From Dysgonomonas sp. 25 (lineage in GTDB: Bacteria > Bacteroidota > Bacteroidia > Bacteroidales > Dysgonomonadaceae): a DNA stretch of 64,000 bases. Shown piece after piece: positions 1 through 64,000 of this stretch. Positions within the stretch are counted from its first letter, which is position 1; each line of letters opens with the position of its first letter. Location of the stretch: assembly GCF_010501075.1 (NCBI RefSeq), contig NZ_QVMN01000005.1, positions 133,714 through 197,713 of the forward strand, in the 5' to 3' direction. Both the position numbers and the translations under genes were made by a program. The notes beneath the pieces are model-generated. The model was not told the origin of the DNA. It worked only from the letters and a program-made list of their open reading frames with translations, and did no database searches.

Positions 1-1
1 C

Positions 2-1735
2 TACAAAGAGTTTGTCGTTTACCTCAAACGCGTCTGGTTCTCCAACGGTATTCACCACCATTACGGCGAGGAAAAATTCCTGCCCGGCTTTTCGAAAGAC
101 TTTTTCAAAGAGCAGGTAAAAGCCCTTCCGGCCGATAAAGTGCCTGCCAAAGAGGGACAAACCGTAGACCAGTTCATCGCCATGATGGAACCTGTCATGT
201 TCGACCCGAATGTGATGGCAAAGAAAGTAGACAAATCGGCGAAAGACAAAATACTGGCATCCGCCAACAACTACTACGGCGAAGGCGTGACGCAGAGCGA
301 AGTAGAGGCATTCTACGAAGCCATGAAAAAACCGGACGATGCGACGCCTGTTTCTTACGGCCTGAACAGCCGACTGGTAAAAGAAAACGGCAAGCTGCAG
401 GAAAAAGTATGGAAAGAAAACGGCCTTTATTCGCCCGCCATCAAACGGATTGTTTACTGGCTCGAAAAATCGCTTCCGGCAGTGCACAACTATGATAAGT
501 CTCAGGAAGAAACCATCTCCAAGCTTATCTTCTACTACAAGACAGGCGACCTGAAAATGTTCGACGATTACGCCATTGCTTGGGTAAGCGATAATGCCCG
601 TGTGGATTTCGTAAACGGATTCACCGAAACATACGGCGATGCCTTGGGCATCAAAGCCAGCTGGGAGTCTATCGTGAACTTCCGCAACGAAGAAGCGACC
701 AAACGCACCCAGACGATAAGCAGCAATGCCCAGTGGTTCGAAGACCATTCGCCGGTGGACAACCGCTTCAAGAAGGAAGAAGTGAAAGGTGTGACAGCCA
801 AAGTGATTACCGTTACCCAGTTGGGTGGCGATTGCTATCCCGCTACGCCGATAGGCATCAACTTGCCCAATGCCGATTGGATTCGCGCGGATTATGGCTC
901 TAAATCGGTTACTATCGAAAATATAATGGAGGCATACGACCAAGCTTCGCTACATACAGGATTCAACGACGAATTTGTGTGGAGCGAAAACGAAATCAAT
1001 CTTATCAAAGAATATGGCTTCATGACGGACGTATTGCATACCGACCTACACGAATGCCTCGGACACGGTTCGGGTAAGCTCATGCCGGGAACAGACCCGA
1101 ATGCTTTGGGCGAATACAGTTCCGAGATAGAGGAAACCCGCGCCGACCTTTTCGGGTTGTACTATTGTGCCGATCCTAAAATTGTAGAATTGGGCTTGTT
1201 GCCGAACGCTGATGCTTACAAGTCAGAGTATTATCGCTTTATGATGAACGGGCTGTTGACGCAGCTTGTCCGCATCGAACCGGGTAAGAATATCGAAGAG
1301 GCACATATGGTCAACCGCCAACTGATAGCCAAGTGGGTATTGGAACACGGCAAAGCCGACAATGTAGTCGAATATAAAGTTCGCGATGGCAAAACGTATG
1401 TGGTGGTGAACGACTACGAAAAACTGCGCGACTTATTCGGACAATTATTAGCCGAAATACAACGCATCAAGTCGGAAGGCGACTTTGCCGCCGGAAAAGC
1501 ATTGGTGGAGAAATATGGCATCAAGGTAGACCCGAAACTTCATCAGGAAGTATTGGAACGCTACAAAAAGCTGAATATGAAACCATACAGAGGCTTTGTG
1601 AATCCTGTCTTTACAGCCGAAACGGACGATAAAGGTAAAATCACGGATGTCAAGGTTTCGTACGACGAAAGCTATATCGATCAGATGCTTCGCTACTCGA
1701 AAGAGTATTCGACTTTGCCGACATACAACGATTGA
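2..1735 (+). CDS. Dipeptidyl peptidase III (M49 family), 5' end cut by window edge
   Basis: This is the C-terminal 577 residues of a zinc dipeptidyl peptidase, which releases N-terminal dipeptides from oligopeptides. The reading frame is open from base 2, so the gene starts before the window; the GTG near base 140 is internal. The M49 signature HECLGH (family HEXXGH) is at 1049-1066, and the second zinc/catalytic motif EETRAD lies about 27 residues later. The family is usually about 650-700 residues, so roughly 100 or more residues are missing. The N-terminal signal or lipid anchor common in Bacteroidetes homologues cannot be judged. A strong terminator follows the stop codon. Family call is firm; the physiological substrate is unknown. 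Confidence 0.93.
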   Translation, partial: YKEFVVYLKRVWFSNGIHHHYGEEKFLPGFSKDFFKEQVKALPADKVPAKEGQTVDQFIAMMEPVMFDPNVMAKKVDKSAKDKILASANNYYGEGVTQSEVEAFYEAMKKPDDATPVSYGLNSRLVKENGKLQEKVWKENGLYSPAIKRIVYWLEKSLPAVHNYDKSQEETISKLIFYYKTGDLKMFDDYAIAWVSDNARVDFVNGFTETYGDALGIKASWESIVNFRNEEATKRTQTISSNAQWFEDHSPVDNRFKKEEVKGVTAKVITVTQLGGDCYPATPIGINLPNADWIRADYGSKSVTIENIMEAYDQASLHTGFNDEFVWSENEINLIKEYGFMTDVLHTDLHECLGHGSGKLMPGTDPNALGEYSSEIEETRADLFGLYYCADPKIVELGLLPNADAYKSEYYRFMMNGLLTQLVRIEPGKNIEEAHMVNRQLIAKWVLEHGKADNVVEYKVRDGKTYVVVNDYEKLRDLFGQLLAEIQRIKSEGDFAAGKALVEKYGIKVDPKLHQEVLERYKKLNMKPYRGFVNPVFTAETDDKGKITDVKVSYDESYIDQMLRYSKEYSTLPTYND

Positions 1736-1758
1736 TTTCTTGTTGAAACAGATACCAA

Positions 1759-1794
1759 ACGGAGTTCTCTCACAGGGAGCTCCGTTTCTTTTTT
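1759..1794 (+). terminator. Rho-independent terminator after DPP III gene
   Basis: A 12-bp stem (ACGGAGTTCTCT / AGGGAGCTCCGT, two G-U pairs) with a 3-nt loop is followed by TTTCTTTTTT. The T-run touches the stop codon of the convergent gene at 1793. Confidence 0.9.
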
Positions 1795-2743
1795 ACTGAA
1801 AAGTTATTTTATCCAGGAACTTGCTCTTGAAATCGAGCCGTTTGGTAAAGCTAAGCTGCACAAGCCCCGAAGAAAGATTCAGCTTGTCCTCTTTCGTCTT
1901 TATCAGGCTGGAATTGTAAAAGACGCCCGACACGCTCACCGTCCAGTCGTCGCCGTAATAGCCGGCCGCTATGCGTGGCAGGACGGAAGGATAGACATTT
2001 ACCTTGCTGCGGTAGAACTCCGAAATATTGTCCGTCCCGAGATTCACACCCGCCGTCAGCGATGCCGTGATATACCATCTTTTGATAAACCACGAATGTG
2101 TGTATCCGCCCACGATGCCTACCTGTAGGTTCTTTTGCTTATAATTGTCTTTATATACGAGCGAACTGTCCGATGTTATGCGCGTGTAGAATACATTTCC
2201 TCCGAGGTGGAAACTGCCTGCCGAACGTATCTGTCGGGCATTGTTGTTGAAGGCGGCCGTGTACGAAAAGCGTTTGTTGTTGAATATATATTGCCCCGAT
2301 CCTCCGTATCGGGTAACATTTATATCGGGACAGATGGCTAAGACGTCATTCGTTTCGTCATCCTTCTGGTAAAAGCCTTCGTAGTGCTGGACGAATATGT
2401 CGGATACGAACTTCTGCCCATAATAGTGATGCTGGAAATCGAACGATTTGGTCTTTCCCCGTTTTTTGTCGCGCAAAGGCGAAATACTGACCGAGCCGCT
2501 CACCGAAACTTTTTTCCACGTGATACCCACTCCGACGGACATAGGATTGTTAGAGTTGAACGAATCTTCGATTTTACCATATTGATGCTCCAGCTCCATA
2601 AACTTATACTGCGTATATACTTTTATGGAAAGGGGATGGTTGTAGCGCTCCACATAGCTGCTATCGACCTGTGCAGCCACATTGGTCTGTACAAGAAAAA
2701 GGAGCGCCCCCGCAAAAATACTTAAAATGGCAGATCTCGGCAT
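1793..2743 (-). CDS. DUF4421-type outer membrane protein
   Basis: This 316-residue protein has a Sec signal peptide (Ala/Leu-rich core ending VAAQ near residue 25), then alternating polar/aromatic strands typical of an outer-membrane beta-barrel. The middle has the pattern seen in DUF4421 proteins (GGSGQYIFNNKRFSYTAAFN, then SAGSFHLGGNVFYTRI). The function of DUF4421 is not known; the family is largely confined to Bacteroidetes. It converges on the DPP III gene and lies upstream of, and in the same direction as, nothing obviously related. Family call is from recognised sequence pattern, not from a search. Confidence 0.7.
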   Translation of the reverse strand: MPRSAILSIFAGALLFLVQTNVAAQVDSSYVERYNHPLSIKVYTQYKFMELEHQYGKIEDSFNSNNPMSVGVGITWKKVSVSGSVSISPLRDKKRGKTKSFDFQHHYYGQKFVSDIFVQHYEGFYQKDDETNDVLAICPDINVTRYGGSGQYIFNNKRFSYTAAFNNNARQIRSAGSFHLGGNVFYTRITSDSSLVYKDNYKQKNLQVGIVGGYTHSWFIKRWYITASLTAGVNLGTDNISEFYRSKVNVYPSVLPRIAAGYYGDDWTVSVSGVFYNSSLIKTKEDKLNLSSGLVQLSFTKRLDFKSKFLDKITFQ

Positions 2744-2814
2744 GTTAATAGAACGCAGCTATCGGTAAATAATTATTGCAGGATGGCGAAAAGAAGCTCG
2801 GGGTGTTTTCGTGC

Positions 2815-3852
2815 CTACTTTTTATCTTCCTCTTCCTCTCCGAAAGAGAGCGGATAGGCAACCTGATTGATTATCTCGCCACCGGACAGATAAATATAAG
2901 TGGTGAAAAACGGCTTGCTATCCCACAATTCTATCACGCGGCAACCGTTCTTGCCGAGGTTGTTGTATACCGTATTACCGCCCGAATAGCGTCCGTATGC
3001 CAATGCAATATCGTAATACGAACCGATGTAGTCGTTGTCGTGGTCGTGTCCGGCAAAAATGCCTATCACATCGCCCGACTCGCGCATCGCCGTATACATG
3101 CCCGTATTGAGTATCCCGTTGCACTCGTTTTCGCGGCGTTCGCCGAGCAGATTTGCATTCTCTTTTGTCGCCATCGTATGATATTCGGGCAGCGGAATAT
3201 GCAGAAATGCCAGTGCAGGCAGCGGGCTTCCGTTGTTGTTGGCGGTGTATGCAGCGCTCTTTTGGCGGTACCAGTTCACTTGCGAAAAATCGAGCCAGTT
3301 GTATGTCCCGATGCCTTTAACCGGGCTGTAAGCACCCGAATCGAAGAAGTACAGAACCGATTTTACCTTTGTCTTGTCATGGTCTTTCAGTTCGATGATG
3401 AAGTTACCCACCCCTTTTACATGCTCTTCTCCCGCACGTGACAGGCAATAAGGCATCTGCACCAAAGAGTCCATCAGTTGCTGGCGCGACATATCCGATT
3501 CGTCGTCGTGGTTGCCAAAGACCATCGCCCACGGAATCTTTCTTTCTATGACAGGTGCCAGAACGGCATCCAGCGCCTCTTTAGCGGGCTTTCCCCAAAC
3601 GATGTCTCCTGTGAAAACTACCAAATCGGGCTTTTCGGCATCCAGTGCCTCGTTGACTAATTTTATCCCTCTCAGCGAAGCCGTATCGCCGGGACGGTAG
3701 TGCATGTCCGTGAACTGGATGATTTTAAATTTCCCATCTTCGTTGAAAGCAAGCGCTTCGGGCGAAGTTGCGGGAGCCTCATTGTTGCAGGCCGAAAAGA
3801 GTAACGATGCTGCTATAACGAGCAAGCCGATGATGTAGGATAGTTTTTTCAT
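2815..3852 (-). CDS. Calcineurin-like metallophosphoesterase lipoprotein
   Basis: This 345-residue protein has a lipobox (LLFSAC, Cys about 21), so it is probably membrane-anchored and exported. The core carries the metallophosphoesterase signature in order: a DMHY metal site near residue 50, VFTGDIVWG near 80, FGNHDDE near 113 and AGHDHDND near 268. The variant resembles the purple-acid-phosphatase-like PAP28/YkvE-type subgroup. It probably hydrolyses phosphomonoesters or diesters outside the cytoplasm; the substrate cannot be inferred. A near-consensus -7 box (TAAAGATA on the top strand, complement TATCTTTA) lies about 30 nt upstream of the start. Confidence 0.88.
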   Translation of the reverse strand: MKKLSYIIGLLVIAASLLFSACNNEAPATSPEALAFNEDGKFKIIQFTDMHYRPGDTASLRGIKLVNEALDAEKPDLVVFTGDIVWGKPAKEALDAVLAPVIERKIPWAMVFGNHDDESDMSRQQLMDSLVQMPYCLSRAGEEHVKGVGNFIIELKDHDKTKVKSVLYFFDSGAYSPVKGIGTYNWLDFSQVNWYRQKSAAYTANNNGSPLPALAFLHIPLPEYHTMATKENANLLGERRENECNGILNTGMYTAMRESGDVIGIFAGHDHDNDYIGSYYDIALAYGRYSGGNTVYNNLGKNGCRVIELWDSKPFFTTYIYLSGGEIINQVAYPLSFGEEEEDKK

Positions 3853-3906
3853 AGTCGTTTAGATTTAATAAAAAGTAGCTGTAAAGATAAAAAAAACAGT
3901 TCAGAA

Positions 3907-3936
3907 TTTGGCAGATTGAATTTTTTTATATCTTTG
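3907..3936 (+). promoter_or_regulatory. trp operon promoter (Bacteroidetes type)
   Basis: TTTG at 3907-3910, an 18-nt spacer, and TATCTTTG at 3929-3936 match the Bacteroidetes -33/-7 consensus (TTTG ... TAnnTTTG). It stands 21 nt before the trp leader peptide ATG. The same 18-nt spacing occurs at the promoter at 42472-42501. Confidence 0.8.
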
Positions 3937-3957
3937 TAATATCAAAAAGATAATAGA

Positions 3958-4017
3958 ATGCAATTTCAATTAGTAAATATATATTGGTGGTGGCGCTTAC
4001 GAAACAAAAAGTCGTGA
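3958..4017 (+). CDS. trpL: trp operon leader peptide (19 aa, Trp-Trp-Trp)
   Basis: The frame reads MQFQLVNIYWWWRLRNKKS followed by TGA. Three consecutive TGG codons lie at 3985-3993. Trp is a rare residue, so a WWW run in a short translated leader just after a promoter and just before a terminator is diagnostic of ribosome-mediated attenuation. The stop codon (4015-4017) lies inside the antiterminator strand. The peptide itself probably has no function; its translation senses charged tRNA-Trp. Confidence 0.9.
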   Translation: MQFQLVNIYWWWRLRNKKS

Positions 4018-4089
4018 GTTTATTGCTGCGTATTTACACAATGATATAAGAATACTAAGCCTATCGTAACTCACGGTAGGCTTTTTTCT
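4011..4089 (+). promoter_or_regulatory. trp attenuator: competing antiterminator and terminator
   Basis: Terminator: AAGCCTATCGT (4057-4067) pairs with ACGGTAGGCTT (4073-4083), loop AACTC, followed by a T-rich run. Competing antiterminator: GTCGTGAGTT (4011-4020) pairs with AACTCACGGT (4068-4077), eight Watson-Crick plus two G-U pairs, which uses the terminator loop and half of its 3' arm. A ribosome stalled on the WWW codons would leave 4011-4020 free and allow read-through. A ribosome at the stop codon (4015-4017) would cover that strand and let the terminator form. Sequence pairing is seen directly; the switching is inferred. Confidence 0.88.
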
Positions 4090-4110
4090 TGTTAATATCA
4101 TAAAAACGCT

Positions 4111-4160
4111 CTTTACTCGTAACTTGTAACTGCCTGAAAGGCGAAGTAACTCGTAACTAA
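4111..4160 (+). repeat. 7-nt-period intergenic tract, inverted pair
   Basis: Units of the type TAACTCG/TAACTTG repeat with a 7-nt period around a short hairpin (CTGCCTGAAAGGCGAAG). A nearly identical arrangement occurs at 30263-30298. It lies between the trp attenuator and trpB, so it is within the trp mRNA leader. Confidence 0.75.
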
Positions 4161-4175
4161 TAAAATATAATTAAA

Positions 4176-5366
4176 ATGGGAAAATTCGATGTTGATGAAA
4201 ATGGTTTTTACGGAGATTTCGGCGGTGCCTATATCCCCGAGATACTCTACGACAATGTAGAAAACCTGAAAAATAATTACCTGAAAATACTGGAAGAGCC
4301 GTCTTTTCAGCAGGAGTACCGCGATTTGTTGCGCGACTATGCGGGGCGTCCGTCGCCGCTGTATCTGGCAAAAAGGCTGTCGGAAAGGTATGGTTGCAAA
4401 ATCTATCTCAAGCGCGAAGACCTCAACCATACAGGCTCGCACAAAATCAACAATGCGCTGGGGCAGATTCTCGTTGCCCGCCGCATGGGCAAAACCCGCA
4501 TCATTGCCGAAACGGGTGCAGGGCAGCACGGCGTGGCTACGGCAACCGTCTGTGCGCTGATGAATATGGAATGTATCGTCTACATGGGCAAAACGGACGT
4601 GGAGCGGCAGGCATTGAATGTGCAGAAGATGGAGATGCTGGGGGCGAAAGTCGTACCCGTTACCAGCGGCAATATGACGCTGAAAGATGCGACCAACGAG
4701 GCTATCCGCGACTGGTGCTGTAATCCGGCTGATACGTTCTATATCATCGGCTCAACGATTGGTCCGCATCCTTATCCCGATATGGTAGCCCGCCTGCAAT
4801 CGGTTATCAGCGAAGAAATACGCCACCAACTGAAAGAGAAGGAGGGACGTGAAACGCCCGACTACCTCGTGGCTTGCGTGGGTGGCGGTAGCAATGCTGC
4901 CGGAACGATTTACCATTTTGTGGACGAGCCGCAGGTAAAAATCATCCTTGCCGAAGCAGGAGGAAAAGGTGTAGATACAGGAGAGTCGGCGGCAACTATC
5001 CACCTCGGCAGGCTGGGTATTATTCACGGTTGCAAGACATTGATAATGCAATCGGAAGACGGACAAATAGAAGAGCCGTATTCTATCTCGGCGGGACTGG
5101 ATTATCCGGGCATCGGGCCTGTGCATGCCTATCATGCCAGCATCGGGCGCACCGATGTAGTTGCCGTGAACGACGATGAGGCTATGGAAGCTGCCTTCGA
5201 ACTGACACGCTTGGAGGGAATTATTCCGGCTATCGAATCGGCTCACGCCTTGGGAGCGCTCAATCATAAGCAATTCAAACCAGATGATGTGGTCGTGCTT
5301 TGCCTCTCGGGGCGCGGCGATAAGGATATGGAGACGTTTATACAATATAAAGCTATTAGCTGTTAG
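4176..5366 (+). CDS. trpB: Tryptophan synthase beta chain
   Basis: This 396-residue PLP enzyme condenses indole with L-serine to give L-tryptophan, the last step of the pathway, acting with TrpA. The PLP lysine is in the motif HTGSHKINN (Lys about 90), and the phosphate-binding loop CVGGGSNAAG lies near residue 230. Length matches the standard TrpB1 class. It is the first trp structural gene after the attenuator, separated from trpE by a REP-like repeat. In most Bacteroidales the order trpB-E-G-D-C-F-A is contiguous; here trpA sits 10 kb downstream. Confidence 0.98.
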   Translation: MGKFDVDENGFYGDFGGAYIPEILYDNVENLKNNYLKILEEPSFQQEYRDLLRDYAGRPSPLYLAKRLSERYGCKIYLKREDLNHTGSHKINNALGQILVARRMGKTRIIAETGAGQHGVATATVCALMNMECIVYMGKTDVERQALNVQKMEMLGAKVVPVTSGNMTLKDATNEAIRDWCCNPADTFYIIGSTIGPHPYPDMVARLQSVISEEIRHQLKEKEGRETPDYLVACVGGGSNAAGTIYHFVDEPQVKIILAEAGGKGVDTGESAATIHLGRLGIIHGCKTLIMQSEDGQIEEPYSISAGLDYPGIGPVHAYHASIGRTDVVAVNDDEAMEAAFELTRLEGIIPAIESAHALGALNHKQFKPDDVVVLCLSGRGDKDMETFIQYKAISC

Positions 5367-5384
5367 CTATTAGCTGATAGTATT

Positions 5385-5443
5385 GTCATTTCGAGCGGAT
5401 GCGAGAAATCTCGAGATTCTTCGTTACACTCAGAATGACAAAT
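5385..5443 (+). repeat. REP-like palindromic repeat (copy A) between trpB and trpE
   Basis: It begins TTGTCATTTCGAGCGG and ends ACTCAGAATGACAA, with an internal CGAGAAATCTCG palindrome. The same ends and centre recur at 49904-50108, 50485-50762 and 54417-54484. It is preceded by a 7-nt-period tract (GCTGTTAGCTATTAGCTGATAG). Confidence 0.8.
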
Positions 5444-5457
5444 TAAAATAATAGAAT

Positions 5458-6864
5458 ATGAAGACAAGTCTTACTGTTCAAACTAAAACCCTCCTTGCCG
5501 ACCTGCAAACGCCGGTAGGGTTATACCTGAAAGTGAGGGATGTATATCCCGAATCCGCTTTGCTGGAAAGCTCCGATTATCACGGCGGAGAGGATAGCTA
5601 TTCCTTTATAGGCGTAGATCCCATTGCCCGCTTCAAGGTAGAAGACAGGACGATAACCCGTTCCTATCCCGATAATACCTTCGAAACGGAGCTACTCGGC
5701 GAAGATGAAAAGTTAGTGGATAATTTCCAGCAATTTATACAGGAGTTCGACGTAAAAGGCGGAGCAGGTGCTAAATTTAACGGCTTTTTCGGTTATACCT
5801 CGTACGATGCTATCCGCTATTTCGAGGCGGTAGATCCCGTGAACGAGAAGAAAAGCAACGCCGATATTCCCGAGTTTTATTATATCCTCTATCGTTTTAC
5901 GCTGGCTATCAACCACCTGAAAAACGAGTTGGTGATAGTAGAAAATATTGTCGGCGACGACCAACCGAAGGTGGAAGAATTAGAAGCCATCTTGGCCAAT
6001 AATAACTTTGCCTCGTACAATTTCACGGCTATCGGCGACGAAGTGTCGCAAATAACAGATGACGAGCATAAGGGGATGATAAACAAGGGAATCGCTCACT
6101 GCAAGCGCGGCGATGTGTTCCAGATTGTCCTTTCGCGCTGTTTCTCGCAACGCTTTGCAGGCGACGACTTCAAAGTGTACCGCTCGTTGCGATCCATCAA
6201 CCCGTCGCCCTATCTCTTTTATTTCGATTTCGGCTCGTACCGCATCTTCGGTTCTTCGCCCGAGACGCATTGCCGCATACACAAAGGCAAAGCTTATATC
6301 GATCCCATCGCAGGAACGTATTTCCGTACGGGTGACGACGAAAAAGACCGCATCCTCTCCGAAAACCTGCTGAAAGACGAGAAAGAAAATGCCGAGCATG
6401 TGATGCTGGTCGATTTGGCACGCAACGACCTCAGCCGCAACTGCCACAATGTGCAAGTCGAATTTTACAAAAATGTCCAGTTCTATTCGCACGTTATCCA
6501 TCTGGTTTCGCGGGTGAGCGGCATTGTCAATGCAGACCGCAGCAGCATATCGGTCTATGCCGATACCTTTCCCGCCGGAACGCTTTCGGGTGCGCCCAAA
6601 GTGCGTGCAATGCAGCTGATTCGCGACATCGAACATCAGATGCGCGGCGTATATGGCGGCTGCATCGGCTATATCGGTTTCGATGGCGAACTGAATCAGG
6701 CGATTACGATACGTACGTTTCTCAGCAAAGACAATACGCTGTATTATCAGGCGGGCGGAGGCATTGTTGCCAAATCCAATCCCGATACCGAAGTGCTGGA
6801 AGTGAAAAATAAATTGGGCGCTCTGACGAAAGCTGTTAAATTTGCAGATAAACTAAAAAACTAA
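5458..6864 (+). CDS. trpE: Anthranilate synthase component I
   Basis: This 468-residue protein converts chorismate and ammonia (from TrpG) to anthranilate. The Trp feedback-site motif LLES is at residues 35-38. The chorismate-binding domain fills the C-terminal half, with GSSPETH near 265, PIAGTYFRTG near 285, DLARNDLSR near 320 and the closing QAGGGIVAKSNPDTE near 440. The LLES motif suggests allosteric inhibition by Trp in addition to attenuation. It is followed after 6 nt by an unrelated small gene rather than by trpG. Confidence 0.97.
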   Translation: MKTSLTVQTKTLLADLQTPVGLYLKVRDVYPESALLESSDYHGGEDSYSFIGVDPIARFKVEDRTITRSYPDNTFETELLGEDEKLVDNFQQFIQEFDVKGGAGAKFNGFFGYTSYDAIRYFEAVDPVNEKKSNADIPEFYYILYRFTLAINHLKNELVIVENIVGDDQPKVEELEAILANNNFASYNFTAIGDEVSQITDDEHKGMINKGIAHCKRGDVFQIVLSRCFSQRFAGDDFKVYRSLRSINPSPYLFYFDFGSYRIFGSSPETHCRIHKGKAYIDPIAGTYFRTGDDEKDRILSENLLKDEKENAEHVMLVDLARNDLSRNCHNVQVEFYKNVQFYSHVIHLVSRVSGIVNADRSSISVYADTFPAGTLSGAPKVRAMQLIRDIEHQMRGVYGGCIGYIGFDGELNQAITIRTFLSKDNTLYYQAGGGIVAKSNPDTEVLEVKNKLGALTKAVKFADKLKN

Positions 6865-6870
6865 ACACAC

Positions 6871-7494
6871 ATGAAAAAAGCATTAATCATTATCGGAGTC
6901 ATCGTCTTAGCTGTTGCCGTCGGGTTGTACGTCTATTCGCAAGGCGGTTATCAGGATATTCACGTAGCCAAAGGCGAACATTTGGACGAGGCAGAACTTA
7001 AACCCGTAAAAGACCTGATAGATATGGAATTTGAAGGGAAGATACAGGAATACGATCTCGAATCGGACTCGACAAAAGGCTTTTTTACCAAAATATGGCA
7101 TAAATGGAACTATCAATACCCATCTAAGGTATTCTATACCGACGACGAGTATGTCTACTGGGGGCGCGTCCGGTACGACTTTTTGCGCAGCGAGGTTATA
7201 GAGCTCAACAAAACCAAAAAGGAGAAATATGAGCAGGTGATGCAGAAATTCAACCATATTACGTTGGACAAAAGCCGCGAAATATTAGCCCAATATTATA
7301 ATCAACGGCGGTTTCAGGAATCGAACGGCGACATAAAACCCTCCGCAGTTTATTTATATTGGATACAGCTCAGCGAAGGATACACTCCTGAACTGGTATT
7401 CCTGATAAGGATCGATAGCCATATATATCGTGCGACTTCCAGAAATGGGACAGAAATAGATTATATGTATGCCAGCAGCTTGACAGGTTTTTAA
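6871..7494 (+). CDS. Unknown membrane-anchored protein inside trp operon
   Basis: This 207-residue protein was not recognised. An N-terminal hydrophobic segment (about residues 4-24) is followed by a polar domain rich in Tyr, Lys and Asp, so it is probably anchored to the inner membrane with a periplasmic domain. No catalytic motif is evident. It lies 6 nt after trpE and 10 nt before trpG on the same strand, so it should be co-transcribed with the trp genes. It has no visible link to Trp synthesis. Confidence 0.8.
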   Translation: MKKALIIIGVIVLAVAVGLYVYSQGGYQDIHVAKGEHLDEAELKPVKDLIDMEFEGKIQEYDLESDSTKGFFTKIWHKWNYQYPSKVFYTDDEYVYWGRVRYDFLRSEVIELNKTKKEKYEQVMQKFNHITLDKSREILAQYYNQRRFQESNGDIKPSAVYLYWIQLSEGYTPELVFLIRIDSHIYRATSRNGTEIDYMYASSLTGF

Positions 7495-7504
7495 AAGAGA
7501 TAAC

Positions 7505-8071
7505 ATGAAGATATTAGTTTTTGACAATTACGACTCGTTCACCTATAACCTCGTTCACCTCATCCGTGAGTTTGGATATAGCGATGTAGAGGTGCACCGC
7601 AACGACAGGATAGCATTGGCGGACGTTGCCCGCTACGACAAGATAATCCTTTCGCCCGGGCCGGGCATTCCGTCCGAAGCCGGATTATTGTTGCCGCTGA
7701 TAAAGGAATATGCCGATAAAAAGCCTATCTTAGGCGTATGCCTCGGGCATCAGGCTATCGGCGAAGCATTCGGCGCGAAATTATCGAATCTGGAAGACGT
7801 CTATCATGGCGTATCCACCGAGATAAAAATCATCGAGGCCGATTATATCTTCCACGATGTGAATCCCACTATCGAAGTCGGACGTTACCATTCGTGGGTT
7901 GTCAGCCGCGAAGAGATACCTGCCTGCCTCGAGATTACCGCCGAAGACCGCAACGGGCAGATTATGGCGCTGCGCCACAAGGAATTAGATATTCATGGCG
8001 TACAGTTTCACCCCGAATCGGTTCTGACGCCGAGAGGAGCGGCTATTGTGAAGAATTTTCTGGCACACTAA
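7505..8071 (+). CDS. trpG: Anthranilate synthase component II (glutamine amidotransferase)
   Basis: This 188-residue class I glutaminase supplies ammonia to TrpE. The nucleophile is Cys79 in GVCLGHQAIG, and the partner His/Glu are in FHPESVL near residue 168. The oxyanion region PGPGIPSEAG is present at 51-60. It could also serve p-aminobenzoate synthase (PabA), as such subunits are often shared, but its place in the trp operon favours TrpG. Confidence 0.97.
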   Translation: MKILVFDNYDSFTYNLVHLIREFGYSDVEVHRNDRIALADVARYDKIILSPGPGIPSEAGLLLPLIKEYADKKPILGVCLGHQAIGEAFGAKLSNLEDVYHGVSTEIKIIEADYIFHDVNPTIEVGRYHSWVVSREEIPACLEITAEDRNGQIMALRHKELDIHGVQFHPESVLTPRGAAIVKNFLAH

Positions 8072-8083
8072 AAATAGATTGCT

Positions 8084-8868
8084 ATGAGACACTTGTTATT
8101 GCTTCTTACACTTTTGTCGACGCTCTCGCTCGCAGGGCAGGGATATGTAACCGCCGACCCCGATGGATATACCAACGTCCGCGAACTGCCCGGCTCCCGG
8201 TCGCCGCTTTTGGGACGGGTTACGGCGTGCCTATATTCTACCATCCGGAGGTCGTCTGCGGGTTCGAAGACTACGCAGAATCCGACTCCATCGTTATGGA
8301 TAACCCTGACTGGATGCCTGTCCTTATCTCCGAATATCCTTTTAAGGTGGGTTATATATACAAGAAATATCTCCATTCGCTTGATGAATTTCCTGCTCTC
8401 GGCTACGCACTCAAAAGCGATAATCAGATAGCGTTCGCCGATGAAGATATAGAGGTTATGGTAGAAACGCAGCTTTTTGATGCGACGAACCATATAGTAG
8501 AGAACGATTCCGAAGGGATATTGCTCGTAGACGGCGAACGTACTAACATAAGCGGCGATTATGAAGAATATTATGAGTTGAAGCGGGTGTCGGTAATGTA
8601 TAAAGGAAAAAAATACCAGCTTCCGGAGGTGAGGATAAATGACGTCTTCTTTCTGAATAATCCGGTGCGGGTTGAACGTTATACTCCGGAAGATGTATAT
8701 TGCCCTATCCGTGTGCAAAAAGGGATGGACGATATTTATTATCTCTCTATCAATGGGGGAGATGGCGCCGAAAGCTTCGCGGCGATATGGGTATTGAAAG
8801 ACGGAGAACTTTGCCGGCGCTATATTACCTATGTGTGTGGCGCGCCGGATTTGGATTTGGTTTTTTAG
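8084..8868 (+). pseudogene. SH3-like exported protein, frameshifted
   Basis: Two overlapping frames together make one protein of about 260 residues. The first frame (from ATG at 8084) gives a signal peptide and an SH3-type start (GYTNVRELPGS, residues about 28-38). The second frame resumes from about 8217 (YGVPIFYHPEVVCGFEDYAE) and runs to 8868. The frames join if one G is restored in the GGG of 8215-8218, so a single-base loss in a homopolymer is the simplest explanation. It could be a real mutation or a sequencing error. The distal frame has no stop codons over about 215 codons, which suggests the lesion is recent or artefactual. The function is unknown; bacterial SH3 domains often bind cell-wall or peptide ligands. 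Confidence 0.75.
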
Positions 8869-8892
8869 ATAAACTTAAAAGAAGATATTTCG

Positions 8893-10065
8893 ATGAAACA
8901 CATCCTTACATTCAAAAATGCTTTGCTCGCACTGCTTTTGCTTTGCAGTTTGCCCGCATTTTCGCAGCAGGAGACGATAACAATAGAAGGTACTGTTGTG
9001 GACGAAATGGGAGAGCCTTTAATTGGAGTTGCTGTTTATCATAAAATGGATGAAGAAACGAAAGTATATACCGACATAGATGGTAAATTTACTATTCAGT
9101 CTCCCTCACCGACCGATAATGTATTAAGATTTGATTATGTGACATTAAAAGATATAGAACTAAATGTTGCTGATGTAAAAAGCCAGCCTATAACGGTGGT
9201 TTTCGACTTTAGGGATATAAACTCTATAGAGTTTTATGCTTCCTACCCCGAGCATCGGATGCGGGAAGATGATGATGAAGCTTTCTACATCAACACTTAT
9301 AAATTTGATTTGAGGAGGAAAGAGATCGGACGTTTTGTATCATATCCAGTCCATTCGGGTAATATGGCGAAAAAAACACCTTTTGTCCCTTTCGAGAATA
9401 TCGATTATGATAAACGGAAACTGATAGTTGTCGGAAATGAAAACTTCTTCGTAGATAAAAACTTCGACCATGAACTTTTATTCCGATTAAGAGAAAACAG
9501 AGACAATGCCTTTGAATACGCCGAAGAGCAAACCGACCGATTGCAAGGAGGGCAGGACAAAATAGAAGGATATGAGTATATCGCACCCTTTCTCTACGAA
9601 AAAAATGACTATCTTTTTCTCTGCGATGAACAAAAGAATATGTCTGCTACAGGTTTACGATACAATGAGCCGCTAAAATACGTAGCGGATAATGTTTACA
9701 TATCAGCGCACCATATATATATCTTTACCCCTCATTGTTGGTACACGCGTATAAATTACAAGGGAGAGAACGGCAATTACAACGATGGCTCTTTATTTGT
9801 TTTTACAAATCTGTTGCAAAATGATTATTCAAAAGAAAAAGAATCGGACGAGTATGAAACTATAAAAGATGACCTCGGCCGAAATACCTACTACACCACC
9901 GACGGCTACCATCTGTTATATAAAAACCAGCTCATCGACAAAGGCATAAACCCGAAAAAGCTAAAAGCCGTCAATGCCCACTTTATCCGCTCGGGCGATA
10001 CCTACTATCTGAAAGAGAAGAAAATAAACAAAAAAGATATATTCATCGAAATTGTATGTCCGTAA
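8893..10065 (+). CDS. Exported protein with carboxypeptidase-like regulatory domain
   Basis: This 390-residue protein has a signal peptide ending near residue 25 (SLPAFSQ). Residues 29-105 form a CarboxypepD_reg-like beta-sandwich (IEGTVVDEMGEPLIGVAVY, with YTDIDGKFTI), the module found at the N-terminus of SusC receptors. The rest (about 110-390) is a Tyr/Asp/Lys-rich region not recognised. No TonB-dependent barrel follows, so it is not a SusC. Its base composition is more AT-rich than that of the trp genes on either side. It lies 24 nt after the frameshifted gene and 7 nt before trpD. Confidence 0.8.
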   Translation: MKHILTFKNALLALLLLCSLPAFSQQETITIEGTVVDEMGEPLIGVAVYHKMDEETKVYTDIDGKFTIQSPSPTDNVLRFDYVTLKDIELNVADVKSQPITVVFDFRDINSIEFYASYPEHRMREDDDEAFYINTYKFDLRRKEIGRFVSYPVHSGNMAKKTPFVPFENIDYDKRKLIVVGNENFFVDKNFDHELLFRLRENRDNAFEYAEEQTDRLQGGQDKIEGYEYIAPFLYEKNDYLFLCDEQKNMSATGLRYNEPLKYVADNVYISAHHIYIFTPHCWYTRINYKGENGNYNDGSLFVFTNLLQNDYSKEKESDEYETIKDDLGRNTYYTTDGYHLLYKNQLIDKGINPKKLKAVNAHFIRSGDTYYLKEKKINKKDIFIEIVCP

Positions 10066-10072
10066 AAAAAGT

Positions 10073-11071
10073 ATGAAACATATATTAAATAGACTATTCG
10101 AGCACCAGTACCTCACCCGCGACGAGGCGAGGGAAATACTGACCAAGATGTCGGCAGGCGAGTATAACGAATCGCAGATAGCCGCCTTTATGACCGTATT
10201 CCTTATGCGCAGTATCACTATCGAGGAATTCTGGGGATTTGCCGATGCCCTGCTCGAACTGCGAGCCGATGTGACGCCCCTCGCAGCCTACAATCCGATT
10301 GATATTGTGGGCACGGGAGGAGACAATAAAAATACGTTCAACATCTCCACGCTGGCATGCTTCGTGGTGGCGGCGGCAGGATATAAAGTCGCCAAACATG
10401 GCAACTACGGCGCATCCTCCGTCAGTGGTGCGTCTACCGTAATGGAGCAGCAAGGCGTAAAATTCACGAACGATGTAGGCAAACTGGAAAAATCATTAGC
10501 CGAAGCCAATATCGCCTTCCTCCATGCACCTATGTTCAACAGCGCCATGAAGGCCGTCGCCCCCGTCCGCAAAGCATTGGGCGTGCGCACGTTCTTCAAT
10601 ATGCTGGGGCCTGTCGTCAACCCCATCCGCCCCAAGCGTACCGTTCTGGGCGTATTCAACCTGAAAATGGCGCGTATGTATTTCTATACCTATCAGTTGA
10701 CCGATGTCGATTACTCCATCGTGCACAGCATCGACGGATACGACGAGGTATCGCTTACCGACGCCTTCAAGGTCGTAAGCCCGCAGGGAGAGCGCATCTA
10801 TACACCCGAACAGTTAGGCTTTCGCCGGTGCGCACAGGACGAACTGTCGGGGGGCGAAACAGCCGAAGATGCTTCGCGCATTTTCAGCGATGTCATCTAC
10901 AACAGGGCAACCGAAGCCCAGAAAAATGCGGTCGTCATCAACGCTGCCATCGCTATCAATACCATCGACCACGCCAAGCCGCTGACGGACTGCATAGCAG
11001 AGGCGCGCAAGGTGATAGAGAGCGGAAAATTAAAAGAAACCTTTGCCCGTTTTCTGGCTTTAAATAGCTAA
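10073..11071 (+). CDS. trpD: Anthranilate phosphoribosyltransferase
   Basis: This 332-residue enzyme transfers the phosphoribosyl group from PRPP to anthranilate. The PRPP-binding loop VGTGGDNKNTFNIST lies near residue 75, and KHGNYGASSVSG near 105. The ATG at 10073 (MKHILNRLFEHQYL) is chosen because it matches the usual start of the family; an upstream TTG at 10052 would overlap the preceding gene. Length is typical. Confidence 0.97.
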   Translation: MKHILNRLFEHQYLTRDEAREILTKMSAGEYNESQIAAFMTVFLMRSITIEEFWGFADALLELRADVTPLAAYNPIDIVGTGGDNKNTFNISTLACFVVAAAGYKVAKHGNYGASSVSGASTVMEQQGVKFTNDVGKLEKSLAEANIAFLHAPMFNSAMKAVAPVRKALGVRTFFNMLGPVVNPIRPKRTVLGVFNLKMARMYFYTYQLTDVDYSIVHSIDGYDEVSLTDAFKVVSPQGERIYTPEQLGFRRCAQDELSGGETAEDASRIFSDVIYNRATEAQKNAVVINAAIAINTIDHAKPLTDCIAEARKVIESGKLKETFARFLALNS

Positions 11072-11080
11072 TTTTGTAGT

Positions 11081-12220
11081 ATGAATACAGTCCCAACAAA
11101 CAATACATTGCCGCCTGCACCCAAGCCCCGAAAGAAAAAAATGTCCGGCTGCATAAAAACTTTTCTTATCGCGTTGCTTGTGGGATTCCTTGTATTTGTC
11201 GGAGTTGTTATATATGCAGTCGATTATTTTTCTTCCGGTCCGAAAAAAAGGCGCGAAGCCAAGATAAACAAGGAGTTGGCGAAAGAAGAAATTCCTTTGA
11301 AATATCAGTCGTACCAATATCTGTATGAGACCGAAAGCTCGGATGCTTTTAGTATTACGATCATAAACAGGTATTGCTCGTCAGCCTATCTCTTGCCCGA
11401 CAGCACATTGATATTGAACATCCCTTCGCATGATAGCATCAGTTATTTCTACAAAATCAATACCAGCGGAAACGTTACGGGGATTTATAAGAGTAATGAT
11501 TTGCACTTTTACGGCACTTCGCTGATGGGCTATATCGCCCCGCCGAATGAAGAGCCCGAAGAGGAAGATGTAACGGCTAATGATACCGAAAATGAGGAAG
11601 GCGGCGATCACGAGGATGACCTGAAATTGGTTACTACTGTACATTTTGTCCCACCGGTAATAAGAAAAGCCGAAACAGACTATTATTATTCCGATTGGCC
11701 GCTCACCGGAGATACGGCACTGCACCGGGTAGAATATATCGGCAGCACAGGCAAAACAGGAGATGAGATATATGATCAGTCTGATATTGTATTGATTCCC
11801 ACCGATAGAAATGCGAATAAAGAAAAAGAAAGACTTATGCACTACAACGGATCGTGGTATATGGCATCTTGCGGAAAAGAAGTAAAAAACTCCTACAAAT
11901 CACCCCTTTATAAATTATTAGAGAAGGAAAGGCTTGCATTGAAGTACAGCTATAAGAAGCAGACAAGATATTACCGGTCAATACGTGAGTACCGTATAGG
12001 AAACTGGAATTCAAGAGGTACTACTTATCATCAACCGGAATATTGGGATGTCGATTACTATTTCGACCTAAAAGCCGGACAGACGCTTATTTCGTTCAAA
12101 GTATCTGGAAGTGAGGAAAAAAGAGAAGAAAGTTATTCGTTGAGAATCTATAATCTCGGGAAATATTTTATAATAGAGGCTGGTCGCAATAAAACGTATC
12201 TTGTACGGCTTAAAAAATAG
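11081..12220 (+). CDS. Unknown single-pass membrane protein inside trp operon
   Basis: This 379-residue protein was not recognised. A Pro/Lys-rich cytoplasmic start (PPAPKPRKKK) precedes one hydrophobic segment (about residues 25-50). A long, charged domain follows, with an acidic stretch near residue 155 (EEPEEEDVTANDTENEEGG), so the topology is N-in with the main domain outside. It is AT-richer than trpD. The gene lies 9 nt after trpD and 14 nt before the MFS gene, implying co-transcription. No role in Trp metabolism is suggested by the sequence. Confidence 0.78.
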   Translation: MNTVPTNNTLPPAPKPRKKKMSGCIKTFLIALLVGFLVFVGVVIYAVDYFSSGPKKRREAKINKELAKEEIPLKYQSYQYLYETESSDAFSITIINRYCSSAYLLPDSTLILNIPSHDSISYFYKINTSGNVTGIYKSNDLHFYGTSLMGYIAPPNEEPEEEDVTANDTENEEGGDHEDDLKLVTTVHFVPPVIRKAETDYYYSDWPLTGDTALHRVEYIGSTGKTGDEIYDQSDIVLIPTDRNANKEKERLMHYNGSWYMASCGKEVKNSYKSPLYKLLEKERLALKYSYKKQTRYYRSIREYRIGNWNSRGTTYHQPEYWDVDYYFDLKAGQTLISFKVSGSEEKREESYSLRIYNLGKYFIIEAGRNKTYLVRLKK

Positions 12221-12234
12221 AAAACAGAAAAGAA

Positions 12235-13407
12235 ATGACCATCGCACCAATAACTTCTTCGTTGAAACGCATACGCTACGCCGTGTTTGCGTTCTACTTT
12301 ATGCAGGGATTATGCTTTTCCAGCTGGGCGAGCCGCATCCCCGATATTAAAAACTCGCTGGGCATGGACGATGCCGCATGGGGCACTATCCTGCTGATGA
12401 TTCCCGTGGGACAGATATGCGGGATGAGCCTTTCGGGCTTACTCGTTTCGCGCATCGGCAGCAAGCGTATACTCCCCATTGCCAATATAGGCTATGCCGC
12501 CACCCTGCTCCTCGTGGGGCTGGCAAGTAGCGAATATGCCCTTATAATGAGCCTGATAGTTTTCGGGTTCTTCGGCAACTTCTGCAATATATCGGTCAAC
12601 ACGCAGGCGGTCAACGTAGAACGTATGTACGACAAACCCATTATGGCATCCTTCCACGGCGGATGGAGTGCCGCAGGCTTGACGGGAGCGTCCATCGGGC
12701 TGCTGATGTCGTCGCTCGAAGTGAATCCTTTCATGCACTTCTGCGTAGTAGCCGCATTGGTGGTCACCAACCTCATCGTCAACCTCAAATATTTGCAGGA
12801 AGATGTAAAAGTGCAGAAATCACCCGAAGAAAGAGCTGCCCGTAAGAAGAACAAACCCGAAAAATTTCTCTTTCTGCTCGGCATAGTCGCCTTTTGCGGG
12901 ATGGCTGCCGAAGGAGCTATGTCCGACTGGAGCGGGTTGTATTTGCAGGACATCGTAGGCGTTCCCGCGCATTTGGCGCCTCTGGGACTGACAGCCTATA
13001 TGATAACGATGGCTACAGGGCGTTTCTTTGCCGACAAAGCATCGTCCCGCTTCGGGCAGAAACGCGTTGTACAGGCAGGCGGACTGTTGATTTCGGCAGG
13101 CTTGCTTCTTGCCGTTGCCTTGCCTCATGTCGTCACCACGCTGATAGCCTTTATGATTATCGGTTTCGGCACATGCAGCATCGTACCCACCGTGTATAGC
13201 GTGGCCGGCAAAAAGACGAAAATCTCCACCGGCATGGCACTCACCATCGTGTCCAGCATCAGCTTCACCGGCTTCCTGATGGGACCGCCGCTTATCGGCT
13301 ACATTTCGCATCTCACCAACCTGCGCTATTCGTATGCCTTTATCGCGCTGTTCGGTATTTGTATAATTTTGCTATCTTCACAAATCAAAGTGTTTAAGAA
13401 GGATTAG
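12235..13407 (+). CDS. Major facilitator superfamily transporter
   Basis: This 390-residue integral membrane protein shows about 12 hydrophobic segments with a polar central loop (KSPEERAARKKNKPEK near residue 195). The start FMQGLCFSSWASRIPDIKNS resembles the YbjJ-like MFS subgroup. The loop SGLLVSRIGSKR (MFS motif A variant) lies between helices 2 and 3. The substrate cannot be deduced. Its place between trpD and trpC makes export of an aromatic compound worth considering, but that is only an inference from position. Confidence 0.88.
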   Translation: MTIAPITSSLKRIRYAVFAFYFMQGLCFSSWASRIPDIKNSLGMDDAAWGTILLMIPVGQICGMSLSGLLVSRIGSKRILPIANIGYAATLLLVGLASSEYALIMSLIVFGFFGNFCNISVNTQAVNVERMYDKPIMASFHGGWSAAGLTGASIGLLMSSLEVNPFMHFCVVAALVVTNLIVNLKYLQEDVKVQKSPEERAARKKNKPEKFLFLLGIVAFCGMAAEGAMSDWSGLYLQDIVGVPAHLAPLGLTAYMITMATGRFFADKASSRFGQKRVVQAGGLLISAGLLLAVALPHVVTTLIAFMIIGFGTCSIVPTVYSVAGKKTKISTGMALTIVSSISFTGFLMGPPLIGYISHLTNLRYSYAFIALFGICIILLSSQIKVFKKD

Positions 13408-13441
13408 GCATTTTATTTACATACACTAAAAACTAATTATT

Positions 13442-14173
13442 ATGGCAAAAAGAGCATTTACATTCAAGGACGATAAATCAGACAAATTCTGGTGGATAGA
13501 ATGTGGAGGAACAGATTTTGTTGTTAATTACGGAAAAACCGGCACAGCAGGAAAATATCAAATCAAGGAATTCGATAGTGAAGAATTATGCTTGAAAGAA
13601 GCGGTAAAGATGATTGCTCAAAAACAAAAGAAAGGTTACAAAGAAGCTCCGGATTTTGACTTCGACAAACACCTTTATTTCGACGATGAAGAAATCGGCT
13701 TGCATCTGTTGACATCGCACCCGAATTTCCGCGAATATTTCACAGATGAACTATATTATAATTGTGGAGATGAAGAAGCGCCATTTGGAAGTGATGAGGG
13801 GAACGACACGCTATACGAACTTGTAGAAGCCGTCCGTAAAAAGAGTAAAGTAAATTTTGCAGGTTTCCCGCAATACCTGATTGAAAATATCTGGGGTATG
13901 ACATATATCGCTCCCGGCAAACTGGATGAGGAGACTGTAAAAGGACTGATTGAAACGGACGAAATGAACCTCACACAGAGCGATATGATAACGTATGCTT
14001 CGGCCTTCGGGCAGATAAAAATAACGGGTTATGTGGATAAATCCCTGAAAGAAGCTGGTATAATGGCTCTGCAACGGGCACAGGTGTGGGCAAAACTACA
14101 AGGATATAATTTTTCCGAAATAACGGAAATGCTGATTAAAGACTTATCGGCTTTCGAGAAATATGCCGATTAA
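13442..14173 (+). CDS. WGR domain protein
   Basis: This 243-residue protein opens with a WGR domain (about residues 5-80), a module found in PARPs and in MolR-type bacterial proteins, where it contributes to nucleic-acid or protein binding. The consensus Trp-Gly-Arg is replaced here by NYGKTGTAGK, as in many bacterial members. The remaining 160 residues are acidic and were not recognised. There is no PARP catalytic domain. It lies 34 nt after the MFS gene and 16 nt before trpC. Confidence 0.8.
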   Translation: MAKRAFTFKDDKSDKFWWIECGGTDFVVNYGKTGTAGKYQIKEFDSEELCLKEAVKMIAQKQKKGYKEAPDFDFDKHLYFDDEEIGLHLLTSHPNFREYFTDELYYNCGDEEAPFGSDEGNDTLYELVEAVRKKSKVNFAGFPQYLIENIWGMTYIAPGKLDEETVKGLIETDEMNLTQSDMITYASAFGQIKITGYVDKSLKEAGIMALQRAQVWAKLQGYNFSEITEMLIKDLSAFEKYAD

Positions 14174-14189
14174 TGCATAAAATGTCAAT

Positions 14190-14969
14190 ATGGAAAATAT
14201 TTTAGACAAGATAATAGCCAACAAGAAGAAAGAGATAGAGCAGGAAAAATCGCTTATCTCTATCGCGCAGATGGAGCAAAGCTTCACAGATGCTACCATC
14301 CGCTCTTTCCGGGAGGCGCTGGCAACATCGCCTACAGGTATCATCGCCGAGTTTAAGCGTCGATCGCCCTCGCGCGACTGGATTTTCAAGGATGCCAAAG
14401 TAGAAGATGTTATCCCCCTCTATTCGCAGAACGGGGCGGCGGCTATCTCCGTGCTGACGGATATAGACTTTTTCGGCGGCAGCCTGACCGATTTGGCGCA
14501 GGCGCGCGAACTGACTGATACCCCTCTGTTGCGGAAAGACTTTGTCGTGGACGAGTACCAACTCTATCAGGCACGGTTGTCCGAAGCGAGCGTCATTCTC
14601 TTGATTGCATCGGCACTGTCTGTCGAAGAAACCAAGCGGCTGGCATCCGAAGCGCAAAGCCTTGGGCTGGAAGTGCTGCTCGAAATACATAACGAGCAGG
14701 AATTGGGGCACATCAATGAGTACGTAGATGTAGTAGGCATCAACAACCGCAACTTGGGCACATTCGTTACCGATGTGCAGGTTTCGTTCGATTTGGGCGA
14801 CAAGATACCCGCCGAATTCCTCAAAATCTCCGAAAGCGGCATATCCGATCCGCAGACAGTGAAAGACTTGCGTCAGGCAGGATTCCGAGGTTTCCTGATG
14901 GGCGAGAATTTTATGAAAACCGCCGATCCGGGGCAGGCATTGAAGGAGTTTATAACGCAATTGATATGA
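14190..14969 (+). CDS. trpC: Indole-3-glycerol phosphate synthase
   Basis: This 259-residue (beta/alpha)8-barrel enzyme closes the indole ring from CdRP. Diagnostic motifs are AEFKRRSPSRDWIF near residue 52, LLRKDFVVDEYQ near 112, the Glu-bearing LEIHNEQEL near 158, NNRNLGTF near 183 and SESGIS near 210. It is separate from TrpF, unlike the enterobacterial TrpC-F fusion. Its stop codon overlaps the trpF start (ATGA), indicating translational coupling. Confidence 0.97.
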   Translation: MENILDKIIANKKKEIEQEKSLISIAQMEQSFTDATIRSFREALATSPTGIIAEFKRRSPSRDWIFKDAKVEDVIPLYSQNGAAAISVLTDIDFFGGSLTDLAQARELTDTPLLRKDFVVDEYQLYQARLSEASVILLIASALSVEETKRLASEAQSLGLEVLLEIHNEQELGHINEYVDVVGINNRNLGTFVTDVQVSFDLGDKIPAEFLKISESGISDPQTVKDLRQAGFRGFLMGENFMKTADPGQALKEFITQLI

Positions 14970-15598
14970 GAATAAAAGTCTGCGGGATGAGAGAGCCCGA
15001 CAATATAGAAGAACTGGCGGAATTGCCTATCGATATGATGGGGCTGATTTTCTATGAGAAATCGCCGCGATATGTAGGGAATATTTCGAAAAGTAACCGT
15101 CAGGCTATCGGCAAAGCAACTACCGAACAGGGAATAGACAGGGTAGGGGTGTTCGTGGACGAAAGCCTCATGACCATCCTTCAGGCGGTGGATAGCTATA
15201 TGCTCGACATGGTGCAGTTGCATGGCGACGAATCGCCCGATTTCTGCCGCGAGCTGAACAAAACCCTCCCCGTCATCAAGGCATTCAGCATAGCCGAAGC
15301 CGCCGATCTGGAACAGACAACCGCCTACGAAGGGCTTTTCGGCTATTTCCTATTCGATACCAAAACCCCTCAACGGGGAGGCTCCGGCCAGCAATTCGAC
15401 TGGACGCTGCTCGACCGTTACACGGGACGTACCCCTTTCCTGCTGAGCGGAGGTATATCCGTGGATGATGCGGCGGCCATCCGTGCCATAAAGCACCCTA
15501 AATTCTACGGCGTAGACCTCAACAGCCGATTCGAAGTAGAACCGGGATTAAAAGATATCAGATTACTTGAACAATTTATAAAAGCATTGAAACAATGA
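14966..15598 (+). CDS. trpF: Phosphoribosylanthranilate isomerase
   Basis: This 210-residue barrel enzyme carries out the Amadori rearrangement of PRA to CdRP. The catalytic Cys is in [10 protein letters not shown] (Cys6), and the general acid Asp is in [17 protein letters not shown] near residue 130. [10 protein letters not shown] lies near 77 and FLLSGGIS near 155. It overlaps trpC by ATGA at its start and trpA by ATGA at its end. Confidence 0.97.
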
Positions 15599-16368
15599 AC
15601 AGGATAAACGAACTATTCACCCGCAAACCGAAAAATATACTTTCTATCTATTTCACGGCGGGATTTCCGCATCTGAACGATACATGCGAAGTAATCAAAG
15701 ACTTGGAAGCCAACGGCATCGACCTGATAGAAGTCGGCATTCCTTTCTCCGACCCGATGGCCGACGGACCTACCATTCAGGAGAGCGGGACAATCGCCCT
15801 GAACAACGGTATGACGCTCAAAATCCTGTTCGATCAGCTGAAAGATATACGCCGGACGGTCAACATCCCGCTGATAATGATGGGCTACCTCAACCCGATG
15901 ATGCAATACGGGTTCGATAAGTTTTGCCGCGACTGCCAAACGGTTGGCATAGACGGGATTATCATCCCCGATTTGCCTTTCAAGGATTATATGGAGGAGT
16001 ACAAAGCCATTGCCGAGAAATATGACATCAAGATTATTATGCTCATCACGCCCGAAACTTCGGAAGAGCGTATCCGCCTCATCGACGAACATACCGACGG
16101 CTTCATCTATATGGTTTCTTCGGCGGCGACAACAGGTGCACAGAAGGATTTTGACGAACAGAAGCGAGCCTATTTCCGCAAAATCAACGGCATGAACCTC
16201 CGCAATCCGCGCCTTATCGGCTTTGGCATCTCGAACAAAGCCACCTTAGAAGCCGCCCAAGCCAATTCGAGCGGAGCCATTATCGGCAGCAAATTCATCA
16301 CCTTGCTGAAAGAATCGCCGTCGATAAAAGAGGCTGTAAGCCGCCTGAAAGAAGCGTTGAGCAAGTAG
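15595..16368 (+). CDS. trpA: Tryptophan synthase alpha chain
   Basis: This 257-residue barrel enzyme cleaves indole-3-glycerol phosphate to indole and G3P and channels indole to TrpB. Catalytic Glu46 and Asp57 are seen in [14 protein letters not shown], spaced exactly as in the enterobacterial enzyme. It is the last trp gene, far from its partner trpB. No convincing terminator was found directly after it; the next 190 bases contain only a possible promoter for the lipoprotein gene. Confidence 0.97.
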
Positions 16369-16479
16369 AATAGTTTCTTGTGGCTTCTTGGTTTTTCTTT
16401 CACTTCCTGATAGACGACATTTAGGGAGTGTGGATTATATATTTGTTAAAAAAAGTAATTCTATGTATAGAAAAAATCT

Positions 16480-16487
16480 TATATTTG
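16480..16487 (+). promoter_or_regulatory. -7 box for BspA-like lipoprotein gene
   Basis: TATATTTG matches TAnnTTTG and lies 78 nt before the ATG at 16565. No good TTTG was found at the expected upstream distance. Confidence 0.5.
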
Positions 16488-16564
16488 AGCCTTAAAATAA
16501 ATTCGCCCCACTCAATAGGCGTCCAAAAGATTAAAGCAATTTATAACTTAAAGTTACACAAATT

Positions 16565-17734
16565 ATGAACTTGAAAAAAACAATGACCCTTAACATCTCT
16601 TCCATATTCAGGAAAGCAGCTTTTTTATGTGCCGTTATAGGCATCAGTACCTTAACCCTCTTCTCGTGCGGCAGCGACGACGACGATACGCCACCACCTC
16701 CAACAGAAATCGCCAACGGATCGGCCGGCCCGCTCACATGGATATTGATGAGCGACGGCGTATTGACTATCAGTGGCGAAGGCAAAATGCCGAGCTATGA
16801 AACTACAACCGCTCCGTGGGATGCATATCGCAGTTCTATCAAGAAAGTTGTTGCCGAAGATGGCGTAGCCTCCATTGGCAAGGGAGCTTTTAAGAATTAT
16901 ACAAACATCACAGAGATGGCTATCGCTCAATCGGTAGATAGCATCCATACGTCAGCTTTTGCTGGCTGTGGCTTGACCAGCATCGTATTTCCAGAAGGGA
17001 TGACAGATATAGGCGAATATGCCTTTACTGATTGTACAGACTTAGAAGATGTTACATTTCCTTCTTCTTTATTAGGAATACATGAATCAGCCTTTGCCGG
17101 TTGTACCTCCTTGAATAATTTTACGCTTCCTGCTCTCGAATATATGGGACATGAAGCTTTTGCGGGTTGTACCAGTTTGACACAGGTAACATTCGATAAA
17201 GATATATTTGATTCGAGTCTTATGCCCGGGGTGAACGATTTCTTTATTGGTTGTACCAATTTGCAGTCTATAGATGTTCAGTCGGGTGGAGTCAGTGCTT
17301 ATACTTCTGTAGATGGTGTACTTCTTTCTAAAAGTAAGTATTCTTTACTGGAGTGTCCAGCTGGAAAAGCTGGAAGTTATGTAGTTCCGGATGAAGTAAC
17401 AATAATATGGTTAGGTGCTTTTTATGACTGCTCTAAACTAACAAGTATTACACTTCCTGATGCTTTGGAAACGATACGAATCCAAGCTTTTATGGGCTGT
17501 ACCGGTTTGACAGAGATTACTATTCCTGCGAATGTGAACTATATAAATGTAGAAGCCTTTAAAGATTGCTCTAAACTAACAAAAGTAACTGTGATGGCAA
17601 CGGCTCCTCCATCTCTTAAAAGAGATAATTTCACTGCAGCGAATGACGTCCTTTACGTACCTGCCACCTCTTTGAGTGCTTATCAGGCTGATCCCGATTG
17701 GAGTGCGGCATTCTCGGATATAAAAGGTTTCTAA
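16565..17734 (+). CDS. BspA-like leucine-rich repeat lipoprotein
   Basis: This 389-residue protein has a lipoprotein signal (LTLFSCGSDDDD, Cys near 35) and an acidic/proline linker. LRR_5 (BspA/TpLRR-type) repeats follow from about residue 75 to 360, each with the pattern I(x)xxAFxGCxxLxxIxFP. The last segment is the ATAPPSL...VPATSLSAYQ closing module common in such proteins. Related proteins act as surface adhesins or mucosal-interaction factors in oral and gut Bacteroidetes. Start is set by the signal peptide. A terminator follows. Confidence 0.9.
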   Translation: MNLKKTMTLNISSIFRKAAFLCAVIGISTLTLFSCGSDDDDTPPPPTEIANGSAGPLTWILMSDGVLTISGEGKMPSYETTTAPWDAYRSSIKKVVAEDGVASIGKGAFKNYTNITEMAIAQSVDSIHTSAFAGCGLTSIVFPEGMTDIGEYAFTDCTDLEDVTFPSSLLGIHESAFAGCTSLNNFTLPALEYMGHEAFAGCTSLTQVTFDKDIFDSSLMPGVNDFFIGCTNLQSIDVQSGGVSAYTSVDGVLLSKSKYSLLECPAGKAGSYVVPDEVTIIWLGAFYDCSKLTSITLPDALETIRIQAFMGCTGLTEITIPANVNYINVEAFKDCSKLTKVTVMATAPPSLKRDNFTAANDVLYVPATSLSAYQADPDWSAAFSDIKGF

Positions 17735-17758
17735 ATTCTCCGAAACTATATCAAAATA

Positions 17759-17803
17759 AAAATCCTCTGTCTTTCGGTAGGCAGAGGATTTTCTTTATTT
17801 TAT
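17759..17803. terminator. Bidirectional terminator between BspA-like gene and purL
   Basis: AAAATCCTCTG / CAGAGGATTTT forms an 11-bp stem. T-rich sequence follows on the top strand and A-rich sequence precedes it, so it can serve both convergent genes. Confidence 0.85.
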
Positions 17804-17815
17804 TTCTCTATCGAG

Positions 17816-17848
17816 CCTCCTCCTTTGGGGGAGGTTTGGAGGGGGTGG
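17816..17848 (+). repeat. Small GC-rich palindrome
   Basis: CCTCCTCCTTTGGGGGAGG is a near-perfect hairpin ending just before the purL stop codon. It resembles dispersed G/C-rich palindromes common in Bacteroidetes intergenic DNA. Confidence 0.5.
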
Positions 17849-20800
17849 CTACTTGTTTGACTGTTTCTTCACCCATTCGCGGGCATTGACAAAAGCTTCC
17901 ATCCAAGGCGATACATCATCGCGGCGATGCTCGAACGGATAATACGCATTCTGCCAAGGGAAGATAGCACGTTCGGGGTGCGGCATGATGGCTAAGTGGC
18001 GGCCATTGTCCGACACCACAGCTGCCGTACTGAAATCCGAACCGTTCGGGTTGCCCGGATACTCGTCGTATACATATTTGGCTACGATGTTGTATTTGTC
18101 TTCGCCTTCGGGCAAAGCGAATTTTCCTTCGCCGTGAGCTACCCAAACTCCTAATTTGCTGCCCGACAACGAGCTGAACATCACCGAGTTATTTTGCGGA
18201 ATAACCAAGCTCAGGTAGGTCGATTCAAATTTGTGCGAATCGTTGTGCAACATCACCGGTTTCAGCGTACGGTGCGGATAAATCAGGCCGAGCTCCATCA
18301 CCAGCTGGCAACCGTTACACACTCCCAAACTCAACGTATCGTCGCGCTCGTAGAAGCGGCGGAGCGATTCCTTAGCCCGTTCGTTGTACATAAAGCTACC
18401 CGCCCAGCCTTTGGCCGAACCCAGTACGTCCGAGTTGGAGAACCCGCCACAGAAGACGATAAAGTTCACATCTTCCAGTGTTTCGCGTCCCGAAGCCAGG
18501 TCGGTCATGTGTACATCTTTCACGTCGAAGCCTGCAAGGTGCAGTGTATAAGCCATTTCGCGCTCGCCGTTCGTTCCCTTTTCGCGGATAATCGCGGCAC
18601 GGATGCCCGACTTTTCTTTGCGCTCGGGGTCGATGCCCAAGGAGGAGAATTTACCGTTGAATTCCGGCTTGAACTGGAATTGAAGCGGTTGTTTTTTATA
18701 GTTGTCGAAGCGGTCTTTCGCCAGCTTCTCGCCGCTTTGTTTGCGGTCGAGCAGGTATGACGATTCGAACCATACATCGCGCAGGGCGTCTATATCAAAT
18801 TCTTCGCGGAACGTATCTTTTTGTATAATCAGTTTGCGCTCTTCGATAGGGCGCGCAACAATGGCAAAGCCTACGCCGTAATCGTCCAGAATCTTCTCTA
18901 CCAGATGATGGTGTTTCACCTGAATGAGGATACCCGGATTTTCGGCGAACAATATCTTCATCAGGTCTGAATGGTGCAACTTATCCAAACGCGCTTCCAA
19001 TCCACCTTGCGGATTCGAGAAACACATTTCGAGCATGGCGGTAATCATCCCTCCTGCCGAAATATCGTGTCCGGCGAGGATTAATCCCCTGTCTATCAGT
19101 TCCTGTACGGCTATAAAAGCATTCTTGAAATATTCGGGATCGGTCACCGTCGGCACTTCTTCGCCTAATGCGTTGAGTGTCTGTGCGAATGCCGAACCGC
19201 CCAATTTGAAGGTGTCGAACGAGAAGTCGATATAATAGAGGTAAGTACCTTTGATATAAGCCAGTGTAGGCGATACAATCTTGCGGATGTTTTTCACCTC
19301 TCCGGCGGCTGAAATAATAACCGTTCCCGGCGAATAAACTTTATCCTGACCGTATTTCTGCGTCATCGAAAGCGAATCTTTACCCGTAGGGATGTTGATT
19401 CCCAAGGCGCAGGCAAAGTCCGAACAAGCCTCAACGGCACGGTAGAGACGCGAATCTTCGCCCGGATTCTTGCAAGGCCACATCCAGTTGGCGCTGAGCG
19501 AGATACTCTTCAATCCTTCTTCGAACGGAGCAAAAACGATGTTTGTCAACGCTTCGGCAATCGACAATACCGAACCGGCAGCCGGATCGACCATCGCCGC
19601 TTGCGGAGCGTGTCCGATAGACGTGGCGATACCCGTGCGCCCGTGATAGTCGAGGGCAACTGCACCCAAGTCGCTGAGTGGTAGCTGTATTTCTCCCTGC
19701 GTTTGCTGGCGGGCTACCTTACCTGTCACCGAACGGTCGACCTTGTTGGTGAGCCAGTCTTTACAGGCCACAGCTTCGAGTTGAAGCACATCTTTCAGAT
19801 AGGTTTCGAGATGCTCTATGCTATATTCAGGATTCTGATAAGTATCATCCTGTGTTTCGTCTTTGATGATGGTTTTCGGCGCTTTTCCGAAGAAATCTTC
19901 CAGTTTCAGGTCGATAGGCTTTTCGCCATTTTCTTTGCGGAAAACAAGTTTGGAATCGGTGGTCGTTTCACCTACCACATACATCGGCGAGCGTTCGCGG
20001 TCGGCAATGCGTCGGATACGTTCGGTAGCCGATTCGGGAACGAGCAAGCCCATGCGCTCCTGACTTTCGTTTCCTACGATTTCCTTGGCCGATAGGGTAG
20101 GGTCTCCCACAGGCAGTTTGTCTACGTCGATAACGCCTCCCGTCGCCTCAACCAATTCGGACAAACAGTTGAGGTGTCCGCCTGCACCGTGGTCGTGGAT
20201 AGACACAATCGGGTTGTCATCCGATTCGGCAAGGGCACGGATAACGTTGGCGGCGCGTTTTTGCATTTCGGGATTGGCACGTTGTACGGCGTTCAGTTCG
20301 ATACCGCTCGAATATTGTCCTGTATCGACCGAAGAAACAGCTCCTCCACCCATACCGATGCGGTAGTTGTCGCCTCCTAAGAGTACGACTTTTTCGCCGG
20401 CTTCGGGTGTGCCTTTCAGCGCATCGCGTTTGTTGGCAAATCCCACCCCTCCGGCAAGCATGATGACTTTGTCGAAGGCGAATTTCTTCTGGTTTTCCTG
20501 ATGTTCGAATGTCAGTAGCGAACCGCAGATAAGCGGCTGCCCGTATTTGTTTCCGAAGTCCGATGCTCCGTTAGATGCTTTGATGAGGATTTCTTCCGGC
20601 GTCTGGTATAGCCAGTCGCGCTCGGCCATTGCCTGCTCCCATGCACGTCCTTTTTTGGTGCGCGGATAGGCGGTCATATAAACGGCTGTTCCGGCAATCG
20701 GAAGCGATGCCTTTCCTCCGCCCAGACGGTCGCGGATTTCTCCCCCCGAACCTGTTGCAGCCCCGTTGAACGGCTCTACGGTGGTGGGGAAGTTATGCGT

Positions 20801-21541
20801 TTCGGCTTTCAGCGAAAGCACGGATTTTATTTTCTTCGTCTCGAAGTAGCTCGGTTTGTCGGCTTCTGCCGGAGCGAATTGTTCTATTTCGGGCCCGATG
20901 TTGAAGGCTACATTGTCTTTGTAAGCCGAAATCAATTTGTTCGGGTTGACCTGCGATGTTTTCTTGATGAGTTTGAAGAGTGAACTTTCCTTCTCTTCGC
21001 CGTCGATGATGTATGTCCCGTTGAATATTTTGTGGCGGCAGTGTTCGGAGTTGACCTGCGAGAATCCGAAAACTTCGCTGTCGGTCAGTTTGCGTCCGAG
21101 GCGCTCGCTCACATTGTTGAGGTATTCTATTTCGTCTTCGCTCAATGCCAATCCTTCCTGCACGTTGTAGGCAGCTATATCGGCTATTTCGAGTATCGGC
21201 TCGGGTTGGTGGTCGATGGTGAAGATCTCCTGGCTTAGCCCGTCGTATACGCGTTGTAGCATGGGGTCGTGGTCGGCATCTTTGCCCGAAGCGGCAAAAA
21301 ACTCCTCGATGCGTACAATGCCTTCCACACCCATATTCTGGGCTATTTCTACGGCATTGGTACTCCACGGGGTAATCATTTCGCGGCGCGGACCAACAAA
21401 AAAGCCTGAAACGGTTTCGGTCTCAAGCAGTCCGGCTCCACTGAAAGCCCAAGTAAGTCGTTCGATACTTTCGGCGCTCAAAGGCGCGTTTGTTTGTACG
21501 GCAATAATGTCTTTGGATGCGGTTTGGAAGAAAGAAATCAT
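17849..21541 (-). CDS. purL: Phosphoribosylformylglycinamidine synthase (large fused form)
   Basis: This 1230-residue cytoplasmic enzyme makes FGAM from FGAR, glutamine and ATP in purine synthesis. It is the large single-chain form in which synthetase and glutaminase are fused. The N-terminal linker region is followed by two AIRS-like ATP-binding halves (VGNESQERMGLLVPES near 495; GHDISAGGMITAMLEM near 795). The C-terminal class I glutaminase has nucleophile Cys in LGVCNGCQLVMELG near 1075 and HPERAIFPWQ near 1195. Length fits the gammaproteobacterial/Bacteroidetes type. It stands alone. A -7 box lies 125 nt upstream. Confidence 0.97.
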   Translation of the reverse strand: MISFFQTASKDIIAVQTNAPLSAESIERLTWAFSGAGLLETETVSGFFVGPRREMITPWSTNAVEIAQNMGVEGIVRIEEFFAASGKDADHDPMLQRVYDGLSQEIFTIDHQPEPILEIADIAAYNVQEGLALSEDEIEYLNNVSERLGRKLTDSEVFGFSQVNSEHCRHKIFNGTYIIDGEEKESSLFKLIKKTSQVNPNKLISAYKDNVAFNIGPEIEQFAPAEADKPSYFETKKIKSVLSLKAETHNFPTTVEPFNGAATGSGGEIRDRLGGGKASLPIAGTAVYMTAYPRTKKGRAWEQAMAERDWLYQTPEEILIKASNGASDFGNKYGQPLICGSLLTFEHQENQKKFAFDKVIMLAGGVGFANKRDALKGTPEAGEKVVLLGGDNYRIGMGGGAVSSVDTGQYSSGIELNAVQRANPEMQKRAANVIRALAESDDNPIVSIHDHGAGGHLNCLSELVEATGGVIDVDKLPVGDPTLSAKEIVGNESQERMGLLVPESATERIRRIADRERSPMYVVGETTTDSKLVFRKENGEKPIDLKLEDFFGKAPKTIIKDETQDDTYQNPEYSIEHLETYLKDVLQLEAVACKDWLTNKVDRSVTGKVARQQTQGEIQLPLSDLGAVALDYHGRTGIATSIGHAPQAAMVDPAAGSVLSIAEALTNIVFAPFEEGLKSISLSANWMWPCKNPGEDSRLYRAVEACSDFACALGINIPTGKDSLSMTQKYGQDKVYSPGTVIISAAGEVKNIRKIVSPTLAYIKGTYLYYIDFSFDTFKLGGSAFAQTLNALGEEVPTVTDPEYFKNAFIAVQELIDRGLILAGHDISAGGMITAMLEMCFSNPQGGLEARLDKLHHSDLMKILFAENPGILIQVKHHHLVEKILDDYGVGFAIVARPIEERKLIIQKDTFREEFDIDALRDVWFESSYLLDRKQSGEKLAKDRFDNYKKQPLQFQFKPEFNGKFSSLGIDPERKEKSGIRAAIIREKGTNGEREMAYTLHLAGFDVKDVHMTDLASGRETLEDVNFIVFCGGFSNSDVLGSAKGWAGSFMYNERAKESLRRFYERDDTLSLGVCNGCQLVMELGLIYPHRTLKPVMLHNDSHKFESTYLSLVIPQNNSVMFSSLSGSKLGVWVAHGEGKFALPEGEDKYNIVAKYVYDEYPGNPNGSDFSTAAVVSDNGRHLAIMPHPERAIFPWQNAYYPFEHRRDDVSPWMEAFVNAREWVKKQSNK

Positions 21542-21665
21542 ACGTTTATCAACAGATTAAGGTCGCAGACCTATTTATTACTTTGTAAGTATAACAGTTA
21601 AAGTTCATTATGGCTCAAAAAAGCTCATTAAAAACTTTTGTTACTGATATTTCTAAATTCTCCCA

Positions 21666-21673
21666 CAAAGGTA
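21666..21673 (-). promoter_or_regulatory. -7 box for purL
   Basis: The top-strand CAAAGGTA reads TACCTTTG on the coding strand (TAnnTTTG). It gives a leader of about 120 nt. No PurR-like palindrome or riboswitch was recognised in that leader. Confidence 0.6.
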
Positions 21674-21675
21674 AT

Positions 21676-21755
21676 GAATAGTTACGAGTTACAAGTTACA
21701 AGTTACAAGAAAATAGTTGCGAGTTATGAATGATGAGTTACAAATTAGAACAAGC
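21676..21755. repeat. 7-nt-period intergenic tract
   Basis: GTTACGA GTTACAA GTTACAA GTTACAA repeats with a 7-nt period, then decays (GTTGCGA, GTTATGA). It is the same family as those at 4111, 30209 and 59207. It occupies the otherwise gene-free interval 21542-21877 together with the purL leader and the hairpin at 21793. Confidence 0.8.
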
Positions 21756-21792
21756 GCATCGAAATCCACTTACCATACCGCATGCATATGTA

Positions 21793-21813
21793 GGGGCGAA
21801 TAAACATTCGCCC
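21793..21813. repeat. Dispersed hairpin (GGGCGAAT...ATTCGCCC)
   Basis: A perfect stem with a 4-nt loop in the unit TGTAGGGGCGAATAAACATT. A sibling with altered stem (GGGGCAATA / TATTGCCCC) lies at 33972-33991 with the same TGTAGGGG lead-in. Confidence 0.65.
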
Positions 21814-21877
21814 TCTATATCGCTATTTGCACAAGTAAAAAAAACGTTATAATTCAGATATGCCGCTTCGCCGGGAA

Positions 21878-23125
21878 TTATAGATTCAGGTCGTTCTTTT
21901 TGCAGCGTACCGGCATGAGAATACTTTTGCTCAGAACACTTCTGCTAACACCTACTGTCGCACTTTTCATATCTCTGGCTCTTATGGTGTTACTTGATGT
22001 CTGAGAGGCAGATGCTAAATAGGCAGCGCTTTTTCGCGATGCTTTACCGTTTGATCCATATATGTAACCTACGAGCGGTAGATCAAAACCTCCATTTTTT
22101 GCTGACAGGCTTTTGCCGTTCGGGGTTCCTCCGTCGACAGGGCAGATCGATTTCATTGCTGCTCCGTGAGCTGCTGTCACAGTAGAAGCCGGTCTCACTG
22201 CGCTGGGCTGAATTTCCCAGTTCGGATCCCAGGGAAGTGCAGTATTCCATGCCGAAACTTCGGCGGCAGTGTATGTACTGTATTGGGCTGCGTTTTGATA
22301 TATTTCTTTTTCCAGCTCGTTCCATTCCCTGTCGCTCGGCAGATGCCAGCCATCGGGGCAGATTCCCTGCACGATATGACGTCCCCGGTAGTCAGTGTCA
22401 GGAAGCGTTGCGTCTTTTTCAACTTCATTCGCTCCCGGTTCGCTGCTTGTGGTGGTTTGCTCAGAGTTTGACGCACCCGCATAATAATTTGTATAGGCCG
22501 GATAGTTGTAACATACACCATATCCCTTTTTCCACGAAGCAGGTTTCACATCCCAATTGGGACTGGTAGCATCCGAGTATCCATACATGGCTTTAGTAGG
22601 GTTCGAGATCGCTTCGTCATGTACATCCAAAGGTGTTCCGTCGGGGAAGACAATTGCTCTCAGGTGCTGTGTCATCCAGATGCCTGCGTCGCCGAATTTG
22701 CGATAAGTGTATGTCTCGCCATCGCGTGGGTCTGTGAAAATATGGACTTCGGAGTTTCCGCCTAAAGGCTGCCATTCTTCTCCGTCCCAGACGTATAGCC
22801 CTTGTGAAATGTCAGGATTGGTACAATGATCTTCGAAGCTGTTGTATACCAATAGCCCTATATGGTCGCTCAGTCCCCAGTTGCCGCTCGCTCCAATGGA
22901 GGCGGACAATGTTGCCGGAGTGGTCGGTTTCAGATCCGTTAATTTAACTCTTGGAAGCCCGAATCCTTTGGTTGCATTTGCGTCCGAACTTGCATTTTCT
23001 TTCAGGTCGAGTAAACTTCCTTTATTTGGTTTATGGTCACTCCCCACCGTTATCTGGGAATGAGCTTGTCCCGCGAAAAATAACCCTCCAAATATCAATA
23101 ATATTATTACTTGTTTAGCTGTCAT
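21878..23125 (-). CDS. FISUMP-domain exported protein (copy 1)
   Basis: This 415-residue protein has a signal peptide (ending AHSQ near residue 23). An N-terminal module (residues about 24-115: QITVGSDHKPNKGSLLDLKE, LPRVKLTDL, GLLVYNS, GLYVWDGEEWQPL) is shared with three other proteins in this window. The C-terminal Fibrobacter succinogenes major paralogous (FISUMP) domain spans about 125-415, with FGDAGIWMTQHL, CPDGWHLPSDREWNELEKE and the closing MPVRCKKN. The function of the domain is unknown; it is common in surface proteins of Bacteroidetes and Fibrobacteres. Confidence 0.87.
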   Translation of the reverse strand: MTAKQVIILLIFGGLFFAGQAHSQITVGSDHKPNKGSLLDLKENASSDANATKGFGLPRVKLTDLKPTTPATLSASIGASGNWGLSDHIGLLVYNSFEDHCTNPDISQGLYVWDGEEWQPLGGNSEVHIFTDPRDGETYTYRKFGDAGIWMTQHLRAIVFPDGTPLDVHDEAISNPTKAMYGYSDATSPNWDVKPASWKKGYGVCYNYPAYTNYYAGASNSEQTTTSSEPGANEVEKDATLPDTDYRGRHIVQGICPDGWHLPSDREWNELEKEIYQNAAQYSTYTAAEVSAWNTALPWDPNWEIQPSAVRPASTVTAAHGAAMKSICPVDGGTPNGKSLSAKNGGFDLPLVGYIYGSNGKASRKSAAYLASASQTSSNTIRARDMKSATVGVSRSVLSKSILMPVRCKKNDLNL

Positions 23126-23169
23126 ATCTTACTCTATGCTCTATTAGATAATACCCTTCTGTCAAGCAG

Positions 23170-23200
23170 CAAAGATAAACTAAATTTATATAATGGCAAA
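23170..23200 (-). promoter_or_regulatory. Promoter of FISUMP gene copy 1
   Basis: Top-strand CAAAGATA (23170-23177; TATCTTTG on the coding strand) is followed after 19 nt by CAAA (23197-23200; TTTG). This fits the -7/-33 layout, 45 nt upstream of the start. Confidence 0.7.
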
Positions 23201-23256
23201 ATGCAAGCTTTCAGCGACTTCTATATTAACGGATTTATAGCATTTATTGTGCTTAT

Positions 23257-23739
23257 TTAATAGGGAAATACAACTCTCCTTTTTCGTCGAGGTATAATAA
23301 AACACAATCGCAGGGGCTGCCGAAGCGTGTAAGCATTTATTTCGTAGTCGTAGGCTATATCGTTGCCTTTGCGGTCGAAATAGCTGGAGAAGATATACCA
23401 GTCCCCCGAAAGGGGTATATCCTCGATATGAAACGTCATTTCGGACAAAACAATAATCGTGGTATCCGCATCGGTGATGAAATTGAGTTGGGCATAAGGA
23501 TGCAGCGATGATTCGGAGTATCTGAAATATCCGGTTTCGTCATTATACACGAACTTTTTTCTGTGAAAACCTGATGCCTGCAGCCGTACCTTTCCACTCC
23601 AAAAATCTTCGGGGGTTATCTTCGTACCTTCCTTATCCGTCAGGGTAAAATTAAGTCTGAAGGAAAAACTCTTCTGCCCCCACAGAGGTGGGATTGTAAA
23701 AAGAGATAATAAAAAGAATAGAAAAGCCGTTTTTTTCAT
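23257..23739 (-). CDS. Small exported protein of unknown function
   Basis: This 160-residue protein has a clear signal peptide (FLFFLLSLFTIPPLWG, cleavage near residue 21). The mature part resembles a beta-sandwich with alternating hydrophobic residues (FSFRLNFTLTDKEGTKITPE). No family was recognised. It is divergent from the glycosyltransferase gene; the 79-bp gap holds that gene's promoter and a near-match -7 box (TAAAGGTA on the top strand) for this gene. Confidence 0.75.
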   Translation of the reverse strand: MKKTAFLFFLLSLFTIPPLWGQKSFSFRLNFTLTDKEGTKITPEDFWSGKVRLQASGFHRKKFVYNDETGYFRYSESSLHPYAQLNFITDADTTIIVLSEMTFHIEDIPLSGDWYIFSSYFDRKGNDIAYDYEINAYTLRQPLRLCFIIPRRKRRVVFPY

Positions 23740-23802
23740 GTGCCGATAGCTTCAATAGCCGTAAAGGTATAGTAAATTCTTTCAAAGCAGAAAAAGAAAT
23801 TG

Positions 23803-23810
23803 TATTTTTG
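23803..23810 (+). promoter_or_regulatory. -7 box for glycosyltransferase, very short leader
   Basis: TATTTTTG ends only 8 nt before the ATG at 23819. The mRNA leader would therefore be about five nucleotides or fewer. Confidence 0.6.
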
Positions 23811-23818
23811 ATTCCACT

Positions 23819-24811
23819 ATGAGCCGACCGAAAATAAGCGTTATCATCCCCGTCTATAATCCGGGCAAGCATTTCGAGAAATGCCTCGATTCGCTCGTCA
23901 ATCAGACACTGAAGGAGATAGAAATCATCATTATCCTCGATTGCCCCACCGACGGCAGCGACCGGGTAGCCGAACGTTTTGCCGCTGCCGACAGCCGCAT
24001 CAACGTATTGCACAATACCGAAAAGCTGCATATCGGTTTCAGCCGCAACCGAGGACTGGCGATAGCACAGGGCGAATATATCGGCTTCCACGATTCGGAC
24101 GACTATGCCGAACCGCAAATGTACGAATGGCTATACGGACAGGCAGAGCGCGACCATGCCGATATCGCACGGTGCAACTTCTATTGCGTCTATACGCAGC
24201 AGGCGGGCGGCAACATAGAACAATACCGCTATCCCGAAGCCTCATCGGCGGTAGGAGCGCGCGACTGGCTCTACGAGTACGTCAGCGGCGACAAGGTGTC
24301 GTGTGTCCTCTGGAATCATATTTTCAGCGCCGATTTGCTGAAAAAGAACAATATCACCTTCCACGATACGCGGACGCTTTGCTCCGAAGACAGTATCTTC
24401 TTCCTCGAAGCCTATCACGCCGCCTCAGAGCTGGCTGTCGCGGACGGATATTTGTATCACCACATATTCCACACCACCAACACGGGTAAAGCATACAGCT
24501 ATCGCTCGATAGGGAATAACATCCGCTACTTCGAGGCGCTGTACCGTTTTATGGAAGCCAACGGCGTGGACGAAGATAAGCGCCTTGCCTACCTCTCGCG
24601 CAACGTAGCCCGTTCGCTATATAGCAGCGCCCGCAAGGCATTGATTGCCTTTCCGCTGAAAAAAGCATTGGCCGAGATAGGGCAGATAGGCGGCAGCGAC
24701 GTCGTGCTGAAATGTGTCGCTTTCCTCTACCGCAAAGCGAACCGCAAGGAACGGAAATCGCTGAAACCGACTATCCGCATTTTTCTGCGCCTGATAAAAG
24801 CAAAATTTTAA
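23819..24811 (+). CDS. Family 2 glycosyltransferase
   Basis: This 330-residue protein has a GT-A fold. ISVIIPVYNPGKHFEKCLDS opens the nucleotide-sugar site (residues 5-25), and the metal-binding DXD is in FHDSDDYAEP near residue 92. The first Asp (ILDCPTDGS) is near 40. It transfers a sugar from a nucleotide donor, probably to a cell-surface glycan. No transmembrane segment is obvious; basic C-terminus (FLYRKANRKERKSLK) may touch the membrane. It stands alone, so acceptor and pathway are unknown. Confidence 0.93.
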   Translation: MSRPKISVIIPVYNPGKHFEKCLDSLVNQTLKEIEIIIILDCPTDGSDRVAERFAAADSRINVLHNTEKLHIGFSRNRGLAIAQGEYIGFHDSDDYAEPQMYEWLYGQAERDHADIARCNFYCVYTQQAGGNIEQYRYPEASSAVGARDWLYEYVSGDKVSCVLWNHIFSADLLKKNNITFHDTRTLCSEDSIFFLEAYHAASELAVADGYLYHHIFHTTNTGKAYSYRSIGNNIRYFEALYRFMEANGVDEDKRLAYLSRNVARSLYSSARKALIAFPLKKALAEIGQIGGSDVVLKCVAFLYRKANRKERKSLKPTIRIFLRLIKAKF

Positions 24812-24957
24812 AATCTTTCTCTATCGGAGCGAACAAAAGCAATTCCTTTTTTGTTAAAAAAAATAGAGAAAACATAATGAAATTGATAAAAAATATATTA
24901 TATTCGAAGTGTGATACACTTGTTACGTAAAATTTAAACCATTAAATATTGAAGATT

Positions 24958-25431
24958 ATGAAAAAGTACCTATTAATTTGCCTTACCGTGATTCTTGCAG
25001 CATTTACATTCTCGTCTTGTGGCCCTACTGATGCCGAAGTACAAGGAAATGCCAAACAAGTATTGCTGATGACAGCTCCAAGTACAGACTGTACCGTGCG
25101 TAACGGAATTGTTACTATCACCGGAACAGTAGAGTCTGAAGCTATCAAAACCGAACTGGAAACGAAAGTTGCCGAACTGGACGGAGTGAAAAGAGTATAC
25201 AACGACGTACAGGTAGTAGAACCTGCTCCTGTTCTTTCGGAAGACGATACATTGCGCGCTGCGGTTATCATGGCTATCGAAGAAGCTAAGTTCAAAGACG
25301 TAGACGTTATGGTAAAAGACAAAGTAGTGACATTGAAAGGTAAATTCAGCAAAGCCGACCAAAACAAGATCGTTGCTGCTGCCAAAACTATCGATGTGGC
25401 GAAAGTAGTGAATGAAATGACAACAAAATAA
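24958..25431 (+). CDS. BON-domain lipoprotein
   Basis: This 157-residue protein has a lipobox (FTFSSCGPTD, Cys near 19), then two BON domains (about residues 25-88 and 96-157), each with the VxxGxVTLxGxV pattern (RNGIVTITGTVES; KDKVVTLKGKFSK). BON domains bind membranes or phospholipids and occur in OsmY-like envelope proteins. The ATG at 24958 is chosen over an upstream TTG because it begins a proper signal peptide. A strong terminator follows. Confidence 0.88.
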   Translation: MKKYLLICLTVILAAFTFSSCGPTDAEVQGNAKQVLLMTAPSTDCTVRNGIVTITGTVESEAIKTELETKVAELDGVKRVYNDVQVVEPAPVLSEDDTLRAAVIMAIEEAKFKDVDVMVKDKVVTLKGKFSKADQNKIVAAAKTIDVAKVVNEMTTK

Positions 25432-25452
25432 AAATACTCTTTTCATAAGTAG

Positions 25453-25492
25453 AGCAGCCCGCAAGATTGACTTTGCGGGCTGCTTTCGTTTG
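25453..25492 (+). terminator. Terminator after BON-domain gene
   Basis: AGCAGCCCGCAA / TTTGCGGGCTGCT forms a GC-rich stem of about 12 bp with a 6-7 nt loop, followed by TTCGTTTGTT. Confidence 0.85.
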
Positions 25493-25539
25493 TTAACGGT
25501 GTATTTGCCGTTCGAAACGCTCCTGATCCTCTTCCGCCC

Positions 25540-26241
25540 TCATCTTGTCGGAGCGGTAGAGTAGGAATCCGAAAACTTCGACAACCGTTTTTTGAGTGAT
25601 TTCATCAAAAAGGTATATTTTATCCTCTGCCAGATCGGCAATCGTTTTGTACCACCCCCACTTTGCACTAAATGCTCTATATCCCTGACAAACCGGTTTG
25701 CTTGCGTGACGGTTGTTGAATAAAGGTTCGAAATCTTGCAGAAGCTTTGATTTCTGTGCAAAAAAAAAGCCAGCAGCGGAAGCACTTGCGAGCAAGGCAA
25801 GCCGCGAAAGACGGCGCTCCTCGCTTCTGTATTGTCGGGGTTGTATTTCTCACCCACAGGGCGGCAAAGGATAGCCAGCACTTCCGACAGGCGGTTTTCG
25901 CGCTCCCCCTCGAAGCAGTTTTCCACGTCCACCCATTCGCCCAGCGTCAGCTTGTCGCCATAGGAAACGGCATACTTCTCGCCCGCAATGCTTACGCTCT
26001 CCGACGGGGCGATACTGTCTTCGAACATAAAACCGAGGCTGCCGGCAATGCTCTCGAAAAGCTGGGGTGGGGCACTCATCAGCCAAGCCTCGTCTACCTT
26101 GCACAGTTGCGCGATAAACTCGATGTGTTCGCTTTGCGTTTTGGGTTGTTGGAAGTACCATTTCTCGTACTCGCCGAAAAGGATTTCGTCCCAGCTTTGG
26201 GGGACATTAATCGTTTTACCTTCAAATTCAATCTTAGTCAT
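25540..26241 (-). CDS. Phage tail-assembly-chaperone-like protein, isolated
   Basis: This 233-residue protein starts FEGKTINVPQSWDEILFGEY, the pattern of small proteins encoded next to tail genes in Bacteroidetes siphophages. It continues with the characteristic LCRPVGEKYNP and FRGLPCSQVLPLLAFFLHR near residues 125-165. Such proteins usually help assemble the tail around the tape measure. This is pattern recognition, not a search result. It is alone: host genes (BON lipoprotein, GDPD) flank it, and no other tail gene is adjacent. Soluble, no signal peptide. Confidence 0.6.
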   Translation of the reverse strand: MTKIEFEGKTINVPQSWDEILFGEYEKWYFQQPKTQSEHIEFIAQLCKVDEAWLMSAPPQLFESIAGSLGFMFEDSIAPSESVSIAGEKYAVSYGDKLTLGEWVDVENCFEGERENRLSEVLAILCRPVGEKYNPDNTEARSAVFRGLPCSQVLPLLAFFLHRNQSFCKISNLYSTTVTQANRFVRDIEHLVQSGGGTKRLPIWQRIKYTFLMKSLKKRLSKFSDSYSTAPTR

Positions 26242-26355
26242 AATATTCTTGTTTTTAGTATTCTGAATATTGATAAAACAGGAGGCGGAGCGCTTACTTT
26301 TTTAACAAAAAAGAAAATAATACGGCAAATACTTTTTAAAATATTTTAAAAACAG

Positions 26356-26363
26356 TAATTTTG
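26356..26363 (+). promoter_or_regulatory. -7 box for GDPD gene
   Basis: TAATTTTG (TAnnTTTG) lies 30 nt before the ATG at 26394. No TTTG at the expected -33 distance was seen. Confidence 0.55.
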
Positions 26364-26393
26364 TAATTCTTCGGAATTTATAAATCTATCAAA

Positions 26394-27218
26394 ATGAAAA
26401 AATATCCTATTGGTGCACTCATTATTATTCTATTCATCATTTTCTTCGCAGCTATGTCGAATAGTAAAAATAAAGAAGTAAACGTAGGCGGAGAACAACT
26501 ACCGCACATCATCGCCCATCGCGGGCATTGGGACACCGAAGGCTCGGCACAGAATTCGCGCAAAGCGCTCGAACTCGCTATCGCACACGGTTTCTACGGA
26601 TGCGAATTTGATGTACACCTGACCAAAGACAACCGTGTCGTTGTTTTTCACGACCACGACATACAGGGCATCAACATCCAGACGACCGATTATGCCGACC
26701 TGAAAGACCTCAAACTCCCGAATGGCGAAACGCTCCCCACGCTCGATGAATACCTCGAAATAGCCTCGAAGCAGAAAGGCACCAAACTGATACTCGAAAT
26801 CAAGGGGCATCAGGGGGCTGAACGTAACCGCGAGGCTGCACGCGAAGTGCATAAACTGGTAAAGCAATACGGTGTGGAAGGCATCACCGAATATATATCC
26901 TTCAGCATGGATGTCTGCAAAGAGCTTATCGCTATGGATGACAAGCATAAGGTGTTCTTCCTCCATTGGGACAAGGATGCCCCTTCGCCCAAGGAGTTGA
27001 AGGCTGCCGGATTCTACGGGCTGGACTATGCGTGGGGCGCTATGAAAGAACGTCCCGAGTGGATAACCGAAGCACGCGAGGTAGGGCTGAAAGTCAATAT
27101 CTGGACGGTGAACGATGAGGCTGATATGCGCCATTTTGTAGAGGCGGGAGCCGATTTCATTACGACCGATGCCCCCGAATTGCTGAAAAAAGTTATAGAC
27201 GAAAAGAAAAAGAAATAA
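26394..27218 (+). CDS. Glycerophosphodiester phosphodiesterase
   Basis: This 274-residue protein is anchored by an N-terminal hydrophobic segment (about residues 5-22). The GDPD barrel begins with IIAHRGHWDTEGSAQNS near residue 40, then CEFDVHLTKD near 66 and VVFHDHD near 80; the late ITTDAPELL is near 260. It should hydrolyse glycerophosphodiesters to glycerol 3-phosphate and an alcohol in the periplasm. The usual PENT Glu is Gln here (AQNS), a variant typical of the Bacteroides subgroup. The next gene follows after 6 nt. Confidence 0.93.
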   Translation: MKKYPIGALIIILFIIFFAAMSNSKNKEVNVGGEQLPHIIAHRGHWDTEGSAQNSRKALELAIAHGFYGCEFDVHLTKDNRVVVFHDHDIQGINIQTTDYADLKDLKLPNGETLPTLDEYLEIASKQKGTKLILEIKGHQGAERNREAAREVHKLVKQYGVEGITEYISFSMDVCKELIAMDDKHKVFFLHWDKDAPSPKELKAAGFYGLDYAWGAMKERPEWITEAREVGLKVNIWTVNDEADMRHFVEAGADFITTDAPELLKKVIDEKKKK

Positions 27219-27224
27219 TCCTCG

Positions 27225-28934
27225 ATGACTAAGACATTTTACTACTTAACACTGTTGTGCCTTGCTGTCCTTTTAGCCGGAGCGGGCTGCGGGGGCAAGA
27301 AAAAGGAGAGCGACGAACCTGTGCAATACATCCCGCCCAAACCGAAAGGCAAAACAATGGATGAGGTACGTGCCGAACTGAAAAAACACATTGTCGATGC
27401 GATAGATAGGTGGGTGGATGAAGACCGCAGCGGACGGAAATACGGAGCAGTTGCCGAGTATTATCAGGATTTCAACAACGACGGGCGCACGGATTATCTG
27501 CTTGTCTTCGAATACGCAGAAAAGGGAGAATACGTCAATAATATATGGCACGAAGATGCTGCTTATGGCGTAGGCTATGTGCTCTCGAACAAGGAGACGA
27601 AAGACTATGATGCAAGGGTGGTTTACGACGTTTTGCCCTCCATCAGTGAAGCAAGTAAAAGATATGGCGACAAGGAAAAATATGCCTATACCCTCGTAGG
27701 GGTGGAAAGCCCGAAGAATAATACACTTACGCTCAAATACACCGATTATTACTTCGATGGCGACGAATATGAGGAGGTGAAAGAAGCCGCCCGCAAAAAG
27801 AAAATGGAATCTTTCTGGGCAGAAATGACCTTCGAGTGCGATACGGAACAGAACTTTTTCCGGCTTGTAAAGTTTGGCGGGCTGAATGTATATGGCAAGG
27901 GCGAACAATATATCGATTTCAACGATTCGCAGTATACGCCTCTCTATCTGATAGACTGGAGTTGGAAGTGGTATGCTCCGCTCAAATTTATGACAGTAAA
28001 CAATACGCCTGAAAAGGAGAAAACTATATATGTAACCGACGAAGTAGAATTTGTGGAGGCCATAGGCAGCGACAGAACCATTATTATTCAAGTAGATGAA
28101 CTGAATCTGACATCTGACACCATCGAGGCGAAAATGCGTGAAAAGAATGACCAATACAAAATTTCCGAATTTTATGATTCGCTGTATGGGCTAAAAAATC
28201 TTACCATCATCGGTAGATCGGGAGCAGGCGAATATGAGGAGGAGTATAGTACAAGGCTTGTCAGTGATGAGACAAGTGATATTATTTTCTTCGTTTCTTA
28301 TTCCAGCAACATCACGCTGCGCAATCTGCATATGACGCACGATGTCCCTCCGGGCGGTTGCGAAGAAGGCGTGTTTTCGGCTTTCAAGTGTCAAAACCTG
28401 CATATCCGCAACTGCACGTTCGATGGGTCGGGTATTGTAGGCATCGCCTTAGATAGTGTTACGAATGCCGTTATAGAATCCTCCTATTTCCTCAATAATT
28501 CGGATAATGCTATCAAGGTGCGCGATTCGGAAAATATCCATTTCTTCCAATGCTCGGTATATCAAAACAAAACAGCTTACCCCACTGTCAGTGTCAACAA
28601 CTCGTCTGTCCGCTTCGGGCGATGCTATCTAAGCAGCAATGTACTTCCTGACGAAGAAGATGCGCTTATCTCTTTTACCGTGCGCGACCATGAAAAGACG
28701 ATGCAGAAAGAAGAGAACCCGATAAACGGCCGGTTGGAATTCTTCGATATGCACATCGACGAAAACGAAGGGGAAAGCGGTTGCTATCTGATGTGTGTAA
28801 AAGAATGGGAAGCTTACACGTCGTTAGACTCAACTTATATGGAGACACAAAACTGGAGAATACCGTTTACCCCAATCAATCCGGGCGAAATTGCGTATGA
28901 ATCGTATGACATCAATATAGATGATGGAAGGTAA
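27225..28934 (+). CDS. Beta-helix lipoprotein
   Basis: This 569-residue protein has a lipobox (LLAGAGCGG, Cys near 22). Residues 30-275 form a first domain not recognised, with a FxxDGRTDYLLVFEY stretch near 95 that resembles a metal-binding or FG-GAP-like turn. Residues about 285-470 form a right-handed parallel beta-helix (LKNLTIIG, NITLRNLHM, NLHIRNCTF, NAVIESSYF, NIHFFQCSV), a fold used by polysaccharide lyases and surface adhesins. No catalytic triad was identified. It lies 6 nt after the GDPD gene and is probably co-transcribed. Confidence 0.78.
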   Translation: MTKTFYYLTLLCLAVLLAGAGCGGKKKESDEPVQYIPPKPKGKTMDEVRAELKKHIVDAIDRWVDEDRSGRKYGAVAEYYQDFNNDGRTDYLLVFEYAEKGEYVNNIWHEDAAYGVGYVLSNKETKDYDARVVYDVLPSISEASKRYGDKEKYAYTLVGVESPKNNTLTLKYTDYYFDGDEYEEVKEAARKKKMESFWAEMTFECDTEQNFFRLVKFGGLNVYGKGEQYIDFNDSQYTPLYLIDWSWKWYAPLKFMTVNNTPEKEKTIYVTDEVEFVEAIGSDRTIIIQVDELNLTSDTIEAKMREKNDQYKISEFYDSLYGLKNLTIIGRSGAGEYEEEYSTRLVSDETSDIIFFVSYSSNITLRNLHMTHDVPPGGCEEGVFSAFKCQNLHIRNCTFDGSGIVGIALDSVTNAVIESSYFLNNSDNAIKVRDSENIHFFQCSVYQNKTAYPTVSVNNSSVRFGRCYLSSNVLPDEEDALISFTVRDHEKTMQKEENPINGRLEFFDMHIDENEGESGCYLMCVKEWEAYTSLDSTYMETQNWRIPFTPINPGEIAYESYDINIDDGR

Positions 28935-28970
28935 ATAGATAAATTTATCTATAATTAATAGAGTAAAAAT

Positions 28971-29483
28971 GTTCTTTTATTTTATACTTATTCTTTCGCG
29001 TCTTGGCTGCGCGGAATCGTTTTCGCGATTCCTTGCGTTCCTTTTGCCCAAAGCCGCAAAAGGAACCAAAAACACATTCCGCCACACTTCTCGGCGACCC
29101 GTCGTAGGCTCAATGGCGAAATGAAATAAAGGAATGCTTCGCATTCTGGCATTTCATTTTACGCCATACATCGCCTGTCGGGTTCCCCGCCTGCGAAGTT
29201 GGGGGCGGGAGATTTCTTTTTCATTGCATGGCGCTCCCCTGATTCCGACATTGCCGGATAGACGGGGCACCCACACAGCGCCAGTGAGCGATATGAGCAA
29301 AACGTGTTTGAGCGCAGCGAGTTTTTTGCTCAGCGAACAAGCTGATTGTGGGTCGTCGTAGACGGCTAAGTCGTGAAAAGCTTTAGCTTTCGGCCTTAGC
29401 CAATTTGCAGGTTCGTTTTTGGTCAAGCAAAAATGAACGAAGGCAAGCAACGACAGTTGCGCGGCAGTATAAAATAAAAGAAC
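28971..29483 (+). repeat. Long noncoding element with 17-bp terminal inverted repeats (copy 1)
   Basis: The element is bounded by GTTCTTTTATTTTATAC (28971-28987) and its exact complement (29467-29483). Just inside are GCTGCGCGG and GCGCGGCAG. The interior has a hairpin (AAAGGAATGCTTCGCATTCT) and a strongly conserved block from GACATTGCCGG to GACGGCTAAGTCGTG. The reverse complement of 45779-46206 and of 56315-56659 matches parts of it. No credible gene is present inside; it fills the 683-bp gap between the beta-helix gene and the phage connector-like gene. Confidence 0.85.
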
Positions 29484-29617
29484 ATTAAAGAATATTGCTG
29501 CTGAAATTTAATAAAAAAGCAAAAATGCTTAAAGAAAATAAAGCGTATTACCCATCGCGGGCGATACGCTTTCGTTGTATAAACACAAACTAAATATGAA
29601 AATGAAGAAAGTATTTT

Positions 29618-30145
29618 TTATTTTCCGAAATAGAAGCCGCTATCGTACGATTTCTCGTCCGAACCCTGTTCGCCTGCATGTTTTGCACATCCCTCCGACG
29701 GTTGCCACAACGGGTAATTGGCGCGGCATTTGCCGAGGAAATCAATCAACTGCGTGCGTAGCGTGTCGGCGTCATCCTTTATCCATCGGCGGAGTTGAGC
29801 AATGTCTTTGATGTCTACGCTTTTGCTGTTCTCGCTCTCGCGAATGGTAATCCCTTTATTCACAATGCTTGCCCAGTGGAAAGGCAATGCCTGATAGACC
29901 GCATAGAAAGAGAGTGCCGGAGCGATGCGCACAATCAGGTCGCTGTTGGCAGGCGTGAGTGTGTCCGAGGCGATTTGCTCCTTCAATTCGGCAGTAAGCG
30001 GTTGCCCTAAGACGGTTTCGATATACAACTCCTGCGCGATGCAGATATAAGGCACGAAATCGGTTATATCGGTCGATTGCGTCACAGGAGAATGGAGCTT
30101 GAAAAGTTCTTCGCTGATAAGTGGGGTTTGCATGTATTCGTTCAT
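29618..30145 (-). CDS. Phage head-tail connector-like protein (DUF6712-type), isolated
   Basis: This 175-residue soluble protein reads PLISEELFKLHSPVTQS, then FVPYICIAQELYIETVLGQP and YQALPFHWASIVNKGITIRE. This is the pattern of a small structural protein encoded after the capsid gene in Bacteroidetes tailed phages (assigned from memory to DUF6712). It probably completes the head or joins head and tail. The start at 30145 (MNEYMQTP) is preferred; an in-frame ATG at 30187 would add 14 residues without the family pattern. It is alone, between the noncoding element (copy 1) and a 7-nt-period tract, with host genes beyond. Confidence 0.62.
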   Translation of the reverse strand: MNEYMQTPLISEELFKLHSPVTQSTDITDFVPYICIAQELYIETVLGQPLTAELKEQIASDTLTPANSDLIVRIAPALSFYAVYQALPFHWASIVNKGITIRESENSKSVDIKDIAQLRRWIKDDADTLRTQLIDFLGKCRANYPLWQPSEGCAKHAGEQGSDEKSYDSGFYFGK

Positions 30146-30208
30146 AATCTTTTTCGTTATAGATAAATACCCTCCGCCCGCAAACATTTTATTAACATAT
30201 TAATGATA

Positions 30209-30298
30209 GTTACAAGTTACAAGTTACGAGTTACAAGGCTTGATTTTTGTTTTCTTGTAACTTGTAACTGCCCGTAGGGCGAAGTAACTTGTAACTTT
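30209..30298. repeat. 7-nt-period tract as inverted pair
   Basis: GTTACAA GTTACAA GTTACGA GTTACAA (30209-30236) is mirrored by CTTGTAACTTGTAACT and GTAACTTGTAAC (to 30298), with the centre CTGCCCGTAGGGCGAAG. The right half is almost identical to 4111-4160. Confidence 0.85.
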
Positions 30299-30314
30299 TT
30301 TAACAAAATATACT

Positions 30315-30322
30315 TATTTTTG
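30315..30322 (+). promoter_or_regulatory. -7 box for outer-membrane protein gene
   Basis: TATTTTTG lies 96 nt upstream of the ATG at 30419. The leader contains a small hairpin (CTAAACA / TGTTTAG) and AAGCATGCTT, with no recognised riboswitch. Confidence 0.5.
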
Positions 30323-30418
30323 CAGATGCCAATAAGAAAGTTGCCTAAACATCGTTATGTTGTTTAGTAAGCATGCTTATAAATTATGTCTGACAATTAA
30401 AAACTCACTGAATACTGT

Positions 30419-31393
30419 ATGAAACAACTTGTTTTTCCTATACTGACTATACTATTCACCCTCTCTTCGACCGCATTAGTGGCGCAAAGTAGCCATCTGG
30501 AAGACGATATCTTATTAGACAAAAAGTTCGATGGCTTCAAAGCCCTCGACATACAATACGAATACCTCTCCCCGTCGGACTATCGCATGAAAATGGATAA
30601 GGAAAACAAGCAATACGAAAAAGGGCGTATCAATTCGATACAGCGCTTCAATGCTGCCGCTACGATGCCCATTATCGCAAAAAAGACTTTCGTTTTCTCC
30701 CTCTCGGGAAAATATAACTATCAGGCAGTCGATTTCGGTAAAGTGCAAACCGTGAATATCGGCGTGCCTACACCTCCGCACCATTATAGCGAAGAACTGC
30801 ACGGATATGCCGTGGGCGCTTCGGCCGTGATGAACGGTAAACTATTCGGCAAGCATATGCTATATGTGGCCAGCATAGTAGCCGACGGTTCGCACGGATT
30901 CGAGACTGTGACAGGGATGATGGTGGCGACCATGGTGCTGAAAAAGAACGAAACCACCAGCATGTCGGTCGGGCTGTACGGAAGCACGGCACGCTCGTCT
31001 ATCTTCCCCTTCTTCCCCATCTTTGCCTATACACACCGCTTTGCATCGGGGTGGACGTTCGATTCCGTATTGCCGCAACGTGCCCACATGCGCAAGGTGA
31101 TAGGGCGCAACGGACGCTTTTCGGGAGGATTCACCCTCGACAGCAACACGTTTTATATCTACCCGTCGGACAGGCAGAATTTCCCGCACAACTATACCTA
31201 CAACCGGATAGATGCGCGCCTCGATGTGGAATACGAGCACTTTATGACGAAGCACATCCTTTTCAATGCCAAGGCGGGATTCAACAAATGCTACGAAGGG
31301 GCGTTGAGGCAGAAATATAAAACCAAAGATATTGTGATATTCAAGCAGGATGCCAACTTCTTTATGAATGTGGGAGTAGCTTACAAACTATAA
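30419..31393 (+). CDS. Outer-membrane beta-barrel protein (DUF6268-like)
   Basis: This 324-residue protein has a signal peptide (ending LVAQ near residue 22) and then repeated amphipathic strands with aromatic girdles (FKALDIQYEYLSPSDYRMKM; FVFSLSGKYNYQAVDF; YAVGASAVMNGKLFGKHMLY). It ends in an aromatic/hydrophobic strand (NFFMNVGVAYKL), as outer-membrane barrels do. The DUF6268 assignment is from memory and is less certain than the barrel call. No partner gene is adjacent. Confidence 0.72.
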   Translation: MKQLVFPILTILFTLSSTALVAQSSHLEDDILLDKKFDGFKALDIQYEYLSPSDYRMKMDKENKQYEKGRINSIQRFNAAATMPIIAKKTFVFSLSGKYNYQAVDFGKVQTVNIGVPTPPHHYSEELHGYAVGASAVMNGKLFGKHMLYVASIVADGSHGFETVTGMMVATMVLKKNETTSMSVGLYGSTARSSIFPFFPIFAYTHRFASGWTFDSVLPQRAHMRKVIGRNGRFSGGFTLDSNTFYIYPSDRQNFPHNYTYNRIDARLDVEYEHFMTKHILFNAKAGFNKCYEGALRQKYKTKDIVIFKQDANFFMNVGVAYKL

Positions 31394-31412
31394 AAGAGAA
31401 GTTATAGGATAC

Positions 31413-31443
31413 AAAAAAAACCGGATATATATCCGGTTTTTTG
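31413..31443. terminator. Bidirectional terminator
   Basis: ACCGGATATATATCCGGT is a perfect palindrome preceded by AAAAAAAA and followed by TTTTTTG. It serves the convergent genes ending at 31393 and 31467. Confidence 0.92.
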
Positions 31444-31466
31444 TTCCTTAGCCCTAATAGCTTGGT

Positions 31467-31922
31467 TTATTGACGTGTGTAAGTATATATATCAGTTGCA
31501 TGGGTTTGGTCTGTCAATTGTACAGTCAATACATTTCCGCTGATAGTGTACAACCAGATAGAAAGGGGTTTGTCTTTTTCGTCGTAAAGCATATACGCTT
31601 CATCGTTGATACCATAGCGGCTGGTACGTTCAGGAGTAAGGCCTCCGTTTTCGCCACGGTTAGCATAGAAATCCATATATAGCTTACCGTCTTCGCCTCT
31701 TCTGCATATCATCCATTTGAAAGGGTTGGTGTCGCGTACCCATTTGCCTTCTATCGGATTAAACGATGCTCTGTATCCCGGATCGAGCGGATCGTTATAG
31801 TCACCTTTCCATTCATGTGCTAATGAACCAGTGGGCTTGCTATCGTCATCATCGTCGCTACAACTATTGAATCCTACTAAACATGGTGTCAGAAACAACA
31901 CAAGCATAAGTAATTTTTTCAT
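31467..31922 (-). CDS. Small lipoprotein of unknown function
   Basis: This 151-residue protein has a lipobox (LVGFNSCSDDDDD, Cys near 21) followed by an acidic tether. The mature part looks like a lipocalin-type beta domain (FNPIEGKWVRD, YMLYDEKDKPLSIWLYTISGNVLTVQL), as in many small Bacteroidetes lipoproteins that test for an IEGKW start. The ligand is unknown. A coding-strand TATTTTTG (31994-32001) lies about 70 nt upstream. Confidence 0.75.
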   Translation of the reverse strand: MKKLLMLVLFLTPCLVGFNSCSDDDDDSKPTGSLAHEWKGDYNDPLDPGYRASFNPIEGKWVRDTNPFKWMICRRGEDGKLYMDFYANRGENGGLTPERTSRYGINDEAYMLYDEKDKPLSIWLYTISGNVLTVQLTDQTHATDIYTYTRQ

Positions 31923-31993
31923 TGAGTTTAGTTTTTATTAGTTTGGTTATGTTTTTGTATAAATATAATACGCTGTACTAATCAAATTTTCCT

Positions 31994-32001
31994 CAAAAAT
32001 A
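31994..32001 (-). promoter_or_regulatory. -7 box for small lipoprotein gene
   Basis: Top-strand CAAAAATA reads TATTTTTG on the coding strand, about 70 nt before the start at 31922. Confidence 0.5.
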
Positions 32002-32109
32002 ATATCTTTTTCTCTTTTATCATATTTTTAACGGCAAAAAATGTAACCTTAACATCTCGCCACCCCTTAATATCCTTTTCCCGATGCGCTTTTTTCCGAT
32101 TGTGATTTG

Positions 32110-32117
32110 TATATTTG
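32110..32117 (+). promoter_or_regulatory. -7 box for lipoprotein gene
   Basis: TATATTTG lies 33 nt upstream of the ATG at 32151. Confidence 0.55.
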
Positions 32118-32150
32118 CAATATGTTAATTTCTCGTAATACTATCGATAT

Positions 32151-33443
32151 ATGATGAAAATATACCTTTTCGCACTCTGCTGCCTGCTGTGTCTGCCTGC
32201 CTGTAACAGCAAAAAGGCCGAAACAACCGAAGCAGCACCCGAAAATACCGAGAACACCGAAAACACCGAAGAGCCGGCGCCACAGGCTGCATATACCGAA
32301 AAAGCCGATACCTTGGCAGAGTATGTGTACAGCAACTATTACCGGGTAGACGACCTGTTCGACCAATCCACCCCGTTTGCACCTGCCAAAGAGGAGACTG
32401 ACATGATGAAAACGCCTGCCGATGGCAGTTATGCAGTCCTGCGGATGAATGTCAACTACACAGCCGGAATACACTCGCGCATCGTCTCCTATGTCAAAAG
32501 CGACAGTTCGGATATGCGCCTGTTCTGGATGAATTACGATGCCGGCAACACGCCACTCTATGCAAAAGAAATCTCGCAGTTGGCAGGAGATAACCGGTAC
32601 GACTTTTCATTCAATGCCAAATCGAGAATAATGAAATTGCAGTACGAGCAGAAAGAAGGATTTTCTGACTATAAGTATTACAAGCTGGGCGACGACGCCC
32701 GATTCCATCAACTGCCGACGCCCGTACTCTATCAGGTGAAAGAGGATAAGGTAATGAATTGCAGCCTGCGCGGAGGAACGGAGCTCACTGTTTTCAGCCC
32801 CGATTGCGATTCGCGGGGAGCAGAAGATTGCAGCTTTGTTGCCACGCTCAAAGCATCCGCTCCGCCCCACAAAGAAATATACGAACATAGCGTTGCCGAA
32901 GACGGCCGCCTCTATCTGGCGATAGAAGGCGCGAAAAGATATGCCTGCCAACCTGATTTGCAGGAAGTTCCTGAAACGCAAGAGCGGCTCGATTGGCTGC
33001 GCCAACGGCTGATAGACCAGTACATGAAAGACGATGCCACAGCCGCCTTTATCAGCGACGAAGTGGTAGCGCACAAAATACCCTTTGGAGATAATACATA
33101 TCAAGTCTATACCATCGATTCCTCCTTCCGCTATGGCTCATACAAATGGTTCTTTGCGGCGGTAGACGAAGATTTGGACAATCTCTACTATATCGGCTCT
33201 GTGCCGGGGACGATTCTCGGAGGGATTAAAGTTTTTGCCCTCGACGAGCATCTGTTCTTATATATGCGCAACGAATGGTACACGGCCGATAGCGAACTCT
33301 ACACGGGCGTGCAGATGAGTTACCTCAGCCCCGAAATCTGCTTCGACCTTTCGATGCTTGGTTTAATGCAGGAGAAAAACAGTGATTCGGGCGAAGAAGA
33401 AGAAGTTGTAGAGTATGATGATAGCGACCGGTATGCATATTAA
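32151..33443 (+). CDS. Lipoprotein of unknown function
   Basis: This 430-residue protein has a lipobox (LCLPACNSKK, Cys near 18) and a Glu/Thr/Asn-rich low-complexity linker (ENTENTENTEEPAP, residues 32-45). A long beta-rich domain follows that was not recognised; its style (DxxGxxxYYIGSVPGT, LFLYMRNEWYTAD) recalls the unknown genes inserted in the trp operon. The C-terminus is acidic. It lies 18 nt before the DUF2269-like membrane gene. Confidence 0.75.
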   Translation: MMKIYLFALCCLLCLPACNSKKAETTEAAPENTENTENTEEPAPQAAYTEKADTLAEYVYSNYYRVDDLFDQSTPFAPAKEETDMMKTPADGSYAVLRMNVNYTAGIHSRIVSYVKSDSSDMRLFWMNYDAGNTPLYAKEISQLAGDNRYDFSFNAKSRIMKLQYEQKEGFSDYKYYKLGDDARFHQLPTPVLYQVKEDKVMNCSLRGGTELTVFSPDCDSRGAEDCSFVATLKASAPPHKEIYEHSVAEDGRLYLAIEGAKRYACQPDLQEVPETQERLDWLRQRLIDQYMKDDATAAFISDEVVAHKIPFGDNTYQVYTIDSSFRYGSYKWFFAAVDEDLDNLYYIGSVPGTILGGIKVFALDEHLFLYMRNEWYTADSELYTGVQMSYLSPEICFDLSMLGLMQEKNSDSGEEEEVVEYDDSDRYAY

Positions 33444-33461
33444 TCTGAATCTATTGAGGAT

Positions 33462-33956
33462 ATGAAAAAGTTAAAGGCGGACGGCATGAAAGTATTGAAA
33501 ATCTTTCATCTGATATTTGTAATGATGTGGGTTGTGGGCGTGGCTACGCTGGCGATTATCAGTGCGCTGACCTATTACTCGGGCGACGAATTATACACGG
33601 CGTTGAGGCTTAGTCGTATAGTAGACGATGTGCTGGTGATACCCGGGGCAACGCTGACCGTGCTGACGGCAATCGTGTATGGCGTGTGGACGAACTGGGG
33701 ATTCTTCAAACATCGCTGGATAACTGTCAAGTGGATTATTTCCTTGACTATCGTCCTGTTGGGCACTTTCTATTTCAGCCCTCATCTGGATAACAGCCTC
33801 TACATTGCCGACACCACGCGTGACGCTGCCCTGACAAATGCCGAGGTGACAGACGGCATACGCATCTCGCTGATAGGGGGTATTGCACAAGGGAGCGCCC
33901 TTGTCTTTCTGGTGGTGATTTCGGTATTGAAACCGTGGAAAGCAAAGAAGAAATAG
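33462..33956 (+). CDS. DUF2269-like integral membrane protein
   Basis: This 164-residue protein has four hydrophobic segments (about residues 14-34, 50-72, 87-105 and 136-157) with the start LKIFHLIFVMMWVVGVATLA, typical of DUF2269 membrane proteins. The conserved His in the first helix is present. The function of the family is unknown; a haem-linked role has been suggested for related membrane proteins but is not shown here. A second in-frame ATG (33486) might be the true start. Confidence 0.75.
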   Translation: MKKLKADGMKVLKIFHLIFVMMWVVGVATLAIISALTYYSGDELYTALRLSRIVDDVLVIPGATLTVLTAIVYGVWTNWGFFKHRWITVKWIISLTIVLLGTFYFSPHLDNSLYIADTTRDAALTNAEVTDGIRISLIGGIAQGSALVFLVVISVLKPWKAKKK

Positions 33957-33971
33957 CTGATAACATTGTAG

Positions 33972-33991
33972 GGGGCAATAAATATTGCCCC
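33972..33991. repeat. Dispersed hairpin (GGGGCAATA...TATTGCCCC)
   Basis: Perfect 9-bp stem with a 2-nt loop. The unit is the sibling of the hairpin at 21793, and could also act as a weak terminator for the gene ending at 33956. Confidence 0.65.
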
Positions 33992-34107
33992 GCGAAAACC
34001 GAGTAGCTTGTAACTCTCTAAACAACAATTATAACGATATTGGCGACGGGTTTTGACCGAATTTTCATACTTTTACACTTTCAATAAAACGACAATATAC
34101 AATATAC

Positions 34108-35661
34108 ATGAAACGAAATAGCATTCTTCTCGGCGCATTGTGCGTAGTCATCCTGCTGCTTTCCTCGTGCCGTACGACCCAACGCCTGCAAGTCCTTCCC
34201 CCTTCCGAAGCCGAAATCAGGCATCCGAAGCGCGAGTTCCGCGGAGCATGGATAAGCACCGCCTGGCAAAGCCGCTACAAGGAAATGAACAGCGAGCAGA
34301 TGAAACAGTATTTCAGCCGTGCCCTCGACGAATTGCAGGCAGTCGGCATCAATGCTGTTATCTTCCAAGCCCGCCCGCATGCCGATGCTTTCTATCAATC
34401 GGGCATAGAGCCGTGGAGCGCCTTGCTCACAGGCACACAGGGCAAAGCGCCTGACAATGGCTTCGATCCGTTGGCATATCTTGTTGAGGAATGCCACAAA
34501 CGCAATATGGAGCTGCATGCATGGCTCAATCCCTATCGTGTGACGGCAGGGGTAAACGACGTACTCGCGCCCAATCACCTCTACTATCGCGAACCGCAAC
34601 GCTTTGTGACGTATGGCGGCAAAATCTATTTCGATCCCGGGCTACCCGAAAACGAAGCCTATATCTGCCGCATAGTGAAGGATATTGTGGCGCGCTACGA
34701 TGTAGATGCCATCCACATGGACGACTATTTCTATCCCTATCCCGTGGCAGGGGAAGCCTTCCCCGACGATGCCAGCTTTGCGCGCTACGCAGCGGCGCAG
34801 GGTTTCGGAGCCGAACAGCGTGCCGATTGGCGGCGCAACAATGTCAACAAGCTCGTCAGGGAGATAAAATACACCATCGCCGCTACCAAGCCGTGGGTGC
34901 GCTTCGGGATAAGCCCCTTCGGCATCTACCGCAACAAGAAGAATACGCCCGACGGTTCGGGCAGCGACACGAATGGTTTGCAGAATTACGACGACCTCTA
35001 CGCCGATGTATTGCTCTGGGCGAAAGAGGGTTGGATAGATTACAATATGCCCCAGCTATACTGGGAGATAGGGCATCCGGCTGCCGATTACGAAACGCTG
35101 ATCCGCTGGTGGTCGAACAAGCGCGACGACAGCCACCTCTATATAGGGCAGGATGTGAAGCGCACGATGGATGCCACGCAACCTTCTGGTGAATCGCAAT
35201 TGGAGCAAAAAATGGTGCTTGCGCGCCGGATGAGCGGAGGTAGCTGCTTCTGGCCGGCATACGAATTGCTGGACGATTACAAGGAGGTTTCTACTGACCT
35301 GTTGCTCAACTATTACCGCTATCCGGCTCTGATTCCGGCATATACGCACATGCACGGCAGAGCGCCCAAAAAAGTGAAGAAGATTTGGGAAGAATATACC
35401 GAAAAAGAGCATTTGCTCCGCTGGACGGCAGACGTAGATCCGTCCGACCCCGAAAAGGCGAAGTATTATGTCGTTTACCGTTTTGCCAAATCGGAGAAAG
35501 AGAACACAGACGATGCTTCGCGAATCGTTTCCATCACACGCCAACCGCAATACGTATTGCCGTATGAGGGTGGGAGAGGAAGCGAATACAAATATGTGGT
35601 GACGGCTGTGGATGCCTTTCACAACGAATCGAAAGGGCGCACGAAGAAGGTGAAGCTATGA
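34108..35661 (+). CDS. GHL10 (DUF187) family glycosidase-like lipoprotein
   Basis: This 517-residue lipoprotein (LLLSSCRTT, Cys near 21) has a GHL10 barrel. FRGAWISTAWQSRY opens it near residue 43, then INAVIFQARPHADAFY near 83, LHAWLNPYRV near 135, DAIHMDDYFYPYP near 200, and VRFGISPFGIYRN near 263. It ends in a fibronectin-III-like module (about 425-517). The family (YngK-like) resembles hydrolases of cell-wall or chitin-type glycans; the substrate is not established. It overlaps the next gene by 4 nt. Confidence 0.88.
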   Translation: MKRNSILLGALCVVILLLSSCRTTQRLQVLPPSEAEIRHPKREFRGAWISTAWQSRYKEMNSEQMKQYFSRALDELQAVGINAVIFQARPHADAFYQSGIEPWSALLTGTQGKAPDNGFDPLAYLVEECHKRNMELHAWLNPYRVTAGVNDVLAPNHLYYREPQRFVTYGGKIYFDPGLPENEAYICRIVKDIVARYDVDAIHMDDYFYPYPVAGEAFPDDASFARYAAAQGFGAEQRADWRRNNVNKLVREIKYTIAATKPWVRFGISPFGIYRNKKNTPDGSGSDTNGLQNYDDLYADVLLWAKEGWIDYNMPQLYWEIGHPAADYETLIRWWSNKRDDSHLYIGQDVKRTMDATQPSGESQLEQKMVLARRMSGGSCFWPAYELLDDYKEVSTDLLLNYYRYPALIPAYTHMHGRAPKKVKKIWEEYTEKEHLLRWTADVDPSDPEKAKYYVVYRFAKSEKENTDDASRIVSITRQPQYVLPYEGGRGSEYKYVVTAVDAFHNESKGRTKKVKL

Positions 35662-35984
35662 AAAAATCGCGTTTCTCGCTGATAGCGCTCGCCTGCTATT
35701 TTATTACTTGTCCGCCTGCCTTTTTTATGGCGGGGCTGGCTTACGGAGGCTCTGCTGCGAGGTTGATAGAAGAAGAGCCCGACTATGCTCTGTTTGTGCA
35801 GATTGGCGGTTTTGCGATACCTGTGTTTCTATTGGCTGCTATCATCTTCTCTGTCCTTGCCTATAAGAGAAACGAGCCGTGGCGCCCATTGTCCATTGTA
35901 GGCGGTGCTTTCTCGCTCGGCTTCAATGCGATGATGTTCCCCTTTTGGAGCCGCCTGTTTTTTGACATTCTGCATGCAACATAA
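35658..35984 (+). CDS. Small membrane protein of unknown function
   Basis: This 108-residue protein has three hydrophobic segments (about residues 7-28, 45-68, 77-102). Its ATG overlaps the stop of the GHL10 gene (ATGA), so the two are translationally coupled. No family was recognised. Confidence 0.72.
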   Translation: MKKSRFSLIALACYFITCPPAFFMAGLAYGGSAARLIEEEPDYALFVQIGGFAIPVFLLAAIIFSVLAYKRNEPWRPLSIVGGAFSLGFNAMMFPFWSRLFFDILHAT

Positions 35985-35993
35985 AAGCCCCCG

Positions 35994-36019
35994 ATTATTT
36001 TCCGGAGGCTGTATTTTGA
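35994..36019. terminator. Terminator hairpin between convergent genes
   Basis: AGCCCCCGA / CCGGAGGCT forms a stem with one mismatch, loop rich in T, with T-runs on both sides. A near-identical copy lies at 37379-37412, as part of the duplication that produced the two FISUMP genes. A 7-nt-period tract (GATAACT GATAACT GATAACT) follows. Confidence 0.75.
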
Positions 36020-36043
36020 TAACTGATAACTGATAACTGTGTG

Positions 36044-37243
36044 TCAGTTTTTCTTGCAGCGCACACTCATTAGCGAGCGATGATAGTATACATCTGATTT
36101 CTCTACACTATCTTTATTGTAGGGTAATATCCTGAACCATGCATTTATAGGACTGTTATTACTTGCTGTCCAGATGTAGGCTACTTCTCCGTATTCTTGG
36201 GTGTATGAGACATCTACTTGCCCTACTAATAGCGTATTGAATCCCCCTTTTGAGAGCGATAAACTATTTCCTCCTGCCGGATATGTACTGTTGGGCAGAG
36301 GGCATTGGCTTTTCATAACCGCCCCATGGGTTCCTCGGAGTGCCCAGGTAGCATTTTCCCAAATGGTGTTCCATACGCTATTTGCTGTGGATTCGCTATA
36401 GAGCGAAGCATTTTCGGTCAGTTCTTTTTCCAATACATTCCATTCCCTGTCGTTAGGTAAGTGCCATCCTTTCGGGCAAATACCCTGTATTCCTTCCGAA
36501 TCGGATTCGTCTGCCTGTCCCTGTCCTTCGCTGCCCACAGGTGTCGTCCCATCGCTACCTTTGCGCGATTTGGTAGCCGCCTGCCAATTGTAGAGTATTC
36601 CCTGCTCGAGCCTCCAAGTGGAAGGTATTACACTGAAGTCAACACTCCCGTAGGGTATTGAACCATTTTCATTTGCATTGGGATAAGCTATAAGCGGATC
36701 CACCAGTTCGTCTCCCGAGTAGTATGATTGCGTAAACGGTATCGGGTTGTCCGTATCGGCCGTTCCGTCGGGTTTGGCATAGTGCTTTGCCGCGAGGTTC
36801 TGCGTCATCCATGTGCCCGCATTCCCGAACTGGCGTGCATAAAACGCATTTCCGTCCTGATCGGTATAGGTTTCTACCGGCCCGAAAGGATCTGATCCTA
36901 TCGGCTGCCATTCGCTGCCATTCCATACGTATAGCCCCGATGGTATGGCGGCACAATACGGGTTGCTCTCGTCAGCTACGTTGTAGACAAGTAATCCCGT
37001 ATGGTCGCCCGGATATGCTCCTGCGGCCACGCCGTTGATGGTTGTCGAAATGTCGCTGTCGACGCGTTTGACTAATTTCACGCGAGGCAAACCTAATCCT
37101 TTGGTTGTTGTACCTGCTTGTTTCAGATCGAGGATAGCTCCGGATGCCGGAGTTTCGGTACTTCCTATGGTGACCTGAGCATGCAAATTGACTGATAAGA
37201 ATAATGATAAAGTCAGTGCCAGTGCTGTCGTTAATGTTTTCAT
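36044..37243 (-). CDS. FISUMP-domain exported protein (copy 2)
   Basis: This 399-residue protein has a signal peptide (ending NLHAQ near residue 23), the shared N-terminal module (VTIGSTETPASGAILDLKQA, GLGLPRVKLV, HTGLLVYNV, LYVWNGSEWQPIG) and a C-terminal FISUMP domain (FGNAGTWMTQNLAAKHY, CPKGWHLPNDREWNVLEKEL, closing MSVRCKKN). It is a close paralogue of the gene at 37441; the N-terminal third is nearly identical while the variable middle differs. Probably a surface protein; function unknown. Confidence 0.87.
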   Translation of the reverse strand: MKTLTTALALTLSLFLSVNLHAQVTIGSTETPASGAILDLKQAGTTTKGLGLPRVKLVKRVDSDISTTINGVAAGAYPGDHTGLLVYNVADESNPYCAAIPSGLYVWNGSEWQPIGSDPFGPVETYTDQDGNAFYARQFGNAGTWMTQNLAAKHYAKPDGTADTDNPIPFTQSYYSGDELVDPLIAYPNANENGSIPYGSVDFSVIPSTWRLEQGILYNWQAATKSRKGSDGTTPVGSEGQGQADESDSEGIQGICPKGWHLPNDREWNVLEKELTENASLYSESTANSVWNTIWENATWALRGTHGAVMKSQCPLPNSTYPAGGNSLSLSKGGFNTLLVGQVDVSYTQEYGEVAYIWTASNNSPINAWFRILPYNKDSVEKSDVYYHRSLMSVRCKKN

Positions 37244-37304
37244 TTGTTTATTTTATAGTTGCTTTATATAATATGTTAATGTGCTGATGTGCTGCTTGTA
37301 AGTG

Positions 37305-37334
37305 CAAAGGTAATATTTTTTTACAAATTGCAAA
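37305..37334 (-). promoter_or_regulatory. Promoter of FISUMP gene copy 2
   Basis: Top-strand CAAAGGTA (37305-37312; coding TACCTTTG) and CAAA (37331-37334; coding TTTG) are separated by 18 nt, matching the Bacteroidetes promoter layout. Confidence 0.7.
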
Positions 37335-37378
37335 ATCTAATTGCGATCAATCGACTCATTTAGGTGGCTGCATGCAAT

Positions 37379-37412
37379 GCAAAAGCCCCCGGTTATTTTC
37401 CGGAGGCTGTAT
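37379..37412 (-). terminator. Terminator after FISUMP gene copy 3
   Basis: AGCCCCCGG (37383-37391) with CCGGAGGCT (37400-37408), and TTTT on the coding strand beyond. It is the duplicate of the hairpin at 35994-36019. Confidence 0.78.
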
Positions 37413-37440
37413 TTGATAACTGTTAACTGATAGCTGTGTG

Positions 37441-38652
37441 TCAGTCTTTCTTGCAGCGCACGCTCATCAGCGCGCGGCGGTAATAGTAGCCTGCACGTGC
37501 TACACCATCGGACAGCCACGAATTGTTGGTAACCTCCCTATAGCATGAACCAGCTGCAGAATCTCCACTGGCTGAACTCAGAAATGCATTTGTCCCATAT
37601 TCCGACGGAGAGTCCTGATCGATTATCCCCACTAATAACACCTCGAATCCTCCTTGCCCGAGAGAGAGGCTCTTGCCGCCCGTAGGAGTTGCATTCGGAC
37701 TCCCTTTGACGATACAAGGGCTTTTTATCACTTTGCCATGTTGCCCGCGCCAATTTCCGGCATCCTGTTCCCAATAAGTATTCCATGCCGAGTTGGCTAC
37801 ATCTTCGGCATAAGAAGTCGCGTTCTCGGTCAGTTCCTTTTCCAGCACATTCCATTCCCTGTCGGTCGGCAGATGCCAGCCTTTGGGGCAGATACCTTGT
37901 ACATTGGCTGCGTTGTATTCGTCGGTAGATCCTTGACTTTCGTTCAAATAATCGAATCCATCTGTATTACCACCTCTTCTGTTTGTTGCCGCCGCCCAAT
38001 TATATAACAATCCCTGTGCTATCGTCCACGTAGAAGGCGCCCTGTCGTATTGTATAGGGTATATCGTTCCGTTTTCGTCTACGTTCGGATACGAGTAGCG
38101 GGGCTCGCGGATATTTTCGTCATTCGATACCGAAGGATCCGGCACTAACAGCGGATTGTCCGTGTCGGCTGTCCCGTCGGGTCTGGCATAGTGCTTCGCT
38201 GCCAAATTCTGTATCATCCATGTGCCTGCATCTCCGAATTGGCGGGCGTAAAACTCGTTCCCATCCTGATCGGTGTAGCTTTCTATCGGCCCGAGAGGTT
38301 CTCCGCCTACCGGCTGCCATTTGCTGCCATCCCATACGTATAGCCCCGATGGTATGGCGGCGCAGCGCTCATTGGCTTCGCCCGATACATGATAGACAAG
38401 CAATCCCGTATGGTCGCCCGGATATGCTCCTGCGGCGACGCCGTCGATGGTTGTCGAGATGTCGCTATTGAAGCGTTTGACTAATTTCACGCGAGGCAAA
38501 CCTAACCCTTTGGTGGTTGTACCCACTTGTTTCAGGTCGAGGATGGCTCCTGCGGCAGGTGGCTCGCTACTCCCTATGGTGACTTGCGAATGTAAGTTTG
38601 TCGATAAGAATATAGCCACTGACAAGAATAGGGCTGTTGTTAATGTTTTCAT
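37441..38652 (-). CDS. FISUMP-domain exported protein (copy 3)
   Basis: This 403-residue protein has a signal peptide (ending NLHSQ), the same N-terminal module as its neighbour (VTIGSSEPPAAGAILDLKQV, GLGLPRVKLVKRF, HTGLLVYHV, GLYVWDGSKWQPVG) and a FISUMP domain (FGDAGTWMIQNLAAKHYARP, CPKGWHLPTDREWNVLEKEL, closing MSVRCKKD). It is tandem with copy 2, same strand, each with its own promoter and a duplicated terminator, so the pair arose by duplication of the whole transcription unit. Confidence 0.87.
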   Translation of the reverse strand: MKTLTTALFLSVAIFLSTNLHSQVTIGSSEPPAAGAILDLKQVGTTTKGLGLPRVKLVKRFNSDISTTIDGVAAGAYPGDHTGLLVYHVSGEANERCAAIPSGLYVWDGSKWQPVGGEPLGPIESYTDQDGNEFYARQFGDAGTWMIQNLAAKHYARPDGTADTDNPLLVPDPSVSNDENIREPRYSYPNVDENGTIYPIQYDRAPSTWTIAQGLLYNWAAATNRRGGNTDGFDYLNESQGSTDEYNAANVQGICPKGWHLPTDREWNVLEKELTENATSYAEDVANSAWNTYWEQDAGNWRGQHGKVIKSPCIVKGSPNATPTGGKSLSLGQGGFEVLLVGIIDQDSPSEYGTNAFLSSASGDSAAGSCYREVTNNSWLSDGVARAGYYYRRALMSVRCKKD

Positions 38653-38704
38653 TTAATAGTATGCATATTTGTTAATAATCTTATTTTTAATTCGTGTCGG
38701 TAAG

Positions 38705-38712
38705 CAAAAATA
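38705..38712 (-). promoter_or_regulatory. -7 box for FISUMP gene copy 3
   Basis: Top-strand CAAAAATA reads TATTTTTG on the coding strand, 53 nt before the start. A CAAA at 38735 is slightly beyond the usual -33 distance. Confidence 0.5.
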
Positions 38713-38849
38713 AGATGATGAGATATGCCGATATCAAAAAGTAGACAAACAGCCCCAATTTTGCGACAAGTGGGCTTGTGGCTGAGATAAATGTTTTTAT
38801 CGCCGGGATTTTTTTTTGTGTAGTTTCCGTTTCTTATTCCATAAATCAG

Positions 38850-38857
38850 TAGATTTG
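38850..38857 (+). promoter_or_regulatory. -7 box for lipoprotein gene at 38891
   Basis: TAGATTTG lies 33 nt before the ATG. Confidence 0.5.
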
Positions 38858-38890
38858 TAGAATCGAAAACAACTTCAAATACAACACACG

Positions 38891-39682
38891 ATGAAAAAGC
38901 TTTGTGCTATGCCTTTCGTATTTCTGTTCCTGTTTCTTTTTTCCTGTTCCCAATCGAAGAAAGAATTCCGCATGCCCCGTATCCCTGTGGACTATGTCAT
39001 AGCAGGCGTGTTGGATGTCGACCGCAAAGGACAGACAGATGCTTTCTACGAGCCGTTGTACTTCGGCAAGTGCGATACGCCCGAAATCTATCCCAACTTT
39101 GGGTTGTATCTCGATTCGCGCCTATGGAGACAAGTGTCTGATACTACTATCCGTCGCGACGAAGAAGTTGTTGCCGACTTCGACCGTAAAATTGTTTCGC
39201 GCGATATGCCTCTCCATCTCCCTGTTGCTACGGGATTGGGTTTGTATGTCGATACGGCGCAATACTTTTTAGGCGAAGCCCGCCATTGGAGCCGTCAGGA
39301 TAAGATGCAGATATGGCACCCTTTCGAGGCAGTGGTGCGTCCGGCAGCCCTTGTCAACCATTCGGCGGACAGCCTTGCCATCTGGATAGATAATGACAAC
39401 CTGCCGCTATTGCTGGAGGCTAAGGACAAAGAGGGCAAATGGAAAGCGATAGAAATATTGAACCGGGGGCGCGAACGCGAATTGGAATATCTCTATACAA
39501 ACAGGACTATCTGGTATTATCCCTTACCACCCGATGAAATGATACTGACTGCCGTGCCTATATTGAGCGGTGAGTTCGAAACCAAATTGCGCCTTTGCTA
39601 TCGGTGCGATTCGGTGCGCATCTATTCCAATGAATTTATGGGGAAAGTGAATCCCGAACAATTCGGTCAGGAAGAGGAGTAA
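38891..39682 (+). CDS. Lipoprotein of unknown function
   Basis: This 263-residue protein has a lipobox (LFLFSCSQSKK, Cys near 19). The mature part is soluble, acidic and beta-rich (GLYLDSRLWRQVSDTTIRRD; LLLEAKDKEGKWKAIEI). The second half looks like an immunoglobulin-type sandwich, but no family was recognised. It stands alone, convergent with the AhpD-like gene. Confidence 0.72.
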   Translation: MKKLCAMPFVFLFLFLFSCSQSKKEFRMPRIPVDYVIAGVLDVDRKGQTDAFYEPLYFGKCDTPEIYPNFGLYLDSRLWRQVSDTTIRRDEEVVADFDRKIVSRDMPLHLPVATGLGLYVDTAQYFLGEARHWSRQDKMQIWHPFEAVVRPAALVNHSADSLAIWIDNDNLPLLLEAKDKEGKWKAIEILNRGRERELEYLYTNRTIWYYPLPPDEMILTAVPILSGEFETKLRLCYRCDSVRIYSNEFMGKVNPEQFGQEEE

Positions 39683-39720
39683 AAAACAAACGGCGATTAT
39701 CCTTTCGGGGGATAACCGCC
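39681..39720 (-). terminator. Terminator after AhpD-like gene
   Basis: GGCGATTATCC / GGATAACCGCC forms an 11-bp stem with one mismatch; on the minus strand it is followed by TTTGTTTTTT. Confidence 0.8.
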
Positions 39721-39765
39721 ATTTAACTTCTTCTTTCACTTGGGGCTTTTTTCCTTTATCTTAAT

Positions 39766-40206
39766 TCAAGCTTTGGGCATTGTTGTTGCAATTCCTATTC
39801 TGTTCCATGCATTGATGATGACAATGACCATAATTATTTCGGCGAGTTTCTCCTTCCCGAACATCGCTTCGGCCTTGTGATACCTTTCGTCGGATATCCC
39901 GTGCTTGGCGATTTTTGTAATGTCTTCGGTGAGAGCCAACATCATTTTTTCCTCTTCGGAGAATAAATCCGATTCCTTCCAGACGTTCAGCATATATATG
40001 CGTTGCTCGGTTTCGCCGTGCTGGCGGGCTATCTTGGTGTGCATATCCAGACAATAGGCGCATCCGTTGATTTGCGATGCCCGTATCATCATTATGCCCT
40101 GTTCGATGGGTGTGAGTGATATTTTCTGCAAGTAACCTTGTAGCCCCTGTATTCTTTTCAGTGCATCAGGAGCTACATCCATCAGGTTTATTCTTTTCGA
40201 TTCCAT
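39766..40206 (-). CDS. AhpD-like carboxymuconolactone decarboxylase family protein
   Basis: This 146-residue all-helical protein has the AhpD redox motif IRASQINGCAYCLDMHTK (CxxC plus His, residues about 45-60). Such proteins act as thiol-dependent peroxidases or redox partners. Start EidenceMESKRINLMDVAP fits the family. It stands alone; nothing in the neighbourhood indicates a specific partner. Confidence 0.9.
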   Translation of the reverse strand: MESKRINLMDVAPDALKRIQGLQGYLQKISLTPIEQGIMMIRASQINGCAYCLDMHTKIARQHGETEQRIYMLNVWKESDLFSEEEKMMLALTEDITKIAKHGISDERYHKAEAMFGKEKLAEIIMVIVIINAWNRIGIATTMPKA

Positions 40207-40397
40207 TTTTTATACTTTATTGATATTCCTTTCTACAACTTAAACAAGATGGAATAGAAATAGTTCATTCTTTTTATAAAAAACTTGCTTGCGCAATTAA
40301 TTGAATCGCGACGTTGTTGTGATTGTGTCCTGTAAAATAATGGCTTATGTATTCTTTTTTGCAAAAGGGAGAATCCCGTTAATCCGATTATATTTCC

Positions 40398-40405
40398 TAC
40401 ATTTG
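40398..40405 (+). promoter_or_regulatory. -7 box for RlmL-type methyltransferase
   Basis: TACATTTG lies 25 nt before the ATG at 40430. Because it falls inside an apparent upstream extension of the frame, it supports the downstream start. Confidence 0.6.
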
Positions 40406-40429
40406 CAGCAAATTAATCCGAAAAAGCGT

Positions 40430-41590
40430 ATGTATAGCAACGAGTATGCAATGATAGCCAAAACAATGGCGGGGCTCGAAGAGGTATTGGCCTCGGAACT
40501 GATAGCATTGGGGGCGAACGATATAGAGATTGGGCGGCGGATGGTTTCGTTCACCGGCAACAAATCGCTTATGTACAAAGCCAATGTGTGTTGCCGTACG
40601 GCGTTGCGCATCCTCAAGCCGATACATACCTTCAAGGCGAAAACGACGGACGAGATATATAAGGAAGTGAAAAAACTGCCTTGGTTCGACTACCTCACGC
40701 CCGAAAGCACATTTGCCATCGACGCGGTGACTTTCTCGGATTACTTTACTCACTCCAAATTTGTGGCATACCGCACCAAGGACGCGATAGCCGACTATTT
40801 CACCCAGCGCACGGGCAACCGCCCTTCGGTGGATGTGCGTAATCCCGATTTGCTGATAAATATCCATATCGCGCAGGATAAATGCACCCTTTCGTTCGAT
40901 TCGTCGGGCGAATCGTTGCACAAGCGCGGTTATAGGGTGGGGCAGACCGAAGCTCCGCTGAACGAGGTGCTGGCGGCGGGCATGATAATGCTCACCGGGT
41001 GGCGCGGCGAATCGGATTTTGTAGACCCCATGTGTGGTTCGGGGACGTTGCTCATCGAGGCGGCGCTCATAGCGCGCAACATTTCGCCGGGGATATACCG
41101 CAGCAACTTTGCCTTCGAAAAGTGGAAAGATTTCGATAGCGAGCTTTTTGAGGAGATATACAACGACGATAGTGGCGAACGCGATTTCGAGCACAAAATC
41201 TACGGCTCGGATATCGACCCCAAAGCGGTGGATGTAGCCATTTCGAACGTGAAAAGCGCCGGGTTGTCGGACTGTATCGACCTCAAAATAAAGCCGATGG
41301 AGCGATACGATGCTGCTCCTGCTCCTGCCGAAAAGGGTATACTCGTCACGAATCCGCCTTATGGCGAACGGCTGAATCCCGACGACCTGTTCGGGCTGTA
41401 CGAGATGATAGGCGAACGCCTGAAACATGTTTTCACAGGCTATCAGGCGTGGATATTGAGCTATAAGAAAGAATGTTTCGACAAGATAGGCCTCAAGCCG
41501 TCGAAGAAAATCAAGCTGATAAACGGTTCGCTGCCCTGCGAATTCCGCCGCTACGATATTTTCTCCGGCAAACGCAAGGAACAGGGGTAA
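40430..41590 (+). CDS. rlmL: THUMP-domain 23S rRNA guanine-N2 methyltransferase (RlmL N-half type)
   Basis: This 386-residue enzyme should methylate a guanine N2 in 23S rRNA using SAM (in E. coli G2445). The N-terminal ferredoxin-like/THUMP region (residues 1-165: MIAKTMAGLEEVLASEL) binds RNA. The Rossmann methyltransferase has VDPMCGSGTLLIEAALIARN near 200 and the catalytic NPPYGERL near 308. The start at 40430 gives the normal family N-terminus; 43 in-frame codons upstream contain the promoter and are not family-like. It lacks the second (RlmK) half found in E. coli, as usual in Bacteroidetes. Confidence 0.92.
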   Translation: MYSNEYAMIAKTMAGLEEVLASELIALGANDIEIGRRMVSFTGNKSLMYKANVCCRTALRILKPIHTFKAKTTDEIYKEVKKLPWFDYLTPESTFAIDAVTFSDYFTHSKFVAYRTKDAIADYFTQRTGNRPSVDVRNPDLLINIHIAQDKCTLSFDSSGESLHKRGYRVGQTEAPLNEVLAAGMIMLTGWRGESDFVDPMCGSGTLLIEAALIARNISPGIYRSNFAFEKWKDFDSELFEEIYNDDSGERDFEHKIYGSDIDPKAVDVAISNVKSAGLSDCIDLKIKPMERYDAAPAPAEKGILVTNPPYGERLNPDDLFGLYEMIGERLKHVFTGYQAWILSYKKECFDKIGLKPSKKIKLINGSLPCEFRRYDIFSGKRKEQG

Positions 41591-41593
41591 GCC

Positions 41594-42259
41594 TTATTCG
41601 AGGCTGTACACATATTCCAGCATGCGGGCGATATCCCCTTGCTGTTTGAAGTTGATTTTGTTCTCTTTGGCAAACTGTTCTATTTCCGTCTTTTGCGATT
41701 TATATATTTTCGTTAATGCTTTTGGCGAAGTAATCCGGACGAATTTATCGTTGCTTTTGATGTAATACATCGGCTGCAACTCCTCTTTGATGCGATGCTC
41801 GTGCTCCTCCTTCGCTTCGGCAACCGGCAGGTGCGACGAATCCAATATCGGCGTCACATTTTTGGTCGATGTGGAAGGCGAATAAAATCCGTAGCCTACA
41901 TGAGCCCCTTGCAGGTTATTATTAGATTTCCAGCGGATATAGTATTCCCCACCGGTGATTTCTATCTTCTCATAAAACGCTTCCTTTTCGCCTTGCACAA
42001 ATCTTCGTCCGTTGATGTCGATATGGGAAAGCCGTTCGGGATTTGTGAGCGCAAGGATTATTTTATCCTCGCCAACAAAGGTAATCTTCTCTGTTTCGAA
42101 GTTGTAATTGAACTTCGACTGGAGCGTATTGCCTGTTTTGGTGGTTGCCGTTCCGTCGAGGAAGTCGTAGAAGAGATAACTTCCGGGCGAATCCTGTGCA
42201 CGTGCGTTAAGGAGTAAAATAAATCCGGCAAATAATAGCAATGTGATTCTTTTTTTCAT
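41594..42259 (-). CDS. Exported protein of unknown function
   Basis: This 221-residue protein has a signal peptide (MKKRITLLLFAGFILLLNA, cleavage near residue 21). The mature domain has Bacteroidetes-type beta strands early (FYDFLDGTATTKTGNTLQSK) and a Lys/Glu-rich C-terminal half. No family was recognised. The start at 42259 is preferred over an upstream in-frame ATG (42280). It ends only 3 nt from the convergent rlmL stop with no terminator between. Confidence 0.72.
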   Translation of the reverse strand: MKKRITLLLFAGFILLLNARAQDSPGSYLFYDFLDGTATTKTGNTLQSKFNYNFETEKITFVGEDKIILALTNPERLSHIDINGRRFVQGEKEAFYEKIEITGGEYYIRWKSNNNLQGAHVGYGFYSPSTSTKNVTPILDSSHLPVAEAKEEHEHRIKEELQPMYYIKSNDKFVRITSPKALTKIYKSQKTEIEQFAKENKINFKQQGDIARMLEYVYSLE

Positions 42260-42471
42260 AATAGTATTTTTTTCTTTCAAAATAGGTTGAATATGACTTG
42301 CAATTTAACAAAAAAACTATTTGAAGTCATGCTTTTGTCGAAAAAAAGAATTTTTTTGCCTTGTTTTGTGCTACTCCTTAGTCCTGTACGCAGCTATAAT
42401 TAATACTCCTACAAACTATATGCGTATTCCGATATACAGGTAATATCCTTTCATTTTTTTATTCCCAATAT

Positions 42472-42501
42472 TTTGTAAACATAAAATATATATTAACTTT
42501 G
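42472..42501 (+). promoter_or_regulatory. Promoter of radical SAM operon
   Basis: TTTG (42472-42475), 18-nt spacer, TAACTTTG (42494-42501). This matches the consensus and spacing of the trp promoter. The ATG follows 22 nt later. Confidence 0.8.
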
Positions 42502-42523
42502 TATTTCAAAGTTCTTTTTGTAT

Positions 42524-43933
42524 ATGAAAGTAAAAATGATTCTCCCCTCATTAGTTGAGGCAGACAGTATATTCTGGCGACCGATAAAGTATTCGCTTTT
42601 CCCACCTTTGGGATTGGCAACCTTGGCAGCATACCTTTCGCCCGACGACGAAATCGATTTGCAAGACCAGCATGTCGAAAGGCTGAAACTGGACGACGAC
42701 CCCGATTTGGTTGTTATACAGGTCTATATCACCAACGCTTTCCGGGCATACCGGATTGCCGATCATTACAGGGCAAAAGGCGCTTTTGTCATTCTGGGCG
42801 GCTTGCATGTCACCTCGTTGCCCGAAGAGGCTGCCCGCCATGCCGATGCCATCTTCATCGGTCCTGCCGAAGAATCGTTTCCCCGTTTCCTGTCCGATTT
42901 CCGCAATGGCAGGCCTCAAAAGATATATACCTCATCCGTGCGCACGTTGACGGATTTGCCTTTCCCCCGCAGGGATTTGATTAAACGGAGCCGCTATCTC
43001 GTTCCCAATTCGCTGGTTGTCAGCCGTGGATGCCCTCACCATTGCGATTTCTGCTACAAAGACGCTTTTTTCGGCAACGGGAAATCGTTCTACACAGAGC
43101 AGGTAGACAGGGCGTTGGCAGAGATAGACAGCCTGCCGGGACGGCATCTCTATTTTCTGGACGATCATTTGCTTGGAAGCAAGCGTTTTGCAGCCGAATT
43201 GTTCGAAGGAATGAAAGGCATGAACCGTGTATTCCAGTGTGCGGCGACTATCGACTCCATTCTCGATGGCGACCTGATAGAGCGTGCTGCCGAAGCGGGA
43301 TTGAGGAGTGTATTTGTAGGATTCGAAACCTTTTCGCCCGAAAATCTTCGGCAGAGCAATAAAAAGCAAAATATGGCCCGCAGCTATACCGAGGCGGTCA
43401 ACCGCCTGCACGGGTTGGGCATTATGATAAACGGCAGCTTTGTTTTCGGTTTAGACCACGACGACCGTGATGTTTTCCGCCGCACGGTAGATTGGGGCGT
43501 GGAGCATGCCATCACTACGGCAACCTATCACGTACTGACGCCTTATCCGGGTACGCGCCTGTTCGATGCTATGGAGGCTTCGGGGCGTATCGCCACCCGC
43601 AACTGGGATTTGTACGATACCCGCCATGTGGTCTACAAAACGCAGGGACTTTGCGCCGAAGAACTGAAAGAGGGCTACGATTGGGCATACCGCGAATTCT
43701 ATCGCTGGTCGAATATCGGCAAGGCGGCTTTTTCGCATCCATCTGTCAAGCATCAGTTGAAGCACCTTTTCTACACGGGTGGCTGGAAAAAGTTCGAGCC
43801 GTTGTGGAATGTGCTTATCAAGGCGGGCGGGCTGACGCATATGCTGCCCTTGCTGGAGTCGCTGCTCAGCCAAGTAAACTATGGAGTAGGGAGAAAAGAA
43901 ATAGCAAACGAATCTGTTATTTTAGAGAAATGA
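42524..43933 (+). CDS. B12-binding-domain radical SAM protein
   Basis: This 469-residue protein has a Rossmann-type B12-binding-like N-domain (residues 1-140: PPLGLATLAAYLSPDDEIDL, FVILGGLHVTSLPEEAARHADAIFIG). The radical SAM core follows with the [4Fe-4S] motif CPHHCDFCYK near residue 172 and GFETFSPENL near 272. Domain order matches class B radical SAM methyltransferases and related enzymes, though a B12-binding DxHxxG motif was not seen, so cobalamin use is uncertain. It overlaps the next gene by ATGA. Substrate unknown; the downstream membrane proteins suggest a lipid or envelope target. Confidence 0.85.
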   Translation: MKVKMILPSLVEADSIFWRPIKYSLFPPLGLATLAAYLSPDDEIDLQDQHVERLKLDDDPDLVVIQVYITNAFRAYRIADHYRAKGAFVILGGLHVTSLPEEAARHADAIFIGPAEESFPRFLSDFRNGRPQKIYTSSVRTLTDLPFPRRDLIKRSRYLVPNSLVVSRGCPHHCDFCYKDAFFGNGKSFYTEQVDRALAEIDSLPGRHLYFLDDHLLGSKRFAAELFEGMKGMNRVFQCAATIDSILDGDLIERAAEAGLRSVFVGFETFSPENLRQSNKKQNMARSYTEAVNRLHGLGIMINGSFVFGLDHDDRDVFRRTVDWGVEHAITTATYHVLTPYPGTRLFDAMEASGRIATRNWDLYDTRHVVYKTQGLCAEELKEGYDWAYREFYRWSNIGKAAFSHPSVKHQLKHLFYTGGWKKFEPLWNVLIKAGGLTHMLPLLESLLSQVNYGVGRKEIANESVILEK

Positions 43934-44541
43934 ATGATATAACCCGCAATATAATCCGTTGCATACTGTTTGCATTCAGCCTGTTGATTGCTTTGGCAGC
44001 TTGTCTCTTAACCTTTTCATTGGATAGGATGTTGCCGCTATTTCTTAATTCCGTATTTTTTGTTTTTGCAGTTATCGTATTGGTTTTGTTGTTGATAACT
44101 GTGTTGATTCTCAATCTTATACTCAAGTGTCAAGGGGCAAAGAAACGGTTGTTCCCGCTGTATCCCCTTTTTGCCGGGGTGCTGGGCATAGCAGGCATAA
44201 TAATATATCAGAATACCTTGGATAGTAGCCCCCTTGTGATGTCGGCAAAGCATTATGAAGATATTGCCGGAAATGTGTATATGGAATTCGGGGAAGATGG
44301 GCGATATCGTTTAGATTATTACGGCTTTTTAGATGGCATGCGTTATCGGGGAAAATACACGATAGCCGGCGATACTATTTTTTTGAGCGAAGATACGCCA
44401 ATAGCAGAGAACAAAGAATATATGACCAACAAGCTGCTGATAGAGGAAGATTATATCTATTTCCAGCTCGATAGTGTCGGAAACTATGACAAATATTTCA
44501 AAATGCACATTTATAAACCATTAGAATATGAAAGCAATTAA
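43930..44541 (+). CDS. Membrane protein of unknown function
   Basis: This 203-residue protein has three hydrophobic segments (about residues 8-30, 36-64, 75-92), then a soluble domain with beta character (MEFGEDGRYRLDYYGFLDGMRYRGKYTIAGDTIFLSED). The ATG overlaps the stop of the radical SAM gene, indicating translational coupling. The frame continues upstream but those codons overlap the radical SAM gene and are not used. No family was recognised. Confidence 0.75.
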   Translation: MNDITRNIIRCILFAFSLLIALAACLLTFSLDRMLPLFLNSVFFVFAVIVLVLLLITVLILNLILKCQGAKKRLFPLYPLFAGVLGIAGIIIYQNTLDSSPLVMSAKHYEDIAGNVYMEFGEDGRYRLDYYGFLDGMRYRGKYTIAGDTIFLSEDTPIAENKEYMTNKLLIEEDYIYFQLDSVGNYDKYFKMHIYKPLEYESN

Positions 44542-45046
44542 AGACGAAAAACAACTGCTGCGCATTATCCGCGCCATTACTCTATTCTTCATTCTGGCGC
44601 TCGTGGTGTCGGGTGCAACCGCCTTCCCTCTCGAAACGGAGTTGTCGATAATAACCGGATTTCTCGAAGGCTCGACGGGCGTGATGGGTGATTTATATGC
44701 TTGGTTTGCACGCATATACGAAGGCATATTGCACACCAATGCCAACTATCCCTTCATCATGTACGGCTGCGACTGGCTTGCCTTTGCGCATATTGTCATA
44801 GCCATTGCCTTTGTGGGTGTACTGCGCAAGCCGGTGACCAACCGCTGGATTGTTTCGTGGGCGATGATAGCCTGTGTGGGCGTTATTCCCGCCGTGATTA
44901 TCTGCGGATTTGTGCGCGAAATTCCGATTTTCTGGCAATTGGTCGATAGCTCGTTCGGTATATTCGGGCTTATTCCCTTGCTCGTTTTGCGACACTATAT
45001 CAGGCAGTTGGCAAAAGTCAGCAACTACGTCGAACAGCCATACTGA
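44528..45046 (+). CDS. Integral membrane protein of unknown function
   Basis: This 172-residue protein has four hydrophobic segments (about residues 15-33, 78-98, 107-127, 138-158). It overlaps the preceding gene by 14 nt. Residues GSTGVMGDLYAWFARIYEGI form a conserved-looking loop after helix 1. No family was recognised with confidence. It belongs to the operon with the radical SAM gene. Confidence 0.75.
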   Translation: MKAIKDEKQLLRIIRAITLFFILALVVSGATAFPLETELSIITGFLEGSTGVMGDLYAWFARIYEGILHTNANYPFIMYGCDWLAFAHIVIAIAFVGVLRKPVTNRWIVSWAMIACVGVIPAVIICGFVREIPIFWQLVDSSFGIFGLIPLLVLRHYIRQLAKVSNYVEQPY

Positions 45047-45051
45047 AGCGT

Positions 45052-45762
45052 GTGCCTTTCACCTTTGCACATCCGGCGATTGTTTTGCCGTTGGTCAAAT
45101 ACCTCCGGCGCTATGTGTCGGCTACAGGGCTGATTATCGGGACGATGCTGCCCGACTTCGAATATTTTATCCGCATGCACCTGCAGAGCGATTACAGCCA
45201 TACGGTTTGGGGCGTTTTCCTGTTCGATTTGCCATTGGGCGTTGCGTTGGCTTTTATTTTCCATAACCTTGTGCGCGACAGCCTTATCGGGCAATTGCCC
45301 GCTTACTTTCACCATCGCTTTGCCCGTTTCGCGGGCTTCGACTGGAACGGCTATTTTGCACGCAACAAGCTTGTAGTTGTGATTTCTTTCCTCATCGGGA
45401 TATTTTCGCACATACTCTGGGACTCGTTTACACATGTCTCGGGGTTCTTTGCCGGGCATATTCCTCTCCTGCAAAGCGCGGTGATGGATATTCCCGTCTA
45501 CAAGCTGCTGCAACACGCGAGCACACTTCTCGGGTTTATTTTTATTTTGCTTTATATCCACAAATTGACTACTTTAGAGCATCGGAAACATCATCGTCCC
45601 GATATTCGTTATTGGGCGGTATGGGCGAATATGGCTCTGTTTATCCTCGGCGTATGGTATGTCTTGCAGCCGGCTTTCTATGTAGGGCATTTTATTGCAG
45701 CGGCTATCTCGGCTGTGTTGTTGTCGCTTATCCTTGTTTCGTTGTTGTGGAAGTTCAGGTAG
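45052..45762 (+). CDS. DUF4184 integral membrane protein
   Basis: This 236-residue protein opens PFTFAHPAIVLPLVKYLRR and continues TGLIIGTMLPDFEYFIRM and HILWDSFTHVSGFF, the signature of DUF4184 membrane proteins (resembling metal-dependent membrane hydrolases, with conserved His/Asp in helices). It uses a GTG start, 5 nt after the previous stop. It is the last gene of the radical SAM operon; the next bases enter the noncoding element (copy 2). Confidence 0.87.
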   Translation: MPFTFAHPAIVLPLVKYLRRYVSATGLIIGTMLPDFEYFIRMHLQSDYSHTVWGVFLFDLPLGVALAFIFHNLVRDSLIGQLPAYFHHRFARFAGFDWNGYFARNKLVVVISFLIGIFSHILWDSFTHVSGFFAGHIPLLQSAVMDIPVYKLLQHASTLLGFIFILLYIHKLTTLEHRKHHRPDIRYWAVWANMALFILGVWYVLQPAFYVGHFIAAAISAVLLSLILVSLLWKFR

Positions 45763-45778
45763 TTTGTTTATAGAAAGC

Positions 45779-46206
45779 GTTCTTTTCTACTGCCGCGCCT
45801 CTTATAGAGGCTTGCCTTCAATACTTTTTGCTTGACCAAAAAGTATTCAAAAAGTCACGACTTAGCCGTCTATCCGACCCACAGGCAACTTGTTCGCTGA
45901 GCAAAAAACTCGCTTTGCTCAAACACGTTTTGCTCTGATCGCTCACTGGCGCTGTGTGGGTACCCCGGTTATCCGGCAATGTCGGAGTCTTTGAAAAAAG
46001 GACGTGCATTAGTTTCGTAGTTGGGTACCCGTCCGGTGCAGGCGGCGAAGAATGAAATTCTAGAATACGAAGTATTCCTTTATTTCATTCAGCCGACAAA
46101 CCGACTGACGGGTCAACAAGAAACGTAGCACTAGCCTTTTGGTTCGTTTTGGGCAATGCCAAAATGAACGAAGCAAGAAGCCAAAGGCTTCGCGCAGAAA
46201 AGATAC
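45779..46206 (-). repeat. Long noncoding element (copy 2)
   Basis: The left end (GTTCTTTTCTACTGCCGCGC) and the complement of the right end (GTATCTTTTCTGCGC) are imperfect inverted repeats. The left half is the reverse complement of the right half of copy 1, including the block GACATTGCCGG...GACGGCTAAGTCGTG. The right half matches copy 3 in the same orientation (TTGGGTACCCGTCCGGTGCA, CAGCCGACAAACCGACTGAC). No gene is present; it fills the 496-bp gap before the nitroreductase gene. Confidence 0.83.
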
Positions 46207-46258
46207 AAAAGTATATGTATAAATAAGAATCAGATTAATTAACTAAAAATACCAATCG

Positions 46259-46849
46259 ATGAAAAAAGCATTTATATTCCTATTCATTCTCTTTGCCGCG
46301 ATGGCAACCGAATTGCAGGCGCAACAGGTGACGGTGACTACCTCTGTCTCCGACGGCGTCATTATCGTAGAAAATATACTGGCACGCCGAAGCATTCGCA
46401 AATATACGCCTCAACAAGTTTCGCGTCAGGATTTGGACATTATCATGGAATGTGCTATCAATGCTCCGAGTGCGATGAACAAGCAGCCGTGGCAGATACG
46501 CGTGGTGCAGAATGCCGATCTGCTGGCGAAGATTAAGGATTTGGGCGGCAACTTCCACGGAGCGCCTACGCTGATTGTGATAGCCAAGGACAAAACCAAC
46601 GGCAGCAGCGACCTCGATTGCGGCTTGCTGGCGCAGAATATCATGTTGAGCGCACAGGCGTTGGATTTGGGGACATGCGCATTGGGTTCAGTTGCCCGCA
46701 CTTTGTGCACGGATAAGGCAAAAGATGTGACTGCCAAACTGGATCTTCCTGCGAACTACGAGCCGGTACTTTGCATTGCCCTCGGACACCCCGACCAATC
46801 GCCCGATGCTAAGCCGCGCGACGCGAAGAAGGTCAAATATATCGACTGA
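46259..46849 (+). CDS. Exported nitroreductase family protein
   Basis: This 196-residue protein has a signal peptide (ending ELQAQ near residue 21) ahead of a nitroreductase fold. FMN-contacting residues are seen in ARRSIRKYTPQQVS near residue 43 and APSAMNKQPWQIRVV near 70; GTCALGS lies near 139. Reactions of the family are NAD(P)H-dependent reductions of nitro groups, quinones or flavins. Export is unusual, because FMN and NAD(P)H are cytoplasmic. A strong terminator follows. Confidence 0.9.
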   Translation: MKKAFIFLFILFAAMATELQAQQVTVTTSVSDGVIIVENILARRSIRKYTPQQVSRQDLDIIMECAINAPSAMNKQPWQIRVVQNADLLAKIKDLGGNFHGAPTLIVIAKDKTNGSSDLDCGLLAQNIMLSAQALDLGTCALGSVARTLCTDKAKDVTAKLDLPANYEPVLCIALGHPDQSPDAKPRDAKKVKYID

Positions 46850-46876
46850 TTATCCCATCGAAGCATAAAAAAACAG

Positions 46877-46914
46877 AAAAGCATTTCCCCCGAAAAAGGA
46901 AATGCTTTCTTTGT
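46877..46914. terminator. Terminator between nitroreductase and FISUMP-type gene
   Basis: AAAAGCATTTCC / GGAAATGCTTTC forms a 12-bp stem with a loop CCCGAAAAA, A-rich before and T-rich after, so it can act in both directions. Confidence 0.85.
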
Positions 46915-46931
46915 ATCTTTTCTTGCGGAAA

Positions 46932-48410
46932 TTATTCTTTTTCGCAACGCACAGGGAGCGCAAAGGCGCTGTTTCTCAAAGCCAGCGGAGCAACATACGC
47001 CTGCCCGTAGCTATTGTCCTGAAATTCGAAGGCATACGCCATTGTCGATGTGCCTCCCCACATCCATTTCTCCGACGAGGCCGTCCAGAAACTGCCGACA
47101 TGCTCTATTCCTGCCGAAAGGCTGCTCGCTCCTTCGCCTGCTGCGGGATAATAGCCTACGGCCGCGCTCTCGCGTCCCTTACCGGCAGCAGACCATGGCA
47201 GGTTGGTATCGGTGTCGGAGTTGTAGTATAGCCCATCCCATGGCGACGTCCCTGTTCCGTGTTCCACAGCCGGCACACGCCACCCTTTAGGACAAGGATC
47301 GAAATACGATTTGGCTTCGGTCTGAGGTGTCCACAACCTCGAGGTGAAGTCGCTTGTCCATGCCGCTTCGCCTGCCCCGTAAAACATATCGGGTAGCCTT
47401 ATCACCTTGGATAATGGCTGGTTGCCCGATGTCTGAAGCATCCCTATCGGGCTTATCACCGAACCGTCTATTTCGCGCAAGGTGTAGAACGATTTATTCC
47501 AGTCTTTATAGGTCGGTATAGGGTCTTTGCGTCCCCATTGGTAATACATGCCTATTGTTCCCGCATCGCCCGGGATAGCATTTTTTGCTCCCAGATTCCT
47601 GTCCATAAACACATGGTCGAACATCCCGTCGTTGTATTTGTAAACGCTGCCTTTGGTTGCAGTATTTGCACCATAACTCGTTGCCGATGCCGTATTCGGA
47701 TTGTAGTCGGTCACCCAGATATGCCAGCTCCAGCGGACGGTGGAGCCGCCTATCAGGATGGCGACGGATGCATTTCCTCCTCCGCAATAGTCGCCGTTGG
47801 CTTTCACGCGTATAACCGACTTGGTTGCATCGGTTGTGTTTTTTACGAGCTCCACGCTTTCAATAAGTGTCTCAGCATCTTCCCACAAGAACAGTACCCT
47901 CAAATCGTCGGGGTTAGTCGAGAGCGTTACATTGCCCAGGATGTCGCCGTATTCGGCCGAATGCCAAACGGTATAGGCCTTGGTTATGGGAAACTCGATG
48001 GTCGCTCCCGGAGGAAGGATAAACGTATTGGATTCGGCATCGTTGGTCTTGATTATCTCTGTCGATCTCTTTTGCATAGATACCCATTCGCTGCCGTTCC
48101 AGATATAAACGCCCGGGCAGGTCGCCTGATTGATGTTGTAGACTAACATGCCGGTATGCGCTGTCTTGTCTGTCTGGCTCGCCCCGGTCACCAGCGGCGC
48201 CAAATCGTCTAATTGTTCCAGCTTTACACGCGGAAGCATTAAGCCTTTGTCGGCATTAGCGTTGCCGCTGTATGTTCCGCTGCCTTTGAGCTGGAGCAGT
48301 GTTCCCGGAAGAGGCGGAGAATCTGTCCCGATTGTTACTTGTGCTATCGACGCACCTTGGAAGGATGCACATAGTACACCCATTATACACACCCTTAAAA
48401 TCAATTTCAT
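46932..48410 (-). CDS. FISUMP-type exported protein with inserted domain (copy 4)
   Basis: This 492-residue protein has a signal peptide (ending ASIAQ near residue 24) and the shared N-terminal module (VTIGTDSPPLPGTLLQLKG, LMLPRVKLEQLDD, HTGMLVYNI, PGVYIWNGSEWVSM). An extra beta-rich domain (about residues 120-245) has no counterpart in the other three. The C-terminal region has FISUMP-like elements (VFMDRNLGAK, CPKGWRVPAVE, SFWTASSEKW, closing LPVRCEKE). Function unknown; probably surface-exposed. Confidence 0.8.
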   Translation of the reverse strand: MKLILRVCIMGVLCASFQGASIAQVTIGTDSPPLPGTLLQLKGSGTYSGNANADKGLMLPRVKLEQLDDLAPLVTGASQTDKTAHTGMLVYNINQATCPGVYIWNGSEWVSMQKRSTEIIKTNDAESNTFILPPGATIEFPITKAYTVWHSAEYGDILGNVTLSTNPDDLRVLFLWEDAETLIESVELVKNTTDATKSVIRVKANGDYCGGGNASVAILIGGSTVRWSWHIWVTDYNPNTASATSYGANTATKGSVYKYNDGMFDHVFMDRNLGAKNAIPGDAGTIGMYYQWGRKDPIPTYKDWNKSFYTLREIDGSVISPIGMLQTSGNQPLSKVIRLPDMFYGAGEAAWTSDFTSRLWTPQTEAKSYFDPCPKGWRVPAVEHGTGTSPWDGLYYNSDTDTNLPWSAAGKGRESAAVGYYPAAGEGASSLSAGIEHVGSFWTASSEKWMWGGTSTMAYAFEFQDNSYGQAYVAPLALRNSAFALPVRCEKE

Positions 48411-48446
48411 GTCTATATTACTATTTGCTTTATCTAAATTTAGTGC

Positions 48447-48454
48447 AAAAGTAA
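48447..48454 (-). promoter_or_regulatory. -7 box for FISUMP-type gene copy 4
   Basis: Top-strand CAAAAGTA reads TACTTTTG on the coding strand, 37 nt before the start. Confidence 0.55.
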
Positions 48455-48553
48455 TTAAATGATTTTTTTATTAATCAAAATAATGTTAAGCAGTCGTGGT
48501 TTTAACTATTAATAAGAACCAGTGTTTAAAAAATGTTTTTTTTCTGTTCGATA

Positions 48554-48606
48554 GCATTTTTTCTGCGCGGAATTGTTTTACAGTTGCGTGGCAGTATAAA
48601 AAAGCA
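48554..48606 (+). repeat. Internally deleted derivative of the long noncoding element
   Basis: CTGCGCGGAATTGTTTT (left end of the long element) is joined directly to ACAGTTGCGTGGCAGTATAAAA (right end). T-rich and A-rich flanks (GCATTTTTT, AAAAAAGC) form short inverted ends. It lies in the gap between lipB and the FISUMP-type gene. Confidence 0.75.
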
Positions 48607-48639
48607 TTTATTAATAAGGAGGCGCAACAGGTATTTCCA

Positions 48640-49308
48640 TCAAAATGTGGATTGTACGAAAATTTCGTCGAAGAGTGTTTTCAATTTGTCTTTCACGGCT
48701 TCCTCATCCACTTCTCGGCCCAGCTCCTGCTGCATGGAGGTCACTCCCTTATCCACAAATCCGCAGGGATTGATGAGGCTGAAATAGGACAAATCCGTAT
48801 TCACATTCAGCGCGAAGCCGTGCATCGTGACAAAGCGGCTGCACCGCACACCGATAGCGGCTATTTTGCGTGTACGCGCGGGATTGTCTACGTCTAACCA
48901 TACGCCTGCCGCCCTCTCGAGGCGGGTTGCCGCGATGTTGTAGAGCGCCAGAAGGCGGATAATCGCTTCTTCGAGGAGGTAGATATATTGCTTCAAACCG
49001 ATGTTGTACGTCTCGAGGTCGAAGATGGGGTAGCCTACCACCTGTCCCGGGCCGTGATAGGTGACGTCGCCGCCCCTGTCGATACGGAAAAGGGCTACTC
49101 CCCGCTCCGAGAGGAAGGTTTCGTTGAATAGCAGGTTGTTTTCGTGCGCATTCCTGCCGAGTGTGATGGTATGCGGATGTTCGCACAAAAGCAAGGTGTT
49201 TTGCACGGGTTCGCCTATCTGTTTCTGCTGCAAAGCGTTATCGAACAGTTGCTGCTGATAGCGCCATGCTTCGGCGTATGCTGTATTTCCTAAATCTTCG
49301 ACGCGCAT
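48640..49308 (-). CDS. lipB: Octanoyltransferase
   Basis: This 222-residue cytoplasmic enzyme transfers octanoyl from octanoyl-ACP to lipoyl domains, the first step of de novo lipoylation. The family signature RGGDVTYHGPGQVVGYPIF lies near residue 78, and KIAAIGVRCSRFVTMHGFALN near 147; the catalytic Cys would be in NPCGFVDKGVTSM near 182, with the Lys in RKIAAIG. It starts 4 nt after ruvC ends, so the two form an operon. Confidence 0.96.
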   Translation of the reverse strand: MRVEDLGNTAYAEAWRYQQQLFDNALQQKQIGEPVQNTLLLCEHPHTITLGRNAHENNLLFNETFLSERGVALFRIDRGGDVTYHGPGQVVGYPIFDLETYNIGLKQYIYLLEEAIIRLLALYNIAATRLERAAGVWLDVDNPARTRKIAAIGVRCSRFVTMHGFALNVNTDLSYFSLINPCGFVDKGVTSMQQELGREVDEEAVKDKLKTLFDEIFVQSTF

Positions 49309-49312
49309 ATCA

Positions 49313-49876
49313 TTATTTCTTTACCTTGCCCGGATTTTTGTGCATATAATCCTTCCAGCTGGTGAATTTCTTTTCCTGACGCGGGTTATTCGTCTCGAAG
49401 TAGTGGCAGACAGCCGCTGCCAGTCCGTCCGTGGCGTCCAGTTGTTTGGGCATATCGTCGGCGGGTATTTTCAGCATTTGTTGCAGCATGTAGGCAACCT
49501 GTTCCTTGGCGGCTTTTCCGTTTCCGGTAATCGCCATTTTTATCTTTAGCGGAGCATATTCGAAGATGGGGATATCCCGCGAAAGGGCGGCAGCCATGGC
49601 TACACCCTGTGCCCGTCCCAGTTTGAGCATACTCTGTACGTTCTTGCCGAAGAAGGGGGCTTCGATGGCCAGTTCGTCGGGCAGGTATTCCTCGATGATG
49701 CCTATCACCCGCTCGAAGATGCGTCGCAGGCGCAAATAGTGATCGTCGTACTTGTTGAGTTGCAACACACCCATTGCCAGCAATTCGGGCTTATTGTTCA
49801 CCACCCGCAGGATGCCGTATCCCATGACCTGCGTGCCGGGGTCGATGCCCATGATTATGCGTTCTTTTTGTATCAT
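49313..49876 (-). CDS. ruvC: Holliday junction resolvase RuvC
   Basis: This 187-residue nuclease resolves Holliday junctions. [14 protein letters not shown] carries the first catalytic Asp (near residue 12), [23 protein letters not shown] the Glu (near 70), and [13 protein letters not shown] the last Asp (near 148). The C-terminus has a basic tail (HKNPGKVKK). A -7 box ends 11 nt before the ATG, so the mRNA leader is very short. It is the first gene of a ruvC-lipB operon. Confidence 0.96.
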
Positions 49877-49886
49877 ATCTCAAAGG

Positions 49887-49894
49887 CAAAGGTA
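49887..49894 (-). promoter_or_regulatory. -7 box of ruvC-lipB operon
   Basis: Top-strand CAAAGGTA reads TACCTTTG on the coding strand. It is embedded in GGCAAAGGTAG, also seen before the DUF4286 gene at 52196. Confidence 0.6.
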
Positions 49895-49903
49895 GTGAAA
49901 TTT

Positions 49904-50108
49904 GTCATTGACTACACTTCGTTTCGTCGAACGTTGCCATTCCGAGTGATAACGAGGAATCCCGCATCCTTTTATGCCGTGTCGGGATATTTCGCATCCG
50001 CTCAGCATGACATGTCTGTCATTCCGAACGCATGTGAGGAATCTCTTGTCGTCTATGTATCTCTAATGCGAAGCCGTGTCGAGATGCTTCGCTTCGCTCA
50101 GCATGACA
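49904..50108 (+). repeat. REP-like repeat array (copy B)
   Basis: Two units in direct orientation, with starts of the form TCATTCCGAACGCATGTGAGG and ends GCTCAGCATGACA. The second ends at 50108, 7 nt before the GIY-YIG gene stop. Confidence 0.8.
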
Positions 50109-50114
50109 AAGAGA

Positions 50115-50435
50115 TTATTCTACTTCATCATTCAAAAACACCCATTCGGGGTTAAATTCAGAAATCAATTTTTCTTTTTTGGAGCGTCGCCAACCTTTTA
50201 TTTCTTTTTCGCGAGCGATGGCTTGTTGTATATCGCCGAAGCGCTCCCAATAGATGAGGTAATGAGTTTTGTATTTATGTGTAAAATGCTGGTTATCTTC
50301 AGCTATACTTCCGTCAAATTCATGTTCGTATAACCTTCGCCTTAAATTATTCGTAACACCGATATATAAAACATATTTATTTTTATTGGTTACGATATAA
50401 ACAAAATAGTTGTGCATACCTAAAGGACGAGGCAT
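50115..50435 (-). CDS. GIY-YIG nuclease family protein inside REP-like array
   Basis: This 106-residue protein is a stand-alone GIY-YIG endonuclease domain. FVYIVTNKNKYVLYIGVTNNLRRRLYEH gives the YIV/YIG pair (residues about 12-30) with the following Arg; the downstream catalytic Glu is in IAREKEIKGWRR near 78. Such small proteins (UPF0213-like) are widespread and of unknown role. It is flanked on both sides by direct REP-like units, as transposase-like genes are in REP-associated systems. Confidence 0.9.
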   Translation of the reverse strand: MPRPLGMHNYFVYIVTNKNKYVLYIGVTNNLRRRLYEHEFDGSIAEDNQHFTHKYKTHYLIYWERFGDIQQAIAREKEIKGWRRSKKEKLISEFNPEWVFLNDEVE

Positions 50436-50484
50436 ATTTCTGATTGTTAAAATTGAAGGGTAAAGATAGTATATTTCATTAAAT

Positions 50485-50762
50485 GTTATTCCGAGTCTAT
50501 GTGAGGAATCTCATTTCCTTTTTATGTCGTGTCGAGATGCTTCGCTAACGCTCAGCATGACATGTTTGTCATTCCGAACGCATGTGAGGAATCTCTTTTC
50601 GTCTACGTACTCTCTAATGAAAAGTCGCGTCGAGATGCTTCGCTAACGCTCAGCATGACAAAGCTTGTCCTTCCGAACGTATGTGAGGAATCTCATGTCA
50701 TCATGTCGTCTCTAATGAAAAGTCGTATCAAGATGCTTTGCTAACGCTCAGCATGACAAAAG
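50485..50762 (+). repeat. REP-like repeat array (copy C), three tandem units
   Basis: Three units of about 95 bp, each starting TCATTCCGA-CGTATGTGAGG-type sequence with GAATCTC, and ending GATGCTTCGCTAACGCTCAGC then ATGACAAA. Direct orientation, same as copy B. It ends at the stop codon of the next gene. No cas genes; too long and imperfect for CRISPR. Confidence 0.85.
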
Positions 50763-50763
50763 C

Positions 50764-51852
50764 TTACCACACCTTTATCCCCTCGTGTTTGCGGACGGGA
50801 GCGTTTACGAAGCTGGCTTTAATCAGTGGGTTGAGTTGGTTGATAATATCCTCGTTCTCCCCCTCGAAGATGTTTTTGGGGATGTATATCTTCTCTTTAT
50901 CGGACGATTGGATGAGTTTCGTCTGCTGCCATTTTATTTTGCCGCGACCCTCGTAGTTGCCGCTGATGTGGACGCTCAGTTTCTTTTGGCGGTCTATCTC
51001 CAAATTCGTAGCGACTAAGATGCTCGCGATGGTATGGTATTTATTATCCAGAAAATAGTGGATTCGGAAATCGCCTTCGGGCATCTCCCCTTTGTAGTAG
51101 GGCGACCTTTCTTCCCATTTCAGGTCGGTTCTCGAACGCTCGTCCGCGTAGTAGCCCCATGCCTCGACGTAAATATTTCCATCGGTCACGGTGCGGTTGC
51201 GGCGCAGCACTCTTTTGCCTGCATATCTGACAGGCTTTTCGAGGCTGTAGATGAACGGGATATAATAGTCCGCATCTTCCCCTATATCCGGCTGATAAGT
51301 GCCGTAAATATCGGAGAAAAAGAACTGAAAAAAGCAATCGTTCTGCAAACGCTCTGTCATATCTCGCTGCTCGCTGAATGCCACGTCGTTGAGCCTGAAA
51401 AACTCTTCCAGCCCATCGCCCGTATAGGTCTTGGACAATTCTTTTTTCAATTTCTCCCAACGCAGTTGTATTTCGGCAAAATTGACAATATCCTTTATCT
51501 TCCCATCTTCGACGGAAACGTCTGCCAGCATCGGGAATATGACACCCGACGTGTGCACCGACAGGTTGTAAGCCACATTCAGGTTCGATTGCTTGCTGTC
51601 GACAAAGACGTCCGAGAGGCGGTCGAGCTGTATGCGGAAAGTCTTATCTTCCTCATCTGCCGAGAGGTATGTGACCGACATGGCATATCTTATACTATGT
51701 TCTTTCCCCCGGTCGATAAAATCGTCCTGCAAGGTCACATCGACGTAATATTCTTGCGGTTCGGGGTTTGCCGCCGGCGCGAGGGTGACTAACTGCGCGT
51801 TGCCATAGGCAGCCGACAGAAAGAAAAGGCTAAGGAATGTAACCGTTTTCAT
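50764..51852 (-). CDS. Exported protein of unknown function
   Basis: This 362-residue protein has a signal peptide (MKTVTFLSLFFLSAAYGNAQ). The mature part reads like a large beta-rich domain (YYVDVTLQDDFIDRGKEHSIRYAMSVTYLSADEEDKTF; SVHISGNYEGRGKIKWQQT) and ends basic. No family was recognised. The start at 51852 is chosen because it begins a good signal peptide; in-frame upstream codons overlap the DUF4286 gene. Confidence 0.7.
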   Translation of the reverse strand: MKTVTFLSLFFLSAAYGNAQLVTLAPAANPEPQEYYVDVTLQDDFIDRGKEHSIRYAMSVTYLSADEEDKTFRIQLDRLSDVFVDSKQSNLNVAYNLSVHTSGVIFPMLADVSVEDGKIKDIVNFAEIQLRWEKLKKELSKTYTGDGLEEFFRLNDVAFSEQRDMTERLQNDCFFQFFFSDIYGTYQPDIGEDADYYIPFIYSLEKPVRYAGKRVLRRNRTVTDGNIYVEAWGYYADERSRTDLKWEERSPYYKGEMPEGDFRIHYFLDNKYHTIASILVATNLEIDRQKKLSVHISGNYEGRGKIKWQQTKLIQSSDKEKIYIPKNIFEGENEDIINQLNPLIKASFVNAPVRKHEGIKVW

Positions 51853-51881
51853 TGTTTTGTGTGTTTTTATGTGCGTTTGCT

Positions 51882-52190
51882 TTAGAGCGAAATTTCTTCC
51901 AGTACGGTCACAAAGCCGAGCATCTTGTTGCCGAAACGTTGTGCCAGTTGCTGCTGCAAGGCGTGCCCGTCGGTCGTGAGCCAATGGTTGAGCACGTCGA
52001 CATTCTTGACGTGGAATTGCAGTGAATAGCTCACACCGCCCTCCTCGTGCTGCCGGTGGATGCGTGCCAGCCGTGGTTGTAGCAGGAATCCGCTTCCCGC
52101 AGCCGAAGGGATATACGTTTGGCGGAGGAAAGCCAGTCCTTCGTCGTGTATCTCGTCTTCGAGGTGGAATGTCGTATTGAATATAATCAT
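51882..52190 (-). CDS. DUF4286 family protein
   Basis: This 102-residue cytoplasmic protein begins MIIFNTTFHLEDEIHDEGL and contains SLQFHVKNVDVLNHW, recognised as DUF4286 (ferredoxin-like fold). In several Bacteroidales it is encoded next to ruvC; here ruvC is about 2 kb downstream on the same strand, separated by the GIY-YIG/REP insertion and one exported-protein gene. Function unknown. Confidence 0.85.
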   Translation of the reverse strand: MIIFNTTFHLEDEIHDEGLAFLRQTYIPSAAGSGFLLQPRLARIHRQHEEGGVSYSLQFHVKNVDVLNHWLTTDGHALQQQLAQRFGNKMLGFVTVLEEISL

Positions 52191-52195
52191 ATAGG

Positions 52196-52203
52196 CAAAG
52201 GTA
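52196..52203 (-). promoter_or_regulatory. -7 box for DUF4286 gene, very short leader
   Basis: Top-strand CAAAGGTA (TACCTTTG on the coding strand) ends 6 nt from the start codon, implying a leader of only a few nucleotides. Confidence 0.6.
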
Positions 52204-52244
52204 GAGATTTCGGTAAGTTATGCAAACCTGAAACGGTATTTTTA

Positions 52245-53027
52245 TTAAAAATCGTCAGCCTGTTTCTCCGACGTGCGAAGATTGAGCGCGATGGTTTTAT
52301 ATTCCGCGCAGTTTTTCTTTTCATCGGGCAATCGGCTGTACAGGGCGAATACCAGTTCGCGGTAGGGGTAATCCGGGTTGTGGTGGCACTTCTCGGAATA
52401 TTGTTGCAACAAATCCATCCAGCAGGCACTGTAGGAAGGATATCTTTTCATCACTTCGAGGTCTTTTTTCTCTATCAGCAGGTCTACCGAATCCTGTTGG
52501 GTGTGCAATGCGTTTATTTGCCTGCGCAGCTCCGTCTCTTTTTCGGGAGATTCTTCTATTTCGGCGGATAAAGTATTGATTTCGCACAGCAAAACCTGCA
52601 GACGGTGGAGGTTGCGGGTGCTTTCGCGAACGTATTTGTTTTGCTCGTTTTGCTCCTTCACTGTGCTCTTTGTGTTCCATGTGCGGAGTAATTTGCCATC
52701 GCCTTTTATTATTGTCCTGCTGCCCGGGCGCACCCATAGTGTGAGGTGCGATGGAGGGAATCCTTCGCCCCGGCATATCAGTTTTATTCTTTTCAGGGCG
52801 GGCACCGTGTCGGTGTAAGAGATGCTTATTTTGCCGTCGCGGATGGTGTCGCTGATAAATGGCTTGGCAGCCTTATCGTCCGGTTGGCAGAGGGATACGA
52901 TGGCGCCATCTTCTATATTCGTAAACTGGCCGGTGATGGATATTACGTTGCTCTCTTGTTGGTCTGTGCAGGCAGGTAGGATGCATAGCGACAACAAGAT
53001 GAAAAAAAGTATTTGTTCAGATTTCAT
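52245..53027 (-). CDS. DUF4369-type lipoprotein lacking thioredoxin domain
   Basis: This 260-residue protein has a lipobox (LCILPACTDQ, Cys near 19) and a DUF4369-like N-domain (residues about 28-125: ISITGQFTNIEDGAIVSLCQ, FISDTIRDGKISISYTD). A helical, coiled-coil-prone region follows (about 130-215: ILEKKDLEVMKRYPSYSACWM). In most relatives a TlpA-like thioredoxin domain with CxxC follows; here the protein stops at residue 260 without one. It may be a natural short form or have lost the domain. Confidence 0.75.
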   Translation of the reverse strand: MKSEQILFFILLSLCILPACTDQQESNVISITGQFTNIEDGAIVSLCQPDDKAAKPFISDTIRDGKISISYTDTVPALKRIKLICRGEGFPPSHLTLWVRPGSRTIIKGDGKLLRTWNTKSTVKEQNEQNKYVRESTRNLHRLQVLLCEINTLSAEIEESPEKETELRRQINALHTQQDSVDLLIEKKDLEVMKRYPSYSACWMDLLQQYSEKCHHNPDYPYRELVFALYSRLPDEKKNCAEYKTIALNLRTSEKQADDF

Positions 53028-53174
53028 TTCTTCTCTGAAAATTTCCGTATTTGCTTCGATAATAAAGAACAAATATACGCAAAAAGAATTGGAATGGTGC
53101 AACCCGTTTCTGCAAAAAAAATATCGTCCCCCGTGAAGGAGACGATATCCGATTCTGTATTTTTCCGAATGTTT

Positions 53175-53501
53175 TTACCTTTGTGTATCGCGGTAGTATG
53201 GATTCGGTATACGTTCGCGCGTCCAATTATCGAGGCGTCCGTCTACAAGCCTGATAATGTATCTCCAATCGTCGTCGATAGCAACTGACAGCGTTTCCAC
53301 ACGTCCGCCCGAAGCATCGCTTTCGAGGCTCATAGGAGTATACGATTTGCCCAAAATTTCAGTTACCTGTTTTTTGGTCATACCTAATTCCAGCTGCTTC
53401 ACTCTTTCTTCCGGTGTCTTGTTGAAAACAGACTGGACACTGCTACAAGAGAATAGCGCGCATGATACGGTGATAATCATCAAAATAAATAGCTTTTTCA
53501 T
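53175..53501 (-). CDS. SmpA/OmlA-like small lipoprotein
   Basis: This 108-residue protein has a lipobox (ALFSCSSVQ, Cys near 19) and a BamE/SmpA-like core (ERVKQLELGMTKKQVTEILGKSYTPMS, residues 33-58), followed by a beta strand pair (WRYIIRLVDGRLDNW). BamE-type proteins assist outer-membrane assembly, but this fold also occurs in unrelated lipoproteins, so the role is uncertain. Confidence 0.8.
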   Translation of the reverse strand: MKKLFILMIITVSCALFSCSSVQSVFNKTPEERVKQLELGMTKKQVTEILGKSYTPMSLESDASGGRVETLSVAIDDDWRYIIRLVDGRLDNWTRERIPNPYYRDTQR

Positions 53502-53577
53502 AGATTTCTAAAATTTGTGTTCTACCTTATTATTTATAAAACCGAGCGAAAGGTAGGAATTTTTTTTTGATTCTTCA

Positions 53578-53731
<154 letters not shown>

Positions 53732-53733
53732 TT

Positions 53734-54348
53734 TTACGCTGCCACCTCCCTGTATTCGTCTACGAAGCGTTTTTGTGCGCGCAAATCGCTCATTATCTTG
53801 GAGATAATCCGCTGGATGATATACGGCTTCGTCCCGGTGATTTCGGCTAAGGTCTTGTAATTGACGGCCGGTTTCAGGGTGATGTACATTTTGAAGAGTT
53901 CGAATTCGCGCACATAATAATGGTCGTGCACATAGTTGTAAATCTCGTTTTCGAGTATCATCTGCCGCCGTTCGCGCTCGGCCTGATTGCCGTTGTCGGC
54001 GATGCGCAGGTCGTATTTCAGCGGGTCTCCGTAGCGGTTTTCGTGTGCGCGCTGCTGGATATAATTGGTGTAGTAGGCGCGGTGGAAATAGGCTCTCCTG
54101 TCGTCTATCTCCAATCCTGTGTACAGTATTTTCTCGTACATGCGCAGGTAGGTTTCGGCAAAAGCATCTTCGTCGTAACTGTTCTTCATAATCAGGAAAT
54201 TGATAATATCCGTGCGGTTGTCGACTATCCATTGGCTGAAATCGTCCGCCTTGCGCCGGTTCTTTTCCGAAGGGACAATCGTCCCCAGTTCTTTGCGTAA
54301 GAAATACTTTTTGCCTCTGTTGTTTCCGTTGCTGTTTCCTAATCTCAT
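53734..54348 (-). CDS. Phage-type sigma-like factor
   Basis: This 204-residue protein has a sigma-70 region 2-like segment (residues about 45-95: EDAFAETYLRMYEKILYTGLEIDDRRAYFHRAYYTNYIQQR) and a C-terminal helix-turn-helix like region 4 (about 150-190: YKTLAEITGTKPYIIQRIISKIMSDLR). The start at 54348 avoids a 24-codon upstream extension running into the REP-like repeat. It lies just downstream of the primase-helicase gene on the same strand, as in some Bacteroidetes phages, where it would switch transcription to late genes. The assignment is by pattern. Confidence 0.65.
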   Translation of the reverse strand: MRLGNSNGNNRGKKYFLRKELGTIVPSEKNRRKADDFSQWIVDNRTDIINFLIMKNSYDEDAFAETYLRMYEKILYTGLEIDDRRAYFHRAYYTNYIQQRAHENRYGDPLKYDLRIADNGNQAERERRQMILENEIYNYVHDHYYVREFELFKMYITLKPAVNYKTLAEITGTKPYIIQRIISKIMSDLRAQKRFVDEYREVAA

Positions 54349-54416
54349 AATTTGTTGATTATAAAATGTTATTATTACAGTAATTTTTTTGTGCTTTTGC
54401 CGCTTCCTTTTCTTTG

Positions 54417-54484
54417 TCATCCTGAGCGGAGTGAAGGATCTCTTTTTCTTCGTGACGAGATTCTTCGTTTCACTCAGAATGACA
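54417..54484. repeat. REP-like repeat (copy D) between sigma-like and primase-helicase genes
   Basis: It starts GTCATCCTGAGCGGAGTGAAGG and ends TTTCACTCAGAATGACAGAG, with the internal GAGATTCTTCG of copy A. A small G/C hairpin (CCCCTTTCGGGGATAAGGGG) follows at 54529-54548. Confidence 0.8.
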
Positions 54485-54550
54485 GAGAAGCGTCTTCATG
54501 CCTGCCGTTTATAACTCTTTGTCAATCTTCCCCTTTCGGGGATAAGGGGA

Positions 54551-56305
54551 CTAAAACGGTACGCTCTCGTCCGTCGTGAAGAAGTCGGCAGGCTGTTGCT
54601 CCCTTTCCTTGCGGGTGAGGTAGTTGTCGTTATCCCAGTCGGCGCTTCCCTCGTCGTTGCACGGCACATAGCGCCCGTTGTTGATGTTGTAGCGGAAGCT
54701 TGCCGAGCCGCATTCGCCCAAGTGGCGGAATTTCACCTTCTGCACATACACCTCTACGCGGTCGTTGGCAAAGTCGCGGTAGACGGCGATGCCGTAATCC
54801 GTTTTGTTATAGAAGTTTGCCGAACCGTTGATGTCGTACAGCGTAGGCACTTCGAATGTCATTTCGCCCTGTTTCTTTTGCATTTTGCGCGGATGGGCGA
54901 CCAGCAGTATCAGGATGTCGTTCTTCTGCGCGAAAGCGATAAGGCGGTCGAGAATCATCGAGATATAATTGGTTTCGGGCATCCCCGGCGGAATCTGATG
55001 TTCTATCTTGTTGTAAGGGTCTATCACCAACCCTTTTACGCCGCGCCGGCGGATGAGGTATTGCGCCTTGCCCAGTATCTCGTCCAGCGTGAAATTGTCC
55101 GACGGGTAGATGAACGAGAAGTTTTTGTTCAGGTACTCCTTTGCCTGCGTGTACTCCATCCGGTTGAGGTGCGCCTTGTCGAAGCGTTTTCCGGTGAGCT
55201 TCGACGTGAGCTTCGACAACAGGTAGGCGGTGGGATGGTTTTCGGGCGAAAAGTAGGCGAATTTCATCCCGTAACGCATATTGAGGAGCACCGTTATTTC
55301 GTCTACAAATTCGCTCTTTCCGTGTCCGGGTATGCCCGTGACGATGGCAAGGCGTCCCGTCTCGAAGCTGCACAGGGCGTCGAAATTGGGGTGTCCGATG
55401 GTATGCCCCTTCGGCATGCCGTTGAGGTAGAGATTGTCGAGGTCGTCGGCAAAATCGTTCAGTCCGTACACGCCGTCTATCTTCACGTCCTCGGCCTCGC
55501 GGATGCGGGCGGCAAGCGAGTGCTGCCCGTATTTCACCAGATGCTCGTTGGCATCCTTGCATCCCTCGCCATAGCTCACGATGCGGCAGCGTTCTGCCCC
55601 GAAGCGGGCGATGAGGTTGTTGCGCAGGGCGATGCCTTTGCTGTCGTTGTCGGAGGCGATGAAAATCGTTTCCTTGTCGTCGAAATAGGCTTCGAGGTAG
55701 TTGTCGAGATACTCCGTCCCGTTGGCGCCGTTGGGCACGGAAACGGTGTGGTCGAAGCCGCATTCGATAAAGGACAGGGCATCTATCTCGCCTTCGGTGA
55801 CGATGCATTCCGGCTGCCCTTTGATGGCGTCGATGTTCCACACGACCAGTTCGGCACCCGATACCAGTTTGAAGCATTTGTCGCCCGTGCGGTATTTCAC
55901 GTTGACCAAGCGGTCGTCTACGAAGTAGTTGAACTGCACGGTGTTGCACTTCTTCCCTTTCTGCGGCATAAACTCCTCTCCCTCGCTGATGCGCATCTTT
56001 TTCAGCGTGTACTGGCTAATCCGGCGCGCTTCGAACCACTTCACCAGACGGTCGCTCAAGGTGGTATTGTTGTGCCACTCGGGACGCTTGTACACCTTGT
56101 CGCTCTTTTCGCCCTTCCGCTTGCGCACGCTGCCCGACCAACCGCAATAGTGGCAGTTGTAGAGCCCTTTGCCTATGTCGACGGACAATGCCCTGTCGAG
56201 CCTGTTCTGGCGCTGGTCGCAACACTTGGGGCAAATCACTTTCACTTTGCCGTCGGTGCGTCCGTAGGGGAGGTGTATTCCGAGTTTCTCGAGAGCGGTT
56301 TTCAT
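54551..56305 (-). CDS. Phage-type primase-helicase (T7 gp4/Twinkle-like)
   Basis: This 584-residue replication protein has a zinc-finger primase domain (Cys25, Cys28, Cys51, Cys54), a TOPRIM core (CIVTEGEIDALSFIECGFD near residue 170; FIASDNDSKGIALRNNL near 215) and a DnaB/RecA-type helicase (Walker A IVTGIPGHGKSEFVDE near 315; GLVIDPYNKIEHQ near 425; ILLVAHPRKMQ near 465). Such a fused enzyme is typical of phages rather than the bacterial chromosome. The helicase N-subdomain arrangement and the sigma-like gene after it indicate a phage replication module. Confidence 0.9.
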   Translation of the reverse strand: MKTALEKLGIHLPYGRTDGKVKVICPKCCDQRQNRLDRALSVDIGKGLYNCHYCGWSGSVRKRKGEKSDKVYKRPEWHNNTTLSDRLVKWFEARRISQYTLKKMRISEGEEFMPQKGKKCNTVQFNYFVDDRLVNVKYRTGDKCFKLVSGAELVVWNIDAIKGQPECIVTEGEIDALSFIECGFDHTVSVPNGANGTEYLDNYLEAYFDDKETIFIASDNDSKGIALRNNLIARFGAERCRIVSYGEGCKDANEHLVKYGQHSLAARIREAEDVKIDGVYGLNDFADDLDNLYLNGMPKGHTIGHPNFDALCSFETGRLAIVTGIPGHGKSEFVDEITVLLNMRYGMKFAYFSPENHPTAYLLSKLTSKLTGKRFDKAHLNRMEYTQAKEYLNKNFSFIYPSDNFTLDEILGKAQYLIRRRGVKGLVIDPYNKIEHQIPPGMPETNYISMILDRLIAFAQKNDILILLVAHPRKMQKKQGEMTFEVPTLYDINGSANFYNKTDYGIAVYRDFANDRVEVYVQKVKFRHLGECGSASFRYNINNGRYVPCNDEGSADWDNDNYLTRKEREQQPADFFTTDESVPF

Positions 56306-56314
56306 TGATTTTTT

Positions 56315-56659
56315 GTTTTATTTTTTCTTTTTTTGCTGCGCGGAATTGCTTTTCGCTGCATTGCGGCAAGATGTGCATCAGTTTCGCCGTTGGGGTACCC
56401 GTCCGGTGCAGGAGGCGTAGAATGAAATGTCAGAATGCGTAGCATTCCTTTATTTCATTCAGCCGACAAACCGACTGACGGGTCAACAAGAAACGAAGCA
56501 CTAGCCTTTTGGTTCGTTTTGCCTCGCATTCGCTTCGGCGAACGTTGTTTGGGCGATGCCAATTAACAATCGAGGAGCGCAGGCGACTCAAAATGAACGA
56601 AGCAAGAAGCCAGAGGCTTCGCGCAGGAAAAGAGCGCGGCAGTAAAAACAAGAAAGAAC
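56315..56659 (+). repeat. Long noncoding element (copy 3)
   Basis: GCTGCGCGGAATTGC (left) and GCGCGGCAGTAAAAAC (right) define the ends, with AT-rich imperfect inverted flanks. The middle has the hairpin AATGAAAT...GAATGC/GCATTC...ATTTCATT (56420-56461) and blocks identical to copy 2. The distal block of copies 1 and 2 is missing. It separates the primase-helicase gene from the two small genes upstream. Confidence 0.83.
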
Positions 56660-56667
56660 TTTTACTT

Positions 56668-56714
56668 GTAAACTTGTCTACTGGTTTACTTGTTTACTCG
56701 TTTACTCGTAACTA
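56668..56714. repeat. Degenerate 7-nt-period tract
   Basis: Units of the type TTTACTC, TTTACTG and GTTTACT repeat with a 7-nt period, ending at the stop codon of the next gene. Confidence 0.6.
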
Positions 56715-56715
56715 C

Positions 56716-57072
56716 TTACGATAGCTTCACCAATCGCACAGCTTGAGGGGTGTTTGCCGATTGCCTGTCGAGATATTCGCAATTGCGGCGATATCGGCGA
56801 TACGATTCGTGCAGGTGGATAAGGAATTTTTGCAGTTCGGTGAGTTCATATACCGATTCGCGGATGTAGCGGTTGGTATATTCAAACTCGTTGTCGAGGC
56901 TGTCGCACGTCTCGCCCGCGCCTTTGTTCACCACTTCCTGCAACGACGAGGCGATGAGCGCCATCTGCTTTTCGAATCCGCCTGCCCGGAAGAAATCTTC
57001 CACTACCTGTTGCATTTCCTGTTTTGATTTAGATAAATTTTCGAGTCCGTTTTTCAATTTTGCTGTTTCCAT
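56716..57072 (-). CDS. Small helical protein in phage-like cluster
   Basis: This 118-residue protein is predicted all-helical (LKNGLENLSKSKQEMQQVVEDFF; YIRESVYELTELQKFLIHLHESYRRYRRN), with no signal peptide. No family was recognised. It lies 35 nt after the preceding 120-residue gene on the same strand, upstream of the primase-helicase gene, so it may belong to the same phage-like transcription unit. Confidence 0.65.
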   Translation of the reverse strand: METAKLKNGLENLSKSKQEMQQVVEDFFRAGGFEKQMALIASSLQEVVNKGAGETCDSLDNEFEYTNRYIRESVYELTELQKFLIHLHESYRRYRRNCEYLDRQSANTPQAVRLVKLS

Positions 57073-57107
57073 CTTGTTTCGTGATTAATTTTTAATTTAA
57101 CTTTGGG

Positions 57108-57470
57108 TTAATATTTTACTATCGGGTAAATTCCCAGACTATTCAGCTGGTCGCGCCGTATCTGTCGCGCCTGACGGATAGCCTCGCACCGGTCGCTGTT
57201 GAAATCCCTGAGCAGGCTTTGTAAGCGGGATGTGAGCACGGCGGAATCTTCGTATAGGGTCTCCCAGTCACTGTCCTGTACCTCTGCCGATTTCAGCCTG
57301 ATGGTATCCATAAAGACTTCGAAATCGACGCATACGCGCATGTCTGCTATTTCCTCGTCGATGTCGCCCAAGGTGTAGCGGTCGGTTTGGTACAGGTAAT
57401 CGGCTATGTGTCCGATGATAGTGTCCATCTGGCTTTCGTCGCAATGACAATTGATTTTTAATACTCCCAT
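57108..57470 (-). CDS. Small acidic protein, first gene of phage-like cluster
   Basis: This 120-residue protein has an acidic first half (LKINCHCDESQMDTIIGHIADYLYQTDRYTLGDIDEE) and a more basic second half (LQSLLRDFNSDRCEAIRQARQIRRDQL). No family was recognised. Its position directly after an operator-covered promoter makes an early-gene or regulatory role possible, but nothing in the sequence shows it. Confidence 0.65.
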   Translation of the reverse strand: MGVLKINCHCDESQMDTIIGHIADYLYQTDRYTLGDIDEEIADMRVCVDFEVFMDTIRLKSAEVQDSDWETLYEDSAVLTSRLQSLLRDFNSDRCEAIRQARQIRRDQLNSLGIYPIVKY

Positions 57471-57520
57471 AGTCTTTTTTTGTTAGTTACAAGGTCAATT
57501 ATTTAAGTCTTGTTTCATGA

Positions 57521-57582
57521 TTCAAAATTAAACCAATTTTATGTAATAGTCAAATTATTTACCTAAATAATTCAATTTTGAA
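57521..57582 (-). promoter_or_regulatory. Promoter and palindromic operator of phage-like cluster
   Basis: On the minus strand, -7 TAATTTTG (57523-57530) and TTTG (57551-57554) are 20 nt apart. A perfect 9-bp-arm palindrome AATTATTTA-CC-TAAATAATT (57553-57572) overlaps the -33 site, and TTCAAAATT/AATTTTGAA flank it. A half-site (CAATTATTTAAG) recurs near 57496. This is the layout of a repressor operator; the regulator is not known. Confidence 0.6.
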
Positions 57583-57772
57583 CCAAATTTAGACAAGAAT
57601 AAAAATAAGGGGAGACATACTGTACCTACTATCAGTTTATTACCTCTTGACAGGGGCAAAAAGTGTTTTTCTTATATTGCTAATTCACTGTTGTATAGGT
57701 GTTTGGTGTTTGCTTTGTGAAAAATAAAAAGTTAATTTGCCGGATAATCAGCCTGTTTTTGAAAATAAGATT

Positions 57773-57780
57773 TATCTTTG
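57773..57780 (+). promoter_or_regulatory. -7 box for lipoprotein gene at 57814
   Basis: TATCTTTG lies 34 nt before the ATG. The gene-free interval 57471-57813 holds this box, the divergent operator region, and AT-rich DNA. Confidence 0.6.
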
Positions 57781-57813
57781 TCTTATCATTTACAAATACT
57801 AATTACAAAACGT

Positions 57814-58428
57814 ATGAAAACTCCATTAAACAAATTATTGTGCTTTGTTGGCATATTTCTGCTGGTCGCAGTTGCGGCGACGTCGTGCGGCCCGAGTAGC
57901 TATAACCTGAAAAATGCAGAGGAAATGCAGCAGGTGGGCGAAATCCTTAAAAAACATATCACCGAGGACATGGTGATAACAGGCATCGACCTGAAATACT
58001 CGGACAGCAAGACGTTCACTTTCGTAGTCGATGAGGCTCAGATTGTTTATGTCGACCCCGAAAATAACAAGCGCGAATGCGCGTTGGACGTAGACCTGAA
58101 AACGGGCGAAGCCACCGAAAGCGAGTGGTATAAGAAGAAACCCGACCACCACAGGGTTTATAAAGGGCTGACCTTGCCCGAAGATTTCGACTTCGCGGCC
58201 ATATCTACGGCGGTCAATGCGGGATTGGAGCTCGCAGCCGAAGAGGATTACAAAATAAACGGGATAGGGACGTACTCGATTACGTTCGGCACCGGAAAGC
58301 TGGCGGATGCACATATGTACTTCAAAATGCAGCACATAACCGGCACGACTACTGTCGGCCGCACCAGACGGACAAGCTATGAAGAAGTTTCGATGAAAGC
58401 CAAACTCGATGGCGAGTTGAAAGATTAG
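57814..58428 (+). CDS. Lipoprotein of unknown function
   Basis: This 204-residue protein has a lipobox (VAATSCGPSSYN, Cys near 21). The mature domain has alternating strand pattern (YSDSKTFTFVVDEAQIVYVDPE; YKINGIGTYSITFGTG) and was not recognised. The ATG at 57814 is preferred to one at 57778 that would lie within the promoter box. A terminator follows. Confidence 0.75.
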   Translation: MKTPLNKLLCFVGIFLLVAVAATSCGPSSYNLKNAEEMQQVGEILKKHITEDMVITGIDLKYSDSKTFTFVVDEAQIVYVDPENNKRECALDVDLKTGEATESEWYKKKPDHHRVYKGLTLPEDFDFAAISTAVNAGLELAAEEDYKINGIGTYSITFGTGKLADAHMYFKMQHITGTTTVGRTRRTSYEEVSMKAKLDGELKD

Positions 58429-58464
58429 CTTCCTTTATACAAATATATCTATCTAAAACCTGAG

Positions 58465-58499
58465 AAATCCCGTATTGTTGCCAACTTTACGGGATTTTT
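58465..58499. terminator. Terminator between convergent genes
   Basis: AAATCCCGTA / TACGGGATTT forms a 10-bp stem followed by TTTCC on the top strand; it abuts the stop codon of the histidine phosphatase gene at 58501. Confidence 0.85.
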
Positions 58500-58500
58500 C

Positions 58501-59199
58501 CTATTTGCACCCGGCAGCCAGATAGCTCATGTCGCCCATGGAGTGGACGGTGAACCGGCCATCTTCGTAGGTCACTTTGCAGACGGCGGCATTCTCGAGG
58601 TGACCGTTGAGCAATGCCTTCCCGCCGAGGTTGTAGAGCAGGCACAGGATGCTCATTCCGTGCGCTACGACGAGGATGTTGCCTTCGCCTTTGAGCGTTT
58701 CCGCTTGTGCAATCTCGAGCAGTGTCTCCTGCGTGCGGGCTTCCACTTCCGAAAATCCTTCGGCCATATCCATCGTGTCCAGCGTCTTTACGGCATCCAG
58801 CACGTCGCCCGAAGATATGCGGCGTTCCATAACGGCGCGGTACATCGCCTCGGACGAGGTAAATTGCAGGTAAAGGGCGGCCTCTTTCCACATGGTGGCG
58901 TTTGCTCCCGATTCGTAACTGCCGAAGCAGGCTTCGCGGAATCCGGCGCACTCGGCGAGGGGGATGTCTCCTTCGCCTTTCGCCCCGAGTATGATTTGGG
59001 CGGTTTGGCGCGTACGGCGCAGGTCGCTGCAATAGGCGGAGCGGAAGTGTATCCCTTTCTCGTCGAAGCCGTAGCCGAGGTGGCGGGCTACTTCTATTCC
59101 TTCTTTGGTGAGGGGCGAATCGCACCAGCCTTGTACGCGGTCGAGGGCGTTCATCATTGTCTGCCCGTGACGGACGATGTAGAGTGTTATTGTAGACAT
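58501..59199 (-). CDS. Histidine phosphatase family (phosphoglycerate mutase-like)
   Basis: This 232-residue cytoplasmic protein has the RHG motif (YIVRHGQTMMN, residues 8-18) with the catalytic His, the partner SDLRRTRQTAQII near 60, and the second His in VVAHGMSILC near 177. Members include cofactor-dependent phosphoglycerate mutases and broad phosphatases; which one applies here is not shown. The promoter lies upstream of a 7-nt-period tract in its leader. Confidence 0.92.
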   Translation of the reverse strand: MSTITLYIVRHGQTMMNALDRVQGWCDSPLTKEGIEVARHLGYGFDEKGIHFRSAYCSDLRRTRQTAQIILGAKGEGDIPLAECAGFREACFGSYESGANATMWKEAALYLQFTSSEAMYRAVMERRISSGDVLDAVKTLDTMDMAEGFSEVEARTQETLLEIAQAETLKGEGNILVVAHGMSILCLLYNLGGKALLNGHLENAAVCKVTYEDGRFTVHSMGDMSYLAAGCK

Positions 59200-59206
59200 A
59201 TTAGTT

Positions 59207-59241
59207 ACAAGTTACAAGTTACAAGTTACGAGTTACGAGTT
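59207..59241. repeat. 7-nt-period tract in mRNA leader
   Basis: GTTACAA GTTACAA GTTACAA GTTACGA GTTACGA repeats with a strict 7-nt period, placed between the -7 box at 59259 and the start codon at 59199. It would be transcribed. Confidence 0.85.
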
Positions 59242-59258
59242 GAAAAAACTCGCGATGA

Positions 59259-59266
59259 CAAAGGTA
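59259..59266 (-). promoter_or_regulatory. -7 box for histidine phosphatase gene
   Basis: Top-strand CAAAGGTA reads TACCTTTG on the coding strand, giving a leader of about 55 nt that contains the 7-nt-period tract. Confidence 0.6.
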
Positions 59267-59345
59267 TAACTATTTGCCGGACGAAAGGTTCAAAAAAGGA
59301 AAGGAAAATAGCAAGAATAGTCAACTCCATAGCCGCTACTTGTCG

Positions 59346-59353
59346 TATATTTG
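59346..59353 (+). promoter_or_regulatory. -7 box for AraC-type regulator gene
   Basis: TATATTTG ends 11 nt before the ATG at 59364, or 53 nt before the alternative ATG at 59406. Confidence 0.6.
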
Positions 59354-59363
59354 CACATAATCT

Positions 59364-60320
59364 ATGACTACAACAGCGACCAGCCAGCGCAGCCGCCGCG
59401 AATATATGGCACGTATCAACCGCGTTATCGACTTCATCGAGGAGCATATCGCCCAGCCCCTCGATTTGCAGACGATTGCGGGGGTGGCAAACTTTTCACC
59501 GTTCCATTTTCACCGTATATTCAGTTTCGTGATGGGCGAAACGCCGAACGATTTCATCCAGCGCCTGCGGCTCGAGAAGGCTGCTTTTATCCTCCTCCGC
59601 GACAAGGACGTGACCGTCACCGAGATTGCCTATGCCTGCGGATTCAGCAGTATATCGCTTTTCAGCCGTACGTTCAGCCGCTACTTCGGTGTGTCGCCGA
59701 GCCGCTTTGCCCGTACCGAGAAAGGCGTTTACCTGAAAGATGGCGAATATTTCAGCAAGAACGGTCAACCGCTTAGCAAGAATGTGCAAAAGTGTCTCGA
59801 TTTGAATGCCGAATTTTGTTCCGTCGAATGTTTAAATTTAGTTATTATGGATGCAAAAATCGAAATTATGCAGTTGCCTGATATGAAGGCTGTTTATTGC
59901 CGTCACATGGGGGCTTTTCACGAAATTCACCGAGCCTACGAAAAGGTTATCAAATGGGCTGTTCCGCGCGGATTGTACGACCCGGCTGTCACCAAAACGG
60001 CGACGGTGGTACACGACGACCCCACCATTACCGGGCAGGACAAGGTGCGCCAGAGTGCCTGCGTCATCGTGAACGAGGATGTGAAGGTGGAAGGCGAAAT
60101 AGGCAAGATGACCATTGCGGGCGGGAAGTATGTTGTCGGACACTTCGAAATCGGTATGGACGGTTTCCAGGATGCGTGGAACACGATGTGCCACTGGTTC
60201 ACCGAAAGCGGCTACCAGCAAGGCGACGGATATACGTTCGAGTTGTACCACAACTTCTACCAGCTTCACCCCGAAAAGAAACATATCGTAGATATCTGCA
60301 TTCCGGTGAAGCCGTTGTAA
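59364..60320 (+). CDS. AraC-family regulator with GyrI-like effector domain
   Basis: This 318-residue protein has an AraC double helix-turn-helix (residues about 18-115: FIEEHIAQPLDLQTIAGVANFSPFHFHRIF, then ITEIAYACGFSSISLFSRTFSRYFGVSPSRFA). A GyrI-like/AraC_E_bind domain follows (about 160-318: EIMQLPDMKAVYCRHMGAFHEIHRAYEKV; ending IVDICIPVKPL). This is the layout of Rob/BmrR-like multidrug or stress regulators binding small hydrophobic ligands. The effector and targets are unknown. The second ATG (59406) would keep the whole DNA-binding part. Confidence 0.92.
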   Translation: MTTTATSQRSRREYMARINRVIDFIEEHIAQPLDLQTIAGVANFSPFHFHRIFSFVMGETPNDFIQRLRLEKAAFILLRDKDVTVTEIAYACGFSSISLFSRTFSRYFGVSPSRFARTEKGVYLKDGEYFSKNGQPLSKNVQKCLDLNAEFCSVECLNLVIMDAKIEIMQLPDMKAVYCRHMGAFHEIHRAYEKVIKWAVPRGLYDPAVTKTATVVHDDPTITGQDKVRQSACVIVNEDVKVEGEIGKMTIAGGKYVVGHFEIGMDGFQDAWNTMCHWFTESGYQQGDGYTFELYHNFYQLHPEKKHIVDICIPVKPL

Positions 60321-60391
60321 CGGGTGATGGCAAACAAAGAAGAGATACCCTGCCAAGGTATCTCTTTTATTTTGTTATCCGTGCGGCGGAC

Positions 60392-61708
60392 TTATTCTAC
60401 TTCGATAAACATGTGGTCGAAACTGATGGTTACTTTCTCGAACAGCCTGATGAAGCCCATTCCCAGTGCACCTTCTTCGCCACCCAATTGCAGTGTATTT
60501 TCGAGAGGAGTGGTGTCGATATAGATGTCTTTTATCTCAAAATTGTGGCTGCCTATACGCAGCGGAAGGGCAGGGTAGGTGTAGAACTGCTTGGTGTTGA
60601 CTCCTCCGTAACCGCCTGTGAGAAAGGATTCTTTCTTTCCGTCGCGTTCGATTGCCTCCTTATACCTGTGATAGTAACTGCTGTTCAATCCCGCGTTGGA
60701 GTCGCCCGTGTCTAATAGCATAATAAGCCTTTCGTTGCCCGAATATGCTTTCACGAAGAAGCTGTCGCCGGAAGTTTTCATCATATTGCGTCCTGTGGCG
60801 GGGAGCGGTGTTTTGTGAATCGGGAAAACGATTTTTCCCTTGTTTGGGAAGATTTGCACTTCTCCTGCCAGCTTCATAATGTCGGTTCCCAAAACGGCAT
60901 CGACCTTGAAGACGCTATCTACTGCGGGATTGGACGGGACGACAACCACCACCAGATTTTTTAGTATCATATCTCCTATGGCTACGCTATCCAGTATACC
61001 CATCTTGCCCATACCCGAACCTCCTGTGCCTGATACCCCCAGCGAATCGAAGGTGATTCTGACACCATAGCGGGTTGCATATTCCTCCGAAAGAAATACG
61101 CCGCCCGGGCAACCTGTGTCGAAGATGAAGCGTTCTTCTTTGCCGTTCACCGTCACAGGCACATAGGGCAGATATCCTCTGCGGATGTTCTGCTTCGATT
61201 TCAAAGACTCTATGTATAAGGGTATTGCACAATCTTGGGCAGGGCGGATGAGTTCCGTTTTCTTCTGCCCGCACATCGAATGGTAATACTTGTAGAGCGA
61301 TTGCAGGCCGTTTACCGTTTCGTCGTCGAGGTGTGGCGCTACCAGGTCGAGAAAGCTTTTAGTCTCTTCCGAGGCTTCGCAATACGCTCCCATGCGGAAG
61401 CGGATAGCGTTTTGGCACAGCAGCATATTCATTGTACTCTCGAAACCTATCTCGTCCTGATAGAACAAAATGAGCGAGTCGATAGAAGATATGGCTTCGT
61501 GTTGACGGTCAAAGACGGCATCGAGCAGCGATTGCGATAAGCATTTCAGCACGGGCGATTGCATCTCGTGTTGGAGTTGCGAATATCTTTCGTCCAGCAG
61601 GAAAAAATCGCTGGCACTGAGGGCTTCGCCTATCTGTTCGTCAGGCGATTGGGCTAAGGCACTCCCTAAAGAAAAGCACAACAGGAGCGAGAGCAGTATT
61701 CTTTTCAT
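60392..61708 (-). CDS. Exported double-DTG aspartic protease-like protein
   Basis: This 438-residue protein has a signal peptide (ending GSALAQ near residue 20), a helical N-region (about 25-165) and a pepsin/retropepsin-like part with two DTG sites: FIFDTGCPGGVFLSEEY near residue 193 and IMLLDTGDSNAGLNSSYY near 325. Two lobes, each with DTG, resemble pepsin-type architecture or a tandem retropepsin pair. It should be a periplasmic aspartic protease or an inactive relative; the presence of both Asp favours activity. Confidence 0.85.
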   Translation of the reverse strand: MKRILLSLLLCFSLGSALAQSPDEQIGEALSASDFFLLDERYSQLQHEMQSPVLKCLSQSLLDAVFDRQHEAISSIDSLILFYQDEIGFESTMNMLLCQNAIRFRMGAYCEASEETKSFLDLVAPHLDDETVNGLQSLYKYYHSMCGQKKTELIRPAQDCAIPLYIESLKSKQNIRRGYLPYVPVTVNGKEERFIFDTGCPGGVFLSEEYATRYGVRITFDSLGVSGTGGSGMGKMGILDSVAIGDMILKNLVVVVVPSNPAVDSVFKVDAVLGTDIMKLAGEVQIFPNKGKIVFPIHKTPLPATGRNMMKTSGDSFFVKAYSGNERLIMLLDTGDSNAGLNSSYYHRYKEAIERDGKKESFLTGGYGGVNTKQFYTYPALPLRIGSHNFEIKDIYIDTTPLENTLQLGGEEGALGMGFIRLFEKVTISFDHMFIEVE

Positions 61709-61760
61709 GGTATTTCTTTTTTTAGTATGGGGTGAAGATAGCTATTTTTTGCAAAAAAAA

Positions 61761-62348
61761 TCAAGGCATCCACTCTATTACCGCATTTGCCGGATTATTT
61801 TTGCGCCATTCCACCAGTTCGGCGTATGTTTTTATGCCGTCGCGCAATACCGCCTGATAGTATTCGATGCCCATTATCGGTTCCGTTTCGGGCGTATCGT
61901 ATTTCAGTTGCAGGATAGTCAGGCGCGTTTCGGGTGTCAGTATGGCTTTTATCCTGTCGCGCACACGCTCCATGTGTCCGTCGAATTTCGAGCCTTTCAC
62001 GATGTGTATCATATCCATTTTCCACGTTTCGCCGTTCTGCGCTTCGTAGATGGCGTGCCACTCGAGGCATTCCTCTTCGGTGTCGAGCAGGTTGCCGTAC
62101 TGTATTTGCCTGATGCCGGGCTTCTGTGCCAGCCGGTTCATCGCCTCGAAGCTGTCGGCTACCCGCAGGGGAGACGAGTAGATGTGGAAGTCGAGGTCTT
62201 TGTTTTTCATTATCAGTCCCATACTTGCCGAGCCGATAAGGTTGGGCTGTGCCCCTACCGATTGCCAGATGTTGATAATGTCCGTTTCGCGGATGATTTC
62301 CTGTGCGCGTCGAGCGGCTTTGTCCGATAGTTCGAGCAGATTTTCCAT
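61761..62348 (-). CDS. Nucleotidyltransferase-fold protein
   Basis: This 195-residue cytoplasmic protein has GSASMGLIMKNKDLDFHIY near residue 38, the GS...DxD pattern of minimal nucleotidyltransferases. It continues with a family-like WKMDMIHIVKG near 110 (third Asp) and RLTILQLKY near 140. It might modify a nucleotide, antibiotic or tRNA. The call is at fold level; no subfamily was recognised. A divergent promoter pair (62383-62400) separates it from the next gene. Confidence 0.75.
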   Translation of the reverse strand: MENLLELSDKAARRAQEIIRETDIINIWQSVGAQPNLIGSASMGLIMKNKDLDFHIYSSPLRVADSFEAMNRLAQKPGIRQIQYGNLLDTEEECLEWHAIYEAQNGETWKMDMIHIVKGSKFDGHMERVRDRIKAILTPETRLTILQLKYDTPETEPIMGIEYYQAVLRDGIKTYAELVEWRKNNPANAVIEWMP

Positions 62349-62382
62349 ACGTTATTCTTTTTAGATAGATAATTGGGGGGCG

Positions 62383-62400
62383 CAAAGATAGATAATTTTG
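62383..62400. promoter_or_regulatory. Adjacent divergent -7 boxes
   Basis: Top-strand CAAAGATA (62383-62390; minus-strand TATCTTTG, serving the gene ending upstream at 61761-62348) and TAATTTTG (62393-62400; serving 62439) lie 2 nt apart, so the two promoters probably compete. Confidence 0.6.
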
Positions 62401-62438
62401 GAATATTTTTCTTTTCTTTATCGGCAAATAATGCAAAA

Positions 62439-63047
62439 ATGAAAAAAAGCTACTCAAAAGGTTGCCTGATTACGGGCATTGCCTGTATCGCCTTTTGCGC
62501 TTTCGTGGTCTGGAAATGCTCTCAATCCTCCTTTTTCAAGACTTACGACAAGAAAGACCTGACCGAAAACTACGACACGCACGAAGCCGAAATGAAGCAA
62601 CTGATAGCGTATTTCCGCGCCAAGACGCCTTCGTATATCCATGTCGATATCGAGATTAACGACATCAAAAATATAGACATCTTCCACGTCGTACTCAACG
62701 AGCAGAATTATGGCGGCTGGGATATCGATGTCGATTCGCCCAAGGCCGACACTATTTTCAACCTGCTGAATTGGGACAAAAGCGAAATCAAAACCCTGAA
62801 AAAGAAACTCGATGCCGTCAATTGCATTTCGATTGACAACCGTAATCCTGCTCGCATCGGCTTTCAGCGAAGCGTTATGAGCAAGTTTTTGTATGTGATT
62901 TTCGACGAACCCATAACCGAAAACGATTCGTTGATGAAAATCTACGATACCAAATGCATCTATATCCACTATCGTGACAATGTTGTCCTCGAATATGGCA
63001 GCGGAGCTACCGGCTCGCTCTGTTTCCCCGAACGGTTTTTAGAATAA
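62439..63047 (+). CDS. Single-pass membrane protein of unknown function
   Basis: This 202-residue protein has one hydrophobic segment (about residues 9-27: CLITGIACIAFCAFVVW) and an outer domain with alternating strands (YIHVDIEINDIKNIDIFHVVL; SKFLYVIFDEPITENDS). No family was recognised. The ATG at 62439 is chosen because upstream in-frame codons lie in the promoter. Confidence 0.72.
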   Translation: MKKSYSKGCLITGIACIAFCAFVVWKCSQSSFFKTYDKKDLTENYDTHEAEMKQLIAYFRAKTPSYIHVDIEINDIKNIDIFHVVLNEQNYGGWDIDVDSPKADTIFNLLNWDKSEIKTLKKKLDAVNCISIDNRNPARIGFQRSVMSKFLYVIFDEPITENDSLMKIYDTKCIYIHYRDNVVLEYGSGATGSLCFPERFLE

Positions 63048-63430
63048 AGGCGATTGTGCCGCTTCGTCTTATTCTTCACCCGGGCTGACTAAAAGATAAT
63101 CAGTAAGAGTATGCCTGCATTTTTTTAACATTTTTCTTCAAAAAGAAAGAAAAGTAGCAAAAGAAAGAAAACTTTTATAGGATATTTTCTTTGTCTTTCC
63201 CCAAAGAAAGAAAAAAGAAAATATATAAAAGAAAAAAGAAAGAAAGTTTTCTGTCTTCAGAGACGCAGCCGAGAGGTATGGACGAGCGAGATATGAGACG
63301 GCGACTACCACATCAGCCGTCCGGCTTCATGCGGAGATGCTTTGCTTGGGTGCGCCGCATCCCGCCGAAGCCGCGAAAAACGATGTGCCGGAAGCTGGAA
63401 TGAAAAATAAAATGTTAAAATTCTGTATCG
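63048..63430 (+). other. Gene-free purine-rich region before portal-like gene
   Basis: From 63133 to 63255 the top strand is dominated by GAAA/AAAG runs, with a hairpin ATATTTTCTTTGTCTTTC (63182-63199) against GAAAGAAAAAAGAAAATAT (63206-63224). From 63260 to 63400 it is GC-rich with small inverted repeats (AGCCGTCCGGCTT, GCCGCATCCCGCCGAAGC). A 70-codon open frame here has low-complexity content and is not considered a gene. No promoter box was identified. Confidence 0.6.
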
Positions 63431-64000
63431 ATGTCGGGCGCAGTTATCATTAAGTCAAAAAGCGCTATGAATCAGACGTCGACAAACAACATGCAATATT
63501 CGGTTATCCACCTGAGCGAAACAGTAAAATCGTATCCCACTTTCCGTCGTAATGTAAGGGGATGGATAAATTACGACACCGACAATTTATTGCCTCAACG
63601 TATTATCGAACTAAACAACGAATCGGCTGTAAACAAAGCCGTTATCGAAAACAAAGTGACCTACATCTGCGGAGCCGGCGTAGACGATGCCGCCTACTAC
63701 GGCCAACCGAATCCGCAGGATGACTGGGATGTGCTTATCGAGCGATTGGCGAAAGATTATGTGACCTTTGGCGGATTTTGCTTTCAGGTCATAGCCAATG
63801 AAGACGGGCGGAGTGTGAGCCTCTACCATACGGATTTCAGCAAGATTCGTGTAGGACAAACGAACGAATTCGGAGGATATTTGTCGTTTTTCCTGTCCAA
63901 CGACTGGCGAAAAACAACCGGGAAATATGCGCCGGTGGAGCTGAAAGCGTATGGCAGCGAGCAGCCGCAAAAAGGTGAAGCGTATCTTTTCTACCACAAG
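63431..64000 (+). CDS. Phage portal protein, 3' end cut by window edge
   Basis: The first 190 residues of a phage portal-like protein. HLSETVKSYPTFRRNVRGW, YDTDNLLPQRIIELNNESAV, ENKVTYICGAGVD, KDYVTFGGFCFQVI and YHTDFSKIRVGQTNE form the order seen in portal proteins of Bacteroidetes siphophages (stem and clip region with a KIRVG strand). Portals form the ring through which DNA is packaged. The ATG at 63431 follows an in-frame TAA at 63416; ATGs at 63467 and 63491 are alternatives. It continues past the window, so whether other virion genes follow cannot be seen. Confidence 0.7.
   Translation, partial: MSGAVIIKSKSAMNQTSTNNMQYSVIHLSETVKSYPTFRRNVRGWINYDTDNLLPQRIIELNNESAVNKAVIENKVTYICGAGVDDAAYYGQPNPQDDWDVLIERLAKDYVTFGGFCFQVIANEDGRSVSLYHTDFSKIRVGQTNEFGGYLSFFLSNDWRKTTGKYAPVELKAYGSEQPQKGEAYLFYHK

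Follow-up and report, generated by a model that had tools for sequence, protein, structure and literature searches.

A divergent Bacteroid-trp leader, very probably a ribosome-mediated attenuator, ahead of the trp operon of Dysgonomonas sp. 25

What decides whether the trp genes of Dysgonomonas sp. 25 are transcribed? In the window, the 64-kb (64,000-nucleotide) stretch of DNA that we analysed, a short reading frame with three adjacent Trp codons stands between a promoter and an intrinsic terminator, and the terminator lies ahead of the first structural gene of the trp operon. Judged from the sequence and from folding models, a ribosome reading those three codons very probably makes the decision. 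We consider it very likely that this leader attenuates the trp operon by means of the ribosome and that it belongs, as a divergent member, to the Bacteroid-trp family (RF01692).

The leader and its operon

The leader occupies positions 3907–4089 of the window and carries the following elements, with the basis of the assignment in brackets where it is not plain from the line itself.

3907–3936, + strand: Bacteroidota-type promoter, TTTG at 3907–3910, an 18-nt gap and TATCTTTG at 3929–3936
3958–4017, + strand: leader peptide ORF MQFQLVNIYWWWRLRNKKS, 19 codons, ATG at 3958, stop codon TGA at 4015–4017
3973–4002, + strand: segment 1, 5' strand of the predicted 1:2 hairpin, holding the Trp codons (minimum-energy fold)
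3985–3993, + strand: three adjacent Trp codons, TGG three times (read from sequence)
4011–4020, + strand: predicted antiterminator strand, over the stop codon (sequence, alignment, helix scan)
4012–4037, + strand: segment 2, 3' strand of the predicted 1:2 hairpin, overlapping the antiterminator strand (minimum-energy fold)
4057–4087, + strand: intrinsic terminator, hairpin 4057–4083 and T6 at 4082–4087 (fold, alignment)
4068–4077, + strand: predicted antiterminator target, loop 4068–4072 and start of the 3' arm 4073–4077 (sequence, alignment, helix scan)

On re-reading, the promoter, the 19-codon WWW leader, the 11-bp terminator and the 10-nt strand described in an earlier sequence-only reading all lie where it had placed them, and the stop codon (4015–4017) does fall inside 4011–4020. 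The promoter, as read from the sequence, matches TTTG/TAnnTTTG exactly. Its pattern predicts a transcription start upstream of the leader ATG, instead of the start downstream of 3990 that would have spoken against attenuation. By eye, no Shine-Dalgarno-type site is evident at the leader of this locus. The sequence TGGTGGTGG is unique on the + strand of the window, with a single − strand copy at 60946.

The terminator consists of a 5' arm (4057–4067), the loop and a 3' arm (4073–4083) that form 11 pairs, one of them G.U, with an energy of −15.2 kcal/mol (z −6.5; 0 of 200 shuffles equal). The leader as a whole folds at −36 kcal/mol (z −3.5). Its minimum-energy structure includes the 1:2 hairpin (3973–4002 with 4012–4037), so that the full leader is predicted to fold, without a ribosome, as 1:2 plus terminator. 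The leader minus the terminator (3945–4066) folds no better than shuffles (z −0.41, 70/200 equal).

Pfam matches give the operon the order trpB-trpE-trpG-trpD-trpC-trpF-trpA, with its end at 16368.

4112–4165, no strand assigned: dispersed repeat copy between the terminator and trpB (genome matches)
4176–5366, + strand: trpB, first gene of the operon (PF00291)
5458–6864, + strand: trpE (PF00425, PF04715)
7505–8071, + strand: trpG (PF00117)
10073–11071, + strand: trpD (PF00591, PF02885)
14190–14969, + strand: trpC (PF00218)
14966–15598, + strand: trpF (PF00697)
15595–16368, + strand: trpA (PF00290)

Non-trp genes break up the operon within 6871–14173; they lie at 6871–7494, 8893–10065 (with a CarboxypepD_reg domain), 11081–12220, 12235–13407 and 13442–14173, and no Pfam family matched those at 6871–7494 and 11081–12220. 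The gene upstream of the leader is on the opposite strand and transcribed away from it, so the terminator is not that of this neighbour. The repeat at 4112–4165 is ~50 bp long, contains two ACTCGTAACT copies and has 40 matches in the genome, its own copy counted (104 candidates, 40 scored). With it, the spacer before trpB measures 92 nt, vs. about 30–52 nt in Dysgonomonas-type relatives. A REP-associated transposase was considered as its source and set aside, as PF01797 has no match in the genome. The repeat is probably outside the switch.

Could the complementarity between stop codon and terminator be a coincidence? The strand at 4011–4020 and its target at 4068–4077 form 10 pairs, 8 Watson-Crick and 2 G.U. 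Eight consecutive Watson-Crick pairs anywhere in the leader arose in 42/2000 dinucleotide shuffles, 10 pairs including G.U in 61/2000, and the best duplex energy was matched by 23/500 shuffles; eight pairs near the stop codon only were found in 5/2000 dinucleotide shuffles. Taken alone, the pairing at this single locus is suggestive but only moderately unusual, and relatives were therefore needed to decide.

Conservation among relatives

We started from 110 trpB loci. Four were short of upstream DNA and 20 were duplicates over the last 150 bases, leaving 86 upstream regions, among which at least two repeat a genome with a shifted start. A leader with at least two W was found in 80/86 by script and in 83/86 after the six others had been read; the three added by reading (L020, L056, L084) either begin with GTG or have a modified Trp run, and the other three of the 86 regions (L077, L087, L090) have no leader. 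Our terminator finder worked in 79/83; the four regions where it failed (L078, L086, L093, L102) show a hairpin by eye but were left out. With identical stretches removed, 77 rows were aligned with MAFFT in an alignment (A1) that was not fitted to any structure.

Three Trp codons are present in 57/77 rows and two in 20/77. The last of them stands 16–21 nt from antiterminator column 88 in all 77 rows, and the stop codon lies 0–8 nt from that column in 75/77 (exactly 3 nt in 68/77). The remaining two rows, L016 and L074, have the stop codon 25–29 nt past column 88, where a terminating ribosome would sit further downstream. Of 76 rows that extend far enough, 72 have the promoter pattern upstream with at most one mismatch, vs. 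1.8% of letter shuffles. The putative leader peptide keeps its ORF, start codon, frame and Trp run.

The leader may also have travelled. Two Apibacter species and a Flavobacteriaceae-labelled MAG (L053, L054, L056) have a trpB that nests among Dysgonomonas-type sequences and share the same leader and terminator with them, which suggests that operon and attenuator were transferred together into these hosts.

Both halves of the predicted switch are kept in A1. Terminator pairs are formed in 99.2% of cells, 11 of the 12 pairs have changes on both sides, and several of these double changes are separate events on the TrpB tree. The antiterminator helix is paired in 93.8% of cells, vs. 16–63% when it is slid. 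Compensatory changes, which the sequence-only reading had proposed to look for in both stems, are accordingly plentiful in the terminator but not in the antiterminator, where double changes affect 2/8 pairs, a number reached by 451/500 shuffles. The second base of the stop codon pairs as G:C in 41/77 rows and as A:U in 33/77 (UGA with C, UAA with U). However, the G/A change happened about once on the TrpB tree, a quick tree with 33/74 inner branches open, and we dropped stop-codon covariation as strong evidence for that reason. Counted as events, antiterminator covariation is thin.

Because this covariation is weak, all helices between leader and terminator were scanned. The stop-codon register reached at least 6 bp in 73/77 rows, and the runner-up, the TGG repeat against the terminator 5' arm, did so in 38. 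At a threshold of at least 5 bp, the common helix targets the loop and 3' arm in 76/77 rows, and the best 5'-arm register, again from the TGG repeat, is found in 40/77. The stop-codon:terminator helix is the sole leader–terminator helix common to nearly all aligned rows. Further support comes from another Bacteroidota family, f8, in which unrelated letters again allow candidate helices between the stop-codon region and the terminator: UGGGAGG with UCUCCCG on the loop and 3' arm at L201, and AUGUGGC with GCCACAU and UGUGGCA with UGCCACG on the 5' arm and loop at L199 and L200. With conservation added, the predicted antiterminator pairing is convincing. An alignment of Bacteroidales trpB-upstream regions, proposed earlier as the way to check the leader, therefore bears it out in both respects, with the WWW/WW runs and the pairing of the stop codon with the terminator both kept.

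One earlier claim probably does not stand. The layout had been called simpler than the four-segment enterobacterial leader, but the predicted fold of this leader, like the Rfam model, includes a 1:2 hairpin that takes in the Trp codons. The antiterminator strand can alternatively pair with the stretch at and after the Trp codons, and the inner 1:2 helix is paired in 82.0% of A1 cells; on these grounds we judged a layout without segment 1 unlikely. Pair 75–89 of this hairpin is mismatched in 67/77 rows, and the pair counts cover the inner part of the stem, since in the MAFFT alignment the register of the outer part differs from lineage to lineage. Applied to a wider set (A2, 69 rows), RNAalifold recovered the terminator alone and no 1:2 hairpin.

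The Bacteroid-trp family, other known systems and rival readings

This kind of regulator is already known as the phylum's Bacteroid-trp family, and the present copy is a divergent one, missed by the public cut-off. RF01692, which Rfam describes as "tryptophan peptide leader RNA", scores 34.6 bits on this leader (E 0.019), below its cut-off of 49, and no Rfam family reaches its gathering cut-off in the 64-kb window. The match is nonetheless full-length and collinear (3938–4065, model positions 1–131 of 131), with several non-standard pairs. Among 20 orthologous leaders of relatives, chosen for spread from 80 named loci, 15 score above the cut-off. They include members of the same family (L033 with 49.9 and L035 with 50.8 bits, same genus; L043 with 57.3 bits), and five fall below (L057, L064, L091, L103, L111). 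What this leader has in common with Bacteroid-trp is the site ahead of a trp operon, the Trp-codon leader and the 1:2 hairpin. The Rfam model, by contrast, ends in the terminator 5' arm, so that terminator closure and antiterminator pairing are absent from it.

Across the phylum, RF01692 is found in 45/392 genomes at E up to 0.001, with 41 above the cut-off. This is an undercount, because the Dysgonomonas sp. 25 genome is itself missed. The best 30 phylum loci all have a WW leader (30/30), and the next gene, judged by eye from protein starts, is TrpE-like in 27 and TrpB-like in 3. In these loci the leader thus mostly precedes a trpE-like gene (27/30), whereas here the first gene is trpB.

In the literature, Weinberg et al. 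(2010, PMC2864571) list the motif as cis-regulatory in Bacteroidetes. The Bacteroid-Trp leader of Flavobacterium psychrophilum is said to resemble the E. coli trp leader in structure and to be conserved ahead of the trp operon (PMC6414381, 2019). Strong clues for leader-peptide attenuation are reported for F. psychrophilum amino-acid operons, in a section whose text does not name trp (PMC9723704), and the main text of a B. thetaiotaomicron map contains no "trp" (PMC7366714). In the parts of these sources that we consulted, we found no description of an antiterminator that captures the loop and 3' arm of the terminator; the supplement of Weinberg et al. (2010) may hold one.

The comparison with the E. 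coli trp attenuator is close in logic and different in geometry. Alike are the Trp codons, the 1:2 / 2:3 / 3:4 logic with 2:3 weaker than 3:4, and a stop codon near segment 2. In E. coli trpL, segment 3 is the terminator 5' arm, and it is this arm that is captured. Here, by contrast, the loop and 3' arm are the predicted target, and the shared helix does not follow the enterobacterial type of 2:3 pairing with the 5' arm.

To look more widely, we used a model, R1. Its 69 rows comprise 60 thinned rows of Bacteroidales type and 9 phylum loci; of the other 21 among the best 30 phylum loci, too narrow a pattern missed 20 and one was a near-copy. Searches with RF01692 and R1 found no second leader in the Dysgonomonas sp. 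25 genome. RF01692 gave one other match there (E 9.7), without a Trp leader by eye, and R1 gave 17 further matches, all at E 0.187 or more. R1 matched in 90/296 genomes at E 0.01 or less, which is not a prevalence estimate. Among the best 41 R1 rows (E up to 3.4e-5), 31, judged by eye, share the strand of trpA and lie no more than ~12 kb ahead of it; G326 does not, and 9 have no listed trpA place, including G256, which has no Trp leader. At 12 R1 places that we inspected, 9 lack a Trp leader and resemble ordinary terminators, three (L195, L199, L200) show WWW, with a trpE-like gene next, and none has a like leader for another amino acid.

Twelve further regions, less L209 and L212, which lack a WW leader, were added for an examination of helix geometry. 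In f4 (3 loci), f6 (1) and 2 of the 3 f8 loci (L199, L200, L206, L207, L208 and L210 in all), the best helix falls on the 5' arm, alone or together with the loop. In f11 (L202, L203) it falls on the loop and 3' arm, 24–27 nt upstream of the stop codon, and the f5 loci L204 and L205 show no clear pairing. Given the small number of these other-family loci, their selection through R1 matches and the shortness of most of their helices, a possible switch to 5'-arm capture is a lead, not a result. In f4 (L206, L207, L208), the Trp leader stands by eye ahead of a trpD-like gene, not trpE or trpB.

Could the same elements serve something other than attenuation? The hairpin might be a plain terminator that ends a short RNA without Trp control, its complementarity to the leader arising by chance, and at a single locus such chance is not negligible, given the 42/2000 shuffles with eight Watson-Crick pairs. 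Yet the same register recurs in 73/77 rows, the Trp codons, frame and stop position are conserved, trp-like genes come next in 30/30 phylum loci examined, and the upstream gene is transcribed away from the hairpin. We regard this reading as very improbable, and give just as little credence to a leader that senses free tryptophan through its nascent peptide, as TnaC does, and not charged tRNA. The residues beside WWW do look conserved (NTYWWWR.LQL..S), as such a sensor would lead one to expect, but the same codons build segment 1 and the antiterminator strand, and RNA pairing can explain their conservation. Moreover, the W count varies between 2 and 3, and a Symbiothrix-like group and distant families keep the Trp run but have a different tail.

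It is more improbable still that a Trp-binding protein or RNA (TRAP, a TrpR operator, a T-box or a Trp riboswitch) is in control, with the leader ORF as a bystander. Such systems govern trp operons elsewhere. However, no Rfam family is present at cut-off in the window, and of the four matches listed for 3880–4200 at E up to 10, Bacteroid-trp is the best and none is a T-box. Ribosome-mediated trp attenuation, by comparison, is well supported by the sequence and folding models.

Order of events and what it implies

Ribosome stalling, its footprints, the actual start site, termination and read-through are what we infer from these elements, in the following order. Transcription would start a few bases beyond 3936, with a ribosome beginning the leader at 3958. 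When charged tRNA-Trp is scarce, the ribosome would wait at 3985–3993, covering segment 1 and freeing 4011–4020. Once the loop and first 3'-arm bases leave the polymerase, 4011–4020 would pair with 4068–4077. With the antiterminator paired, the terminator could not close during the passage of polymerase over the T-run, so that trpB would be transcribed. When Trp is plentiful, a ribosome at the stop codon (4015–4017) would cover 4011–4020 and the terminator would form. It would also form if the ribosome were released or never started, with segment 2 held in the 1:2 hairpin. Sequence and folding model together indicate that antiterminator and terminator exclude each other, and that a ribosome stalled at the Trp codons would leave the antiterminator free. 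The original proposal, that stalling at WWW frees the antiterminator and a ribosome at the stop codon masks it, is one on which pairing, geometry and the folding model agree.

Energies constrain how this could work. Median values are −17.5 kcal/mol for 1:2, −12.4 for 2:3 and −20.0 for 3:4, and in 76/77 rows the complete RNA favours the terminator over the antiterminator; therefore, the antiterminator must act by timing (kinetic trapping). We modelled this by stepwise folding for a ribosome whose A site holds the last Trp codon and whose 3' edge is assumed to lie 12 nt beyond the first base of that codon. Folding began at this edge, and the antiterminator was counted at 5 or more pairs. The ribosome footprint values are those of E. 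coli. In this model the antiterminator is the optimum before the terminator in 74/77 rows, for a median of 7 3'-end positions. At the present locus it is optimal at 3' ends 4074–4080 and the terminator from 4081. A ribosome at the stop codon covers the strand, so that by construction the antiterminator then appears in 0/77 rows. RNA polymerase hides ~10–14 nt of RNA, and for this reason it should have left the T-run (to 4087) before the terminator wins.

A joint reading of these results is that in Bacteroidales and Flavobacteriaceae the antiterminator uses the loop as a toehold, takes loop and 3' arm and wins only briefly, while f4, f6 and part of f8 appear to have switched to the 5' arm and kept the Trp leader. 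We put the chances of this at about even. If true, the antiterminator wins only from the moment the loop emerges until the 3' arm is complete, a span of few nucleotides, which would require ribosome and polymerase to be closely timed in a phylum mostly without Shine-Dalgarno sites.

The public RF01692 cut-off misses real members, the Dysgonomonas sp. 25 leader among them. Our results support the view that the family named in 2010 is a complete attenuator, and they add its terminator and antiterminator halves. Capture of the loop and 3' arm is a concrete kinetic prediction, and conserved ribosome-timed attenuation would imply that ribosome and polymerase are close to each other at the trp operon in Bacteroidota.
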